Below are positions 1-64,000 of a stretch of 64,000 nt of DNA, piece by piece (the first letter of the stretch is position 1; each line of letters starts with the position of its first letter). The notes below the pieces were generated by a model. That model made no database searches. It worked only from the letters and a program-made list of their open reading frames with translations, and was not told the origin of the DNA. The DNA lies in assembly GCA_947488155.1 (NCBI GenBank), contig CANKYK010000002.1, positions 998,001 through 1,062,000 on the forward strand. Reading direction: 5' to 3'. This stretch comes from an uncultured Erythrobacter sp. Its GTDB lineage: Bacteria > Pseudomonadota > Alphaproteobacteria > Sphingomonadales > Sphingomonadaceae. Position numbers and translations under genes: made by a program.

Positions 1-521
1 CCCGCGACCGAGAGCATCGCATTATGGGTGACCTCAGAATAGGTATAACTAACATAGGCGATCACCAGCAGCATCATGATCACCCATACGGGCAGGCCAG
101 TGCCGCCGGGCTGGGCGAACCAGAGCAAGGCGGAGCAGACCACTATTGTGCCCAGTGAGAGCGCGAGTACCGGTTTCAGCCGTCCTCCACGATCCAGCGC
201 GGCGCCCAGAAAGGGAGCCGTCAAAGCGGCAATTAATCCAGCCCATTTGGTAACCGACGCGATGGTCGCCTGACCTTGAGCGTTCGCCGTTTGCCGCGCG
301 GCTTGTGGATCGAGGCTGTCCAATTCCCCACTTGCGAGCAGGTCCGCGCCGATAATATCTCGCGCGAAATAGGGCGCAAAAATGTAGATGACGATCAGAA
401 TGTAATACGGGTTGCGCGCCCACTCAAAGACAGCCCAGGCAAACCCGGTTCGACTTAACGCGCCCCCTTCACCGTGAGCAGGGCGGCCAGGAATTGTCGG
501 GGCAGGGTCAGACGCTTGCAT
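1..521 (-). CDS. MFS transporter, UMF1/Atg22-like (3' end outside the window)
   Basis: The minus-strand frame is open from an ATG at 521 to the window edge, so only the N-terminal ~173 residues are visible. The start region contains the WAVFEWARNPYY element followed by a hydrophobic segment ending in FAPYF, which resembles the first membrane helix of the UMF1 (Atg22-like) major facilitator family. Further hydrophobic stretches separated by the short charged loop DRGGRLKP fit transmembrane helices 2-4, and that loop is typical of the MFS loop 2-3. It lies 17 bases downstream of phaZ on the same strand, so it is probably the third gene of a phaC-phaZ operon. The substrate cannot be read from the sequence; export or uptake of a metabolite linked to polyester turnover is only a guess. 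Confidence 0.75.
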   Translation of the reverse strand, partial: MQASDPAPTIPGRPAHGEGGALSRTGFAWAVFEWARNPYYILIVIYIFAPYFARDIIGADLLASGELDSLDPQAARQTANAQGQATIASVTKWAGLIAALTAPFLGAALDRGGRLKPVLALSLGTIVVCSALLWFAQPGGTGLPVWVIMMLLVIAYVSYTYSEVTHNAMLSVA

Positions 522-538
522 AGCTTCGATCCTGACAG

Positions 539-1408
539 TTAAGCTGCTTGCGCTTCTAGCTCTTCATCAGTTTCCGGCGGGTCTAAAAAACCACGGATTG
601 CCGCCACGCTTTCATCCTTGTGGCTGAGCAGGAACAGATGCCCTCCGCCCTCCATCACGACCAATTCAGAATTGGGAATCAGGCTGGCCAGGAATTTGCC
701 ATTGGTCAGCGGAACGATGGCATCATCGTCGCCCATCATGATCAGTGTGTCCGTCTTCATGAAGGGCAGGGCAGGCGCACTCGTCCAACCGAGCATACAC
801 AGAAGTTGATACATGTAACCGCGCGGGGAAGGCGGGGTGAGGCGCGACATATGGCCGGATTTACCCGGACCCGCACCTAGGCCTTGACCATACAGTGTTT
901 CAAAGTTCTTCTGCATGAAAGCAGGATCGATATAACGGCGCGGATTGGCCATCTTCGTTAGCGCTTTTGGGCTGCCGGGCATCATTAGCATACCTGCACT
1001 GGTCGCGATCAACACGAGACGGCGAGTGCGGCCAGGATGCTGAATGGCAAAATGCTGAGCCATACCGCCGCCCCAGCTGATGCCCATCACATCGACCAGA
1101 TCGACGCCCAGTTGATCGAGCAGCTTTGAGGCTGTCCAAGACATCGTCCACGGGGTGTAAGGAACAAGCGGATCAGGCGATCCGCCAATGCCAGGCATGT
1201 CGAACATGATAAAGGCGCGCTCTGGCAAAGCGGCGGCCAGCGGCGCAACCGCTTCGATATTCGCGCCAATGCCGTTGAAAAACAGGACGGGCGGATGCTC
1301 CGATGCCCTATCCAGCCGCCACGTAGCGACGCGCAGGGAGCGACCGCCTACATCACGCAGGCCGATTACGGCGTCCTTCATTGCGTCGTCTTTCGAGGCC
1401 CGGTCCAA
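539..1408 (-). CDS. phaZ: Poly(3-hydroxyalkanoate) depolymerase, intracellular mcl type
   Basis: This is an alpha/beta hydrolase of 289 residues, the usual length of pseudomonad-type intracellular PHA depolymerases that release 3-hydroxyacids from storage granules. The nucleophile is Ser111 in GISWGG, the acid lies in the GDDDAIVP segment (227-229) and the histidine is His257 in GGGH. The oxyanion region FFNGIGAN (43-50) is also family-like. The start is TTG at 1408, preceded by GAAGGGA at good distance; an ATG at 1381 would shorten it by nine residues but has a weaker site. It follows phaC on the same strand, reproducing the phaC-phaZ order of pseudomonads. A generic esterase is the alternative, but the neighbour makes depolymerase much more likely. 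Confidence 0.85.
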   Translation of the reverse strand: MDRASKDDAMKDAVIGLRDVGGRSLRVATWRLDRASEHPPVLFFNGIGANIEAVAPLAAALPERAFIMFDMPGIGGSPDPLVPYTPWTMSWTASKLLDQLGVDLVDVMGISWGGGMAQHFAIQHPGRTRRLVLIATSAGMLMMPGSPKALTKMANPRRYIDPAFMQKNFETLYGQGLGAGPGKSGHMSRLTPPSPRGYMYQLLCMLGWTSAPALPFMKTDTLIMMGDDDAIVPLTNGKFLASLIPNSELVVMEGGGHLFLLSHKDESVAAIRGFLDPPETDEELEAQAA

Positions 1409-1518
1409 GCTTTATTCCCTTCGATATGGCTGACGCGGCATTCATCGATCCCTTATGAACACCGCCTCAATTGCAATTTTTTGCAGCCCCCATGCTTTCG
1501 CTAAAGGCGCTTTGGGCG

Positions 1519-3216
1519 TTACACCTCTTCCACTACGTACAGACCAGGGGCCGCGTCCAGCGGCTTGTACTTTGTGCTCCCCAGCTTTTGCGGTGCAGCT
1601 TTAGTCTTACCAGAGCGTTTCTGAACCCACTCCATCCAATACGGCCACCAGCTGCCTTTGACCTCTTCGGTCCCTTGCAGCCATTCATCTGCGGTCGGCG
1701 GCAGCTTACCCTTCTTCTTTTGAATGAAGTACTTGGCCTTGGGATTGCCTGGTGGGTTCAGGATCGCTTGCATATGGCCTGACTGGCTCAAGACATAGGT
1801 CACATCCTTGGATCCAAACAGTTCGGTAGAGCGATATGTCGCCTTCCAAGGGGTGATGTGGTCTGTGACCCCGCCCAGAATGAACATGTCGGATTTGACC
1901 TTGGACAGATCGACCTTGTGATCGGCCATCTCAACTTCACCCTGTTTTGTGAAGGCGAGTGTTTCAAACAATGTGAGGAAGTCAGCCATCAGACTGCCTG
2001 AAAGGTTGGTTGCATCCGCATTCCAGAACAGCACATCAAAGGCTGGCGGATCCATGCCGAGCAGGTAATTGTTGATTACATAGTTCCAGATCAAGTCATT
2101 CGGGCGCAGCCAGGCAAAGCCGCGGGCGAGGTCATCCGCCTTGATAATGCCCGCCTTTTCCGCTCGTTTGCGGGCCAGTGCCATACCGTTTTCAGATACG
2201 AGCGACGCTGCCTCCACGTCCGTAGGCTTGGGGTGCAGCACGCAGACCATCAGCGTCAGTGTTCCGAGCAGATCGCTCTTTTGCGCGGCCAGTTTGGATG
2301 CCAGTACCGAGGCGGTTTGACCGCCGGAACAGCCCGCTGAAACATTTACCTTTTTAGAACCAGTGATCTGAGCGACGGCTTCCATCGCCTCTTCGCATGA
2401 CCGGATGTAGTCCGCCATGCCCCACACGCCCTGTTCCTTGGTCGGATTGCGCCAGGAGATGACGAAGGTTTGGATACCGTTATCGACTTGAAACTTCACC
2501 ACGGATTTATCGGGCGACAGATCGTTGATGTACATCTTGTTGATCTGAGGCGGGATGGTCAGCTGCGGAACTTCATGCACTTCATCTGTGGTCGGGGCAT
2601 AATGCACCAGTTCCATCATGTCTGTGCGCAATACGACGGAGCCCTTTGAAATTGCAATATTTTCACCAATTTTAAAGGGGCGCTTATCGACCTGGCTGAC
2701 CATGCCTTTGTTATTGACGAGGTCATTATAGGCGTTTTGCAAACCCTTGATCAGCGACAGACCGCCGGAATTGATCACCTGCTTTTGCGCGATTGGATTG
2801 CCGATCAGCGAATTGGTTGGCGAAAGGCTGTCTAAGATGATGTTGGAGATGAAGTTGGCGCGGTTGCGCTCCAGCTCATCAAGCTCCAACTCCTCAAGCC
2901 AGCTGCGCATTCCCTTTTGCACCGCCAGATAATATTGTGCGCCCGCCTTAAAGAATGGATTGAACTGCCAGGCGGGATCCATAAACCGTTTGTCTTTGGG
3001 GTCTGGCGCCAGCTCACTCTTGCCGGTCATGATCTTGACCACGTCTTCGCCCATGCTTTGCGCGTGCTTCATAAGGCGTTTCGGGTCAGATGCGGTCTCA
3101 CGCAGCAGCAATGCGACCGCGCCGACGAAATCCTCGCGCGCCACACCAATTAGCGGGCCCAAGGCATTGGTCGATTGGGCTGCTTCGTTTTCGAGTTTTA
3201 CGGTGCTGTCTGGCAT
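1519..3216 (-). CDS. phaC: Class II-like polyhydroxyalkanoate synthase
   Basis: The enzyme polymerises (R)-3-hydroxyacyl-CoA into polyester on the granule surface. With the ATG at 3216 the protein has 565 residues and the catalytic triad is Cys296 (lipase-like box GCSGG), Asp452 (GVTDHITPWKA) and His481 (SGHMQAILNPPGNPKA). These positions almost coincide with those I recall for the medium-chain-length (class II) enzymes of Pseudomonas, and the WNAD and ILNPPGNPKA segments are class II-like. AGAGGGG five bases before 3216 decides the start; an ATG at 3261 would add 15 residues but has no clear ribosome site. phaZ lies 110 bases downstream. No phasin, phaR or second synthase gene is visible. 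Substrate length preference is inferred from similarity only. Confidence 0.88.
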   Translation of the reverse strand: MPDSTVKLENEAAQSTNALGPLIGVAREDFVGAVALLLRETASDPKRLMKHAQSMGEDVVKIMTGKSELAPDPKDKRFMDPAWQFNPFFKAGAQYYLAVQKGMRSWLEELELDELERNRANFISNIILDSLSPTNSLIGNPIAQKQVINSGGLSLIKGLQNAYNDLVNNKGMVSQVDKRPFKIGENIAISKGSVVLRTDMMELVHYAPTTDEVHEVPQLTIPPQINKMYINDLSPDKSVVKFQVDNGIQTFVISWRNPTKEQGVWGMADYIRSCEEAMEAVAQITGSKKVNVSAGCSGGQTASVLASKLAAQKSDLLGTLTLMVCVLHPKPTDVEAASLVSENGMALARKRAEKAGIIKADDLARGFAWLRPNDLIWNYVINNYLLGMDPPAFDVLFWNADATNLSGSLMADFLTLFETLAFTKQGEVEMADHKVDLSKVKSDMFILGGVTDHITPWKATYRSTELFGSKDVTYVLSQSGHMQAILNPPGNPKAKYFIQKKKGKLPPTADEWLQGTEEVKGSWWPYWMEWVQKRSGKTKAAPQKLGSTKYKPLDAAPGLYVVEEV

Positions 3217-3441
3217 CTCATCCCCTCTGCTGGCTTCTGCGGAGCCATTGGTATCATCCATTTACATGATTCAGCTACACTCTAACTCAATGTCTAACAG
3301 GGGCAATAGGCTGAAGTTTTTGCTGGGCAATCGCGTCCGTGAAGGGCGGCTTAGAACAATCTCAACGATTTTTGGCTATTTGCCGTCCCCTAAGTGAATT
3401 TACGCAGATCGCCTGCACATTCGGAAGGGGCAGTCACTTCA

Positions 3442-5658
3442 GTGGCCGGATTGTTTTCAAAACTAACAAAATCCGCAGTGGAGCCGGAACAGGAAGTGCC
3501 TGAACCAGCGCCGCTCAAGCCTATCAGTGCGAGCGATTTGCAACGCCGGGTGGAACTACTCGACAGTTTGGAAAGCGCTGGCCTTGGATGGTTTTGGGCG
3601 AGTGATTCCAAAGGTCGGCTGATCTATCTCTCTGAGGCTGCGACCCAGAAACTGGGGCTTGAAGAGGGGCAAAGCGCGGTCGGAATGCCCCTTTCCGAAC
3701 TGTTTTTACCAGACAATGATCAAGCCGCTGAAAGTTCTGAACGGCCACTGAAATTTGTACTCGCGGCAAGAAACTCGATTACTCCGATGACGGTTCGACT
3801 TGCTGGGACGCAGGGCGAGGTCTGGTGGGAAATTGCTGCCAAACCGCAGTTTGACGAGAATGATCATTTCACTGGTTACCGCGGAAGCGCGAAGGACATC
3901 AGCGCCACGCATGAAAGCCGCCGTGATGCGGAAAAGCTCTCCAAATTCGATTCGCTAACCGGTCTTTCCAATCGTTACCGCATGACGAAGCAGCTGACTT
4001 CGACGTTGACCGCCTTCCGGTCCGCGAAACGCAGTGTTGCACTGATGATGTTGGACCTTGACCGTTTCAAGCAAGTCAATGACACCATGGGGCATCCCGC
4101 TGGTGATGAGCTGCTCAAACAGGTTGCAGCGCGGCTGAAACGGCTGATCGGTGATCGCGGGGAAATAGGGCGCCTTGGTGGTGACGAATTCCAAGTCATC
4201 TTGCCTGACATCGATGATCGCGGGGTGCTCGGTGATTTGGGGCAGCGCGTGATTCAAATGCTCTCACAACCTTACTCGATCAATGGTATGCGCGCGGTCA
4301 TTGGATCTTCCATGGGCATCGCAATTGCGCCCTATGACGGGATCGATGCCGACGAATTGGTAAAGGCCGCTGACCTCGCGCTGTATTCGGCGAAAGGTGA
4401 GGGGCGCGGGCAATACCGGTTCTATTCCAGTGATCTCAAAGAAGGGGTGAAACACCGCCACCGGATTGAAGAAGATCTGCGCGATGCGATCGCCAAAAAC
4501 GAACTGCAAATGCACTATCAACCGATCGTAACGGCTGAGAAGCATACGGTTGAATGCATGGAAGCGCTGATGCGCTGGGAACATAGTGATCGGGGTATGA
4601 TTTCACCCGGGGACTTCATCCCAGTGGCGGAGGATGTTGGCATCATCCGCGAATTGGGTGAATGGGCGCTGCTTGAGGTGTGCAACCAGGTAAAGCTCTG
4701 GCCAAAGTCAGTCCGTGCGGCCGTGAATGTTTCGGCAGTTCAGTTCGCATCCGATGATTTTGTCAAAGTTGTTCGTGGCGCGCTGCAAACATCAGGCGTA
4801 AATCCTGCTCAGATTGAGCTGGAAATAACAGAAAGCGTATTCGTCGGGGATCTGGACCGGACATTCCGATTGTTCCGAGAGCTCAAGGAACTCGGCGTCA
4901 AACTGGCGCTTGATGACTTTGGGACGGGGTATTCCTCGCTCAGCTATTTGCGTGATGCGCCTTTCGATAAAATTAAAATAGATCAGAGCTTTGTTCGCGG
5001 TTGTTCAGCTGATGACAACAACAATGCCGCGATCATTGCTGCCATTGTCAGCCTTGCAGAAGCGCTGGACATGGAGACGGTTGCCGAGGGCGTTGAGAAC
5101 AAAGACGAGCTTGCGATGGTGCAAAAGCGCGGCGCCAGTCATTTGCAGGGCATTTTGTTCTCACGCGCTGTGCCAGCGCAAGAGGTTTTGGACCGTTTTG
5201 AACGCGGCGCGTTTGAATATGAACCGTTGGGGCCTGAAAAATACCGACCGGATCGCCGCACGGAATTCCGAAGGATTGGATTGATCCACGATGATCACCG
5301 TTACAAAGTGATGTTGCGGAACCTTTCCAAAACGGGCGCAAAGATCGAAGGCCTGTTGGATGTTCCATTGGGGACTCAGGTCGTTCTGGACTTTGGCGGC
5401 GGACAGTTAGCAGTAGCAACTGTGAAGCGATCCGAGGGCTTCAGCCAAGGTGTCGAGTTTGAGACCCCGCTGATTAATGATGGGGCCGACGGTCTGTGTA
5501 CACGCCACCGCGTGTCGCCTTACCAAATTGAGGCAGTTGGGCGGCCGCTGACCTCCTTGGGTAATGATGCCTATGCGGCGCTTGCCGGCAATGTCAAAGG
5601 GGCGAGTAAGGCGTTCATCGAGGTCGACATCAGCGGCACTGCAGGGGTCGCAGCCTAG
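3442..5658 (+). CDS. PAS-GGDEF-EAL-PilZ cyclic di-GMP signalling protein (paralogue 1)
   Basis: Cytoplasmic protein of 738 residues from the GTG at 3442. Order of domains: PAS-like sensor (about 35-155, GLGWFWASD start), diguanylate cyclase with intact RLGGDEF (GGDEF 246-250), phosphodiesterase domain with intact EAL (374-376, EALMRW), DDFGTGYSS (from 491), KIDQSF and AEGVE, and a C-terminal PilZ domain with an arginine cluster (RRTEFRR, about 605) and NLSKTG (627-632). Both catalytic domains therefore look competent, and PilZ supplies a cyclic di-GMP receptor in the same chain. The GTG at 3394 extends the frame, but GGAAGGGG stands before 3442 and the third paralogue begins similarly. No RxxD inhibitory site precedes GGDEF. 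Divergent from phaC; followed by two paralogues. Confidence 0.9.
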   Translation: MAGLFSKLTKSAVEPEQEVPEPAPLKPISASDLQRRVELLDSLESAGLGWFWASDSKGRLIYLSEAATQKLGLEEGQSAVGMPLSELFLPDNDQAAESSERPLKFVLAARNSITPMTVRLAGTQGEVWWEIAAKPQFDENDHFTGYRGSAKDISATHESRRDAEKLSKFDSLTGLSNRYRMTKQLTSTLTAFRSAKRSVALMMLDLDRFKQVNDTMGHPAGDELLKQVAARLKRLIGDRGEIGRLGGDEFQVILPDIDDRGVLGDLGQRVIQMLSQPYSINGMRAVIGSSMGIAIAPYDGIDADELVKAADLALYSAKGEGRGQYRFYSSDLKEGVKHRHRIEEDLRDAIAKNELQMHYQPIVTAEKHTVECMEALMRWEHSDRGMISPGDFIPVAEDVGIIRELGEWALLEVCNQVKLWPKSVRAAVNVSAVQFASDDFVKVVRGALQTSGVNPAQIELEITESVFVGDLDRTFRLFRELKELGVKLALDDFGTGYSSLSYLRDAPFDKIKIDQSFVRGCSADDNNNAAIIAAIVSLAEALDMETVAEGVENKDELAMVQKRGASHLQGILFSRAVPAQEVLDRFERGAFEYEPLGPEKYRPDRRTEFRRIGLIHDDHRYKVMLRNLSKTGAKIEGLLDVPLGTQVVLDFGGGQLAVATVKRSEGFSQGVEFETPLINDGADGLCTRHRVSPYQIEAVGRPLTSLGNDAYAALAGNVKGASKAFIEVDISGTAGVAA

Positions 5659-5853
5659 CAGGCTATTGAAAACGCGGTATTGTCCTTAGACCTTCCCAAT
5701 TATGGTTTACCGAAATTAACCATGAAACCGAGTGCTCACCCGTAACCACTCTTTTTCGAAACGCGCAGGCTTGGTTAAAACGCGCTAAAATCAGGCCGAA
5801 TATCGCTGCCCAAATTAACGGTTTCCTAAGCGCCTTCGCGCCAATCCCGGTTT

Positions 5854-8601
5854 ATGAATTCGCCGGTGAAACCATTGCATCTGGACCACGATGAGAAGGG
5901 CGCCAATCGCCCTCGCGCTGCGCGTATTCCTTCGGCGCAGACAACTGCGATCTCTAAGCAAGGTGGAGAGGGCAACGGCACTCCATCGCTCAAAAATGGG
6001 GCCGAGGCTCCCAATCGCACCAGCGATGATCGCCGCGGGCCGGAGCGTGTGCGTACATCGATTGCACCGGAAACCGTACGCGAAGAGGCTGCTTCCAACG
6101 CTGAGCATAGCTATTACCTGCCACCGCGACCGCGCGTGATCGCGGGCTTTCTGCTCATTGCATATGTGATTGCAGGGGCGATTGCGGGCGCGGTCCCGCT
6201 TGGGGCCTTGGCGATCATTGGCGTAGTTTTGTCTGTTGGCATTTTCGCGCTTGGAGGGACTCTTTCCGCCTTCGAACGGCGCGACGAGACGCCTTATTTC
6301 ATGCGGCTCGTGGTGTTGTTCACTGGCGTTGCCATCCCGATGCTCAGCGCGGGTATGGTGCTCGGTCTGTGGGTGCTCGAAGGACTTGCATGGCAGTGGG
6401 CGGTTGGCACGATCGTTTGTATCAACGCTGCCTGTGCTGCTCTGTTCGGGATGCGCATCGTTTCGTTGTTTACCGCAAAGTTCGGCGTTTGGGCCGGTTT
6501 TGCCTTGGTCGATCCAAGTCCGTTGACATTCTCGGCATTGGCTGGCGCTGCGATCGTATTGATGCTGGTCGCGCGGTTTGAGTGGCTCAGCGCCCATCGC
6601 CGCCAAGTGGCCCGTGAGGCGCGAGAGCGGCTCGCCTCGCGGGCAGAGGACATTCTTCGCAGCTTTGAAGAAACCGGCCAAGGGTGGTTTTGGGAGACTG
6701 ATCGGCGCGGTCTGATCAGCTATATCTCCCCCTCGGCTGCGGAAATTCTGGAAAAGCCCGTTGAAGACATCCTAGGGCGACCACTAAACGCTATTGTCGA
6801 TATGACTTCGGGACCGTCAGGGGCAGAACGCACCTTGACGTTCCACCTTTCGGCGCGTTCTCCGTTCAATGAGGTGGAGCTGCGGGCAGCAGGGACCACG
6901 CCAGAACGCTGGTGGGCCCTAACCGGGCGGCCGGTCTACGACAGTTTCAAGAATTTCTGCGGCTTTCGCGGTCACGGCTCCGATCTAACCGAGCAGCGCC
7001 GCAGCGAACAGCAAGTCTCACGCTTGGCCCACTATGACAGCCTCACCGGGCTGGCCAATCGGATGCAAATGTCGCAGTCGCTGGAGCGTATCTTGGGCTC
7101 GCCACGAGAGCGTGATCGGGCATGTGCACTGATGATGCTGGACCTCGATCGCTTCAAGCAAGTCAATGACACCCTGGGCCATCCGGCGGGCGATGCTTTG
7201 TTGAAGCAGGTGGCTCAGCGGTTAGAACGCACGGTAGGCAGCAAAGGACGCTGTGGCCGTTTGGGCGGCGATGAGTTCAAAGTCATCATTCCCGGATATA
7301 ATTCGCGTGAAATGCTGGGCGACCTTGCCAATGAAATCATCGCAGTCCTCTCTCAGCCTTATTCCATCGAAGGGCAGAGCGTTGTCATAGGTGCTTCTAT
7401 TGGTGTTGCGATTTCGCCCGAACACGGATTCTCGAATGAGGAGCTGGTCCGCAATGTCGACTTGGCCCTGTATGCCGCCAAAGATGCAGGACGAGGTACG
7501 TTTCGTTTTTATGCAGCGGACCTGCATTCTGCCGCTGAAGCGCGCGCGCAGTTGGAAAAAGATCTGCGCGAAGCCATCGCGCAGGGGCAGTTGCAACTGT
7601 TCTATCAGCCGGTCGTCTTTGCGGGGAACGAGAAAATCACCGGTTTTGAGGCATTGCTGCGTTGGCATCATCCGACCAAAGGTTGGCAGTCTCCGGCGAA
7701 ATTCATTCCGATTGCAGAGGACGCTGGCCTGATCGATCAAATCGGCGCTTGGGCGTTGCGCACGGCCTGCGCTGATCTGGCGCGCTGGCCCGACAGCATT
7801 CGCTGCGCCGTCAATGTCTCTCCGCTTCAGTTCTCAAACCCTGAATTGCCGACCATTGTCGCGAACGCTTTGGCGCACAGTGGGATTGAGGCCTCGCGGC
7901 TTGAGCTGGAAATCACGGAAAGTGTTTTCCTCAATGATAGCGCCGGTACCGAGGCCATGTTCGCCAGCCTGAAACGGGTTGGCGTGCGTCTTGCGCTTGA
8001 TGATTTTGGCACGGGTTACTCATCGCTGGGGTACCTGAAAAAGGCACCGTTCGATAAGATCAAAATCGATCAGAGCTTCGTTCGCGGCGCCACAGAAACA
8101 GGCAGCCGCAATGGAGCGATTATTGCCTCCATCACCAGTCTCGCCGAAGCCTTGCGGATGGATACGACGGCAGAGGGTGTCGAAACACTGGATGAGCTGG
8201 AGCTAGTCAGGCAGCTCGGCTGCAGTCATGTTCAGGGCAATATCTATCATAAAGCCTTGAACGCCAATGATGCGGGTGAGCTGGTGGCGGGCGATCTCGC
8301 CATCAAGGCAGATGGGCCGCGCGCGGCCCGCGCTCCCCGCAAGGTCTTGTTGCGGCGCATTATGGTCAGTTATGACGGCTATCGAGCACCTGCAACCCTG
8401 CGTTCAATTTCAGAAGGCGGGGCAATGATCGATGGGGTTTGGAATGTTCCAGAGGGCACCTTGATCAAGATTGACTTCTCAAAGGACCGATCAGTGAAAG
8501 CGCAGGTGCGCTGGTCCCGAGAAAGCAAGATTGGTGTTGAATTCGCAGCGCAATTACAGCGCGGCGCAGATGGTGGCTTTGACGTGCTGCGTGACGTTTG
8601 A
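5854..8601 (+). CDS. Membrane-anchored PAS-GGDEF-EAL-PilZ protein (paralogue 2)
   Basis: At 915 residues this is the longest of the three paralogues. A polar, probably disordered N-terminus (1-90) is followed by about five hydrophobic segments (95-115, 118-137, 151-175, 180-205, 225-243) that form an unclassified membrane sensor region. Then come a PAS-like domain (about 262-385, QGWFWETD), GGDEF (471-475), EAL (599-601, EALLRW) with DDFGTGYSS, KIDQSF and AEGVE intact, and a PilZ domain from about 826 (RKVLLRR, then SISEGG at 851-856) that is the most diverged of the three. Both enzymatic domains look active. The 195-base gap upstream holds a CtrA-like half-site, so it may have its own promoter. 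No inhibitory RxxD motif is visible. Confidence 0.9.
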   Translation: MNSPVKPLHLDHDEKGANRPRAARIPSAQTTAISKQGGEGNGTPSLKNGAEAPNRTSDDRRGPERVRTSIAPETVREEAASNAEHSYYLPPRPRVIAGFLLIAYVIAGAIAGAVPLGALAIIGVVLSVGIFALGGTLSAFERRDETPYFMRLVVLFTGVAIPMLSAGMVLGLWVLEGLAWQWAVGTIVCINAACAALFGMRIVSLFTAKFGVWAGFALVDPSPLTFSALAGAAIVLMLVARFEWLSAHRRQVAREARERLASRAEDILRSFEETGQGWFWETDRRGLISYISPSAAEILEKPVEDILGRPLNAIVDMTSGPSGAERTLTFHLSARSPFNEVELRAAGTTPERWWALTGRPVYDSFKNFCGFRGHGSDLTEQRRSEQQVSRLAHYDSLTGLANRMQMSQSLERILGSPRERDRACALMMLDLDRFKQVNDTLGHPAGDALLKQVAQRLERTVGSKGRCGRLGGDEFKVIIPGYNSREMLGDLANEIIAVLSQPYSIEGQSVVIGASIGVAISPEHGFSNEELVRNVDLALYAAKDAGRGTFRFYAADLHSAAEARAQLEKDLREAIAQGQLQLFYQPVVFAGNEKITGFEALLRWHHPTKGWQSPAKFIPIAEDAGLIDQIGAWALRTACADLARWPDSIRCAVNVSPLQFSNPELPTIVANALAHSGIEASRLELEITESVFLNDSAGTEAMFASLKRVGVRLALDDFGTGYSSLGYLKKAPFDKIKIDQSFVRGATETGSRNGAIIASITSLAEALRMDTTAEGVETLDELELVRQLGCSHVQGNIYHKALNANDAGELVAGDLAIKADGPRAARAPRKVLLRRIMVSYDGYRAPATLRSISEGGAMIDGVWNVPEGTLIKIDFSKDRSVKAQVRWSRESKIGVEFAAQLQRGADGGFDVLRDV

Positions 8602-8722
8602 CCAATAGCAATCAGTAAAGAGATCAAGCGCCCGGCCGTTAGGGCAATAGTAACCATCGCGGTTTACATCTTAGTCAGCAGATAGTGTTTGCCGTCTGAG
8701 CAAATTGAAAAGGAACACAAAA

Positions 8723-10921
8723 GTGGCCCTGAAGGGTTTCTTATCATCAATGGGTGGAAATGGCTCGTCACGCAGCAAGCGCGGCGTTGCTGCTTCGGCG
8801 CTTTCCGATGATGAAAAACTGGCAATGCTTAATGACTTGGAACATTCCGGCTTAGGATGGTTCTGGGCGAGCGATGCCGATGGCAACCTTACCTATCTAA
8901 GCGGCGCACTTGCGGAGTGCATTGATGTTCCTTTGGAGGATCTGATTGGACAGCCGCTGGCTAGTGTTTTCAATCCTCGTGCGGGGGATGGGCGGACCAA
9001 ATCGCTTCCCTTGGTGCTCGGCGCACGCAAATCGTTCTCTGGCTTTGTTGTCGAGGCGTCAAAAGGCAAAGCCAATGCCGTTCTACGCTTGGCGGGAAGG
9101 CCTGTTGAAGATGGCCGAGGACGCTTTACTGGGTTTCGCGGCACTGGTGCCGACATTACTCAAGAATTCCATCGCGAAGAAGAGACCTCTCGCCTCGCGA
9201 AATTCGATTCTCTAACGGGCCTCGCAAACCGCCACCGGATGGCACAAATCATCGATTCCACGCTTACAGCATTTCAGACTGCTAAGCGCAGTTGCGCTGT
9301 TCTCATGCTTGATCTCGACCGGTTTAAGCAGGTCAATGACACGCTGGGTCATGCAGCGGGTGATGAATTGCTGCGGCAGGTCTCCTCGCGGCTCCAACGC
9401 TCGATCGATCATGAGTGCGAGATCGGCCGATTGGGCGGCGATGAATTTCAAGTACTTCTGCCGGACATGGACGACCGCGGCGTTTTGGGCGAAGTCGCGA
9501 TGAAGATCATCTCGATGCTCAAACAGCCTTACTCCCTAGAAGAGGGGCGCTGCGTCATCGGGGCGTCAGTTGGCATTGCCATCGCGCCTCACGATGGTGT
9601 TTCCCGCGAAGAGGTAGTTCGCGCAGCGGACCTCGCTCTTTACGCGGCGAAGAATGGGGGGCGCGGGCAGTACCGTTTCTTCTCCGGTGAACTCGAAAAC
9701 GAGGCGATTTTCCGTCGCCGGCTCGAAGAAGGTCTGGGTGAGGCAGTGCGCGAGGATCAGCTGTTCCTCAAATACGAGCCGATTGTTGCAACGCAGGGCA
9801 TGAATGTGGAGGCGCTTGAGGCGCACATCTGCTGGAACCATGCGCAGCGCGGTGAAATCGATCAGGAAGAATTCGCCGGGATCCTTGAGGGCTCTAGCCA
9901 AAATATCGAAGTCGGCCGCTGGGCTATTGAGCAGGCCGCCCGCGATGCCGCCAATTGGCCAGAGACTGTGCGGGTTTCCGTCAATGTACCGGTGCAATTG
10001 TTCAATTCTGATGGCTTTGTCGACGGAGTGGCTGACGCCTTGAAAGAGGCGGACATTGCCGCTGCACGGCTCGAGCTGGAAATACCCGAGGCTGTTTTCT
10101 TCGGTGACACTGATGGTGTAGACCGGACTTTGGCTGCTTTGTTCAAGCTGGGTGTTCAGCTAACCCTTGATGAATTCGGCAGCGGCTATTCCTCGCTTGC
10201 TTACCTGCGCCGTGCGCCTTTCGATACGATCAAGATCGACGAACGCCTGATTGCAGAGGCTTCCGACAAAGATGGCCGGGAGCTGGGCCTGGTAAAGGCG
10301 ATTGTCGCACTAGCTGGCGCTTTGGAAATGAACACCGTTGCCAATGGCATTGAGTCCATGGAACTGCACCGCGTGCTGGGTGAATGTGGCATATCCTATC
10401 TTCAAGGCCCGATTTACTCCGATCCCATTACAATCGACGCTGTCTTTGACGCGCTGACCGATGAAGCGTGGAACATCGAACCTGATAGCGACCGTACCAA
10501 GCGCGCGCGCCGCCGGACCGTATTTCGCAAGATTCAGGTGATCCACGATGATCACTCTTATGAGGTCACCTTGCGCAATCTATCGAAGACTGGCGCTTTG
10601 ATCCAAGGCCTGGCTGATGTTCCTAAGGGCACTCAGTTCGTCGTCGACCTTGGCGGCGGTCAGTTGGCGGTTACGACTGTGATCCGGACGAGCGCTGATA
10701 CCCAAGGCCTCGAGTTTGAGCAGCACTTGATTGATGATGGCTCTGGCGGATTGTGCACGCGCAATCGGGTCTCGCCCTATGCTCTGGCATCTGCCGGTGC
10801 GCCATTGGCAGCACTTTCCCAGGGGAGCTACAAGGGCATGGAGGGCGGTATGCTAGGCCAAGGCGGCGGCAGTGTGCCGCAGTTCGGCTATGCCACTACG
10901 CCAAAGCCTGAGGCGGCATAG
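8723..10921 (+). CDS. PAS-GGDEF-degenerate EAL-PilZ protein (paralogue 3)
   Basis: 732 residues from a GTG at 8723 with AAAAGGA eight bases upstream; a TTG at 8705 is the longer alternative. It has a PAS-like domain (GLGWFWASD near 43), an intact GGDEF (238-242) and a C-terminal PilZ domain with RRRTVFRK and NLSKTG, closely matching paralogue 1. The EAL domain is eroded: EAL reads EAH (366-368) and the following arginine is cysteine, YQP became YEP, DDFG became DEFG (483-486), and the AEGVE glutamate is Asn541. Metal binding and phosphodiesterase activity are therefore probably lost, leaving a cyclase or a receptor-type protein. The remaining fold (KID, EIPE, GYSS) is conserved, so it is probably not a pseudogene. 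Confidence 0.88.
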   Translation: MALKGFLSSMGGNGSSRSKRGVAASALSDDEKLAMLNDLEHSGLGWFWASDADGNLTYLSGALAECIDVPLEDLIGQPLASVFNPRAGDGRTKSLPLVLGARKSFSGFVVEASKGKANAVLRLAGRPVEDGRGRFTGFRGTGADITQEFHREEETSRLAKFDSLTGLANRHRMAQIIDSTLTAFQTAKRSCAVLMLDLDRFKQVNDTLGHAAGDELLRQVSSRLQRSIDHECEIGRLGGDEFQVLLPDMDDRGVLGEVAMKIISMLKQPYSLEEGRCVIGASVGIAIAPHDGVSREEVVRAADLALYAAKNGGRGQYRFFSGELENEAIFRRRLEEGLGEAVREDQLFLKYEPIVATQGMNVEALEAHICWNHAQRGEIDQEEFAGILEGSSQNIEVGRWAIEQAARDAANWPETVRVSVNVPVQLFNSDGFVDGVADALKEADIAAARLELEIPEAVFFGDTDGVDRTLAALFKLGVQLTLDEFGSGYSSLAYLRRAPFDTIKIDERLIAEASDKDGRELGLVKAIVALAGALEMNTVANGIESMELHRVLGECGISYLQGPIYSDPITIDAVFDALTDEAWNIEPDSDRTKRARRRTVFRKIQVIHDDHSYEVTLRNLSKTGALIQGLADVPKGTQFVVDLGGGQLAVTTVIRTSADTQGLEFEQHLIDDGSGGLCTRNRVSPYALASAGAPLAALSQGSYKGMEGGMLGQGGGSVPQFGYATTPKPEAA

Positions 10922-11007
10922 TTCCTTCAGGTTTTGCACGCTCTTTTGAGGGTGTTGCGATTTTCGCGAATGACATGGGCAGCACGGCTCGCTAATTGGC
11001 ACAGCCA

Positions 11008-12825
11008 ATGACCGACCTTTCAAAAATCCGCAATTTCTCGATCATCGCGCATATCGATCACGGGAAGTCGACTCTGGCCGACCGCCTGATCCAGTTTACG
11101 GGCGGGCTGACCGCGCGCGAAATGAGCGAGCAAGTCCTTGATAACATGGACATCGAGAAGGAGCGCGGGATCACCATCAAGGCCCAGACCGTGCGCCTCA
11201 ATTATAAGGCGAAGGATGGCGAAACTTATCAGCTCAACCTGATGGACACGCCGGGCCATGTCGATTTCGCCTATGAGGTCAGCCGCAGCCTGGCCGCCTG
11301 CGAAGGCGCGTTGCTGGTCGTCGACGCCGCGCAAGGGGTGGAGGCGCAAACCCTCGCGAATGTTTACCAATCGATCGAGCATGATCACGAGATTGTGCCC
11401 GTCATCAACAAGGTCGACCTGCCCGCCGCAGAGCCGGAGCGCGTGCGCGAGGAAATCGAGGAAGTCATCGGCCTCGACGCGTCCGAAGCGGTCATGTCCA
11501 GCGCGAAGACCGGCATCGGCATCGAAGACGTGCTGGAGGCGGTCGTTGCCAAAATCCCGCCGCCCACCGGAGAGCGTGACAAGCCGCTAAAGGCGAGCCT
11601 CGTCGACAGCTGGTACGACCCCTATCTCGGCGTGGTCATTCTGGTTCGCGTGATCGAGGGCTTCCTCAAGAAGGGCCAGAACATCACCTTTATGCAGGGC
11701 GGCACGCAGCACCTTGTCGACCGCGTCGGCTGCTTCACGCCGAAGCGCGAAGATCTGGACGATCTGGGCCCGGGCGAGATCGGTTTTATCACCGCGCAAA
11801 TCAAAGAGGTGGAGCAGGCCCGCGTGGGCGATACGATCACCACGGTGAAGGGCGGGGCGAGCGAGGCGCTGCCGGGCTATAAAGAAGTGCAGCCAGTGGT
11901 GTTCTGCGGCCTGTTCCCGGTCGATGCGGCGGATTTTGAAAAGCTGCGCGAGAGCATTGGCAAGCTGCGCCTGAATGACGCCAGCTTCAGTTTCGAAATG
12001 GAAAGCTCCGCCGCATTGGGCTTTGGCTTTCGCGCGGGCTTCCTCGGCCTGCTGCACCTTGAGATCATTCAAGAACGCCTCAGCCGCGAGTATGACCTTG
12101 ATCTGATCACCACCGCGCCGTCGGTCGTTTACCGCCTGCAATTGGGCAAGACGAAGAACGAGGACGCGAAGGAAATTATGCTGCACAATCCCGCCGATTG
12201 GCCGGATGTGAACCGCATTGAAATGATCGAAGAGCCGTGGATCAAGGCGGTGATTTACACCCCGGATGATTACCTCGGGGCGATCCTGAAACTGTGCCAG
12301 GACCGGCGCGGGGTTCAGACTGATTTGACCTATGTCGGTGGGCGCGCTCAGGTGACCTATGAGTTGCCGCTCAATGAGGTGGTATTTGATTTTTACGACC
12401 GTCTCAAATCAATTTCACGCGGCTATGCGAGCTTTGATTACGAGCAGATTGGCCTGCGCGAGGGCGACCTCGTGAAGATGAACATTCTGGTCAATAATGA
12501 GCCGGTTGATGCCCTGTCTCTGATCGTCCATTCAGGCGTCGCGGAGGAGCGCGGGCGCGGCATGTGTGAGCGCCTTAAAGACCTGATCCCGCGCCACTTG
12601 TTCAAGATTCCCGTGCAGGCTGCGATCGGCGGCAAGATCATCGCTCGCGAGACGATTTCGGCGATGCGCAAAGACGTGACCGCGAAATGCTATGGCGGCG
12701 ATATTTCCCGTAAGAAGAAGCTGCTGGAAAAGCAGAAAAAGGGCAAAGCCAAGATGCGCGAGTACGGCAATGTGAGCATTCCGCAGGAAGCGTTTATCGC
12801 TGCGCTGCGGATGGGGGAAGAGTAG
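11008..12825 (+). CDS. lepA: Elongation factor 4 (LepA), ribosome back-translocating GTPase
   Basis: Translational GTPase of 605 residues, the normal LepA length. The G domain opens with [14 protein letters not shown] (P-loop), followed by DTPGH and NKVD, and the C-terminal LepA-specific domain ends with [15 protein letters not shown] and a basic-to-acidic tail. The ATG at 11008 gives the usual [10 protein letters not shown] start; a TTG at 10996 would add four residues. It is transcribed like the upstream signalling genes but separated by 86 bases, so it probably has its own promoter. Directly downstream lies a diverged copy of its last 57 bases and two strong hairpins, suggesting that the 3' end has been a recombination or insertion site. 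Confidence 0.97.
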
Positions 12826-12846
12826 CTCTCATTTTGGATGCGGGAG

Positions 12847-12881
12847 CGCCCGAAGGGCGGCCTGTCCCCGCGAAGGCGGGG
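12847..12881. repeat. Pair of GC-rich hairpins downstream of lepA
   Basis: Two adjacent perfect inverted repeats: CGCCC-GAA-GGGCG at 12847-12859 and CCCCGC-GAAG-GCGGGG at 12866-12881. No U-run follows, so intrinsic termination is doubtful. They look like a REP-type element between the real lepA tail and its extra copy. Confidence 0.6.
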
Positions 12882-12884
12882 AGG

Positions 12885-12941
12885 AATGTGAGCATTCCGC
12901 AGGAGGCGTTTATCGCCGCGCTGCGGACGGGGGAAGAGTGA
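12885..12941 (+). pseudogene. Displaced second copy of the lepA 3' end
   Basis: These 57 bases match the last 57 bases of lepA (12769-12825) at 52 positions, offset by 116 bases. In the lepA frame the copy encodes the same C-terminal tail except Thr for Met, and ends in TGA instead of TAG. Two of the three coding differences are synonymous, so the copy probably diverged while part of a functional gene. It carries no start and is a remnant. The likely history is recombination or element insertion at the lepA 3' end that brought in a new tail and left the old one behind. Confidence 0.75.
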
Positions 12942-13003
12942 TCGCCTAGATCGAAGTGGTGTAGGTTGATTGTCTAGTAAGAGCGAAGTGTCCTAGTGCT
13001 ATG

Positions 13004-14986
13004 TTAGAGATCTTCTGGATACTCGCTATTTTGGGTTTGGGCTCCCGCAACCATTAGCCACTGGCCATCACCTTCATTTCGGTACAGTTGACCGCTTCCC
13101 CAACCGATGTTGTCACCATGGTATACTGTGCAGTCTGCACACATGTTTCCCCAAGCTGTAAGACCTGAGATCCTCGCGTCTGAAATAAATGTCTCATCTT
13201 TGAGCGGCATTCGGCACAGGTCGCATCGTTCTGGTACATCTAGGTGCAGTTGCCCTAGCGCAAGAGTCCTCTCGTCGACTAGCGTTTCCAACTGTCTTTC
13301 AGCTGAACTTCCATCCCACATGGCCCCGTTCAACCTGGGGGAAAGCTTGGCATCGATCGTCTGGAAAATCTCAGCATTGCGATTTGCATACTCCTGAAAG
13401 CCTTGAAACGGTCGTATCTCATCAACCTGTCGCCATTTCGCGTTTCGCATTCGAAAGAATTCACGATCTTGTCCGGCAACGTCACATCTGAAGGACGAAT
13501 AGATTATCCCCAAATCCTCCAATATATCGAGGTCTCGTGATTCATAACCGCCCCAAGACATAGTGAGGAGAAGCATGCCAAGATCGCCATCGTAGTATTT
13601 CTCTATGACGCCATTGAAAGAGTTTGCGTCGATCATGCGTTCGCCCTCAGACGTGATTTCGCCGAAGTAGGCTCGCTGAGCCTCGCCCCGGTCGGATATT
13701 ACCAGCGAATAAGTGGGTACAAATAGAACGCCGTCTTCTCGCATCGCAAAGAATAGTGTCATCAGTCCTGTTGTCGGCGTAAAGATGGATACATCCAGTT
13801 CGCCTTCGGGGAAATCAGCAGCTGCTTCGGCTATCTGGTCTTCCACGGATGACTTCCAAACGGGATTGTTGAGGAGGCACTCTGCAACGTCCTTTTTGAG
13901 TTGGCTGATTTCACTTTTCTCGGAAAGCGAAATGGACCTCTTCAGCCGCTGTCCAGTGGTTCCAGTGTCGCCTGAAATCTCGCTCAGAATGGTGTCATCG
14001 GTGAGAACCGTGTTCCGTGCAAACGCGCCGTGCCGATGGATTCTTTCGATGCGCCACCCTTCGCTTTCGATAAGCTTGCAACGGAATTTTGCCGGGTAAG
14101 CGATTTCGAAATAGTCATTCTTGGTGCTTGGTTTGGCATTGAGAATTCCGGATTGGTACGTTTCCAGAAGTTCATCGCCTTCAAGTCCCTCTGTGTATTC
14201 GATAACTTCCGAGAATTGTTTAGGATTCCTCTCAACAATCTCGCGGTAGGCATCTTCCGGTAAAAGTAGAGGAACGAAATAGATCATATGATCCCTGCGA
14301 GGCATCTTGCTCGCCGTGTCAGCGATGTAGCCTTCAGAAATCTCGCTGCCGTCACCGACAATTGACCACATGTACTGTGCGGTCGCCTCGATGGAAGCCT
14401 CGTAGAAGCCTTCGGGAGCTTCCAACTCCAGCATGAGGTAGTCATTTATTCCTTTTTGATTGCACGCAAAGTCGCAACTCTCGAGCCCTTGTTCGAGGCG
14501 CTCCTGCGATTCATAGAGATAGATCTCATGCCATGGTGAAAGAATACGGCCATCTTGGATGGGTAGCGGTTCGACTTGTTCGATACCTAGAAGTTTGGCG
14601 TTGTCCTCATCGACAAGGAGCTGAAGCCCCAAAACTGAAAATGAGGAGTCTTCGATAAAGCGAGAAAACGGGACCAGTAGCTCGCGCCATTCCGTAGAGA
14701 TGATGAGTGTCCGAATTTCATCTTCTCGAACGCGAAGATGCGCCTTCACCCCTTCGACATATTTGTAGACCTCATGGACTGCCTCTCTTGCTGCGGCATC
14801 GCTTCTCTTTAACTCTATCAAAACCCAACGGTCGCGTGAGTCTTTCGCGAGAATGTCAATAAACCCGCGAGTTCCGAGTTCGTTTGGAATGTACTTCTCA
14901 ATGTTGAGTAGGGTTAGACCGTCTTCGACCAAATCTAGTTGGCCGGCGAGGAGATCACGCAATGTGTTTTCAGGAATGCTGCTCAT
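13004..14986 (-). CDS. NucS/DUF91-like nuclease domain protein with C-terminal zinc ribbon
   Basis: 660 residues, function not recognised as a whole. Residues 38-80 carry a PD-(D/E)xK signature: GFIDIL (Asp44), then VLIELKRSDA (Glu58, Lys60) and HEVYKYV, arranged as in NucS-type (DUF91) endonucleases. The middle 400 residues match nothing I know. The C-terminus has two CxxC pairs (588/591 and 616/619) that should bind one zinc, in an HNH-unlike ribbon that ends GWGSGQLYR. Base composition is visibly AT-richer than the neighbours, arguing for transfer. It stands alone, convergent with lepA and next to a toxin-antitoxin pair. A DNA-acting accessory or defence enzyme is an inference; no helicase, methylase or known partner is adjacent. 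Confidence 0.7.
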   Translation of the reverse strand: MSSIPENTLRDLLAGQLDLVEDGLTLLNIEKYIPNELGTRGFIDILAKDSRDRWVLIELKRSDAAAREAVHEVYKYVEGVKAHLRVREDEIRTLIISTEWRELLVPFSRFIEDSSFSVLGLQLLVDEDNAKLLGIEQVEPLPIQDGRILSPWHEIYLYESQERLEQGLESCDFACNQKGINDYLMLELEAPEGFYEASIEATAQYMWSIVGDGSEISEGYIADTASKMPRRDHMIYFVPLLLPEDAYREIVERNPKQFSEVIEYTEGLEGDELLETYQSGILNAKPSTKNDYFEIAYPAKFRCKLIESEGWRIERIHRHGAFARNTVLTDDTILSEISGDTGTTGQRLKRSISLSEKSEISQLKKDVAECLLNNPVWKSSVEDQIAEAAADFPEGELDVSIFTPTTGLMTLFFAMREDGVLFVPTYSLVISDRGEAQRAYFGEITSEGERMIDANSFNGVIEKYYDGDLGMLLLTMSWGGYESRDLDILEDLGIIYSSFRCDVAGQDREFFRMRNAKWRQVDEIRPFQGFQEYANRNAEIFQTIDAKLSPRLNGAMWDGSSAERQLETLVDERTLALGQLHLDVPERCDLCRMPLKDETFISDARISGLTAWGNMCADCTVYHGDNIGWGSGQLYRNEGDGQWLMVAGAQTQNSEYPEDL

Positions 14987-15049
14987 GGAGTAAGCATTTG
15001 GGGTCGGTTTTGATTCCCGCCAGTCCTCTGACTGATAATAATTCTTCCG

Positions 15050-15343
15050 CTACCCAGCCGCTCTTTCAATCAGCCCAAACGCCGTCTTCGGATCAGCATC
15101 CACCATTCCCAACAGCGTCCGAGCAGGTGCATCGGGTGAACGGCGGTTTTGCTCCCAATCGCGCAGTGTCGCGACGGGCACGCGCAGTTTGTTGGCAAAC
15201 TTCACTTGGCTAAGTTTGGTCTTGGCCCTGATAGCCTTCACATCTGGGCCAGCGGCAACGCGGCCCTTAGTGGTGTCGCCCTGAACGAAGGCGATTGCGT
15301 CCTTCATACCGGCGGCAATTCCGGCAAAATCTTCGTCCTTCAT
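15050..15343 (-). CDS. HigA/NadS-type antitoxin, helix-turn-helix
   Basis: 97 residues with an XRE-type helix-turn-helix at about 36-75 (VKAIRAKTKLSQVKFANKL, then VPVATLRDWEQNRRSP), as in HigA/NadS antitoxins that neutralise a RelE-fold toxin and repress their own promoter. The start codon overlaps the toxin stop by four bases, so toxin and antitoxin are translationally coupled in the toxin-first HigBA order. Two palindromes upstream of the toxin are the likely operators. The unknown nuclease-domain gene lies 63 bases further downstream on the same strand and might be transcribed with it. Confidence 0.85.
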   Translation of the reverse strand: MKDEDFAGIAAGMKDAIAFVQGDTTKGRVAAGPDVKAIRAKTKLSQVKFANKLRVPVATLRDWEQNRRSPDAPARTLLGMVDADPKTAFGLIERAAG

Positions 15344-15690
15344 GTCCTCAACTCCTTTTTGAGCCTTGTGGTTAGCGCCTTGAACAGTCCTTCCTGTTGA
15401 TCGGTCAGCGTGTCGTCATCCTTTTTGTCGAGCACCCACAGCAGGAAGACCGGGTTGTCGCGGTCGGCGAAAAAGCTGAACACGCGATAGCCGCCGCTCT
15501 TACCAGCCCCATCCTTCGCAATCCGACCTTTGCGTAGCCCGCCGGTCTTTCTGATGACCTTTCCATAATCCGGCGTGCGGGCATATTCGTCATAGATTGC
15601 AGCCAGTTCCTGCGGTGAGAGGCCCAGCTTTTTCACGCGTGCGGTGAAGGCCGCTGTTTCGACCACTGTATGGATTGGTGCTACGCTCAT
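15340..15690 (-). CDS. RelE/HigB-family toxin
   Basis: 116 residues from the ATG at 15690 (MSVAPIHTVVETAAF). The frame stays open upstream to 15774, but that extension would run through the operator palindromes, so the internal start is preferred. The segments GGLRKGRIAKDGAGKSGG, YRVFSFFADRDNPVFLLWV and the lysine-rich KKDDDTL belong to the RelE/HigB superfamily of ribosome-dependent mRNA interferases. The C-terminal LTTRLKKELRT is typical. It is first in a two-gene operon with the antitoxin, overlapping by four bases. Activity is inferred from the family, not from identified catalytic residues. Confidence 0.83.
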   Translation of the reverse strand: MSVAPIHTVVETAAFTARVKKLGLSPQELAAIYDEYARTPDYGKVIRKTGGLRKGRIAKDGAGKSGGYRVFSFFADRDNPVFLLWVLDKKDDDTLTDQQEGLFKALTTRLKKELRT

Positions 15691-15701
15691 GATGAGAGCT
15701 A

Positions 15702-15751
15702 TACGGCCATGCCGTAGCAATTTCAAGGATAAATATACGGCATTGCCGTAT
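15702..15751. promoter_or_regulatory. Twin palindromic operators of the toxin-antitoxin operon
   Basis: TACGGC-CAT-GCCGTA (15702-15716) and ATACGGC-ATT-GCCGTAT (15735-15751) are two perfect palindromes with the same core, centres 34 bases apart, just upstream of the toxin start. Such spacing would place two antitoxin dimers on the same side of the helix. They are the probable sites of autoregulation. Confidence 0.7.
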
Positions 15752-15776
15752 TTGTGTCTTGGTTGTTTTGGCACGC

Positions 15777-15801
15777 CCTTCGACAGGCTCAGGACGAACG
15801 G
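15777..15801 (+). repeat. Dispersed palindromic repeat, family A, single copy
   Basis: A 25-base copy with core TTCGACAGGCTCAGGACGAA. The same element recurs at 33336-33360, 33755-33778, 48947-49016 and 59042-59135. This copy has no inverted partner nearby. Confidence 0.85.
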
Positions 15802-15802
15802 G

Positions 15803-16404
15803 ATTGAGTTTGGGGCGTTCCAGTGATCAAGCTAATTCCACTCATCCTCAATGCCCCACCGCGTCTTATGTTCCGCTACCTTGCGCTCCCGCACCTGAGG
15901 CTTTGCATTTACAACCTGGGGGTTGTTGTGTTCCGCGGGTGTTTGTTTGTTTTGCCTCAAGCGCCGGCGCTCACCTCCGTTCGCTTGGCTATCCTCGCAT
16001 AAGCTCGGGCGGGCAGTCGCCCTTGCGGCTCGCTGATCGCTCGCCGGATCATCGCCATCCAGTAGGCGTTGGGCTTGCGGTTCGCGAAACGCGGACCGAT
16101 CATCGCTATCCAACAAACAGGCCGCTTTGACATCGCGCAGCTGCGTTCTCATTTTCCTACTCCCACGCAGGGCGCTATGGCGCGGACATGCGCTCGCAAC
16201 TCAATCTTGATCGGAAAAAACGATTAGTCAGCCGCATTCTGATCGATTGGAATTTTGGCCTAAGACTGTGTTCCATCCGTTCCAAGCGTGGCTCACGTGC
16301 GGTGAGTCGAGCGCTGCGCGGATATGCGAGAGATGTGCATGAAGTGTGGTTTGCGGCGTCAACTTCACTTGGCGTTCACGTAAGGCGCGGTTATAGGGTG
16401 GGGT
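15803..16404. other. 600-base stretch without a convincing gene
   Basis: Open frames occur on both strands, including one of 106 codons on the minus strand (16152 to 15832), but they are rich in Arg, Ala and Gln, have no recognisable domain and no good ribosome site. A 17-base near-direct repeat lies at 16045-16061 and 16096-16112 (GATCATCGC-ATCCA core). The last part must hold the bamD promoter; TTGGCG and TTATAG, 16 bases apart shortly before 16405, are a weak candidate. Confidence 0.5.
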
Positions 16405-17226
16405 ATGACCACTGCCCCTGATAGCGCTCGCTCTTTCGCCCGTATCCTCCGCAAGTCTGCCATGTTGGCGGGCGTTGCTGGTGCCACTCTGTTTACCACG
16501 GCTTGTGGCGGGGGCTCTGCCAATGAAGACGTGGCCTATGTCGCGCGGGACGTGGAATCGCTTTATGGCGAGGCGAAGCGGCGGATGGATAGCGGCAATA
16601 CGCTGCTCGCCGCCGCGCTGTTTGACGAGGTTGAGCGGCAGCATCCCTATTCGCCATGGGCGCGGCGGGCGCAATTGATGAGCGCTTTCAGCTATTACGT
16701 GGCGCGCGATTACAACAAGGCGATCCAGAGCTCTCAGCGGTTCCTGTCGATCCACCCGGGCAACAAGGATGCGCCCTATGCGTATTATCTGATCGCGCTG
16801 TCCTATTATGAGCAGATCAGCGATGTGAACCGCGATCAGAAGATCACTGAGCAGGCGAAGACGGCCCTGCGTGAGGTGAACCGGCGTTTCCCTGCGAGCG
16901 AATATGCCGCCGATGCGCGGCTGAAGCTGGACCTGGTGGATGATCACTTGGCCGGCAAGGAAATGGAAATTGGACGCTATTATCAGCGTTCTGGCCGGTG
17001 GCTGGCGGCGAATTTGCGGTTCCGCAATGTGCTGGAGAATTTTGATACGACCAGCCATGCGCCGGAGGCTTTGTACCGCCTGACGGAGAGCAGCCTGGCG
17101 CTGGGCGTACCGAACGAAGCGGTGAAATATGCCGCTGTGCTGGGCGCGAACTATCCCGGTGATGAATGGTATGAAAAGGCCTTTGAGCTGGTTCAGGACC
17201 ACGCAGCAGGCGTTTCTCCAAGCTGA
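16405..17226 (+). CDS. bamD: Outer membrane protein assembly factor BamD
   Basis: Lipoprotein of 273 residues that holds the BAM complex together for insertion of outer membrane beta-barrel proteins. The N-terminus is basic and hydrophobic and ends in a lipobox with Cys34 (LFTTAC). Five tetratricopeptide-like helical pairs follow, with the BamD-typical LYGEAKRRMDSGNTLLAA, ERQHPYSPWARRAQLM and RFLSIHPGNKDAPYAYYL segments. Length is normal for alphaproteobacteria. It lies between the toxin-antitoxin patch and a CapA-like gene and has about 96 bases before the next gene. Confidence 0.96.
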   Translation: MTTAPDSARSFARILRKSAMLAGVAGATLFTTACGGGSANEDVAYVARDVESLYGEAKRRMDSGNTLLAAALFDEVERQHPYSPWARRAQLMSAFSYYVARDYNKAIQSSQRFLSIHPGNKDAPYAYYLIALSYYEQISDVNRDQKITEQAKTALREVNRRFPASEYAADARLKLDLVDDHLAGKEMEIGRYYQRSGRWLAANLRFRNVLENFDTTSHAPEALYRLTESSLALGVPNEAVKYAAVLGANYPGDEWYEKAFELVQDHAAGVSPS

Positions 17227-17322
17227 TTGGCTTTTTGGCTGCGGGGTTTGGGGCATTCCCTTAGGCCCGTGCTAGCTCCGCATTAACCAAATATCATCGG
17301 CTGTGCGTTAGTCCGCGCGGCC

Positions 17323-19404
17323 ATGAGACGTTCGCTTTATCTAACCGTATTCGCGCCGCTGTTTGCTTGTTTGGCAGCGGTTGGCCTTACTGCGCCTGCC
17401 ACTGCGCACCCAGACCATGGATTGGTCGGCGGGGCAGATGCTGGACCGGGCGAGATTTTGATTGGTGGAATGCTCGACGGGCGCCGTGATGGCGTCAAGT
17501 TTGATGGCATTGCGGTAACGATCAATGGCGCCCCGACCGATCTGGCCGAGGACGGGCATTTCGCCGCCGCGGTGCCAGTCGCCCCCTATTACCGCGTCGA
17601 CATCAAAGGCGAGCGCATTTTCACCATGGTGCAAACCTTCGGCAATGCTGAGCTGCGCGACGCGCGCTGTGATTGCCTGTCGATCCCACCGATCGAGATG
17701 GTCGCGCGTAAAGAGGGCCGCATTGAGCTGTTCTTTGGCGGCGATAGCATGGCGGGTCGGCGCTATTTCTCGGCCCCGCGCGGTGAAGAGGCGGTGCTCG
17801 ATAAGGTGACGCTGGACAGCGATCTGGATCACCTTTTTACCGCCATCACACCCTATCTAGAGACCAGCGATTTGGCCTCGATCAATCTGGAATCCGTGGT
17901 CGCTGCGGAGCAACCTGGACCGCCGGCGCCCAAGAAATACTTGTTCTTCTCCCCGCCGGAATTGACGCATGCTCTGGCGCGCGCAGGGATCGATCACGTC
18001 TCGCTGGGCAACAATCACACCGCCGATTACCGCGATGCCGGGTTGAAAACTACGATTGACGCCTTGGACGCCGCCGGTGTCGCATGGTCTGGCGCAGGCA
18101 TGGATGTGACCGAGGCAGAGCGCGCCTCTCGCTTCGATCTCGCCGAGCACAAGCTGGGCATCTATGGCTTTGTCGGATGGCGCGGCACATGGACGCCGAA
18201 CCAGACCGCCACCGAAATCAAAGGCGGCGCAGCCTGGGGCAAGCGCAGTGATGTCGAGCGCGTGACCAAGCGTGAACGGCGTGCCGGATATGTCCCGATC
18301 ATGCATTTCCACGGCAATATGGAATATGCCGACCGGCCATCGGAATTGTCGCTCCCGCGTTTTCGCGCTGCGATTGAAAAAGGCTCTCCGCTGGTCATCG
18401 GCCACCACCCGCACGTGACCCACGGGCTGGAGATATATCGCGGCGGATTGATCGCGCATTCGCTCGGCAATTTCCTGTTTGATCAGGAACACCCGCACAC
18501 CCAAGTCACTTACGCGCTGAAGGTCTGGTTGGAAAAGGGAGAGTTCCTGCGCGCAGAAGCGATCCCGCTTAACATGCTCGATTACCGCCCCGTTCCGGCA
18601 ACCGGCGGCATGCGTCAGGCGGTGCTAACCCGGCTGCATTGGCTGTCGGAAGAAATGGGCACTGTGCTGGCGCAGACAGGTGGGCACTCCGCCGTTTGGG
18701 CCAAACGCAGGGGCATTGAGCGCCCGCAATGCCGTTTCCCCAAAGAATTCAACCTCGCGCATTTCGCACCTGCCTGCATCAGCGAGCGGGGCAGCTACGG
18801 CCGCAATATGATCCCGCGCGGCGACTTTGAAAACACTCAGTTTGAGCTGGCCGGGGACCGGTTCTGGATGTCGCGCAATTCCGCGATTGATTTCCGCACT
18901 TGGCCTAATGGCGAAGGCTATATGGCGCTGCTGCCCGACGGTGGACCCAAACTGCCTTATCTCTATTCGCGTTCTTACATTCGTGATGTCTATGCGACCC
19001 GCTTTACCCTGCAGAGCAAGATCAAATTGCCCCGCGACGCCGAGGTTGAATTGATCTTAAAGGAGCGTCCGCAAGAAGGGGCCGCGCCATCATCCTCCAT
19101 TCGCGGAACATCGATCGGCACAATCGAACTAGCCGGAGGCGATTGGCGTGATCTGAAATTCGATTTCAACCGCCCGGAGGAGGTCAACGGAGCGGCGCGC
19201 GCATTCCGAGTGATCCTGAAAATCCGTTTCAAAGACAAACGGGCCGCTGGCGACAAGACCATTGAGCTGGATGATTTTGAGCTGATCGAATGGCCTGATG
19301 AAGACAGCCAGAAAGACCCGGCGCAGGCGTGGCGGTGGACCCATTACCAGCCCAATATTTTACGTGCTGAAAGCGGCCCAACTAGCCCCTCCGCTGGCGA
19401 GTAA
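17323..19404 (+). CDS. CapA-family (PGA_cap) metallophosphatase-like exported protein
   Basis: 693 residues with a Sec signal peptide (hydrophobic core after MRRSLYLTVF, cleavage near ATAHP). Residues 30-130 form an unassigned N-terminal domain, about 133-430 the CapA domain: FFGGDSMAGRR, NLESVVA, LGNNHTADY, HFHGN, IGHHPHVTHG and SLGNFLFDQ, the conserved metal-ligand motifs of the family linked to poly-gamma-glutamate capsules. The last 260 residues form an extra domain that looks like a beta-sandwich without a name I can give. No capB or capC is adjacent, so a role in gamma-polyglutamate synthesis is unproven; a periplasmic phosphoesterase-like function is the safer reading. Confidence 0.8.
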   Translation: MRRSLYLTVFAPLFACLAAVGLTAPATAHPDHGLVGGADAGPGEILIGGMLDGRRDGVKFDGIAVTINGAPTDLAEDGHFAAAVPVAPYYRVDIKGERIFTMVQTFGNAELRDARCDCLSIPPIEMVARKEGRIELFFGGDSMAGRRYFSAPRGEEAVLDKVTLDSDLDHLFTAITPYLETSDLASINLESVVAAEQPGPPAPKKYLFFSPPELTHALARAGIDHVSLGNNHTADYRDAGLKTTIDALDAAGVAWSGAGMDVTEAERASRFDLAEHKLGIYGFVGWRGTWTPNQTATEIKGGAAWGKRSDVERVTKRERRAGYVPIMHFHGNMEYADRPSELSLPRFRAAIEKGSPLVIGHHPHVTHGLEIYRGGLIAHSLGNFLFDQEHPHTQVTYALKVWLEKGEFLRAEAIPLNMLDYRPVPATGGMRQAVLTRLHWLSEEMGTVLAQTGGHSAVWAKRRGIERPQCRFPKEFNLAHFAPACISERGSYGRNMIPRGDFENTQFELAGDRFWMSRNSAIDFRTWPNGEGYMALLPDGGPKLPYLYSRSYIRDVYATRFTLQSKIKLPRDAEVELILKERPQEGAAPSSSIRGTSIGTIELAGGDWRDLKFDFNRPEEVNGAARAFRVILKIRFKDKRAAGDKTIELDDFELIEWPDEDSQKDPAQAWRWTHYQPNILRAESGPTSPSAGE

Positions 19405-19510
19405 TACTCAGACGAAACCTCGGCGAATGCACGCAGCGCAAAACTAGCTGTTTGTTGTCTCAGCTCAGCAGGTGACGTGCGGCATTTGAGCGGTTAGAAA
19501 ACCCGCTGAA

Positions 19511-21175
19511 ATGCTGACCCGCCTGTCCATCCGCAATATCGTGCTTATCGAGGCGCTTGACCTAGAGTTTACGCGCGGGTTGGGCGTGCTCACCGGCGAA
19601 ACAGGCGCGGGTAAGTCGATCTTGCTCGATGCGCTTGGTCTCGTGCTGGGCGACCGGGCTGAGACTTCTTTGGTGCGTGCGGGCGAGGCCAAGGCCAGTG
19701 TGACTGCCAGTTTTGAATTTGGCGCGTTTCCCGCCGCAATCGTCGCCACGTTGGATGATGCAGATATAGAATTGGAGCCGGGAGAGCCGCTGATCATTCG
19801 CCGTCAGGTGAAGGCCGATGGCGGTTCCAAGGCCTTTATCAATGACCAGCCTGTTGGCGTTGCCTTGCTGCGAGAGCTTTCCGTATCTCTAGTTGAGCTG
19901 CACGGACAGCATGATGATCGCGGGCTGGTGAACCCGCGCGGGCACCGCGCTTTGCTGGATCGATATGCCGGGACGGATCTGGGCGGATTGGAGCGCGCAT
20001 GGCAGGCATGGGCCAAGACAGAGGCGCAATTGGCCGAGGCCCGCGGCACGGTGGAGCAGGCCGCGGCTGATCAGGAATTGCTGCTTGCCCATCTGGCTGA
20101 ACTGACCGAGATTGAGCCGCAGGCGGGCGAAGAGGTTCGCCTCGCAGAGACCCGCGCCGCCATGCAAAAGGGCGAGAAATTATCCGGTGATTTGGAGGAG
20201 CTGCGCCATATTTGGGAAGGCTCAGATTCGCCGCTGGCATCGCTGCGGGTGGCCGCACGCAAGCTGGATCGGATCGCGGGCGAGCATCCCTTGCTAACCG
20301 AGGCATTGGCAGCGTTGGACCGCGCAGTGATAGAAGCGGGCGAGGCGGAGGATCGCCTACTGGAGGCGGGCAATGCTCTGGTCCATGATCCCCAGGCGCT
20401 GGATGATGCTGAGACGCGATTGTTCGAACTAAGAGCGATTGCGCGCAAGCATCGCTGCGATGTTGATGACCTGCCAGAGCTGATGCGCGACATGCGGGCA
20501 CAACTTGACGCAATTGAGGGCGGTGAGGCGCAATTGGACGCGCTGGAAACCGCCACCCGTGAAGCGCGAGAGATATATCTGGCTAAGGCGGAAAAAGCGC
20601 ATGCTGTGCGGCTGAAAGCGGCCAAGAAACTGGACAAGGCCGTTGCGGCAGAACTGGCCCCGTTGAAGCTGGACGCCGCGCGTTTCCTGACCGCGGTGGG
20701 TAAATTGCCAGAAGACAAATGGGGCGCGGCCGGAATGGACAGCGCCGAATTTCTGATTGCGACCAATCCAGGCGCCGATTTTGCGCCGCTCAACAAGATC
20801 GCATCGGGCGGCGAATTGTCGCGCTTTATCCTCGCGCTGAAGGTGGCCTTGGCCGAACAGGGCGGGGCTGCAACCGTAATCTTTGACGAGATTGATCGCG
20901 GTGTTGGCGGCGCGGTGGCAAGCGCGATTGGAGAGCGACTTGCTAGGCTGGCCGACAGCGGCCAATTGCTGGCCGTGACGCACTCCCCGCAAGTCGCCGC
21001 GCGCGGCGGGCAGCATTATCTTATCGCTAAGGCGTCCAGCGGCACCGTTACCAAAACCTCGGTCTCGAAACTGAGTTCAAAGGAGCGCAAGGAAGAGATC
21101 GCGAGGATGCTGTCGGGCGCGGAAGTCACACCAGAGGCGCGTGCGCAGGCGGACCGTTTGTTGGAGAACGCATGA
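19511..21175 (+). CDS. recN: DNA repair protein RecN
   Basis: SMC-like ATPase of 554 residues acting in double-strand break repair. Walker A is GETGAGKS (29-36), the central third is coiled coil rich in Glu, Ala and Leu, and the C-terminal half has the ABC signature region (GGELSRFILALK) and Walker B VIFDEIDRGVGG near 455. The next small gene overlaps its stop by four bases. No clear LexA box could be seen in the 106 bases upstream. Confidence 0.96.
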   Translation: MLTRLSIRNIVLIEALDLEFTRGLGVLTGETGAGKSILLDALGLVLGDRAETSLVRAGEAKASVTASFEFGAFPAAIVATLDDADIELEPGEPLIIRRQVKADGGSKAFINDQPVGVALLRELSVSLVELHGQHDDRGLVNPRGHRALLDRYAGTDLGGLERAWQAWAKTEAQLAEARGTVEQAAADQELLLAHLAELTEIEPQAGEEVRLAETRAAMQKGEKLSGDLEELRHIWEGSDSPLASLRVAARKLDRIAGEHPLLTEALAALDRAVIEAGEAEDRLLEAGNALVHDPQALDDAETRLFELRAIARKHRCDVDDLPELMRDMRAQLDAIEGGEAQLDALETATREAREIYLAKAEKAHAVRLKAAKKLDKAVAAELAPLKLDAARFLTAVGKLPEDKWGAAGMDSAEFLIATNPGADFAPLNKIASGGELSRFILALKVALAEQGGAATVIFDEIDRGVGGAVASAIGERLARLADSGQLLAVTHSPQVAARGGQHYLIAKASSGTVTKTSVSKLSSKERKEEIARMLSGAEVTPEARAQADRLLENA

Positions 21176-21479
21176 TGGAAGACGTGAAGCCTAAAATGAG
21201 CAGCCTGCAAATCCTGGCATTGGTCGCCGGGATTGTCGCGATCCTGGGTGCGACAGTGTCGTGGCTCGTGGTGATCATGGTAAGCTCGCACTACAGTCCA
21301 ATAGATGCAGATACCTGGCCAACCTATGCGATAACGACCGCAATGTGGCTCGTCTTTTCCGGAGCAGTCGGATGGCTGATGCTGCGGCTTACTCGGGGAT
21401 ATGCGTCGGCTAGAGGCTGGGCTATCGCTGGCTGCTTTGGTGCGGCGCTCTCGATATTGTCGATGTTTGTGTTCGTAGA

Positions 21480-21483
<4 letters not shown>
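21172..21483 (+). CDS. Small membrane protein of unknown function
   Basis: 103 residues, not recognised. Three hydrophobic segments are evident (about 13-35, 50-66 and 80-102), joined by short loops with LRLTRGYASARGW between the last two. The start overlaps the recN stop (ATGA) and its own stop overlaps the next gene, so it is translated in the recN unit. Base composition is less GC-rich than recN. No enzymatic motif is present. Confidence 0.6.
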
Positions 21484-25138
<3,655 letters not shown>

Positions 25139-25139
<1 letters not shown>

Positions 25140-25627
25140 TGCTCACGGAAGCGCACCCACAGGCGCTGCGGATTGCCGATCTCTTGCGCGCTCGCGGTGA
25201 GAAAATTGCGGTGGCCGATGGTGCAACCGGAGGATTGATCGCGGCCAGTATGTTGAGTGTGCCTGGCGCGCTCGATTTTTTTGTTGGCGGCGGTGTGGTC
25301 TATTCGTTCCGGGCGCGCGATGTTCTGTTTGATCTGCCGCGCGAGGCCTATAAGGGCATGCGTGGGGCAAGTGAAGAATACGCCCTGCTTCAAGCGCGCG
25401 CGATCCGCGACAATTTCGGCGCAGATTGGGGCATCGCTGAGAGCGGCTCTGTCGGCGGCAGCAAGCATCCAAGTGGCGCGCCATCTGGGCGCAGCTGCGC
25501 AGCGCTTATCGGGCCAGCTAGCGAGCACACGCTTGTGCTGGAGACAGGCAGCGAAAACCGGATCGAAAACATGCAGGCCTTCACTCGCAATGCGCTCAAT
25601 CTGCTGGAGCACACACTCAGCGAGTGA
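25139..25627 (+). CDS. CinA C-terminal domain protein, probable NMN amidohydrolase
   Basis: 162 residues covering only the CinA C-terminal domain, equivalent to stand-alone PncC enzymes that deamidate nicotinamide mononucleotide. Recognisable segments are KIAVADGATGGLIAASMLSV near the start, FFVGGGVVYS, and the GIAESGSVGG loop. The conserved 'AES.TGG' serine position reads ADGATGG here, so the usual Glu-Ser pair is altered, which makes activity less certain. The start ATG overlaps the preceding stop (TAATG). The nearby NAD-dependent ligase releases NMN, which makes PncC-type salvage a sensible neighbour, though this is inference. Confidence 0.75.
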
Positions 25628-25720
25628 AAAAATTCTGAGTAACTGTCGAATCCGACTTGCCAGTTTCGTCTTCTGATCAGAGCCTCGCCGCGGTGGCGCG
25701 GGCCGCAAAGGAGAAGACCC

Positions 25721-26071
25721 ATGCAATATATGTTGCTGATCACCGAAGACGAGAACATTTATAAGGGTGATGATGGTGGCAAATTGATGGAGGAAACCGT
25801 TGGTAAACACATGGCGTTAATCGCAGATATGGAAAAGGCCGGCGTCTATGGCGGAGGCAATCGATTGCAGCCTGGAGCCACTGCCACAACCATCAAATAC
25901 AAAGCTGGTGAGGACACTTTGCATGATGGCCCCTATGCTGAAACACATGAAGAACTGGGTGGCTACTACATCGTCGAAGCGAACGATCTCGACACAGCCA
26001 TTGAATGGGCTCGTAAAATTCCAGTGCCTGGCAATGGCGGGATCGAAGTGCGCCCCGTTTGGCAGGAGTGA
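25721..26071 (+). CDS. YCII/DGPF-domain protein
   Basis: 116 residues of the YciI-like ferredoxin-fold family. MQYMLLI at the start, the variant signature HDGPYAETHEELGGYY and the ending GGIEVRPVW are typical. AAAGGAGAA precedes the ATG at good distance. It overlaps or abuts the sigma factor gene, the standard arrangement of ECF42-type loci in which DGPF proteins accompany the sigma factor. Its biochemical role in such loci is not settled. Confidence 0.88.
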   Translation: MQYMLLITEDENIYKGDDGGKLMEETVGKHMALIADMEKAGVYGGGNRLQPGATATTIKYKAGEDTLHDGPYAETHEELGGYYIVEANDLDTAIEWARKIPVPGNGGIEVRPVWQE

Positions 26072-27285
26072 CTTTGGCGGCCGCGTCTGTGCAAATCGCT
26101 GATGCCATTGCAGAGGCGCGGCCCCGCGTGATCGCGGCTCTTGCTGCGCAGCTACGCGATCTGGATATGGCGGAGGATGCCTTCGCCGAAGCGGCGGAGA
26201 CGTACATTTCCAAAGGTGTCGCGGCAGACCGTCCCGCCGCGTGGCTCTTCATCACAGCTAAGCGCAAGGCGCTCGACGCGATGCGTAAGCAGGCGGCTCA
26301 GGAGCGGGCTGTCAGCGATGCGGCCCAGGTAAGCGAGATGAGCAATGTTATCCAATTGCCCGAAGCGATACCGGACGAACGGCTGCGGCTGATCTTCATC
26401 TGCTGTCATCCAGCGATTGCTTTGGAGGCGCGCACGGCATTAGCGCTGAAGGTGATTTGCGGTGTGCCAGTGTCGGAAATTGCGCGAGTCTTCGTGTGCA
26501 ATGAACCAGCCATGTTTCAGCGCATCACGCGGGCCAAGACAAAGATCTACAAAGCAGGCATCGCGTTCGAATTGCCACCGCGAACGGCATGGGCAGAGCG
26601 GTTAGATGCGGTACTGCTCACCTTGGAATTGGCCTATACGGTGGCATATCAGGATGCTGCGGACGAACGCGATGGAGAGCTGGCGGGTGAGGTCTCGCGG
26701 CTTGCCAATATGTTGGCCGAATTGCTGCCAAAGGAGCCGGAAGTGTTGGGGCTGGCGGCGCTCATCGCGCTTGCAAGATCGCGGGAGGCGGCGAGGGTGG
26801 ATGAGGCCGGAGCAATGGTCCCTCTGTCTCAGCAGGATTGCAGCCTTTGGGACGGCGCACTGATTGAACATGCGCGGCTCTTGCTTGATCAGGCGCATGC
26901 ATTTTCGCGAACCGGGCCGTATCAAGTGATGGCCGCAATTCAGCTGTGCCATGCGCGGCGCCGGACCGATGGTACGACCGATTGGGCGGCAATCTTGAAA
27001 TTTTATGATGCACTCATGGTGATGCGGCCGGGCGCTGTGGTGGCGTTGAACCGGGCGGTTGCACTTTCGCAAGCGGAGAGTCCTGCCGCTGGGCTTGCTG
27101 CGTTGGAAGAGCTTCCGAAAGAGAAGCTCCAATCGCTTAGGTCATATCATGTCGCGCGGGCAGATATGATGATCCGATTGGGGCGCGATGAAGAGGCAAA
27201 GGTATCGCTGAACGCAGCATTGAAGCTCGACCCGCGTAGCGCAGAACGGCGATATTTAGAGCAACGCTTGGCAAGGATTGAATAG
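26068..27285 (+). CDS. ECF RNA polymerase sigma factor, ECF42 type
   Basis: About 405 residues, long for an ECF sigma factor because a C-terminal TPR-like domain of some 200 residues follows region 4. Sigma region 2 is seen in DMAEDAFAEAAETY and AWLFITAKRKALDAMRK, region 4 in the RLIFICCHPAIALEARTALALK to VSEIARVF segment. The C-terminal part (LLLDQAHAFSRTGPYQVMAA, ALNRAVA, YHVARADMMIRLGR) is what replaces an anti-sigma factor in the ECF42 group. The start is ambiguous: GTG at 26068 overlaps the preceding TGA, whereas TTG at 26074 has AGGAG five bases before it. Targets cannot be seen. Confidence 0.88.
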   Translation: MTLAAASVQIADAIAEARPRVIAALAAQLRDLDMAEDAFAEAAETYISKGVAADRPAAWLFITAKRKALDAMRKQAAQERAVSDAAQVSEMSNVIQLPEAIPDERLRLIFICCHPAIALEARTALALKVICGVPVSEIARVFVCNEPAMFQRITRAKTKIYKAGIAFELPPRTAWAERLDAVLLTLELAYTVAYQDAADERDGELAGEVSRLANMLAELLPKEPEVLGLAALIALARSREAARVDEAGAMVPLSQQDCSLWDGALIEHARLLLDQAHAFSRTGPYQVMAAIQLCHARRRTDGTTDWAAILKFYDALMVMRPGAVVALNRAVALSQAESPAAGLAALEELPKEKLQSLRSYHVARADMMIRLGRDEEAKVSLNAALKLDPRSAERRYLEQRLARIE

Positions 27286-27288
27286 AGT

Positions 27289-28005
27289 TTAGCGCTCGCC
27301 CAGCTCCGTGCGATGCACCGGAAGCCACTTCATCACCCCGCCAGACATCGGCGTCCAAAGACCGGTGCGTATGTTCGCCATCGCTAGCCGATTGCTGGTC
27401 CATTGGTTGCACGTCTGTGTGAGATTGTAGCTTGGGATCGCGGTGTAATACGCATCCTGGCTAAAGGTATCGCGTTCGTAATCGCGAAACGGGTCGGCGC
27501 CCAGCGGCGGCAGGTCTGCTTCAATTGCTTTGACCAAGGCTTTGTATTGTTCGCCCGACACGCGCATCGCGCGGCGCTCTTTATCGAGGGGCGGATTGAT
27601 ATAGCGGCTGACGCGGATCACGCCGGGTCCGCCAACCGTCCCGATCCTGAGCGCGCTGGATACCGACAGATCGGAGATTTGCGGTATCTCCATCATGGCT
27701 TGCCGGTCGCCAAATCCAATCGCGACATGGGTCGGCTCGGCGGTGCCCAGCCATTCATTCGCGCTGGGAAATGTCTCGCGCCAATCCTTGTGCGCATTGG
27801 CCATCGGTAGGACGAATTGCGTGTGCACGCCATTGGTCTCAACCATGATCGTAACCGGATCGGCGATCGGCTCCTCAGCGAGCGTGCCGCGCGGGATCAT
27901 GGATCCAAACCATGCGGTGAGCAGGAACAGTGTGAGTGCAGCCGCCAAGGCGATGAGTGCATATTTCAGCGCCCTACCAATTCTGGGCAGCACCTTGCTG
28001 GCCAT
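27289..28005 (-). CDS. TIGR02117-like (DUF2459) membrane-anchored protein
   Basis: 238 residues from the ATG that overlaps the prmA stop (TGATG). One N-terminal membrane helix (about 14-35) anchors a periplasmic domain with NGVHTQFVLP, VAIGFGDR and the TCNQWTSN segment, the last with a conserved cysteine; histidine and cysteine suggest a papain-like or NlpC-like fold as in the TIGR02117/DUF2459 family. The family function is unknown. It is the last gene of a four-gene overlapping operon and ends against the sigma factor gene, three bases apart. Confidence 0.8.
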   Translation of the reverse strand: MASKVLPRIGRALKYALIALAAALTLFLLTAWFGSMIPRGTLAEEPIADPVTIMVETNGVHTQFVLPMANAHKDWRETFPSANEWLGTAEPTHVAIGFGDRQAMMEIPQISDLSVSSALRIGTVGGPGVIRVSRYINPPLDKERRAMRVSGEQYKALVKAIEADLPPLGADPFRDYERDTFSQDAYYTAIPSYNLTQTCNQWTSNRLAMANIRTGLWTPMSGGVMKWLPVHRTELGER

Positions 28006-28907
28006 CAGGTGCTGCGCCGCCGCAGCCACAGGATGGACCAATCACCCCTGGCAAGGCGCGCGGTCAGGCGAAAGCCCGCGCGGCGATAGGCTCGGCGAAT
28101 GCCTTGCTCCTGCGTGGTCAGCAAACCGGCAAGCAAGACGCTGCCGCCTGGCGGAACAGAGGCGGCGAAATCAGGTGCCAGCTCGGTCAGCGGGCCTGCC
28201 AGAATATTGGCGATCAAGAGGTCATAAGGCGCGCGTGCCCGCAGCAATAGATCGTCCATGCCATCCGCGATCACCATCGCCATTTCGCCAGGGCGCGGGC
28301 CAAGCCGGATGGTATTGAGGGCGGCATTATCCTCAATCACGTGGACGCAGACGGGATCGATATCGGATGCGGTGGCGCGCGCAGCAGGCCAAAGCTTGAG
28401 CGCCGCGAAACCGAGCAGCCCTGTGCCTGTGCCGATATCGGCGAGATTGCGCGCATTCATCCCAGTGCGTCTCATTACCGCGAGCATTTCGAGACAGCCA
28501 GCGGTGGTCTCATGCTGGCCGGTGCCAAAGGCTTGGGCCGCTGGGATCGCAAAATTGATGGCAGATGGGTCTGGCGCAAAATCGGGCGTATGAATGTAGA
28601 ATGGTCCGGCGCGGATCGGCTCGACGCCTTGCTGGCTCAGAGTGAGCCAATCCTGATCGGGCAATTTCTCGACCGTGATCTTGGGCGCTTTACCGGCGAA
28701 CAGATTGGTAAGAGCACTCTTTTGCGCTGCCCCAGGCTTGTTCGGATACCACCCTTCCAGCACCCATTCCTGTGGGCGATCCTCGGCAATTTCGCGGCCA
28801 GAAATGACGAGATCAAAATCCCAATCATCCAGCTCATCATGCGTCAGCAGAGCGGCCTGGACGGCCTTCTTTGGTGCAAAGGCCGATAGCTTCCAACTTG
28901 TGCTCAT
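28005..28907 (-). CDS. prmA: Ribosomal protein L11 methyltransferase
   Basis: 300 residues. The N-terminal half is the substrate-binding ferredoxin-like part; the methyltransferase domain has the SAM loop DIGTGTGLLGFAALKL, the acidic ribose contact SDIDPV and the catalytic-motif equivalent NILAGPL, as in PrmA. The start overlaps the stop of the metallo-beta-lactamase gene by four bases and the stop overlaps the next start. Such coupling to an unrelated hydrolase gene is unusual, but nothing suggests loss of function. Confidence 0.93.
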   Translation of the reverse strand: MSTSWKLSAFAPKKAVQAALLTHDELDDWDFDLVISGREIAEDRPQEWVLEGWYPNKPGAAQKSALTNLFAGKAPKITVEKLPDQDWLTLSQQGVEPIRAGPFYIHTPDFAPDPSAINFAIPAAQAFGTGQHETTAGCLEMLAVMRRTGMNARNLADIGTGTGLLGFAALKLWPAARATASDIDPVCVHVIEDNAALNTIRLGPRPGEMAMVIADGMDDLLLRARAPYDLLIANILAGPLTELAPDFAASVPPGGSVLLAGLLTTQEQGIRRAYRRAGFRLTARLARGDWSILWLRRRST

Positions 28908-29851
28908 TCGCTAGCGGCTTCTTTGGCGAGGCGTTTGTCGATATCTTGCAACTTGCCCTCTGCATAATCCTTGCATGGCTTCGCTCTGGGCGCGTTTTGA
29001 ATAAGCTGCCCTTCCGCCATGCGGCGCAGCATCCTGGCGTGTGACGGATGCGGAGCCAGCACTATCTGACAGTCTTCCTGGCTCAAGGCTTTGAGGCCAG
29101 CGCGATAGCGAGCAAGATAGTCTGGATGAGCCGCGAATTTGTAGTCATCGCGGCTGACGGGGGACAGGCTGTCAGCATAGACGATGTTCTCGCAGCGCTC
29201 TTTGCATTCCTGCCAGGCCCAACTCAATGCACCGGGTGAATGCCCTGGTGTCTCAATCGCTCGCACTGAAGTGTCGCCGATTGTTACCGTTTCACCGTGC
29301 GCGATAATGCGGCCAACAGACATGGCCTCAAACGGATCATGCATGCCGTACTGCGGGTCTTCCGCCACGGCCTGACCAGTACGGAGCGCGGGTGCAGCGG
29401 CCCGTGATGCGACCACCACAGCGCCAGAGGCGCGCTGTAATTTTGCCATGCCGCCAACGTGGTCAAAATGCTCATGACTGCTGAGCAGGAAGCGCACGTC
29501 TTTGATGTCAAAGCCCAGCGTCGCGATATTGGCCATCACCACATCAGCGCCTCCCTCGGTTCCGCTGTCGATCAGGATGTGGCCACTGTCATCCGTGATC
29601 AAGATCGCCGAAATCCCGCAGGTGCCAACGTGATAAGTGTCGCGGTAAATCTCAAACGGCGGGCCGGGCTTGTCCCATTCATCCCACGGCTCGCAAGCGC
29701 CGAGAAAGGCCCGCTGGTCAGCAGGTATAGACACCAGAGCCTGCTCCGACGCAGCCTCCCTCGTACCCTCATCCGTGGCTTCGCTGGCGATGGAATTTGT
29801 ACAAGCCGTGAGGAGCACCAAGACTGAAAGCGCGCCCAATCTACCTAACAT
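28904..29851 (-). CDS. Subclass B3-type metallo-beta-lactamase, lipoprotein
   Basis: 315 residues from the ATG at 29851 (GGAG six bases upstream). The signal ends in a lipobox LLTAC with Cys17, so the protein is probably lipid-anchored in the periplasm. The zinc ligands of subclass B3 are all in place: HEHFDH (His126, His128, Asp130, His131), His204 in TPGHSPG and His268 in LAPHPSH. Also B3-like are ILIDSGTEGG and YADSLSPVS. Beta-lactam hydrolysis is the family activity, but B3-like sequences from environmental bacteria may prefer other lactones or amides. It sits between an SDR gene and prmA with overlaps on both sides and without an adjacent regulator. Confidence 0.85.
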   Translation of the reverse strand: MLGRLGALSVLVLLTACTNSIASEATDEGTREAASEQALVSIPADQRAFLGACEPWDEWDKPGPPFEIYRDTYHVGTCGISAILITDDSGHILIDSGTEGGADVVMANIATLGFDIKDVRFLLSSHEHFDHVGGMAKLQRASGAVVVASRAAAPALRTGQAVAEDPQYGMHDPFEAMSVGRIIAHGETVTIGDTSVRAIETPGHSPGALSWAWQECKERCENIVYADSLSPVSRDDYKFAAHPDYLARYRAGLKALSQEDCQIVLAPHPSHARMLRRMAEGQLIQNAPRAKPCKDYAEGKLQDIDKRLAKEAASE

Positions 29852-30551
29852 AGCTCGCTCCATTGGCGTCGATCACCGCGCCGGTCATACTGGGCGGGGC
29901 ATCAAGCGCGCAAAAGGTGATGATGCGCGCGATCTCTTCTGGCTGAGCGACTTTGCCCAAAGGAATGTCTTTCAGTAGACCGTCGCCGCCGCGACTCTCC
30001 AGATAATCTCCGGCCATGGCCGTATCTGTAAAGCCCGGAGCTATCGCATAGCTGAATATGCCTTCACTGGCATAAGCGCGGGCGATGGTCTTGTGCATGG
30101 CCAGCATGCCGCCCTTTGCCGCGGCATAATGCCAATGCGCAGGCGAATCGCCCCGGTGCCCGGCGCGGCTAGCGACATGAACGATCCGCCCAGTGGTCCC
30201 GGTGTTTTGCCAATGGCGCACCGCAAAGCGGGACAGCTGGGCCGCGGCGGTCAGATTGATGCGCAAGGTGTCTTCCCACCCGTCAAGCCAGGCAATGTCG
30301 GAGCCATCCAATGGATTGGCGTCAAACAGTCCCGCATTGTTGATCAGCACATCTACTTTGCCGCCTGTCTTCTCCAGCATGGCGTCCCATAGGGCCTGTG
30401 CTGCGCCAGGATCTGTGAAGTCTGCCGCAATCGTCTGATCATCGCCGCTGCGCGTCGCATGGCCAGTCACATTCGCCGCGCGCTGGGTCAGTTCATTGCG
30501 GGCCGCCGCACCAATCCCGCGGCTTGATCCAGTCAACAGAATGTATGTCAT
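29841..30551 (-). CDS. SDR family oxidoreductase
   Basis: 236 residues from the ATG at 30551 (MTYILLTGSSRGIG, the NAD(P)-binding loop). A longer frame to 30638 has no Rossmann start and is unlikely. NNAG, the serine in HVASRAGH and the YAAAKGG catalytic pair are present, and the C-terminus has the FabG-like ending TGAVIDANGASYV. The substrate is unknown. First gene of the overlapping operon with the B3 enzyme, prmA and the TIGR02117-like gene. Confidence 0.88.
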   Translation of the reverse strand: MTYILLTGSSRGIGAAARNELTQRAANVTGHATRSGDDQTIAADFTDPGAAQALWDAMLEKTGGKVDVLINNAGLFDANPLDGSDIAWLDGWEDTLRINLTAAAQLSRFAVRHWQNTGTTGRIVHVASRAGHRGDSPAHWHYAAAKGGMLAMHKTIARAYASEGIFSYAIAPGFTDTAMAGDYLESRGGDGLLKDIPLGKVAQPEEIARIITFCALDAPPSMTGAVIDANGASYVR

Positions 30552-30690
30552 GCGGCAATCGGCCCTGGCTAAGAGTGTCCTGATTGCACTCTCTATCCAA
30601 AACTTTGCACCGGGAGTCGAGCGCTCACCGCTTGTCACACGCGATTGTCACGTTAAGTGGGGGAGACGAAATGTATGGGATCAATAAATA

Positions 30691-31083
30691 ATGGCGAATA
30701 GACCGCTCTCCCCCCACTTGCAGATCTGGCGCTGGGGGCCGCACATGCTGGTTTCGATTTTGCACCGGGTATCCGGCGACGGCTTGGCAATTGTTGGCCT
30801 GGCTGTACTGGTTTGGTGGCTTGGCGCATTGGCGAGCGGACCAGAGGCGTATAACGCGTTTCAGACGGTGGCAACTTCGCCCTTTGGCTATGTCGTGCTG
30901 GTCGGTCTGACGTGGGCATTCTTCACCCATATGATGAGCGGCCTGCGGCACTTTGTCCTCGATATTGGCGCTGGCTATGAATTGAATGCCAATAAGATCT
31001 GGTCAATTGCATCACCCATTCTTGCGATCCTCCTCACTGCGGCCTTCTGGGGCTTCATGCTGAGCAAGCAGGGAGTTATCTGA
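30691..31083 (+). CDS. sdhC: Succinate dehydrogenase cytochrome b556 subunit
   Basis: 130 residues with three membrane helices. RPLSPHLQIWRWGPHMLVS and ILHRVSGDGL at the start carry the quinone-site serine/arginine region, and FTHMMSGLRHFVLDIG holds the heme histidine. It anchors complex II in the inner membrane. The stop overlaps the sdhD start (TGATG). Confidence 0.95.
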   Translation: MANRPLSPHLQIWRWGPHMLVSILHRVSGDGLAIVGLAVLVWWLGALASGPEAYNAFQTVATSPFGYVVLVGLTWAFFTHMMSGLRHFVLDIGAGYELNANKIWSIASPILAILLTAAFWGFMLSKQGVI

Positions 31084-31469
31084 TGGGTAGTGGAACTTCA
31101 CTCGGAAAAGTACGCGGTCTCGGCTCTTCGCATGCTGGCGCGCATCATTGGCTGCTGCAGCGCTTTACGGCGATTGGCAATGTTGTCCTCACGATCTGGC
31201 TGGTGACCAGCATCATGCTGCTGCCGGATCTTGGATATGCCACGGTCAGCGGTTGGATCTCTCAGCCCGTGCCAGCCACGGCGATGATCCTGCTGGTGAT
31301 CTGCACATTCTGGCACGCGCGCCTGGGGCTTCAGGTGCTGATCGAAGATTATGTCGAAAACAGCGGCACCAAATTTGGCGTGATCGCTGCACTCAACCTT
31401 GCTGTCATTGGCGGCGGTGCATTCGCTATCTTTAGCGTCGCCCGGCTCGCACTCGGAGGAGCCGCCTGA
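31083..31469 (+). CDS. sdhD: Succinate dehydrogenase hydrophobic membrane anchor
   Basis: 128 residues with three membrane helices. The start region [20 protein letters not shown] is typical of alphaproteobacterial Sdh[17 protein letters not shown] carries the second heme-side histidine and the conserved Asp-Tyr near the quinone site. Overlaps sdhC and sdhA by one base each in TGATG fashion. Confidence 0.94.
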
Positions 31470-33307
31470 TGGCTGACCTGAATTCCTACAAGATTATCGA
31501 TCATACGTACGACGTTGTTGTTGTTGGCGCGGGCGGTTCTGGCCTGCGCGCAACCATGGGCGCGGCCGAGGCTGGCCTGCGCACTGCCAATATCTCTAAG
31601 GTTTTCCCAACCCGTTCGCACACTGTCGCGGCGCAAGGCGGGATCGCGGCATCGCTGGGCAATAACACGCCAGATCACTGGTCATGGCATATGTATGACA
31701 CGGTGAAGGGCGCAGATTGGCTGGGCGATCAAGACGCGATTGAATATCTCGCGCGGGAAGCACCCGCCGCTGTCTATGAGTTGGAGCATGCGGGTGTTCC
31801 GTTCTCTCGCAATGAAGACGGCACGATTTATCAGCGCCCATTTGGCGGCCACATGCAGAATATGGGCGATGGCCCGCCGGTTCAGCGGACCTGCGCCGCG
31901 GCCGACCGTACCGGTCACGCCATGCTGCACGCACTCTATCAGCAGAGCCTGAAATACGACGCGGATTTCTTCATCGAATATTTCGCGCTCGACCTGATCA
32001 TGACAGGCGAGGGGGGGAATCGCAAATGTGTCGGCGTGATTGCTCAGTGTCTGGATGACGGCACCATTCACCGGTTCCGTGCGCAAAACGTCGTGCTGGC
32101 AACCGGCGGTTATGGTCGCTGCTATTATACGGCGACTTCCGCGCATACCTGCACCGGCGATGGCGGCGGCATGGTGTTACGCGCTGGCCTGCCTTTGCAG
32201 GATATGGAATTTGTTCAATTCCACCCAACCGGCATTTATGGCGCGGGCGTGCTGATCACGGAAGGCGCACGGGGCGAGGGCGGTTACCTTACCAATAGCG
32301 AGGGTGAACGGTTTATGGAGCGCTACGCTCCATCGGCCAAAGACCTTGCTTCGCGCGACGTGGTCAGCCGTTCTATGGCGCTGGAAATGCGCGAAGGGCG
32401 CGGCGTGGGCACAGATGGTGATCACATTCATCTGCACCTCGATCACATTGATCCAAAGGTATTGGCTGAGCGCCTGCCCGGCATCACCGAAAGCGGCAAG
32501 ATTTTTGCCGGCGTGGATCTGACCAAGCAGGCTCTGCCAGTCACTCCGACCGTTCACTACAATATGGGCGGCATCCCCTGCAATTATCACGGCGAGGTTG
32601 TGACCATCGGCCCGGATGGCAATCCGGATCACGTGGTCCCCGGCCTGTTCGCCGTGGGCGAGGCAGCCTGTGTGTCGGTACACGGCGCAAACCGTCTGGG
32701 TTCCAACTCGCTAATCGATCTCGTGGTGTTTGGCCGCGCGACCGGTCATCGTCTGCGCGACATTACGAAGGCGGGCGCAAGCCAGCCAGAGCTGCCCACA
32801 GATAGCGCCGAGCTGGCGCTCAGCCGGCTTGACCATTTCCGTTATGCGCAGGGCGGTTCACCAACCGCACAAATCCGTAGCGAAATGCAAAAGGGCATGC
32901 AGAAACACGCCGCCGTATTCCGTGACAGCGCTCTGCTCGAAGAAGGCGTCAAAATCCTCGCCGAGCAGAACAAGCGGATGGAAGACATTCACGTGTCCGA
33001 CCAATCGCTCGTTTGGAACAGCGATTTGATCGAAACGCTGGAGCTCGACAATCTGATGTCACAGGCGAATGTGACGATGGCGAGCGCGGCGAACCGCAAG
33101 GAAAGCCGCGGAGCGCACAGCCACGAGGATTTCCCGGATCGCAACGACAAAGAATGGATGAAGCACACCATCACCTGGTTTGATGGTTGGGGCGGCGGCG
33201 CCAAGGGCAGCGGCAAAGGCGATATGAAGATCGATTATCGCCCCGTGCACGAATACACACTGACCGACGATGCGACCTACATTGAGCCGAAGGCGCGGGT
33301 TTATTGA
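31469..33307 (+). CDS. sdhA: Succinate dehydrogenase flavoprotein subunit
   Basis: 612 residues, normal length. The N-terminal FAD-binding loop [15 protein letters not shown] is followed by [10 protein letters not shown], whose histidine carries the covalent [15 protein letters not shown] and [13 protein letters not shown] are other family blocks. It oxidises succinate to fumarate in the TCA cycle. The iron-sulphur subunit gene sdhB, usually next in the operon, is not downstream; a hairpin, repeat copies and a GIY-YIG gene are found there. Confidence 0.97.
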
Positions 33308-33330
33308 TTGGTCTTAAGACCTCTAATCAA
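33304..33330 (+). terminator. Possible hairpin at the end of sdhA
   Basis: TTGATT and AATCAA enclose the palindrome GGTCTTAAGACC, forming a hairpin that includes the sdhA stop codon. No U-run follows, so termination is tentative. Confidence 0.35.
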
Positions 33331-33335
33331 GAAAC

Positions 33336-33360
33336 CCGTTCGTCCTGAGCCTGTCGAAGG
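33336..33360 (-). repeat. Dispersed palindromic repeat, family A
   Basis: Exact 25-base copy, on the minus strand, of the element at 15777-15801. With 33755-33778 it forms an inverted pair around the GIY-YIG gene. Confidence 0.85.
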
Positions 33361-33461
33361 AGGTGTCAAATGCACAAGCTTTGCGTTCGTAATTTACTGA
33401 TCGCTTTGAATGCGTTCAAAACTGGTGTGGCTTTGCGTGTGAAGTCCCGGGCGACCTAGCA

Positions 33462-33746
33462 TTGGCTTTTTACGCATATCTTCTCAAATGTGCAGATGGA
33501 TCGTACTATTGCGGCCATACTGACGATCTTGAGACACGGATTGCGCAACACCGTATTGGCAAGGGGAGCGACTATACAGCGCGGCGCCAGCCTGTCGAAT
33601 TCGTCTGGTCACAAGACTTTCCCACCCGGCATGAGGCACTTGCTGCCGAACGTCAGATCAAGGGCTGGAGTAGAACAAAAAAGGAGGCTCTAATTGCTGG
33701 CGACTGGGACGGCATCCAGGCCTTATCTCGCGGCGGCAGCGAGTAG
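33462..33746 (+). CDS. GIY-YIG nuclease superfamily protein (UPF0213 type)
   Basis: 94 residues starting at TTG. YAYLLKCADGSYYCGHTDDL is the GIY-YIG core, RIAQHRIGKG contains the catalytic arginine region and ARRQPVEFVW follows as in the UPF0213/YhbQ group. The lengths of this group are 80-100 residues. Such proteins have structure-specific nuclease folds but unclear roles. It lies where sdhB would be expected and is bracketed by inverted family A repeats, which may mark the gene as a mobile cassette. There is no good ribosome site, so the exact start is uncertain. Confidence 0.8.
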   Translation: MAFYAYLLKCADGSYYCGHTDDLETRIAQHRIGKGSDYTARRQPVEFVWSQDFPTRHEALAAERQIKGWSRTKKEALIAGDWDGIQALSRGGSE

Positions 33747-33754
33747 ATGCACGT

Positions 33755-33778
33755 CCTTCGACAGGCTCAGGACGAACG
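33755..33778 (+). repeat. Dispersed palindromic repeat, family A
   Basis: Plus-strand copy, identical over its first 24 bases to the element at 15777-15801; inverted relative to 33336-33360. Confidence 0.83.
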
Positions 33779-33891
33779 TAGTTTCTGTTTGAACCGTTTG
33801 ATTCATTTCGACAGACTGCGAACCAATGGTGCGTACGAGACTTGCCTTGAGGCTTGACGCTATGCTCCGGTCCGCACACCATAAGCCTAAT

Positions 33892-34935
33892 ATGAAACGG
33901 GGCGCATCTTTTCGAATCGCAGTCGCGGCGCTCGCTTTGGTGGTCGCTGGGCCAGCCTATACTCAGAGCAATTCGGACAGCGCCAACAATCCCAATCAGC
34001 CGCCGCCGCACACCAAGCCGTGGCCCAATTTCGTAACGGGTCAAAACCGTGCTGCGATCAATGCCAGTCTGGCTGCCTCGCCAGAGTTTGAGCGTGAGAG
34101 TTCGCCTGCGGCTTTGCTCCGCCAGCGACGCAAGCTGGATGCGGTATTCAGCGCGCTACAGCCCAATCGCCCTGGGACTGTCGATGCTTATGTCCTCACA
34201 GTGGCACTGGATAGCGATCCGGTGTTTGCCCGCGAAGCGCGTGAGGCGGCCAAAGTGCTTTCGCGGCGATATGGCGCGGCGGGGCGCACGATCACGCTGG
34301 CCGGCCCAGATGGAACGAGCAACGAGCTACCTAAAGGCTCGATCAGCGCGTTTCTCTCTACCCTCGCGCACATTTCAGAGGTTATGGACACCAGCGAAGA
34401 CGTGCTGGTGCTATACACCACCAGCCACGGTCTGCAGCAGGGCTTGGCCTATCATTATGGCGACACCGGCTATGGCGTGCTGTCGCCTGACCGTTTCAAG
34501 GCCGCGCTCGAAGAGCTGGGCATTGAGCGGCGGGTTCTGATTATCAGCGCATGTTATGCGGGCGTGTTCGTGCCGAAACTCGCCAGTGACAACACGGCTA
34601 TCCTGACTGCGGCGGCGGACAATCGCACCTCATTCGGGTGTCAGGCGGACAATGATTGGACATTCTTTGGTGACGCGCTGATCAACAATGCGCTGCGCAA
34701 ACCGCAATCCTTGGCTGATGCTTCGAAGGAGGCAAACCGTTCAATCGCGGATTGGGAGGCCAAGGCGCGGGTTTTCGCCTCTTTGCCGCAGACGCAGATC
34801 GGCGCCAAAGTGAGCGAGTGGATGCCAGCGCTCCGTGCGCGTACGCCTCAGGCGGCGGGTACTCCGATTGGGCGTCCAGCGATCAGCACGCTGGGTTCGA
34901 ACACCTCTAGTCAGCCGGTTCCTCGGTCTCGCTAG
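33892..34935 (+). CDS. Exported C13/caspase-like peptidase
   Basis: 347 residues from the ATG at 33892, which starts a proper signal peptide (MKRGASFRIAVAALALVVAG, cleavage near AYTQ). The domain has the caspase/legumain dyad: His179 in LYTTSHG and Cys221 in IISACYAG, each after a hydrophobic strand. This fits C13-family peptidases of Gram-negative bacteria, which act in the periplasm; substrates are unknown. The C-terminal 60 residues are low complexity. Its end overlaps the convergent cyclophilin gene by 29 bases. Confidence 0.82.
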   Translation: MKRGASFRIAVAALALVVAGPAYTQSNSDSANNPNQPPPHTKPWPNFVTGQNRAAINASLAASPEFERESSPAALLRQRRKLDAVFSALQPNRPGTVDAYVLTVALDSDPVFAREAREAAKVLSRRYGAAGRTITLAGPDGTSNELPKGSISAFLSTLAHISEVMDTSEDVLVLYTTSHGLQQGLAYHYGDTGYGVLSPDRFKAALEELGIERRVLIISACYAGVFVPKLASDNTAILTAAADNRTSFGCQADNDWTFFGDALINNALRKPQSLADASKEANRSIADWEAKARVFASLPQTQIGAKVSEWMPALRARTPQAAGTPIGRPAISTLGSNTSSQPVPRSR

Positions 34936-35581
34936 GCGCTCGCCGCGCCTCGACGATAGTAACAGGCTCAGCCAAAATTTGGCCCTTCATCCAGCCTTCG
35001 CCCTTCGCTGGGTCGATTGGGGCGGCATGGATTGCCTCAACGACACTCATCCCATCGGTGACATAGCCAAACACCGCATAGCCATTGCGCCAGACTGGAT
35101 CATCTGAGTTGGGGTTCGCGTCCAGCCCAGTCTGATCGCCGAGCATAATAGAGAAATCGCCATTGGCCGTGCCGGGTTCGCCCATCGCCATGGATAGCGC
35201 GCCGCGCGTGTGGCTGAGCCCGGTGACAGTGGTCGGCTCGTGCTCGATACCGTCCAGGATACGGTCTGGGTCCCATTGGGTGCCGCCCTGGATCAGGCCA
35301 TTGGGCTGCTTTCCCCAATCAAGTGGCATAGCGCGGTAGAAAACGGTGCCATCGAAGCGGTCCTCATCAACATAGCGTAAGAAGTTCGCTGCGGTAATCG
35401 GCGCGCGCTCCGTTTCCAGCGCAATGGTGATCTCGCCCAACTGGGTTTCCAGAACGACGCTGACAGTTTCAAACTGAGGCTCTGGCGCTGGGGTGGTGAG
35501 AATATCACCGAGTTCCTGGGCGTGCGCACCCGCAGCGATAAGCAATGTGGCCGATGCGAATAGTGATTTCTTCCATGTCAT
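34907..35581 (-). CDS. Periplasmic cyclophilin-type peptidyl-prolyl isomerase
   Basis: 224 residues with a signal peptide ending AGAHAQ. The cyclophilin domain shows the family blocks TVFYRAM, GLIQGGTQ, GALSMAMGEPGTANGDFSIML and YAVFGYVTDGMSVVEAI. The position usually filled by the catalytic Arg of 'FHR' is FYRAM, so it is present. The protein should assist folding of exported proteins. It ends convergently inside the C13 gene and is divergent from blaI. Confidence 0.9.
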   Translation of the reverse strand: MTWKKSLFASATLLIAAGAHAQELGDILTTPAPEPQFETVSVVLETQLGEITIALETERAPITAANFLRYVDEDRFDGTVFYRAMPLDWGKQPNGLIQGGTQWDPDRILDGIEHEPTTVTGLSHTRGALSMAMGEPGTANGDFSIMLGDQTGLDANPNSDDPVWRNGYAVFGYVTDGMSVVEAIHAAPIDPAKGEGWMKGQILAEPVTIVEARRAPSETEEPAD

Positions 35582-35650
35582 TCGTCGGAGGATATCGCAG
35601 TCTGATCGAAGGGCAAGGGGGAGAGTGCCGCGTTCATCCAGCCTTCATGT

Positions 35651-35683
35651 TTACAAACGTAATCGATAAAACTACAGACGTAA
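35651..35683. promoter_or_regulatory. Two BlaI/MecI-type operators
   Basis: TTACAAACGTAA (35651-35662) and CTACAGACGTAA (35672-35683) follow the TACA-N-TGTA-like dyad bound by BlaI/MecI repressors, with the right arm GTA, and lie 21 bases apart, centre to centre, about 20-50 bases before the blaI start. Two helical turns of spacing suggests side-by-side dimers. They point to autoregulation and to coordinate control of the blaI unit. Confidence 0.6.
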
Positions 35684-35703
35684 TCGAGAGCAGGAGGGCT
35701 CAC

Positions 35704-36111
35704 GTGACGCAGTCCGAAAATGGCAAATCCCCCGGTAATTCCAAACCTGAACGGATCAGCGATGCTGAACATGCCGTGATGGAGGCATTGTGGGAAGGTG
35801 GCACGTTGAGCGCCGCTGACGTGTGCGACGCGGTGTGCGAGCCACGCGGATGGAGCCTTGCTACGGTCAAAACGCTGCTCTCGCGCTTGGTAGGCAAGAA
35901 TGCCATCGCGGCGCAGCCAGACGGCCGCCGTTTTCTCTACAGCCCGCTGATCGCGCGGGTGGATTATGTCGGCGGCGAATCCCGTCGCCTGGTCGACCGC
36001 CTGTTTGACGGCAGCGCGTCCTCTCTGTTCGCTCACCTGGCAGAACAAGAGGCGCTGAGCGAGGAAGATCTCGCTGATATTGAAGCTCTGCTCAAGGAGT
36101 TGAAATCATGA
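35704..36111 (+). CDS. BlaI/MecI/CopY family transcriptional repressor
   Basis: 135 residues from a GTG at 35704 with AGGAGGG upstream; the frame is open further up but would overlap the operators. The winged helix is seen in RISDAEHAVMEALWEGG, LATVKTLLSRLVGKNAI and DGRRFLYSPL, followed by the C-terminal dimerisation helix LFDGSASSLFAHLAEQE. The DNA-binding protein is normally cleaved when a BlaR1-type sensor is activated. Overlaps the downstream M56 gene by four bases. Confidence 0.9.
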   Translation: MTQSENGKSPGNSKPERISDAEHAVMEALWEGGTLSAADVCDAVCEPRGWSLATVKTLLSRLVGKNAIAAQPDGRRFLYSPLIARVDYVGGESRRLVDRLFDGSASSLFAHLAEQEALSEEDLADIEALLKELKS

Positions 36112-37775
36112 TGGACTGGCTACTTGATACCCTATTATGGACCGCCGGATTGATCGCGCTGGTCCTGCTTATTCGACGCCCGGTAGCCCACTGGTTCGGG
36201 CCGCAGATTGCCTATGCCTTGTGGGCTATCCCAGCATTGCGATTGCTGATGCCCCCGGTGGAGCTACCTGCGTGGCTCAACCCTGCGCCACAGGAGGTTG
36301 CACCCGCAGCGACCTTTGCGGATGCTCGCCCGACCGAGGCGGCGTCCGGCGATTTTCTATTCACGATTGTCCAACCCCACGCTCCTGCTGCGACTCTGGG
36401 GCGGTTGGACGCGGCGCCCAGCTTGCTAATGCCGACAACCCCGATGCCGATCCTGGAGATTTGCATTTCGGTATGGCTGGTTGGCGCCGCCATTTTTCTC
36501 TGGCTGCGCTTTTCTGCCTACTTCCGCTTGCGGCGCGAGCTGTTGGAGGACGCGCGTGAAGTGGGCCGCTGTGGCCGCGTGCGCCTGCTTGAGTCATCAG
36601 GCGCCAGCGCGCCGCTCGCCTTTGGCGTGATCGATCCAGTTGTGGCGCTGCCGCAGGGTTTTATGGCGCAGGCCGATATCACCGCTCGCAATATGGCGTT
36701 GGCGCATGAGCTGTCACACCATTCCGCACGCGATTTGCTCGCCAATATGATTGTTCAACCCTTGTTCGCTCTGCACTGGTTTAACCCGCTTGGCCGTTAT
36801 GGCTGGCTGGCGATGCGGCGCGATCAAGAGGCAGCCTGCGATGCCCGGGTGATGGCTGAAAAAGCCCCAGAAGAGCGCGCAGTCTATGCCAGTTTAATTA
36901 CCACTTTCGCAGCAGGGCCCAAGTTTGCATTGGCCGCGCCTATGGCGTGTCCGGTGCTGGGTGAGAAGTCGATTATCCACCGTCTAAGGAGCCTGAAAAT
37001 GTCCAATATGTCGTCGCGCCGCCGGATTGCTGGCCGCGCCCTGGTGGGGGCCGCCGTGCTCGCGCTGCCGCTGACCGCATCAATATCCTATGCGGAAGGC
37101 ACAGTGCCCGCCGCACCGCCAGCTCCTCCTGCACCGCCTGCTATGCTCCAAGCGGGCGCTATCGAAGCGATTGATCCAGGTGCGAGCCAGGAACAGCTTG
37201 ATGCGATCGAAGAAGAGATCGAGCTGGAAGAAGAGCGTATTGAGGCAGAGGTTGAACGCGCTGAGGAACTGGCTGAACGGGCGGAAGAGCGCACCGAACG
37301 AGCCCGAGAGCGCGCCCACGAACGTGCTGAACGCAGCAGGGAACGTGCACAGCGTAGTCAAAGCCGCAGCATCCAGATCCGCCGCAGTGTGGAATCGAAT
37401 GCTCATCTCAGCGATGAAGAGGTCGAAGAGATCATGGTCGATGTCCGCCTCGGACTGGCTGAAGCCGACGCCGCTATTGCCGAAGCGCGCCGGGAGATCA
37501 AACTGGCCCGGATTGATATCGAAAATGCGAAGACCAAGGTGAAGATGAAGTGCCGCTCTGGCCAGAAAGAGCCAGCAGCGGTGGTTGAGCACGGCAATGG
37601 TCATCAAACGGTGTACCTGTGCCAGGCCAAAGTTATGGCAAAGGCACTTGAGGGCCTGCGGGAAGCGCGCAAGGCTCTGGCAGATAACAGCGAGATCCAA
37701 GGTAAGCTGCGCAGCCAATTGCTCGACACCTTGGATGAGCAAATTCGCGATTGGGAACGCACCAACGCGAGCTGA
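36108..37775 (+). CDS. BlaR1-like M56 membrane metallopeptidase with coiled-coil tail
   Basis: 555 residues. Membrane helices lie at about 8-22, 33-48, 114-134 and 308-328; the M56 active site is HELSH (200-204) with the third ligand Glu241 in DQEAACD on the cytoplasmic loop. The periplasmic part after the last helix begins with a Pro/Ala linker, then a charged Arg/Glu coiled coil (about 361-425) and a small C-terminal domain with two cysteines (MKCRSG, YLCQ). There is no penicillin-binding sensor domain with SxxK, so the trigger is probably not direct acylation by a beta-lactam. It is co-translated with the BlaI repressor, which it should cleave or inactivate. Confidence 0.87.
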   Translation: MMDWLLDTLLWTAGLIALVLLIRRPVAHWFGPQIAYALWAIPALRLLMPPVELPAWLNPAPQEVAPAATFADARPTEAASGDFLFTIVQPHAPAATLGRLDAAPSLLMPTTPMPILEICISVWLVGAAIFLWLRFSAYFRLRRELLEDAREVGRCGRVRLLESSGASAPLAFGVIDPVVALPQGFMAQADITARNMALAHELSHHSARDLLANMIVQPLFALHWFNPLGRYGWLAMRRDQEAACDARVMAEKAPEERAVYASLITTFAAGPKFALAAPMACPVLGEKSIIHRLRSLKMSNMSSRRRIAGRALVGAAVLALPLTASISYAEGTVPAAPPAPPAPPAMLQAGAIEAIDPGASQEQLDAIEEEIELEEERIEAEVERAEELAERAEERTERARERAHERAERSRERAQRSQSRSIQIRRSVESNAHLSDEEVEEIMVDVRLGLAEADAAIAEARREIKLARIDIENAKTKVKMKCRSGQKEPAAVVEHGNGHQTVYLCQAKVMAKALEGLREARKALADNSEIQGKLRSQLLDTLDEQIRDWERTNAS

Positions 37776-37827
37776 TCGGCTCTGCCAACACTGGGTTAGA
37801 GGCTCAGATCAAATTTGAAACAATCGG

Positions 37828-37858
37828 ACGGCGGGCGTTTAATTTGGACGTCCGCCGT
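37828..37858 (+). terminator. Probable terminator after the M56 gene
   Basis: Ten-base arms ACGGCGGGCG (37828-37837) and CGTCCGCCGT (37849-37858) pair with one G-U, loop of 11 bases, followed by TT then C-rich sequence. Confidence 0.5.
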
Positions 37859-37935
37859 TTCCTGTCAATCGGTTCATATCAAATTCAGTTCGTCGCGCTC
37901 ATTGCACGTTTCATCGCTTGATAGGAGGGCGAGAT

Positions 37936-39345
37936 ATGGCGAAAGAACGATCCCCAGGACTGAAGTTACTCTTCGCAGCCATTATCGGCATGGCGCTGAC
38001 CATACCATTATTGGCTGTCTACGCGCTGGTGTATGACCGGCAAGATCAAGCGCGCATTGCGCAAGACTCTATCACCGAGGGTTGGGCAGGTGCGCAAGTA
38101 CTCGCAGGGCCAGTGTTGGTCGTGCCGTACAATCAGGAGCGCGTGACCAATGAAGAGGTGAACAACCGGACGGTTACACGCACCATCACCGTCCGAGAGC
38201 TGCTGTATATCTCTCCGGAGAAGCAGGACATCACAACCGCAATCAATCCTGAGGTGAAATCTCGCGGATCGATCCACAAATCGGTAATCTATGATGTCGT
38301 GCTGTCGGGGACGGCGGCCTTCGCTATGCCAAGTGACCTAGACCGGTTCGGGGTAGAAGCAGAGCAATTGCTGTTGGATGAGGCGGAAATTCGTTTCCCG
38401 ATCTCTGACCCGCGCGGCATTCAAACCGACGCTGAATTGAACGTTGGCGGTGAGGCTATTCCTCTGCGACCAGGCCTTGGCACGAACAGCGATGGCAGCG
38501 GCATGCACGCCTTCCTTGACTGGACCGGTAGCGAACCACTGAACGTCGAGTTCAATTACAAGCTGCGTGGCAGCAGCGCGATCAGCATGGTGCCGCAAGG
38601 CAAGGAAACCAATTGGATGGTCGAATCCGAATGGCCGCACCCAAGCTTTGCTGGCAGCTTCCTGCCAGGTGATGAGACGGTCGAGATCAGCGATGCTGGC
38701 TTTAAGGCCAGTTGGTCGATCTCGAACCTGGCGCTTGGACAAACTTTGGTACGCAACAGCGAAGCACAGCTACCGCAAATCAATGCCGGTGATCGCTTCT
38801 CTGCGTACTCAAACGACGGCAGCGACGTGAGCATTGCAACGATCCGCCTGGTTGAGCCGGTTGATCTTTACAGCCGCGTCAATCGCTCAGTGAAATATGG
38901 TTTCCTGTTCATCGGCTTTACGTTCCTGGCCTTCCTGATGTTTGACATCGTCGGCGGTGCGCGTGTGGCAGCGGCGGAATATCTGCTCAGCGGGGCAGGA
39001 CTTGTCCTGTTCTTCGTAATGCTGCTGGCCTTTTCCGAGATGCTCGGTTTCATGATCGCTTATCTGATCGCGAGCGCCGCAACCATCGGATTGCTGTCAG
39101 CTTACAGCGCGGCAATTCTGGGCAGCTGGAAACGGGCGAGGGTCATCGCGGCTCTGCTGGTTGCGCTTTACGCAGGCCTCTATGTGCTGCTGAACCTCGA
39201 AGAATGGTCTCTAGTGATTGGATCGGTGCTGCTGTTCTTCGCTCTGGCAGGCATGATGTATGCGACCCGTCGGATCGATTGGTCGTCAGCGGCCAAGTCT
39301 GATGAGCCGATGCCTGCCATCCCGGCGGAGAGCGCAGCGACTTAA
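37936..39345 (+). CDS. creD: Inner membrane protein CreD
   Basis: 469 residues from the ATG at 37936 with AGGAGG seven bases upstream. One N-terminal helix (about 10-30), a large periplasmic domain (VLAGPVLVVPYNQE, YDVVLSGTAAF, FLDWTGS, ISNLALGQTL) and about five C-terminal helices, beginning at VKYGFLFIGFTFLAFLMFD, give the CreD layout. CreD/BlrD proteins belong to envelope stress regulons and have been tied to beta-lactamase induction in other bacteria. Here CreB and CreC are absent and a BlaI/M56 pair precedes it, separated by a likely terminator. Confidence 0.9.
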   Translation: MAKERSPGLKLLFAAIIGMALTIPLLAVYALVYDRQDQARIAQDSITEGWAGAQVLAGPVLVVPYNQERVTNEEVNNRTVTRTITVRELLYISPEKQDITTAINPEVKSRGSIHKSVIYDVVLSGTAAFAMPSDLDRFGVEAEQLLLDEAEIRFPISDPRGIQTDAELNVGGEAIPLRPGLGTNSDGSGMHAFLDWTGSEPLNVEFNYKLRGSSAISMVPQGKETNWMVESEWPHPSFAGSFLPGDETVEISDAGFKASWSISNLALGQTLVRNSEAQLPQINAGDRFSAYSNDGSDVSIATIRLVEPVDLYSRVNRSVKYGFLFIGFTFLAFLMFDIVGGARVAAAEYLLSGAGLVLFFVMLLAFSEMLGFMIAYLIASAATIGLLSAYSAAILGSWKRARVIAALLVALYAGLYVLLNLEEWSLVIGSVLLFFALAGMMYATRRIDWSSAAKSDEPMPAIPAESAAT

Positions 39346-39371
39346 TCGCTCGCGCTTCTACCGGTAGGTAT

Positions 39372-39409
39372 TTCGGGGCTGGAACGGGTCAAACCGCTCC
39401 GGCCCCGAA
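39372..39409. terminator. Bidirectional terminator between creD and the convergent zinc peptidase gene
   Basis: Long interrupted hairpin: TTCGGGGC (39372-39379) pairs with GCCCCGAA (39402-39409), and inner GGA/TCC and CGG/CCG pairs continue it. Located in the 92 bases between two convergent genes. Confidence 0.65.
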
Positions 39410-39437
39410 TTCTGTTGGAAACTAGGCGATAAGGACG

Positions 39438-40316
39438 TCAGCCAAAGTCGAAATAGACATTGCAGACGTCGCTATCGGCGCTGTCGAGCCCGCGGCGCAG
39501 GGCCTCCATGCGTTGCTGACTGGTGCCGTGAGTGAAACCTTCAGGATTGATCCGTTGACCTGCATTGCGTTGTAAGGTGTCGTCCCCAATCGACGCGGCA
39601 GCGCGCATGCCTTCTTCCAGGTCGCCGCGTTCAATCAATTGGCGATTCTTGCCCGCCCAGACCCCGGCATAGCAATCGGCCTGCAATTCCATGCGGACCT
39701 GCAACTGGTTGCGATTGCGCGGGTTCTGCTGTTGGGCGCTGCGTACCTGCCCAGCGATACCGGTGAGGTTTTGGATATGATGTCCATATTCATGCGCGAT
39801 CACATAAAGCCGTGCAAAGTCGCCGCCCGTACCAGCCATACGGGCGAGCTGATCATAGAAGCTGGTGTCGATATAAATGCCCATGTCCGCCGGACAGTAA
39901 AACGGGCCAGAGGCGGAACTGGCGCTGCCGCAGCCGCTCGTGTTGACGCGTCCTGTCCGAAACAGGTCGAGAAACGGCTGTTCAAAGGGGATGCCGGCGC
40001 GGGCAAACTCTGGCTCCCATGTCTCATTCAAGGATGTGAGCGCTGCGCATGCTTCGGTTGCATATTGGCTACTGGAGCAGATTTCCTGCTCACTTCTTTG
40101 TCCTTGTTGCACCTGCGGCTGCGGGCCTTGCTGCTGCACGCCTTCGACCACGCCTAGCATTTGGCCGGGATCGATACCAAACACCAGTGCACCAATCGCG
40201 ACGATCACAATCGTGCCGCAACCCATTCCGCCAGCCCGGCCGCCCGGCATTCTGCGCCCACCGCCATCGCTGGAGCGGACCTTGATCTTGGATGTGTCGA
40301 ACGGGTTGAGTCGCAT
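39438..40316 (-). CDS. YpfJ-type neutral zinc metallopeptidase
   Basis: 292 residues from the ATG at 40316 (MRLNPFDTSKIKVRSSDGGG, the usual start; the frame extends to 40400 but without a family match). One membrane helix (about 33-47) precedes a Gln-rich linker and the peptidase domain with HEYGHH (His175, Glu176, His179) and the ELQADCYAGVW segment, where the third ligand lies. Cysteine pairs suggest a periplasmic location. Substrate unknown. Confidence 0.9.
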   Translation of the reverse strand: MRLNPFDTSKIKVRSSDGGGRRMPGGRAGGMGCGTIVIVAIGALVFGIDPGQMLGVVEGVQQQGPQPQVQQGQRSEQEICSSSQYATEACAALTSLNETWEPEFARAGIPFEQPFLDLFRTGRVNTSGCGSASSASGPFYCPADMGIYIDTSFYDQLARMAGTGGDFARLYVIAHEYGHHIQNLTGIAGQVRSAQQQNPRNRNQLQVRMELQADCYAGVWAGKNRQLIERGDLEEGMRAAASIGDDTLQRNAGQRINPEGFTHGTSQQRMEALRRGLDSADSDVCNVYFDFG

Positions 40317-40466
40317 TGTGTTTTCCCTCCCTGGTCCGGGCTGTGCGATCCCGCATGGCCTAGACTGCGTTTCGCACATTGCTGCGCTGCCCGCCTGCAT
40401 AAATGCTGGACAGGGCCGCCTGCAATGGCAAAAGCCTGATGGGAAACGAAACTGCAGGAGTTACCG

Positions 40467-41222
40467 ATGTTCCTCAAGGGCAAACGCGCGCTTATCACGG
40501 GATCAACCTCCGGGATTGGTTTGGCCGTGGCCCGCGCGCTTCATGCAGAGGGTGCAGACGTGATCCTCAATGGCTTTGGCGACGAGGCAGAGATTGCGGC
40601 GCTGCGTGAGGAAATGGGCGCGGATTACAGCGGCGCAAACCTGCTCGATAGCGGTGCGATCGAAGCCATGATGGCTGAGGTCGGTACGGTTGATATTCTG
40701 GTCAACAATGCCGGGATGCAGCACGTTGCGCCGGTCGATGAATTTCCGCCGGAGAAATGGGAACAAGTCATTGGTCTCAATCTTACTGCACCGTTTCACA
40801 CAACGCGGCTTGCCGTGCCGGGCATGAAGGAGCGCGGTTGGGGCCGGATTATCAACACCGCGAGCGCGCATTCACTCACCGCGTCTCCGTTCAAAAGCGC
40901 GTATAATGCCAGCAAGCATGGGATTGCTGGATTCACGAAGACAATCGCGCTGGAGCTCGCGCAAACCGGGGTGACCGCCAATTGCATCAGCCCAGGCTAT
41001 GTTTGGACGCCTCTGATCGAGGGGCAGATCCCGGATACGATGAAGGCGCGCGGTCTCACTCGAGACGAGGTGATAAACGACGTCCTACTGGCGAAACAAC
41101 CAACGAAGAAATTCGTGCAGCCAGCAGAGATTGGCGCGCTTGCGGTCTTCCTTTGCCGCGAAGAAGCGGGCAATGTGACCGGAGCCAATTGGAGCATAGA
41201 CGGAGGCTGGACTGCCGAGTGA
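40467..41222 (+). CDS. bdhA: 3-hydroxybutyrate dehydrogenase (SDR)
   Basis: 251 residues. TGSTSGIG binds NAD, NNAGMQHVAPV and Tyr146/Lys150 in the SAYNASKHG block give the active site, and the late segment QPTKKFVQPAEIGALAVFL is the hallmark of D-3-hydroxybutyrate dehydrogenases. The enzyme oxidises 3-hydroxybutyrate released from polyester to acetoacetate, which fits the phaC-phaZ pair 37 kb away. The next gene overlaps its stop by four bases. Confidence 0.93.
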   Translation: MFLKGKRALITGSTSGIGLAVARALHAEGADVILNGFGDEAEIAALREEMGADYSGANLLDSGAIEAMMAEVGTVDILVNNAGMQHVAPVDEFPPEKWEQVIGLNLTAPFHTTRLAVPGMKERGWGRIINTASAHSLTASPFKSAYNASKHGIAGFTKTIALELAQTGVTANCISPGYVWTPLIEGQIPDTMKARGLTRDEVINDVLLAKQPTKKFVQPAEIGALAVFLCREEAGNVTGANWSIDGGWTAE

Positions 41223-42724
41223 GTAACGCAGGGGCGCAAACGGGGGCGAGGTTAGCAGGCCTTGCAAGAGCATGTGTGATTGCCGCCCTCGGGCTGGTGG
41301 TCAGCGCCTGTGTCGGCTCGCCCGTTGCGAGCGTTTCCAAGGCAGAGCGGGCGCAAATCGCCGCCAGCATGTCGCGCGATATCAATATCCTCGCCAGCGA
41401 TACATATGGCGGGCGCAAGCCGGGCACTGATGGACAGGATCTAACCGTCAATTACATCATTGATCGGTTTCAGAATGTGGGTTTGGAATCCGGCACCAAT
41501 GATCCGGGCAATCCATGGCGTGCGCCGGTTCGCCTGATCAGTACACAGCCGAGCGAAAGCTCCGTCACGTTGAGCTTTGGCGCGCGGGAAGTAGAGCTGC
41601 CCACGGAGGTCGCCGCCGCCTACACCACCCGCCAATTGGCCTTGGTGGAGGGTGCAGATGTGGTCTTCGTTGGCCGCGAGGCGACGCGAGTTTCACCAGA
41701 GCGAGTGGCCGGCAAAGTGGTGTTAATGCTGGACGAGGACGGCGTCAGCGATGCGCGCCGCGAGATCCTGTTCGGCAAGGGGCCGGTCGCAATCATCACG
41801 GTGATGCAAGATACCAAATCGATCGCGGATCAGCGTTTCATAAGCGAGCGTGAACGGTTCATCTTGGCGAGCCGTGAAGGTCAGGAATTGCGTGCCTTCA
41901 TCACCAATTCTGTGATGCTTGGCATGCTGGGTGGGGATCGCTGGGACGAGCTGCTGCAGGCTTCTGATGAAGATGAATTCGAAGCGATTGACCTGACCAT
42001 GGCGGCCACAATCGAGGCCAAGTCAAGGCGGCGCGAGTTCAATTCGTTCAATGTCATCGGCCGATTGCCCGGCGTGCAACCCGCCGAGGGTGCTGTGCTG
42101 CTGCTGGCGCATTGGGACCATCTGGGCACCTGCGGGACGGAGAGCGATCAAGACAAAATCTGCAATGGCGCGATTGATAATGCCAGCGGAATTGCGCTGA
42201 TCATTGAGCTTGCTCGGCGGCTTAAAGAGGCCGGCCCGCATGACCGCGATATCTATGTAATGGCAACCACGGCCGAAGAGGCAGGCTTGCTCGGCATCCG
42301 CGCATTCACCGAAAAGCCCTCCATTCCGCTCGACAGCATTGTTGCGGCCTTCAATTTCGACACCGTCGCGCTAGCACCACAGGGAAGCCCAGTTGGCTTT
42401 ATCGGGGAAGGGCGCACCGTACTCGATGAGGTTGTGATGGATGTGCTGAATGACGCGCGCCGAAAGCTAGGCAACCGTGAAACTGCCGAGAGCTTTATCC
42501 AGCGCCAGGACGCCTGGGTCCTGCTGCAAGAGAACGTACCAGCACTCGTGCTGTCCACGACCTTTGGCTCGGAAATCACGCTTGGGCCATACCTGGAGGC
42601 CGATTACCACCGCGTGTCGGACGATATCGATAAAATTGAACTCGGCGGGGCAATTGACGACCTGCTGTTGCATGAAGAATTGGTCAAAAGACTGGCTGAT
42701 ACCGAGGTTTATCCAACGCCTTAA
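41219..42724 (+). CDS. M28 family peptidase, lipoprotein
   Basis: 501 residues from a GTG overlapping the bdhA stop (GTGA). The signal ends in LGLVVSAC, so it is probably a lipoprotein. A PA-like insert lies around 160-240; the M28 zinc motifs are LLAHWDHLGTCG, NGAIDNASGIA (metal-bridging Asp) and ATTAEEAGLLG (catalytic Glu pair). FNFDTVA and TTFGSEI follow in the usual order. It may trim peptides in the periplasm. The longer upstream frame inside bdhA is not used. Confidence 0.9.
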   Translation: MSNAGAQTGARLAGLARACVIAALGLVVSACVGSPVASVSKAERAQIAASMSRDINILASDTYGGRKPGTDGQDLTVNYIIDRFQNVGLESGTNDPGNPWRAPVRLISTQPSESSVTLSFGAREVELPTEVAAAYTTRQLALVEGADVVFVGREATRVSPERVAGKVVLMLDEDGVSDARREILFGKGPVAIITVMQDTKSIADQRFISERERFILASREGQELRAFITNSVMLGMLGGDRWDELLQASDEDEFEAIDLTMAATIEAKSRRREFNSFNVIGRLPGVQPAEGAVLLLAHWDHLGTCGTESDQDKICNGAIDNASGIALIIELARRLKEAGPHDRDIYVMATTAEEAGLLGIRAFTEKPSIPLDSIVAAFNFDTVALAPQGSPVGFIGEGRTVLDEVVMDVLNDARRKLGNRETAESFIQRQDAWVLLQENVPALVLSTTFGSEITLGPYLEADYHRVSDDIDKIELGGAIDDLLLHEELVKRLADTEVYPTP

Positions 42725-42827
42725 CCAACAAGCTGAGGATTAAGAGCGCTTTTCGCACCTGCACACCCTAGCGGATCGGGTGAAGTGCGGTTACATGGGC
42801 CGCCACATCAATCATGCTCTGACTTAG

Positions 42828-44294
<1,467 letters not shown>

Positions 44295-44300
44295 GATCAT

Positions 44301-44561
44301 ATGATGGAATTGTTTGTGCCGGTTATGCTGTTCTTTGTTGGATGGCATCCAAATCAACCGGGTGAGACGGATATCCAGCGCCTAGAATTCCTGTTCGCCT
44401 CAGCGGCGGAATGCGAAGAAGCTGGTGCCAAAATGGCGAAGGAAATGACGCAGGCGGCGAACGGCAAAAGCGGCGTACGCTACGAGCATCGCTGCATGAG
44501 TGCGCCAGCCCTAACGGAATATGAATCCGTCTGGCAGAACCACTTAAAGTCAACGAAATGA
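44301..44561 (+). CDS. Small exported or anchored protein of unknown function
   Basis: 86 residues with a short hydrophobic N-terminus (MELFVPVMLFFVGW) and two cysteines (Cys38 region AECEEAG and HRCMS). Not recognised. It sits seven bases after guaB and overlaps the rsmB start by four bases, so it is cotranscribed with both. Confidence 0.6.
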   Translation: MMELFVPVMLFFVGWHPNQPGETDIQRLEFLFASAAECEEAGAKMAKEMTQAANGKSGVRYEHRCMSAPALTEYESVWQNHLKSTK

Positions 44562-45739
44562 GGCCTGCAGCGCGCGTTCAAGCAGCCATTGAACTGCTTG
44601 ATACGATCATCGATTGCGCCCGGCGTAAGGCCGCCCCGGCAGACCGTTTAATCTCGGAATATTTCAAGGCGCGGCGCTATGCCGGCTCCAAGGATCGGCG
44701 CGCCATTCGCGAGCTGGTTTACCGAGCAATACGGCTGTGCGGGCCGGTGCCCAAGAACGGGCGAGCGGCGATGCTTGCCCTGGGCCAGGAAGACCTCGCG
44801 ATCCTCGAATTGTTTGATAGTTCCGATCATGGACCTGCAAAGATCCGAGATGGCGAAAAATTCGCCAAGGTCGGTGTCGCGCCGGGATGGCTGATCGAAT
44901 TGCTCTCGCAAAGCGGGATTACCGGCGAGGCCGCCGAAGCCTTGCTCGGCCGCGCACCGCTCGACATTCGGGTGAACTCGCTGAAGGCTGATCGTGATAC
45001 GATTGAACTGCCTGAACCGAGCGAGAAGTTGGCTTCAGAACAAGGCCTGCGCTTTCCTTTCGGCACTCAGGTGGAGCAATGGCAGGCGTACCGCGATGGC
45101 CAGATCGAGGTGCAAGACCACGGCAGCCAGCTGGTGTGCGAAGCATTGACGGCGAAACCTGGCGACACGGTAATTGATCTGTGTGCAGGGGCCGGGGGCA
45201 AGACGTTGGCTCTGTCGGCAAAGCTGGGCAATGCAGCCTCTCTTATCGCGTCGGACACCGACAAGCGCAGGCTTGGCAATCTGGCCCCGCGCGCGGCCCG
45301 CACAGGCGCAGAGGTAGACCACATCGTCTTGCTCGATCCGGGCAAGGAAATGGAGGCCTTGGCCCAGTGGGCTGCAAAGGCGGATCACGTACTGGTCGAC
45401 GCGCCTTGCTCTGGCAGCGGCACCTGGCGGCGCAATCCGGAAAGCAGATGGCGCTTAGACGAGGCCGAACTTACCCGGCTGAACGAGCTGCAGGATCATG
45501 TGCTCGACGTGGGGGCGCAGTTGGTTCGTCCGGGCGGCTCAATGGTGTTCGTTACCTGCTCGCTCTTGGATGCGGAGGGCCCGCACCGGATCAAGGCCTT
45601 TCTAGAACGGCATGAGGGATGGACAGCGAAGGTACCAGACTTGGCGCTGGGCGCGCCGCGCGGTGAGGGATGGCGGCTTGATCCGTTCCAACACGGCACG
45701 GACGGATTTTTTGTCGCAAATCTGGAATTTGCGTGTTAG
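44558..45739 (+). CDS. rsmB: 16S rRNA m5C methyltransferase family (RsmB/NOP)
   Basis: 393 residues. An N-terminal NusB-like helical domain (SEYFKARRYAGSKDRRAIREL) precedes the SAM domain with VIDLCAGAGGKTLALS, DAPCSGSGTWRRNPE (first active cysteine) and VFVTCSLLDAEG (second, nucleophilic cysteine). These are the two cysteines of RNA 5-methylcytosine transferases. RsmB specificity is inferred from the overall layout. Confidence 0.87.
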   Translation: MRPAARVQAAIELLDTIIDCARRKAAPADRLISEYFKARRYAGSKDRRAIRELVYRAIRLCGPVPKNGRAAMLALGQEDLAILELFDSSDHGPAKIRDGEKFAKVGVAPGWLIELLSQSGITGEAAEALLGRAPLDIRVNSLKADRDTIELPEPSEKLASEQGLRFPFGTQVEQWQAYRDGQIEVQDHGSQLVCEALTAKPGDTVIDLCAGAGGKTLALSAKLGNAASLIASDTDKRRLGNLAPRAARTGAEVDHIVLLDPGKEMEALAQWAAKADHVLVDAPCSGSGTWRRNPESRWRLDEAELTRLNELQDHVLDVGAQLVRPGGSMVFVTCSLLDAEGPHRIKAFLERHEGWTAKVPDLALGAPRGEGWRLDPFQHGTDGFFVANLEFAC

Positions 45740-45797
45740 CTCATGCGCTATGGCTGAGCCTCAAACTTCCAGCTTAGCTTCCCTTAAGGAGACGCTC

Positions 45798-46298
45798 ATG
45801 CGCTTTGCGCCCGCCGCCGCTGCCCTATCGCTCGTACTCACCATCTCGGCGAGCGTCACCAGCGCGCAGGATTATAAACCTGACGCGCGCGCTGCCGCGC
45901 TTGTGGCGCAGGGCCAGGCATCGCTTAAGGCTGAAGATCCGCAGGCCGCGATTGATGCCTTTGAGGCCGCATTGGCGGTTGATCCGGGCTATGTTGGCGT
46001 GTTTCTAGAGCTGGCAAGTGTGGCCCGGTTTGAAGGGCTGCAAGGCAAGGCGATCCGTTATTACCGCGAAGCTTTGGTGCGTGATCCCGGCAATTTTGCG
46101 GCCATGTCGGGCGAGGGTGAGGCTCTGGTAGAGAAGGGCGCGCTGGAGAAGGCGAAGCTCAACCTGGCGCAACTGCGCAGCCTGTGCGGGGCGAACTGCC
46201 CAGAGACGTTGGCTTTGCAAAGCAGCATCGCGACCGGCGCTCAGGCGCGGCTTGCGGCAGAAACCGCGGCCGCTGAGGGCGGCGTCGCGCAAAACTGA
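45798..46298 (+). CDS. Periplasmic TPR-repeat protein
   Basis: 166 residues from the ATG at 45798 (AAGGAG eight bases upstream); a longer frame starts inside rsmB but has no ribosome site. Signal peptide ends near SVTSAQD. Three tetratricopeptide-like pairs follow (GQASLKAEDPQAAIDAFEAA, AVDPGYVGVF and ALVRDPGNFAAMSGEGEALV), with a cysteine pair (SLCGANC) at the end. No partner can be deduced. Confidence 0.82.
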   Translation: MRFAPAAAALSLVLTISASVTSAQDYKPDARAAALVAQGQASLKAEDPQAAIDAFEAALAVDPGYVGVFLELASVARFEGLQGKAIRYYREALVRDPGNFAAMSGEGEALVEKGALEKAKLNLAQLRSLCGANCPETLALQSSIATGAQARLAAETAAAEGGVAQN

Positions 46299-46316
46299 GT
46301 GCAGCTGAGCCAAGCG

Positions 46317-46802
46317 CTAAATCAGCGGCGCAAACTCTTCAACCAATGCAGCGTAAACATCGCGTTTGAAGGACACGATCAGCTCCGGCAGTTGCGCTGG
46401 CTCGATCCATTTGTAGGATTCGAATTCCGCCGGTTCGTGCGCGTTTAGGTTGATGTCCGCCTCAGTTCCCAAAAACCGGCCGAGGAACCAATGCTGTTCC
46501 TGCCCGCGATATTTGCCCTTCCACACCTTACCCAGCAATTCGGGCGGCAAATCATAGAGATGCGTGGTGGCCGAGCGCTTGATCACCTCGACCAAATGCG
46601 CGCCAATGCCGGTTTCCTCCTCCAGCTCGCGCAGAGCGGCCTGTTCCTCATCCTCGCCCTTGTCGATCCCGCCTTGCGGCATCTGCCATGCGCCAAGCGT
46701 CTTGGGATCACGGTTTGCATCAATGCGCTGCCCAACAAAGACTTGACCATCGGCGTTGACCAGCATGAAACCAGCGCAGGGACGATAGGGCAGATTTTTC
46801 AT
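46317..46802 (-). CDS. rppH: RNA pyrophosphohydrolase (Nudix)
   Basis: 161 residues. The Nudix box GGIDKGEDEEQAALRELEEE continues to TGI with all conserved Glu residues, preceded by AWQMPQ; YRPCAGFMLVNADGQVFVGQR at the start and WKGKYRGQEQHWFLGRF are typical RppH segments. It removes pyrophosphate from mRNA 5' ends and opens decay. The ATG overlaps the esterase stop upstream (4 bases), so both come from one transcript. Convergent with the TPR gene. Confidence 0.92.
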   Translation of the reverse strand: MKNLPYRPCAGFMLVNADGQVFVGQRIDANRDPKTLGAWQMPQGGIDKGEDEEQAALRELEEETGIGAHLVEVIKRSATTHLYDLPPELLGKVWKGKYRGQEQHWFLGRFLGTEADINLNAHEPAEFESYKWIEPAQLPELIVSFKRDVYAALVEEFAPLI

Positions 46803-47752
46803 GCAGTGGCTCCTGCAAGCATGTGTTGCATAGCGGCGATGATGCGTTCCAGATCGGCCTGAGCGCTGGGCACGGCGCCGCGCAGATTGGTGAAGGAATG
46901 TGTTACGCCTTTCACCTCGATCAGCATGTGGTCTGCGCCTGCTTGAGAGAGCGCCGCGCCGTAATCCCGGCCGGAATCACGGATTGGATCCAGGCTGGCG
47001 GTGACCAGTACCGTTGGCGGAGCTGCGCTGTGGTCGCCTAAAACTGGGAAGGCGCGCGGGTCACCGCGATTGGGCTGATACTGCGCATCGAAGAATTCAA
47101 TAGCCGCCTTGGTGAGGACATAGCCGTCTGCAAATTCATTAAGGCTGGCTGATCGCATGGCATCGCTGGCAAGTGGGAAGATCGGCACTTGCAAGACAAC
47201 CGGAACATTGGCGGGGTTTGCTGCCAATTGCTGCCCCATGACAATCGCGGCGTTGCCGCCAGCGCTGTCACCAATCGTGATGATACCATTGACTGGGCGG
47301 CCTAGCTCTGATGGTCCCGATGCGACCCAACGCGTCGCCGCCTCGCAATCCTCAATTGCGGCGGGGAAGGGGGCCTCTGGCGCGAGGCGATAATCCACCG
47401 CCACCACCGGCAAATCCATTAGATACGCGATTTCGGTGCAAAGGTTTTGGTGCGTGTCGAGATCGCCGATCACATAGCCGCCGCCGTGATAGAACATGAT
47501 CACTGGGCCAGCTTCTCGCGTCTCACGTGTATCATACAGGCGCAGGCCGATCTCGCCCGCTGGACCGGGACAGTTAAGGTTACGGACCACCGCCAGGTCA
47601 CGCGCAGGCCTATCCGCCATGGTGTGCAGCGCGCCATAGCCTGCCCGCGCTTCCTCCAGCGTCATATCGGCGATGGCTGGGCCGTTTGCGGCCGCCAATG
47701 CGTCCAAGAATGCCTTCATATCGGCACGGATAAAGGGTGCTGCTGCGCTCAT
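46799..47752 (-). CDS. HSL-family alpha/beta hydrolase (esterase)
   Basis: 317 residues from the ATG at 47752 with GAGG eight bases upstream; a TTG six codons earlier is possible. Oxyanion motif YHGGGYVIGD, nucleophile elbow GDSAGG, then DYRLAPE and the histidine in VKGVTHSF match the hormone-sensitive-lipase family of bacterial esterases acting on short acyl esters. First gene before rppH. Confidence 0.88.
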   Translation of the reverse strand: MSAAAPFIRADMKAFLDALAAANGPAIADMTLEEARAGYGALHTMADRPARDLAVVRNLNCPGPAGEIGLRLYDTRETREAGPVIMFYHGGGYVIGDLDTHQNLCTEIAYLMDLPVVAVDYRLAPEAPFPAAIEDCEAATRWVASGPSELGRPVNGIITIGDSAGGNAAIVMGQQLAANPANVPVVLQVPIFPLASDAMRSASLNEFADGYVLTKAAIEFFDAQYQPNRGDPRAFPVLGDHSAAPPTVLVTASLDPIRDSGRDYGAALSQAGADHMLIEVKGVTHSFTNLRGAVPSAQADLERIIAAMQHMLAGATA

Positions 47753-47851
47753 AGTGATACCTCGTTCCAAACTTTGTTTGATCCTGCGTTAGTCTCCTCT
47801 ACGCGGCTTTTCCACTTGGATTAAAGGACTTGCGGAGATACGCCCTCGTAC

Positions 47852-48847
47852 ATGGACAATCTCACACACAGCCTGGTCGGCGCTTTGCTGGGTCAGGCGG
47901 GGCTTAAGAAGAAAACTGGGCTGGCAATGCCAGCGCTGATCATTGGAGCGAATTTGCCCGATGTGGATGCGGCGTGTTTCTTCTGGCTGGATGGGCAAGA
48001 GCACCTCGGATTTCGGCGCGGGATCACGCATGGACCGCCGGCATTGGTGCTGTTGCCGCTGATATTGGCGGGGCTGCTGTGGGGGTTTGACCGGTGGCAG
48101 GCAAAACGTGGGAAACGGCCAGAGGGTAGACGCCCGGTCAGTTTCAAATGGCTTTTCCTGCTCAGTTTTATCGGATGTCTGACGCATCCCGCTCTGGATT
48201 GGCTGAATGTCTATGGCATCCGATTGCTTGAGCCGTTCTCCTCGCAGTGGTTCTACGGCGATACTTTGTTCATCATCGATGTGTGGCTGTGGGCGCTGAT
48301 GGGCTTTGCCACGTGGTTTTCATTGCGAAGCGAGAGAAATGGCGGAGACTGGATCAAGCCCGCGCGCGTCGCGATAGCAGTATCGCTGGCGTATATCGGG
48401 CTGAATGGGGCGATTACCGGTGCGGCTGAGCGTAGTGATCATGACTTTCATGCCTTTGTCGAAACCATTGCGTCACCGGTGCCAGTTGCATTTTGGGAGC
48501 GTGAAATAATCTTACATGTCCCCGGTGCCGAGCCTGAAACGGCTAGACCGATGCTTAGTTACTGGACCTTAGGCGATGGGCTTGGTTCGCTAGCCTCAAT
48601 GCCTTCCAGCGAGCTCATGTTCATTGAAGATGGGCGGGGGCCAGCCCTAACTGCCCGAGAGGCTAGAGAATTGGACAGCGAGGTTGATGCCTTTCTATTT
48701 TGGTCTCGGGTGCCATTTGCAGAATGCGCCCAAGATGGTTCGATACTGTTGCGTGATGCACGTTTTTATGACCCGCTGTCTCGCGATCGGTTCACTGTCG
48801 CATTACCTGATGTGAAATGTGAACCTTCAGTCCTCCCGTCACCCTGA
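47852..48847 (+). CDS. YdjM-like membrane-bound metal-dependent hydrolase
   Basis: 331 residues. DNLTHSLVGALLGQAGL, GANLPDVD and RRGITHGPPALVLLP with CLTHPALDWLNVYG are the four histidine/aspartate blocks of the YdjM (DUF457) family. Membrane helices lie between them and at about 110-130 and 160-200. The soluble C-terminal third is not conserved. Its final codons and stop run into a palindromic repeat (from 48836), which supplies the TGA; a longer original C-terminus cannot be excluded. Confidence 0.85.
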   Translation: MDNLTHSLVGALLGQAGLKKKTGLAMPALIIGANLPDVDAACFFWLDGQEHLGFRRGITHGPPALVLLPLILAGLLWGFDRWQAKRGKRPEGRRPVSFKWLFLLSFIGCLTHPALDWLNVYGIRLLEPFSSQWFYGDTLFIIDVWLWALMGFATWFSLRSERNGGDWIKPARVAIAVSLAYIGLNGAITGAAERSDHDFHAFVETIASPVPVAFWEREIILHVPGAEPETARPMLSYWTLGDGLGSLASMPSSELMFIEDGRGPALTAREARELDSEVDAFLFWSRVPFAECAQDGSILLRDARFYDPLSRDRFTVALPDVKCEPSVLPSP

Positions 48848-48926
48848 ACTCGGTTCAGGGTCCATCCCCCGCACAAGTTATATCTTTGCGAATGAGATGG
48901 ATGCTGAAACAAGTTCAGCATGACGG
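48836..48926. repeat. Inverted doublet of a palindromic repeat, family B
   Basis: Two 30-base units, 48836-48865 and 48897-48926, are inverted copies of each other and each is itself a palindrome: ACCCTGAAC-TCG-GTTCAGGGT in the first and ATGCTGAA-ACAAG-TTCAGCAT in the second. The first overlaps the end of the YdjM-like gene. A large cruciform or long RNA hairpin can form. Confidence 0.8.
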
Positions 48927-48946
48927 AGTTGGTTCATTTAAGGAAG

Positions 48947-49016
48947 CCGTTCGTGGTGAGCTTGTCGAACCACGTGCATCAGGAACCACGTCCTTCGACA
49001 GGCTCAGGACGAACGG
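48947..49016. repeat. Inverted doublet of palindromic repeat family A
   Basis: Units 48947-48972 (minus) and 48992-49016 (plus, exact copy of 15777-15801) face each other across 19 bases. Ends nine bases before the photolyase start. Confidence 0.83.
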
Positions 49017-49025
49017 AGCATTTGA

Positions 49026-50417
49026 GTGACCAAACCACAAATCGTCTGGCTGAGGCGCGATCTGCGTATGGCGGACAATCCCGCTCTGTACGCGGCGGCG
49101 CAGCAAGGTCCCGTCATCGCGGTCTATGTGCTTGATGATGAATGCGCGAAGGGCCATACCTATGGCGGGGCATCGCGCTGGTGGTTGCACCATTCGCTGG
49201 AAAGCCTGTCCAAATCGCTTGGGTCCCGCAATGCGCGGCTCATCCTAAGGCGCGGCGATGCGGTGGAGGAGCTGGCCAAGCTAGCTGAAGAAACTGGCGC
49301 TGAAACTGTCCATGCCAATCGCCATTACGAGCCGTGGTGGCGCAAAGCGCAGGGCGCTCTGGCGGAGGAGCTCGACCTAAAGCTGTATGATGGCAACTAT
49401 CTGACGCCGCCCGGCTCGGTCACGACCGGCTCCGGCACGCAGTACAAAATCTACACCCCGTTTTCCAAAGCGAGCCTGGCGCAGTTCCCGCCGCGCGATG
49501 TTCTGCCAGAGCCAGAGACACTGTCTTCACCCGATAAATGGCCCGTCAGTGATGCGTTGGAGGATTGGCAGTTACTACCTACCAAGCCCGATTGGGCAGG
49601 CGGTATACGCACATTCTGGGAAGTGGGCGAGGCGGCCGCGCATGAACGGCTCGCCTGGTGGGAGAATCACGTCGAGGACTACGATGAGGCTCGCAATCTT
49701 CCCTCGGTTGAGAAAACATCGCAGCTATCCCCGCATTTGCACTTTGGCGAGATATCTCCGGTGCAGATTTGGCATGCGCTGAAGCATAGCCGCTCCGACG
49801 GATGGCGGACCTATGAGAAGGAGCTGATCTGGCGCGATTATGCGCAAAACGCGATCGCTCAGTTTCCCGCCTATGCGAGCACAAATTACCGCGAGGATTA
49901 TGACAAGCTAAACTGGCGCGACCCCCATTCCGACAAGGCCGCTGCGCGCGATCTCAAAGCCTGGCAGGACGGCAAGACCGGCTATCCGATCGTCGATGCT
50001 GGAATGCGGCAATTGTATCAAACCGGGTGGATGCACAACCGCGTGCGGATGATCACGGCGAGCTTCCTGATCAAGCATCTGCTGATCGATTGGCGCGAGG
50101 GCGAAAAGTGGTTCTGGGATACGCTGGTAGATGCCGATTACGCCTCCAACGCGACCAATTGGCAGTGGACCGCCGGGACAGGTGTCGATTCCAATATGTT
50201 CGTGCGGATTATGGCCCCGCTCAGCCAGTCGGAGAAGTTCGACGGCGCGGCCTATATTTGTGAATATGTGCCAGAGCTGGCGGACCTGAGCGAGCCTTAC
50301 ATTCACGATCCCGAAGAGCATGGCTGCCTGCCCAAAGCGTACCCAGCGAAAGTCATCGGTCACAAGGAAGCGCGTGAGCGAGCGCTGTCGGCGTACAAGG
50401 CGATGAAGGGCGAATAG
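49026..50417 (+). CDS. phrB: Deoxyribodipyrimidine photolyase
   Basis: 463 residues from a GTG at 49026. The antenna domain opens IVWLRRDLRMADNPAL; the FAD domain has RNLPSVEKTSQLSPHL, GYPIVDAGMRQLYQTGWMHN, and SNATNWQWTAGTGVDSN, with the tryptophans of the electron chain. It repairs cyclobutane pyrimidine dimers with blue light. The ribosome site is poor (CATTTGA just ahead), and the repeat doublet next to it may affect expression. Confidence 0.94.
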   Translation: MTKPQIVWLRRDLRMADNPALYAAAQQGPVIAVYVLDDECAKGHTYGGASRWWLHHSLESLSKSLGSRNARLILRRGDAVEELAKLAEETGAETVHANRHYEPWWRKAQGALAEELDLKLYDGNYLTPPGSVTTGSGTQYKIYTPFSKASLAQFPPRDVLPEPETLSSPDKWPVSDALEDWQLLPTKPDWAGGIRTFWEVGEAAAHERLAWWENHVEDYDEARNLPSVEKTSQLSPHLHFGEISPVQIWHALKHSRSDGWRTYEKELIWRDYAQNAIAQFPAYASTNYREDYDKLNWRDPHSDKAAARDLKAWQDGKTGYPIVDAGMRQLYQTGWMHNRVRMITASFLIKHLLIDWREGEKWFWDTLVDADYASNATNWQWTAGTGVDSNMFVRIMAPLSQSEKFDGAAYICEYVPELADLSEPYIHDPEEHGCLPKAYPAKVIGHKEARERALSAYKAMKGE

Positions 50418-50506
50418 CGAAACGCGCACTGCCATTCGCCCCTTGTCCTTAGCGGTGTCATCCTATTAAAGTTGCCGCTCGAAACCAATTTGAGAGCAGG
50501 GCGCAG

Positions 50507-51700
50507 ATGACGATCACCAAGACACTACTCAGCGGGATTGCGGCACTTGCAATTGCAGGATGTTCGGCGAGCTACAGCGGACCTGTGGAAACCACTGCCG
50601 CGGCAGAGCCAGTGCAATTGGTCAATCCGCCAGCACGTGATCCATCAGAGCTGCAGGTGTTGTTTTGGGATGATCAAACCCGTTCGGCGCGTTTTCGCGA
50701 GATGGAAAGCTGGTTTGCGGGTCATGAAGTTCCTGCCTCCGCCAATCCGCGCGAGCTGCCCAATGGAGCGCCGCTGCCATCTGCACTTCAGGCTGAAATT
50801 ATTGAACTGATGACGCAATCAGGCGCTTCTGGCGTGATGGTCATCAAAAATGGGACAACCCGCTTTGAAAGCTACAGCCTTGGCCTGGGAGCAGAGGACC
50901 GCTGGACCAGCTTTTCCGTCGCGAAGAGCTTCACCTCTACCCTGCTTGGTGCAGCTATCGCCGATGGTTTTATCGGCAGCTTGGATGATCCGATCACCCA
51001 ATACGTGCCAGAATTGGCTGGTTCTTCCTACGACGGCGTAACAGTCAAGCAGCTCGCCACAATGACAAGCGGCGTAGCCTGGAATGAGAATTACACTGAT
51101 CCGACTAGTGATGTGGCGCAGCTCAATCGTTTCGTTGTCGAGTTTGGGCCGAATGCAATCGTTGAACAAATGAAGCAATTGGGCCGGGCGGCACCGGCAG
51201 GCGAGAAATGGAATTACAGCACAGGTGAGACCAACCTGATTGGAATGGTTGTCGAGAACGCTATCGGCCTGCCCCTCGCTGAATATGCGCAAACTAAGAT
51301 CGTTGAGCCCGCTGGCTTTGAAGGTGGATTGTTTTGGATGACCGATCCACGCGGCGGCAATGTAGGCGGGTGTTGCCTGTCACTGCGTCTGCGCGATTAT
51401 GCCAGGATGGGCTTGTTCGCCCTAGAAGGAGGGGGTGAGGGTATTGTGCCCGATGGCTGGTTTGCCGCTGCCGGCGCAGCCCAGGTCGATTTCCAAAATG
51501 GTGGCTTTGGCTATGGCTACCAATGGTGGACCTATCCCGGCGGTAATTATGGCGCTCGGGGCATCTTTGGCCAATCCATTACAATCGTGCCATCAGAGCA
51601 ATTGGTGTTGGCAGTGGTCAGCAATTGGCCAACCGCAACCAGCAGCGAATACCGCGTCAAATGGGGCGGCATCGCAGCGAAGATCGCCGCGATTGATTGA
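50507..51700 (+). CDS. Class C beta-lactamase-family serine hydrolase, lipoprotein
   Basis: 397 residues. The N-terminus ends in a lipobox ALAIAGC (Cys19). The catalytic Ser137 and Lys140 lie in FSVAKSF; WNYSTGETN supplies the tyrosine of the YxN-type motif, and the third motif is weak (FGQSI). AmpC-like DD-peptidases and esterases share this arrangement, so hydrolysis of beta-lactams should not be assumed. Stands alone; convergent with the PilZ gene. Confidence 0.86.
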   Translation: MTITKTLLSGIAALAIAGCSASYSGPVETTAAAEPVQLVNPPARDPSELQVLFWDDQTRSARFREMESWFAGHEVPASANPRELPNGAPLPSALQAEIIELMTQSGASGVMVIKNGTTRFESYSLGLGAEDRWTSFSVAKSFTSTLLGAAIADGFIGSLDDPITQYVPELAGSSYDGVTVKQLATMTSGVAWNENYTDPTSDVAQLNRFVVEFGPNAIVEQMKQLGRAAPAGEKWNYSTGETNLIGMVVENAIGLPLAEYAQTKIVEPAGFEGGLFWMTDPRGGNVGGCCLSLRLRDYARMGLFALEGGGEGIVPDGWFAAAGAAQVDFQNGGFGYGYQWWTYPGGNYGARGIFGQSITIVPSEQLVLAVVSNWPTATSSEYRVKWGGIAAKIAAID

Positions 51701-51717
51701 GCGTCAAATGCGAAGAA

Positions 51718-52059
51718 TCAACGGCGGTAAGCGCCGGTTTCGCTGTAGCGTTGCAGGATGTTGTCATGCACGATCGGGCTAAGCAGTTCATTGAATGCGC
51801 AGCCAACGACGCAGTTTTCCCACCATACGACTTCACATTGTAGCGATTCGAGGCCGGGTAGAGTCAACCAGCACAATTGGCCTTCGTGCATGCGATTGAT
51901 CGACGCGGCTGAAAAGCCTGAGATCGACAGATCATGGACAACGGATTGAAACGCACGGCCACCCGATGCCCGCAAAGTTGCCGGTATCGTTAGCTTTGTG
52001 CGCGGTGAGCAGCGGTCTTCTTGCGCTGCCAATGTGTAACGGTCGTGTTCGGTCTGCAT
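51718..52059 (-). CDS. Single-domain PilZ protein
   Basis: 113 residues from the ATG at 52059 (MQTEHDRYTLAAQ); the open frame extends further but lacks a better start. RCSPR supplies the RxxxR cluster and DLSISG the (D/N)xSxxG motif, so a cyclic di-GMP site is complete. Hydrophobic strands TKLTIPATLRA and CEVVWWENCVVGCAF continue the barrel. It is one of four PilZ domains in this window. Confidence 0.85.
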   Translation of the reverse strand: MQTEHDRYTLAAQEDRCSPRTKLTIPATLRASGGRAFQSVVHDLSISGFSAASINRMHEGQLCWLTLPGLESLQCEVVWWENCVVGCAFNELLSPIVHDNILQRYSETGAYRR

Positions 52060-52156
52060 AGGATGCGTACCCTTATTTCCAATCAGCTTGTGGTCTCTTG
52101 CCGGTCGGTCTTGGGGCGCAAATTCGGCCCCTAACGTTAAGGGCGAGTTGTCAAAC

Positions 52157-52282
52157 ATGGTTACCAGATATTTACCAGACGAGCGACGCAACCAGGATGC
52201 GCAGACGAAAGGCGCCGCGCTAGGCGCGCTTATCAAACGAATTGAAATGCTTGTGGGCGCTTGCCCGGGCGCTGAGGATTAA
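52157..52282 (+). CDS. Possible 41-residue protein
   Basis: ATG at 52157 opens a frame of 41 codons (MVTRYLPDERRNQDAQTKG...), hydrophilic with one amphipathic helix (ALGALIKRIEMLVGA). It is divergent from the PilZ gene and overlaps the end of the convergent SDR by four bases. No ribosome site or family was recognised; may be chance. Confidence 0.25.
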   Translation: MVTRYLPDERRNQDAQTKGAALGALIKRIEMLVGACPGAED

Positions 52283-52992
52283 TCGACGCGTTCGCGATGA
52301 CCGGTCTCAAAGCCTTCAATAAGCAGTGCTGTGATGCGGTCAGCCACCACTGCGGGCTCTTTGACCGTCTCTGGATTCTCTCCCGGATAGGCGCGTGCAC
52401 GCATTTCAGTGCGAGTCGCGCCGGGATCGAGGATGGCCACGCGCGTGTTGCCGAGTTTCTCCACCTCTGCGCCGTAGCTGAGGATCAAATTATCGAAAGC
52501 TGCCTTGGTCGAGCCGTAAGCGCCCCAGAATGGCCGAGGGGCCGCGCCAACGCTGCTGGTGAGGCCGATGATGCGGCCCGCCTCGGATTTCTTCAGCAGG
52601 TGATCGAACGAGGCGAGCAATGCCTGCGTTGCGACAACATTGGTCACTAGCGCTTTGTTATAAAGCTTGGGATCGATCTGGGTAACCGGTGACAACTCCG
52701 GCAAATAGGCCGCTGAAATGATAAGATAGTCAAGCACATCCCAACGCCCGCCAATAGCACCGGCGAGACGAGTAACGGCGTCAGATTCGGTCAAATCAAC
52801 CGGGGCGATCGTCGAAGTCCCACCGACCGCATGGATCCTGTCTTCGATCGCCTCGAGCGCCTTTACATCGCGCGCGACCAGAATCACATGCGCACCCGCA
52901 GCGGCCAGTGCTTGCGCTGTCGCCGCGCCAATACCTTGGCTAGCGCCCGTAATAAGCGCGGTTTTACCGCTTAGCGGCTTGTCCTGTGTCAT
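52279..52992 (-). CDS. SDR family oxidoreductase
   Basis: 237 residues with TGASQGIG, SAAYLPE in place of NNAG, the serine in LTSSVG and Tyr/Lys in AYGSTKAAF. The altered NNAG block shows it is an atypical SDR, as in the FabG-like group found beside purF in related genomes. It lies five bases after purF on the same strand. Substrate unknown. Confidence 0.87.
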   Translation of the reverse strand: MTQDKPLSGKTALITGASQGIGAATAQALAAAGAHVILVARDVKALEAIEDRIHAVGGTSTIAPVDLTESDAVTRLAGAIGGRWDVLDYLIISAAYLPELSPVTQIDPKLYNKALVTNVVATQALLASFDHLLKKSEAGRIIGLTSSVGAAPRPFWGAYGSTKAAFDNLILSYGAEVEKLGNTRVAILDPGATRTEMRARAYPGENPETVKEPAVVADRITALLIEGFETGHRERVD

Positions 52993-52997
52993 GTGAG

Positions 52998-54470
52998 TTA
53001 CGCCGCTTTGTGATCGCTAAATGGCAGTTGTGCTGGCTCATGCTCGCCCATATCAAGATCGGTGAGCGTCGTTGGATAGTCACCGGTGAAGCACGCATCG
53101 CAGAATTGCGGGCAGGCTTTGTCGCGCCCCTTGGCCCCAACCGCGCGGTACAGCCCGTCAATCGAGATGAACGCCAGACTGTCTGCCTGAATAAAGTCAC
53201 GCATCGGTTCCAGCTCCATCCGGGCGGCGAGCAATTTGGAGCGCTCCGGGGTGTCGACTCCGTAAAAACAGCTGTGCGCCGTCGGCGGGCTGGCTACGCG
53301 GAAATGCACTTCGCTCGCCCCGGCTTCGCGCATCATCTCAACAATGCGAAGGCTGGTGGTGCCGCGTACAATCGAATCGTCGATCAGCACGATCTTCTTG
53401 CCCTCGACCAGGCCGCGATTGGCGTTGTGTTTCCGCTTAACGCTCGCATGGCGGGCTGTGTCGGATGGCTGAATGAAAGTTCGCCCAACATAGTGGGAGC
53501 GGATAATTCCAAGCTCAAACGGCAGACCTGATGCCTGAGCATAGCCGATGGCTGCTGGAACGCCGCTGTCGGGCACCGGGATGACCAGATCGACATCGCA
53601 AGGCGATTCTTTGGCGAGTTCGGCACCAATGGCCTTGCGCGCTTCATAGACGCTGTGCCCGGCAAAATAGCTGTCCGGACGGCTGAAATAGACATGCTCA
53701 AAGATGCAGGGGCGCGGTTTGTGATCGCCAAATGGGCGGATAGGCTTGATCTCTCCAGAGAAATCGACCTGGATCATCTCGCCCGGTTCAACCTCTCGGA
53801 TCATCTCTGCGCCGACCACGTCAAAGGCCACGCTTTCGCTGGCGAAAACGACCGCATCGCCCATTTTGCCCATCACGAGCGGACGAATACCTAGTGGATC
53901 ACGGCAGGCAATCATACCCTCTGGCGTCATCACGATCAGCGCATAAGCGCCTTCAACCAGACGCAGAGCGTCAATCAAGCGGTCTGCCACTGTGGGATAA
54001 CGCGAGGTCGCCACCAAATGGATGATCACCTCAGTGTCAGAGGTCGATTGGAAGATCGATCCGCGACCAACCAAATCCTTGCGCAGCGCCTGAGCGTTGG
54101 AAATATTGCCGTTATGCGCCACCGCAAAGCCGCCGCTGGCGAGTTCTGCATAGAGCGGCTGAACATTGCGCAGACCCGCACCGCCAGTGGTGGAATAGCG
54201 TACGTGACCCGCCGCCATGCCGCCTGGAAGCTCGTCAATCGCCTCTTGCGAGGAGAAATTCTCCGCAACCTGCCCTTGGCCACGGCGTGAGAAGAAGGTT
54301 TCGCCATCAAAGCTGGTTATGCCAACGGCCTCTTGCCCGCGGTGTTGTAGGGCGTGAAGGCCCAGAGCCGTAGCCGCCGCAGCGTCGGACGAATTGATCG
54401 CCCCGAAGATACCGCACTCCTCGCGCAGAGTGTCACCATCTTCATCATGAAAGGGGTGCGTGAAATTCAT
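52998..54470 (-). CDS. purF: Amidophosphoribosyltransferase
   Basis: 490 residues. An 18-residue propeptide precedes Cys19 in EECGIFGA, the N-terminal nucleophile released after processing. The glutaminase half has GHVRYSTTGG and HNGNISNA; the PRT half has PVPDSGVPAAIG and VLIDDSIVRGTTS, the PRPP loop. First committed step of purine synthesis. The C-terminus has cysteines (CPQFCDACFTGDYP) that may bind an iron-sulphur cluster. Cotranscribed with the SDR gene. Confidence 0.96.
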   Translation of the reverse strand: MNFTHPFHDEDGDTLREECGIFGAINSSDAAAATALGLHALQHRGQEAVGITSFDGETFFSRRGQGQVAENFSSQEAIDELPGGMAAGHVRYSTTGGAGLRNVQPLYAELASGGFAVAHNGNISNAQALRKDLVGRGSIFQSTSDTEVIIHLVATSRYPTVADRLIDALRLVEGAYALIVMTPEGMIACRDPLGIRPLVMGKMGDAVVFASESVAFDVVGAEMIREVEPGEMIQVDFSGEIKPIRPFGDHKPRPCIFEHVYFSRPDSYFAGHSVYEARKAIGAELAKESPCDVDLVIPVPDSGVPAAIGYAQASGLPFELGIIRSHYVGRTFIQPSDTARHASVKRKHNANRGLVEGKKIVLIDDSIVRGTTSLRIVEMMREAGASEVHFRVASPPTAHSCFYGVDTPERSKLLAARMELEPMRDFIQADSLAFISIDGLYRAVGAKGRDKACPQFCDACFTGDYPTTLTDLDMGEHEPAQLPFSDHKAA

Positions 54471-54660
54471 CGCTGATCCTGCCTAAAGCGCCGCTGCTGG
54501 ATGCGGGCCTCAATGACGATGTTACAACTCAATTACAAGCGATAAGGCGGGGCGTTCACCGGGGTTTTTCACACAAGCGCGTGGCCGCCATACATTGCGC
54601 CGCCGGAAGAGCGCGCTTACAGCCTGCATTAAGCCGCAATTGATCAGAGCTTTAATCACT

Positions 54661-55902
54661 TTGTTTCTAACGCCTTTTGAATGGATGATCGCCAAACGCT
54701 ACCTCTTGCCGGGCAAGGGGGAGGCCTTCATTGCGCTCGTCGCCGGTATATCGGTGGGCGTGGTGATGCTCAGCGTCGCCATGTTGGTGGTCGTAATGAG
54801 CGTGATGAACGGGTTTCGCGCGGAATTGCTGGACAAAATCACCGGGCTCAATGGCCATGCGATAGTGCAGGCCTATAATGATGATCTGGGTGATTGGCAG
54901 GGCGTGCTGGAGGATGTGCGAGCAACCCCCGGCGTGGTCGATGCATCGCCGCTGATTGAAAAGCCGCTGATGGCCTCGCTCAATGGCCGGGTGAACCTGA
55001 TCTTTGTGCGCGGCAATACGGCCGAGGATATTGAGGGGCTGGCGGACACAGTTGTTCAAGGGAACATTGCCGATTTGGTCCCCGGCGAACGGCGGATCGC
55101 GATTGGCTCGCGCCTGGCGCAGAATATCGGTGCGCGCGTCGGTGACAGCCTGACGATCATCAATCCGCAGGGGCGCACGACGCCTTTCGGAACCTCAATT
55201 CGGCAAGTCGATTATGAGGTCGTCACGATCTTCGAAGCGGGCATTTACGACTATGATGAAACCTTCGTGATCATGCCGATCGTGAATGCTCAACAATTGC
55301 TGTTGATGGGCGATAAAATCGGTATGATTGAGGTGACGGTGGAGGACCCAGATAAAGTCGGGTCCATACTGGCTCCGGTGCAGGAAAAGCTCGCCGGGCG
55401 CGCGGTTGTGTCGGATTGGCAGACGATCAATTCGGCCCTTTTTGAAGCGTTACAGGTAGAACGTGTTGCGATGTTCTTTGCACTTAGCTTCATGGTTCTC
55501 GTGGCTGCTTTTAACATTCTTTCTAGCCTTGTGATGCTGGTCCGCGCGAAAACGCGCGATATTGCGATCATGCGCACGATGGGGGCAACCCGCCGCAGTC
55601 TGCTGAAGATATTCGTCACAACCGGCTCCACGGTTGGAGTGATCGGTACCGCCGCCGGCTTAGTGCTTGGTTTCATCATCCTCTATTTCCGCGGGCCGAT
55701 TGTGACCTTCATCGCATGGTCGACCGGGCAGCAGATATGGGATCCTGAGGTGCGCTTCCTCTCGACTCTGCCGTCACGCACAGATCCATGGGAAGTTGCG
55801 GGCATTGTCGCCTTGGCGCTCATCCTGAGCTTCCTCGCGACGCTTTATCCTGCGCTCAAGGCTTCCAGCACAGACCCGGTACAGGTACTGCGTTATGAGT
55901 AA
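54661..55902 (+). CDS. lolC: Lipoprotein-releasing ABC transporter permease LolC/E
   Basis: 413 residues from the TTG at 54661 (start [18 protein letters not shown]), the usual beginning of this family; the frame extends 22 codons upstream with no family match. One N-terminal helix, a periplasmic domain with GLNGHAIVQ, and three C-terminal helices ([19 protein letters not shown], and two more) form the FtsX/MacB fold. It extracts lipoproteins from the inner membrane with LolD. Gene overlaps lolD by eight bases. Confidence 0.92.
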
Positions 55903-56581
55903 TCTGACTGCAGCACCAATTGCCTCGCTCAAGGGGCTCAAACGCAGCTTCACCCAGGGTGAGCAAACGATAGAGGTTTTGCGCGGTATTGACCTCGACA
56001 TTATGCCGGGCGAGATTGTCGCATTGCTTGGTCCTTCTGGGTCGGGCAAATCGACGATGCTGCAAGCGGTTGGCCTGCTTGAAGGAGGGTTTGAGGGTTC
56101 AATCGCAATCGCAGGAACCGAGGCAAGCAAATTGCCAACGGACAAACGCACGGCCTTGCGCCGAGATCACCTTGGGTTTGTCTATCAATTCCACCACTTG
56201 CTGCCCGATTTTGATGCGCGCGAGAATGTCGTGATGCCGCAAATGATCTCTGGCGAGGAACGCGGAGCCGCTGAAGCACGCGCTGACAGCCTGCTGGCCT
56301 CACTTGGGCTGGAGCACCGCCTTACGCATAGGCCCAGCCAGCTTTCTGGCGGAGAACAGCAACGTGTTGCGGTCGCGCGGGCGCTCGCCAACCAACCAAC
56401 ATTGGTGCTGGCTGACGAACCGACCGGAAACTTGGACGAGACCACCTCTGACCGTGTATTGGGGCAGTTCCTTGAGCTGGTGCGCGGCGAAGGTAGTGCG
56501 GCTCTGGTCGCGACGCATAATGAACGTTTGGCCGCCCGTATGGACCGGGTGGTGCGCTTGCATGATGGGGTGCTGGAATAG
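55895..56581 (+). CDS. lolD: Lipoprotein-releasing ABC transporter ATPase LolD
   Basis: 228 residues. Walker A GPSGSGKS (46-53), the Q-loop in [12 protein letters not shown] (the LolD-characteristic block), signature LSGGEQQR and Walker [11 protein letters not shown] are complete, as is the switch histidine in VATHNE. Coupled to lolC by overlap. Only one permease gene (lolC) is present, as in alphaproteobacteria where one LolF-like or two LolC/E subunits are used. Confidence 0.95.
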
Positions 56582-56671
56582 TGAGATCTGGCGACGTCAG
56601 GCTGGCTTCTGTCGAAGCCCTATGTCCCAAGCCAAATCGTCAAGTCACACGATAGTGGAAAGGAACTCGAT

Positions 56672-57229
56672 ATGCTGATGAATATTTCGAGCGCTTTGCT
56701 GTTGGTTTTGCAGGCGTCTGGCGCTGATGCCAGTCAGCAGCCAGCCACACCTGCCGCCCCGCCGCCGAATTGCCAGACAGAAAAGCACGCTGGCTTCGAT
56801 TTCTGGCTCGGCGAATGGGATGTTTACAGCGCCTCGGACCTTGAAACGAAGGTCGCCAACAGCCGTATTGAACGAAAGCACAATGGCTGCGCGGTGCTTG
56901 AAAACTGGATGCCCCTTTCCGGCGCGGGTGGGACAAGCCTGAACCATTACGACACCGCTGCTGGGCAATGGAAACAGAAATGGGTCGGCAGCGCACCGAT
57001 TGCGGTCGAGTTTACCGGCGGTGTCGCGGATGGCGCGATGGTTCTGGTGGGTAATTGGCCATCGCCGACTGTCCCGCATTTGCTGATCCGCATGACCTTC
57101 ACGCCGAAGGAAGATGGCAGCGTGCGTCAACATGGCGAAGCTTCATCCGATCACGGACTTACATGGCAAACCAGCTTTGATTTTCTATATCGGCCGAAAC
57201 CGATCATCGCGAACCAGGTTGAACTATGA
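56672..57229 (+). CDS. Secreted protein resembling DUF1579
   Basis: 185 residues with a weak signal peptide (MLMNISSALLLVLQASGA). A domain with FDFWLGEWDVYSA, HNGCAVLENW and SLNHYDTAAGQWKQKWVG resembles DUF1579-like beta-barrel proteins. Two cysteines (Cys34, Cys73) may pair. Stop overlaps the glutathione peroxidase start by four bases. Confidence 0.72.
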   Translation: MLMNISSALLLVLQASGADASQQPATPAAPPPNCQTEKHAGFDFWLGEWDVYSASDLETKVANSRIERKHNGCAVLENWMPLSGAGGTSLNHYDTAAGQWKQKWVGSAPIAVEFTGGVADGAMVLVGNWPSPTVPHLLIRMTFTPKEDGSVRQHGEASSDHGLTWQTSFDFLYRPKPIIANQVEL

Positions 57230-57705
57230 CCACTATCGCTGATTTTAAGGTGACCACCAATCGCGGAGAGGAATTGGACCTTGCCGATAAGAAGGGGCAG
57301 GTGTTGCTGGTGGTCAATACGGCCAGCAAGTGTGGCTTTACCCCGCAATATGATGGGCTTGAGGCGGTCTTTCAGAGATACAAAGACCAGGGCTTTGAAG
57401 TGCTTGGTTTTCCCTGCAATCAGTTTGGCGCGCAGGAGCCCGGTAATGCCGAGGAAATTCAGGAGTTTTGCAAACTCAACTTTGGAGTCACTTTCCCGCT
57501 GATGGAGAAGGTCGATGTCAATGGTTCGGACGCTTCACCGTTGTTCGACTGGATGAAAAAAGAGGCACGCGGGGTCATGGGTACGACCGCGATCAAGTGG
57601 AACTTCACTAAGTTCCTGATCGACCGTGAGGGTAATGTTGTGAAGCGTTATGGCTCTTCCGATAAACCAGAGGCGATAGCGAAAGACATCGAAAAGCTAC
57701 TGTAA
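57226..57705 (+). CDS. Glutathione peroxidase-family thiol peroxidase
   Basis: 159 residues. Catalytic Cys36 in NTASKCGFTPQY replaces selenocysteine; FPCNQFGAQEPG holds Gln66 and the Cys64 that often resolves the oxidised thiol, and KWNFTKFLIDREG gives the tryptophan-asparagine pair. It reduces hydroperoxides, probably with thioredoxin. Cotranscribed with the DUF1579-like gene. Confidence 0.94.
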   Translation: MTTIADFKVTTNRGEELDLADKKGQVLLVVNTASKCGFTPQYDGLEAVFQRYKDQGFEVLGFPCNQFGAQEPGNAEEIQEFCKLNFGVTFPLMEKVDVNGSDASPLFDWMKKEARGVMGTTAIKWNFTKFLIDREGNVVKRYGSSDKPEAIAKDIEKLL

Positions 57706-57710
57706 AGCGC

Positions 57711-58001
57711 CTATTTCCAGTACCATCGCAGCGGCTTCGTCGACTCGCGCACCACTAGGCCCTTGGCCTCCAGATCAAGCTGGACGGTCTTAGCCCACCA
57801 TCCGCAGGTCTTGCCTTGAGGGAAGAGTTCGCCACTCAAATGCGGTTTGACTGCCTTTCGGGTTTCGTCCTGGGTCAGGCCTGGCGATGATCGTGGCAGC
57901 GCTTGCTCGAAGGCCTGGCGCATATCCTGATATTTCGCCGCATTGACGCGCGATGTGCGCCCAGGAGTGTTGACGTTCTCAATCTCGATTTTGTCGCTCA
58001 T
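57711..58001 (-). CDS. Conserved hypothetical protein (DUF6958-like)
   Basis: 96 residues from the ATG at 58001 with AGGAGG five bases upstream. IEIENVNTPGRTSRVNAAKY, KPHLSGELFPQGKTCGWW and WAKTVQLDLEAKGL form a pattern I associate with the DUF6958 family, whose function is unknown. The middle resembles a winged helix. Convergent with the peroxidase gene, divergent from dnaE. Confidence 0.72.
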   Translation of the reverse strand: MSDKIEIENVNTPGRTSRVNAAKYQDMRQAFEQALPRSSPGLTQDETRKAVKPHLSGELFPQGKTCGWWAKTVQLDLEAKGLVVRESTKPLRWYWK

Positions 58002-58101
58002 TTTCACCTCCTGCGCTCGATATTAGCTTGCCCCCAGCTTTTCCCCAAGCGGGCGGCCTTTGTCACTTGAATGCGCGGGCCAGCACCGTAGCGTAGCAAG
58101 C

Positions 58102-61100
58102 ATGGCATTTGCTCCGTTCATCCCGCTTCGCGTTCTATCGTCTTACTCAATGTTGGAGGGGGCGATTGATCCAAAAGGGATTGCAAAACTCGCCAAGGAA
58201 CGCGGCTTTCCCGCAATAGCTATCTGCGACCGCAATGGCCTCTATGGTGCAGTGATGTTCGCCTCCGCCTGCAAGGCTGAGGGTGTGCAGCCGATCATCG
58301 GGACATTGCTGGGTGTTGCAAGGCCGAGCAATGATGAGCGTGAACGCACAATTGTGGATTACCTGCCGCTGTTTGCTCAGGACGAGGCGGGCTATGACAA
58401 TCTGTGCCATCTTGTTTCAAAGGCGCACCTTGATCGCCCGCTGGAGCTGGATCCGCATGTCGGCATAGAAGAGCTCGAAGGTCGCACCGATGGCTTGATC
58501 GCCCTGACTGGCGCAGGCGAGGGCGCTCTCACCCGATTGCTAGCGGAAGAGCAGATCGAGGCAGCACATACGCTGTGCGATACTTGGCAGCGCTTGTTCC
58601 CGGAACGGCTCTATGTGGAGCTGGCACGCAATGGTGATGACGCGGCGGCGAAGGCGGAGGAGGCTCTTATCGAGCTGGCCTATGCCCGCGACCTGCCGCT
58701 GGTTGCGACAAACCCGTCCAACTTTGCCGATCCGCACATGCACAAGGCGCATGATGCGATGCTTTGTATTGCAAATTCGACTTATATCGAGAACGAGGAT
58801 CGCCCAACCTCCAATGCGCAGGCCTTTGTCAAATCCGCGCCGATGATGGACGAGCTATTCGCCGACATACCAGAGGCGATGACGAACACACTCGTAGTGG
58901 CTCAACGTTGCGCCTTTGCCCCGCCGTATCGCGACCCGATCCTGCCCAGCCTCGCTGGCGATTTGGAGGGTGAGGCGAAAATGTTGGCGGAGGAATCGCG
59001 CGCAGGGTTGGTGGACCGCTTGAAGCCTTACTACCCGGAAGCCGTCCATGCTGAGCTTGTCGAAGCATTGCATTTCTCTTCGGCAAGATTGCTTAGAGAA
59101 GAAGTGCAGTCCTTCGATAAGCTCAGGACGAACGGAATTTGGGAGGATGTGCTCGAGTACAAAGAGCGCCTCGACTACGAGATCGACATAATCGTCAAAA
59201 TGGGCTTTCCCGGCTACTTCCTGATTGTTGCCGACTTTATCAAATGGGCCAAAGACAATGGCATTCCGGTGGGTCCGGGGCGCGGCTCAGGCGCAGGGTC
59301 GATTGTGGCCTGGGCGCTGACCATCACCGATCTTGATCCGATCCAATTGGGTCTGCTGTTTGAACGCTTCCTCAATCCAGAACGCGTATCCATGCCGGAC
59401 TTCGATATCGACTTCTGCGAAACCCGGCGGGGCGAGGTGATCCGCTATGTTCAGCAGAAATATGGCGATGATCACGTCGCCCAGATCATCACCTTTGGTA
59501 AGCTGAAGGCACGCGCGGTCCTGCGCGACTGCGGACGGATTTTGCAGATGAGCTATGGCCAGGTCGACCGCCTCTGCAAGATGGTGCCAAACCATCCGAC
59601 CGATCCGTGGACATTGCCGCGCGCGCTTAATGGAGCGGCCGATTTCAAGGCGGAGTACACCAATGATAATGAGGTAAAGCGCCTGGTTGATCTGGCGATG
59701 CAGTTGGAGGGGTTGCCGCGTAATTCCTCCACTCACGCGGCGGGTGTGGTGATTGGTGATCGGCCATTGGCGCAGTTGGTGCCGCTGTACCGTGATCCGC
59801 GCTCTGACATGCCGGTGACGCAGTTCGACATGAAGCATGTTGAAAGCTCTGGCCTCGTCAAATTCGATTTCCTAGGGCTCAAGACCCTGTCGGTGCTGCG
59901 CAAGGCCGTCGACCTGCTGGAGCTGCGCGGGATCACCATCGATCTTGGCGAACTGCCGCTTGATGACTCTGCGGTCTATGATCTCATGCAGGATGGTAAC
60001 ACAGTCGGTGTGTTCCAACTGGAATCGGAAGGCATGCGGCGCACGCTGAAAGCGGTGAAGCCGAGCAATTTCGGCGACATTATCGCACTCGTCTCGCTCT
60101 ATCGCCCAGGCCCGATGGATAACATCCCGCTGTTTGGTCAGCGTAAGGCGGGCGAAGTCGCGATTGAATATCCGCATGAGAAACTGGAGGGTATTCTCGC
60201 CGAAACCTACGGCATTTTTGTCTATCAAGAACAAGTTATGCAGGCCGCGCAGATTCTGGCCGGATATTCACTCGGTGACGCGGATTTGCTGCGCCGCGCG
60301 ATGGGTAAGAAGGTCCAGGCCGAGATGGACGCACAGCGCCAGCGCTTCGTTGACGGGTGCAAGACCTGCTCTGACATCGAAGCCAAACAGGCCAACGAAT
60401 TGTTCGACTTGATCGACAAGTTCGCAGGCTACGGCTTCAACAAATCGCATGCGGCGGCCTATGCGTTGCTCGCCTATCAAACCGCATGGCTGAAGGCGCA
60501 TTACCCAGAGGAATTCTACGCCGCCTCCATGTGTTTCGACCTGCATCAGTCGGAAAAGCTGTCGATCTTTGTCGATGATGCACGGCGCTATCCCACCGGT
60601 GATGAGGGTGGGATCACGGTTCTGCCGCCAGACATCAACCATTCCGAGGCACGCTTTACAGTGGAGCAGACCGACAATGGGTACGGCGTGCGCTATGCGC
60701 TGGCCGGCATCCGTAATGTCGGTGAGAAGGCGATGGATGCGATTGTCGCGGAACGCCAAGCGAGCGGACCGTTTGAGAGCCTGCAAGACTTGTTCGACCG
60801 CCTGCCTCAGGGCAGCATGAACCGCCGCCAGCTGGAAGGTCTGGTCGGCGCAGGCGCGCTTGATTGCCTGGAGTCCAACCGCGCGGCGATCTTCGCCAAT
60901 GTAGACATGTTGCTGGCGATTGCGGACGCGGCAGAGCGTGAGCGATCGAGTGGACAAGTGGCTCTGTTTGGCGGTGAGAATGCACCGCAAGAGGAACTGC
61001 GTCTCAAGGTGACCGAGGAATGGTCCCGCACAGAGCAAATGGCGAAAGAGCGCGAAAATTTCGGATTCTACTTTGCGGCTCATCCGGTGCAGCAATACCG

Positions 61101-61701
61101 CGAAGTCGCCTCGGCCAATGGCGCGCGAACGTATCAAAGTCTGATGGAGGCAGGCGCTCCACCCGGTGGGCGCGGAACCGCCGTCATCGCAGCGATGGTG
61201 GAGGGTATGAACAAGGCCCGGACCAAACGCGGCGGCGAATTTGTGCGCGCGGATTTCTCCGATTCGAGTGGGCAATTTTCGGCCGCCTGCTTTGAAGAAA
61301 GCCTAGTGCCAGAATTTGAGAAATGGGCGGCAGAGGGCGCGTGCCTGCTACTATCCGTTGAGCTCGATTCGCCCAATCCCGGTGAACCACCGCGGCTGAC
61401 GGTGCGCGGGGCGAAGCCACTGGCCAGCGTGAGTGGTCGCACTCCGATGATGATGCGCGCCGATGTGACCCGGGCTGAGGCGCTGAGCGAGCTGAAACTG
61501 TCGCTCACTACAGGTGAAGAGGCACCCGGAGAGGTTCTTGTGCGATTGATCCTGGCTGACGGGCAGGAGGCGCATATGCGCCTTGGACGCGGCTTCATTC
61601 TCGACGGTGATTTGGCCGGGCGGGTCGCCGATATCGAGGGGATTGAGAACGTTGAGTTGCAGCCGCTGCGAGGCCGCGCGAACCTAAAGCTCGTCGCTTA
61701 G
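58102..61701 (+). CDS. dnaE: DNA polymerase III alpha subunit
   Basis: 1199 residues from the ATG at 58102 (MAFAPFIPLRVLSSYSMLEG); the frame is open 14 codons further up. PHP domain to about 270, polymerase palm with PDFDIDF (catalytic Asp435 and Asp437), GPGRGSGAGS and the fingers, then the OB and tau-binding domains. It is the replicative polymerase. Residues 314-346 are encoded by an inverted repeat doublet (59042-59135) and are absent from the DnaE proteins I know; the insert lies just before YKERLDYEIDIIVKMGFPGY. Confidence 0.96.
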   Translation: MAFAPFIPLRVLSSYSMLEGAIDPKGIAKLAKERGFPAIAICDRNGLYGAVMFASACKAEGVQPIIGTLLGVARPSNDERERTIVDYLPLFAQDEAGYDNLCHLVSKAHLDRPLELDPHVGIEELEGRTDGLIALTGAGEGALTRLLAEEQIEAAHTLCDTWQRLFPERLYVELARNGDDAAAKAEEALIELAYARDLPLVATNPSNFADPHMHKAHDAMLCIANSTYIENEDRPTSNAQAFVKSAPMMDELFADIPEAMTNTLVVAQRCAFAPPYRDPILPSLAGDLEGEAKMLAEESRAGLVDRLKPYYPEAVHAELVEALHFSSARLLREEVQSFDKLRTNGIWEDVLEYKERLDYEIDIIVKMGFPGYFLIVADFIKWAKDNGIPVGPGRGSGAGSIVAWALTITDLDPIQLGLLFERFLNPERVSMPDFDIDFCETRRGEVIRYVQQKYGDDHVAQIITFGKLKARAVLRDCGRILQMSYGQVDRLCKMVPNHPTDPWTLPRALNGAADFKAEYTNDNEVKRLVDLAMQLEGLPRNSSTHAAGVVIGDRPLAQLVPLYRDPRSDMPVTQFDMKHVESSGLVKFDFLGLKTLSVLRKAVDLLELRGITIDLGELPLDDSAVYDLMQDGNTVGVFQLESEGMRRTLKAVKPSNFGDIIALVSLYRPGPMDNIPLFGQRKAGEVAIEYPHEKLEGILAETYGIFVYQEQVMQAAQILAGYSLGDADLLRRAMGKKVQAEMDAQRQRFVDGCKTCSDIEAKQANELFDLIDKFAGYGFNKSHAAAYALLAYQTAWLKAHYPEEFYAASMCFDLHQSEKLSIFVDDARRYPTGDEGGITVLPPDINHSEARFTVEQTDNGYGVRYALAGIRNVGEKAMDAIVAERQASGPFESLQDLFDRLPQGSMNRRQLEGLVGAGALDCLESNRAAIFANVDMLLAIADAAERERSSGQVALFGGENAPQEELRLKVTEEWSRTEQMAKERENFGFYFAAHPVQQYREVASANGARTYQSLMEAGAPPGGRGTAVIAAMVEGMNKARTKRGGEFVRADFSDSSGQFSAACFEESLVPEFEKWAAEGACLLLSVELDSPNPGEPPRLTVRGAKPLASVSGRTPMMMRADVTRAEALSELKLSLTTGEEAPGEVLVRLILADGQEAHMRLGRGFILDGDLAGRVADIEGIENVELQPLRGRANLKLVA
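59042..59135. repeat. Family A repeat doublet inside the dnaE reading frame
   Basis: Inverted units at 59042-59067 and 59111-59135 (arm core CTGAGCTT-TCGAAG and its complement) lie in dnaE. In frame they encode AVHAELVEA, a spacer, and SFDKLRTNGI. The same element is intergenic elsewhere in the window. Confidence 0.88.
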
Positions 61702-62049
61702 GTCGTCTTTCGGCGGTTCATTTGCTCTTACGGGTCGCTCAAACACGGCGGTAAAGCGTGCTACAATTAGCAGGATCGTTGGCACCATCATGGTGTTCCA
61801 AACGTCTTTCCAATGCGCCTCTGGAATGGGCCGATGTCCGTTAGCTTGACTGGTTTGCGCATCCCACAGTTCGCCGAGCATAGTGATCGCCAGCACCAGC
61901 GCCCACGGCTTTAAGCTCGCCGCTCGCCACCTCAGCAGCAGGCAGGAGCCAAGATAGACGGCAAGCGCCACATAAATATGCAGCGCATCCTTCGCTAGGC
62001 TGGTGTTTTCAACCAGCCATAATTTTAACTGTGTGAATGTCTCTATCAC
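61684..62049 (-). CDS. Membrane protein of unknown function
   Basis: 121 residues with three hydrophobic stretches (about 22-38, 46-58, 86-100) and the LGELWDAQTSQANGH segment, in the style of small VanZ-like or DUF proteins of this clade. Its end overlaps dnaE by 18 bases, convergently. No function can be assigned. Confidence 0.65.
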   Translation of the reverse strand: MIETFTQLKLWLVENTSLAKDALHIYVALAVYLGSCLLLRWRAASLKPWALVLAITMLGELWDAQTSQANGHRPIPEAHWKDVWNTMMVPTILLIVARFTAVFERPVRANEPPKDDLSDEL

Positions 62050-62127
62050 TTGCGTGCCCCGGACTGATCGCTAGTCTCTATGAGCAAAGCGATGAACGGC
62101 AAACAACGAATTTGGGAGAGTGGATAA

Positions 62128-63735
62128 ATGCTCGGAGCGATGCAAGACTGGACGATGCGGATCACACATGTGATCGATCACGCCGCGCGAGAATCTGGCA
62201 CCCGAGAAATCGTAACACGCTGGGCCGATGGCAATGAGACCCGCACGAATTGGGCAGGCATTCGCGCTGACGCCTTGAAGATGGCACAGGCCCTCGAAGC
62301 GCTCGGTGTGAAGAAAGGCGATCGTGTTGCCAGCCTGGCGATGAACCACTCACGCCATCTTGTTAGCTGGTACGGCGTCGCTGGGATGGGCGGGGTATTG
62401 CACACCGTGAACCCGCGACTGTTTGAAGATCAACTCGAATACATCGTCAATCATGCCGAAGACAAAGTGCTGTTGTATGATGCCGCCTTCCAGCCCATCG
62501 TCGATAAGATGCGCGACCGCTGGACCACGATTGAGCACTATGTTTGCTACGATCCAGCAGACGGTTTTGATGGTCACGCATTTGAGAGCTGGATCGGCGC
62601 GCAAGATGGCGAATACAATTGGGCTGAGGTGGGCGAGCGTGATCCATGCATGCTGTGCTACACCTCTGGCACGACAGGCAATCCCAAGGGCGTACAGTAT
62701 GAGCATCGCTCGACCGTGCTTCATGCTGTTGCCGGATTGCAGCCATCGACATTCAATTTCAGCAGCGCCTCGGTTATGTTACCGGTGGTGCCGATGTTTC
62801 ATGCGGCGAGCTGGGGCCTTCCCTATGCTGGCGCGATGGCGGGGATCAAATTCGTGTTCTCCGCAGTCAATGATCCAGCGGTTTTGCACGAGTTGATGCT
62901 GCGCGAGAAGGTGACTGACAGCGCTGGTGTGCCCACAGTATGGCTCGCCCATTTCCAATATTGCGACAAAGAAGGCATTGATCTGCCACCGCTGAAAGCC
63001 GCAACGATCGGCGGTTCTGCCTGTCCACGCTTTATGATCGAACGGCTGATGAAGAATGGCACACGGGTGCAGCACGCCTGGGGTATGACGGAAACGTCCC
63101 CAATCGGAACGGTTGGCGGACCAACCCATGATTGGGACGAGCTTACGTTTGAGCAAAAGGTTGATAAGACCGCAATGCAAGGTCGCCCGATCTTTGGCGT
63201 GGAACTGCGCACTGTCGATCTTGATGATATGGTCACCGAATTGCCGCGCGATGGCGTGGCTTCCGGTGCGTTACAAATTCGTGGTCCCTGGATTATTCGG
63301 CGCTATTTCAAAGGCGAACAGGATGCAGTCAACAACGAAGGGTGGTTCGACACGGGCGATGTCGGCATCATCCATCCCGATGGCACCCTTCAATTAACCG
63401 ACCGCACCAAGGACGTGATCAAATCAGGCGGCGAATGGATTAGCTCGGTTGAGTTGGAGAACGCGGCGGTTGGCCATCCAGACATTGCAGAGGCTGCCTG
63501 CATTGGCATGCATCATCCGAAATGGGATGAGCGGCCCGTGCTGTTCGTCGTAAAGAACGAGGGCGCGGACCTCTCGAGTAACGATGTGCTAGAGCATCTC
63601 AAACCCCTGATCGCGAAATGGTGGATGCCCGATGCGGTCGAGTTTGTGGATGATATTCCGCACACGGCAACAGGTAAGATTTCCAAGAAGAACCTGCGCG
63701 ACCGGTTCAGCGATTATAAGCTCGAAGGCTCTTAG
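62128..63735 (+). CDS. Medium/long-chain acyl-CoA ligase, AlkK-like
   Basis: 535 residues of the ANL superfamily. The P-loop [11 protein letters not shown] is near 178-188, [10 protein letters not shown] is the aromatic/adenylate motif, and [21 protein letters not shown] the hinge. KISKKNLRD at the end provides the catalytic lysine. The layout and length are those of AlkK-type ligases, which activate medium-chain fatty acids. Such CoA thioesters could feed the class II-like PHA synthase, an inference. A pseudouridine synthase gene follows within 15 bases, in the same frame. Confidence 0.9.
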
Positions 63736-63747
63736 GAGGCCGCCGCA

Positions 63748-64000
63748 ATCGCTCGGCTGATCCTGCTGAACAAACCCTTTGGTGTCCTGTCGCAATTTAG
63801 CGGCGGCAAGGAAGGCGTTCAAGACACGCTGGCGCATCTGATCGATATGCCGGCGGTCTACCCTGCTGGGCGTCTGGACAAGGATAGCGAAGGGCTGTTG
63901 CTGCTGACCGATGATGGCCGATTACAGTCCCAGATAGCCGAGCCGCGCTATAAGACGGAAAAGACCTATCTTGCGCAGGTCGAAGGTGAGCCAGAGACGC
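63748..64000 (+). CDS. RluE-type pseudouridine synthase (3' end outside the window), ATC start
   Basis: The visible 84 residues begin IARLILLNKPFGVLSQFS and contain the catalytic PAGRLDKDSEGLLLLTDDG block with its aspartate. The frame is closed by the acyl-CoA ligase stop (TAG, 63733-63735) twelve bases ahead, and no ATG, GTG or TTG stands before the conserved RLILLNKP. AGGAGG (63734-63739) lies eight bases before ATC at 63748, exactly where homologues have Met. CTG at 63757 is the other choice. The reading of ATC as start follows from these positions; it is not proven. Confidence 0.82.
   Translation, partial: MARLILLNKPFGVLSQFSGGKEGVQDTLAHLIDMPAVYPAGRLDKDSEGLLLLTDDGRLQSQIAEPRYKTEKTYLAQVEGEPET

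Follow-up and report, generated by a model that had tools for sequence, protein, structure and literature searches.

The window, a stretch of 64,000 nucleotides (G000:C2:998001-1062000) from a genome of 3.216 Mb (G000), contains the dnaE gene, within which a pair of inverted repeats is read in frame. The features concerned are given below, with coordinates counted from the first letter of the window.

58102..61701, + strand: dnaE, DNA polymerase III alpha subunit, 1199 amino acids (ORF, Pfam, PDB 5fku and 2hpi)
59002..59166, + strand: linker of the long type, about codons 301-355 (three pairs compared base by base, windows, protein alignment)
59042..59135, + strand: in-frame palindromic repeat doublet of the longer size class, core-to-core span 76 nt (inverted repeat, fold, genome census)
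59053..59065, + strand: 5' half-site core GAGCTTGTCGAAG, with flanking stem ATGC/GCAT (core match)
59112..59124, - strand: 3' half-site core with one mismatch, GAGCTTATCGAAG (core match)

The dnaE frame runs uninterrupted from the ATG at 58102 across the doublet, giving 1199 residues in total. The doublet consists of two arms of 36 nt each (59042-59077 and 59100-59135) which are 81% complementary and 22 nt apart. The RNA fold of 59035-59145 has an energy of -58.3 kcal/mol (z -8.4), and none of 200 shuffles was as good. Pfam assigns PHP to residues 9-176, DNA_pol3_alpha to 352-592, the finger domain to 595-754 and HHH_6 to 837-929. The segment bearing the doublet is located between the PHP and polymerase domains, in agreement with the alignment to E. 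coli alpha, and the domain boundary assumed in the original prediction is thereby confirmed. The extra residues had been given as 314-346. Those coded by the element are indeed approximately 314-345, but the part that differs between long and short forms of the linker is larger, covering about codons 301-355. The long type comprises 55 codons and the short type approximately 23, a net difference of about 32 amino acids.

Allowing up to two mismatches, the core CTGAGCTTGTCGAAG matched 62 times in the G000 genome versus 5 times for the reversed control; the description of an inverted pair of a dispersed repeat, inserted with the frame kept open, was thus correct. Within the window, at the same tolerance of two mismatches, the 13-mer core matched seven times, two of these in the dnaE copy, against an expectation of 1.85, and none of 100 shuffles reached seven. 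The remaining copies are the following.

48947..49016, no strand assigned: doublet of the dnaE repeat family, outside evident genes, shorter size class (core match, census, ORF overlap)
15778..15790, - strand: single half-site of the same family (core match, ORF overlap)
33347..33359, + strand: single half-site of the same family (core match, ORF overlap)
33756..33768, - strand: single half-site of the same family (core match, ORF overlap)

Rather than the five intergenic places initially proposed, these amount to five half-sites in four locations (15778, 33347, 33756 and 48958/48993), which overlap only short or doubtful ORFs or the end of an ORF. The 16 core pairs in the stretches examined showed spans of 52-57 nt (six pairs), 69-76 nt (eight pairs) and 61 nt (one pair), while the last, at 163 nt, is probably no true pair. 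With 76 nt, the dnaE copy fits the longer class, loop included. Doublets make up 15 of the 28 listed element sites, and some listed singles also have a nearby partner. In 33 half-sites, picked by their 13-nt core, the 4-bp stem around the core covaries, with 3.79 of 4 positions paired versus 3.02 (sd 0.11) upon shuffling; the highest of 2000 shuffles was 3.36. No Rfam family was found in the window at gathering score. Open frames also cross element half-sites at G000:C2:1298704-1298763, C2:805632 and C2:430475; we take these to code for MutL-like, dehydrogenase E2-like and perhaps PckA proteins. Mobilisation by a RAYT is unsupported. The one Y1 transposase match (PF01797, 27.9 bits; C2:759791-760069, L061) is weak and does not lie near any of the listed core copies, the nearest core among the matches listed being at C2:805632, and no RAYT gene flanked by repeats was found.

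The linker query matched 110 of 114 genus genomes (four gave no match); among the 97 whose linker was read, ten are long and 87 short. Repeat DNA is present in the long linkers of G000, G013, G028, G083, G084 and G087, and G033, G068, G076 and G099 possess homologous residues with no detectable repeat DNA. A private recent insertion in G000, into a previously naked site as the original prediction implied, is ruled out by the nine other genus members with homologous residues. Relatives having the residues in the absence of the repeat motif had been expected only if the insert were an ancestral part of DnaE. Such relatives exist in the four genomes just named, but G128 and G129, the nearest relatives of G000 in dnaE, have the short linker and are devoid of the residues, which are therefore not simply ancestral. 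Of the 17 relatives in which ValS was matched, G128 and G129 also show the highest identity to G000 (96% and 88%; G027, 87%), measured over partly differing stretches.

In the family, at least 29 of 397 genomes matched, at least 24 of them in DnaE, representing at least 14 genera; five of the 29 matched in loci that have no DnaE motif, and as no more than 16 candidates were scored per genome, long linkers may be missed. A named collection yielded 14 loci, including Erythrobacter vulgaris, E. fulvus, E. sanguineus, Tsuneonella and Novosphingobium. In G363, two dnaE-like pieces (L185 and L195) hold different long linkers; the assembly is listed as 4% contaminated and contamination is possible. 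None of 32 pattern matches in viral_contigs was confirmed as a viral carrier. The class-wide search matched one of 289 genomes, namely G000 itself, and returned no long linker outside the family. All seven parsed outgroup rows are without the long segment (L139, L140, L146, L147 and L149 were left out as unparsed, and G008 has no linker), and most of the family rows read have the short form, which is probably ancestral.

That this search gave no long linker outside the family argues against its being an old DnaE variant unrelated to the repeat, in which dispersed copies later converted matching peptide positions in repeat-rich genomes. Such overwriting would also have to reproduce the register, length and loop, all of which fit an element of the longer class. 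We consider this explanation unlikely, even though many genera contain long linkers that have no repeat DNA, for instance four g117 genomes of one clade (which entered the tree as matches), and T. aquaticus DnaE aligns here with a long stretch.

Three close pairs of long and short forms were compared base by base, and for 35 long rows, including G227, a window comparison was made against the nearest short row. Identity drops at about codons 301-355, sharply in close pairs and less cleanly in distant ones. Outside the linker, the DNA of G084 and G074 is 95.7% identical, with the break at codons ~301-355; their identity is also somewhat low (87-90%) across codons 270-295, and the differing tract may start earlier. 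The codons flanking the doublet differ from the short form as well, so that the whole segment differs, beyond the element alone.

For phylogenetic analysis, 201 rows were reduced to 191 by removing ten duplicate or partial rows by name, none for poor filling, and trees were calculated using FastTree and quick IQ-TREE only. G227, whose linker is of another sequence, was recounted from long to other. In the DnaE tree calculated without the linker, the 34 long rows require 25 changes between long and short, at least 19 of which are forced by well-supported branches. As long rows entered this tree because they matched, it gives no frequencies. A DNA tree of the genus with 39 rows (10 long, 27 chosen short and 2 outgroup) requires 8 changes, and a single long clade was rejected (p-AU 6e-44). 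Tree and AU test rule out purely vertical inheritance of the linker: long and short segments alternated many times while the remaining dnaE followed its own tree. Sister rows may even differ within the long type. G028 and G076 are sisters on the DNA tree with 90% identity across the gene and have different long linkers (66%), while G028 and G013, at 87% across the gene, have a common linker (90%). In most gene-divergence bands, long/long linker flanks have a lower third-position identity than short/short linkers; the two bands of smallest divergence (6 pairs and 1 pair) are the exceptions. This fits old forms weakly, since residues also vary more there.

Among the 34 long linkers, ten agree with the repeat arms in 37-42 of 42 bases, with p values of 0.0005-0.001 given each linker's own peptide and codon usage. 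These ten rows sit in 10 separate places in the tree and need 10 changes, as would be expected if every repeat-bearing lineage had received the element separately at a shared hot site. However, the ten linkers agree in frame and orientation, and outside the element they carry similar residues on either side, such as YYPE and GIW..VL.YK, which differ from those of short relatives. These common traits disfavour a separate insertion for every one of the ten linkers.

Third-position identity among the ten repeat-bearing linkers is 85.8% in the arms versus 59.5% in the rest of dnaE, with 41.0% and 52.4% in the flanks and 65.1% in the loop (pooled over 45 non-independent pairs). The arms are thus conserved as DNA. 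This conservation, together with the strong fold and the covarying stems around a near-invariant loop in the 33 half-sites, could point to direct selection of the hairpin as DNA or RNA, for example as dnaE mRNA structure or as the target of a binding protein, the same factor keeping the dispersed copies. Yet most DnaE genes read have the short form, and in four genus members the peptide is present but the repeat DNA is not; we regard this explanation as very unlikely.

The presence of repeat-like arms is associated with repeat load. Genomes contain 4-119 core copies in nine of the ten repeat-bearing cases and 0-59 in the 24 other long-linker genomes (Mann-Whitney p=0.0008, without correction for relatedness), the dnaE copy being included where it matches. 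This association, and repeat-like arms on differing linker backgrounds (G363, G453), would also be compatible with an old variant that was later overwritten. G363 retains repeat arms with merely 4 core matches in its genome. Leftover synonymous repeat signal is found in few of the 24 other long linkers (uncorrected p values: G414, 0.004; G201, 0.021; G467, 0.029; G295, 0.056), and the descent of these linkers from the repeat hence rests on in-register residues and similar length. With respect to homogenisation by the majority variant, the listed 3' arms read GGGCGAACGG in 26 of 34 cases in G083 and in 21 of 31 in G084, whereas the dnaE 3' arms of these genomes read GGATGAACGG and GGACGAACGG, respectively, which counts against it. 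In G153 the dnaE arm is the genome's majority variant (45 of 70).

Palindromic inserts are also present in other genes of these genomes, at the following sites.

G000:C2:258644-260725; L286, L287, L289, L292, L293: valS insert site
G000:C2:971026-971100; L297 (G027); L298 (G083): trmD element copies

A single valS site carries an insert in six of the 18 genomes that could be read, with at least three kinds of sequence represented; 12 genomes have none, and G013 is unreadable at this position. The dnaE-type repeat is found in G000, G083 and G087, a second palindromic family in G011 and G084, and another sequence in G001. A further element doublet lies along the G000 valS frame at G000:C2:258331-258391. 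In trmD, element copies occupy one loop in three of ten genomes (G000, G027 and G083); those of G027 and G083 are arranged alike, and that of G000 has the opposite arrangement. In G227, the DnaE linker (L259) contains a doublet of the second palindromic family, which gives 162 matches in that genome versus none for the reversed control; in G000 this family has no match. Palindromic doublets therefore occur repeatedly where essential genes, including dnaE, tolerate them, and the in-frame copies of G000 in valS and trmD bear out the suspected Rickettsia-like mode.

Independent insertion at single sites does happen, as G227 dnaE, valS and trmD show. Because of these inserts we have raised our estimate for separate insertions at a dnaE hot site from highly improbable to distinctly unlikely. 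The variable orientation in trmD speaks against this explanation for dnaE, where orientation is constant.

We favour a reading in which linker forms alternate after in-frame capture of a doublet and the arms stay repeat-like where the repeat is abundant. As a whole, we give it about an even chance, slightly lower than before, because palindromic inserts recur at single sites (G227 dnaE, valS, trmD). In this family the dnaE linker exists in alternative forms, a short one and a long one. The long form most likely arose by capture of a palindromic doublet at a tolerant inter-domain site. Alternation may have proceeded by short-tract homologous recombination between species, or old polymorphism may have been sorted between species. 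In repeat-rich genomes the arms within dnaE tend to remain repeat-like in DNA, possibly because dispersed copies convert them or because the hairpin is selected, and in repeat-poor genomes often the peptide alone remains. In the protein, the long linker is most likely a tolerated extension with a passenger role. It is conceivable, though we rather doubt it, that the linker represents a balanced trans-species polymorphism, with forms older than the species kept circulating by a selective agent and one long class re-written by a selfish palindrome.

A selfish-looking palindrome is thus built into a replicative polymerase, and gain, keeping and loss of a 32-residue segment become accessible to study. 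A selected alternation would point to a pressure on DnaE, and a neutral one would measure the ease of short-tract recombination between species. One site with repeat DNA, with peptide only or with neither also provides a natural test of repeat persistence.

In comparison with known systems, Rickettsia palindromic elements (RPE) are likewise dispersed palindromes that are read in frame in essential protein genes and add tens of residues. The likeness is one of mode; the dnaE doublet differs in occurring in other organisms, in the alternation of its segment with a short form across the family and in the conservation of its arm DNA. GTAG REPs with RAYT transposases are also short dispersed stem-loops, often paired, but in G000 the sole Y1 transposase match is not near the listed core copies. 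The CGTC-tagged REPs, common in alphaproteobacteria, are according to passages of one paper (PMC3733652) mostly inverted dimers with no associated transposase. In-frame REPs were published in 2013, and the same passages describe intragenic dimers encoding 20-30 amino acids, a likeness to the dnaE doublet. They also place a REP inside the DnaE of R. conorii, and others in genes for tRNA synthetase and in truB of both E. litoralis (spelt lithoralis) and S. alaskensis (PMC3733652). The G000 repeat agrees in its inverted dimers (15 of 28 listed sites) and in its lack of an associated transposase. It differs in structure, as the stem of the CGTC REP, as given in these passages, has 8-9 bp starting with AT and a loop of 4-5 nt (PMC3733652), whereas the G000 repeat has a variable 4-bp stem and a near-invariant 13-nt loop. 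A literature search, with subscription papers mostly outside its scope, returned no report of the letters or peptides of this repeat or of a switching DnaE linker. As far as this search shows, the new part is the switching linker with arms conserved as DNA.
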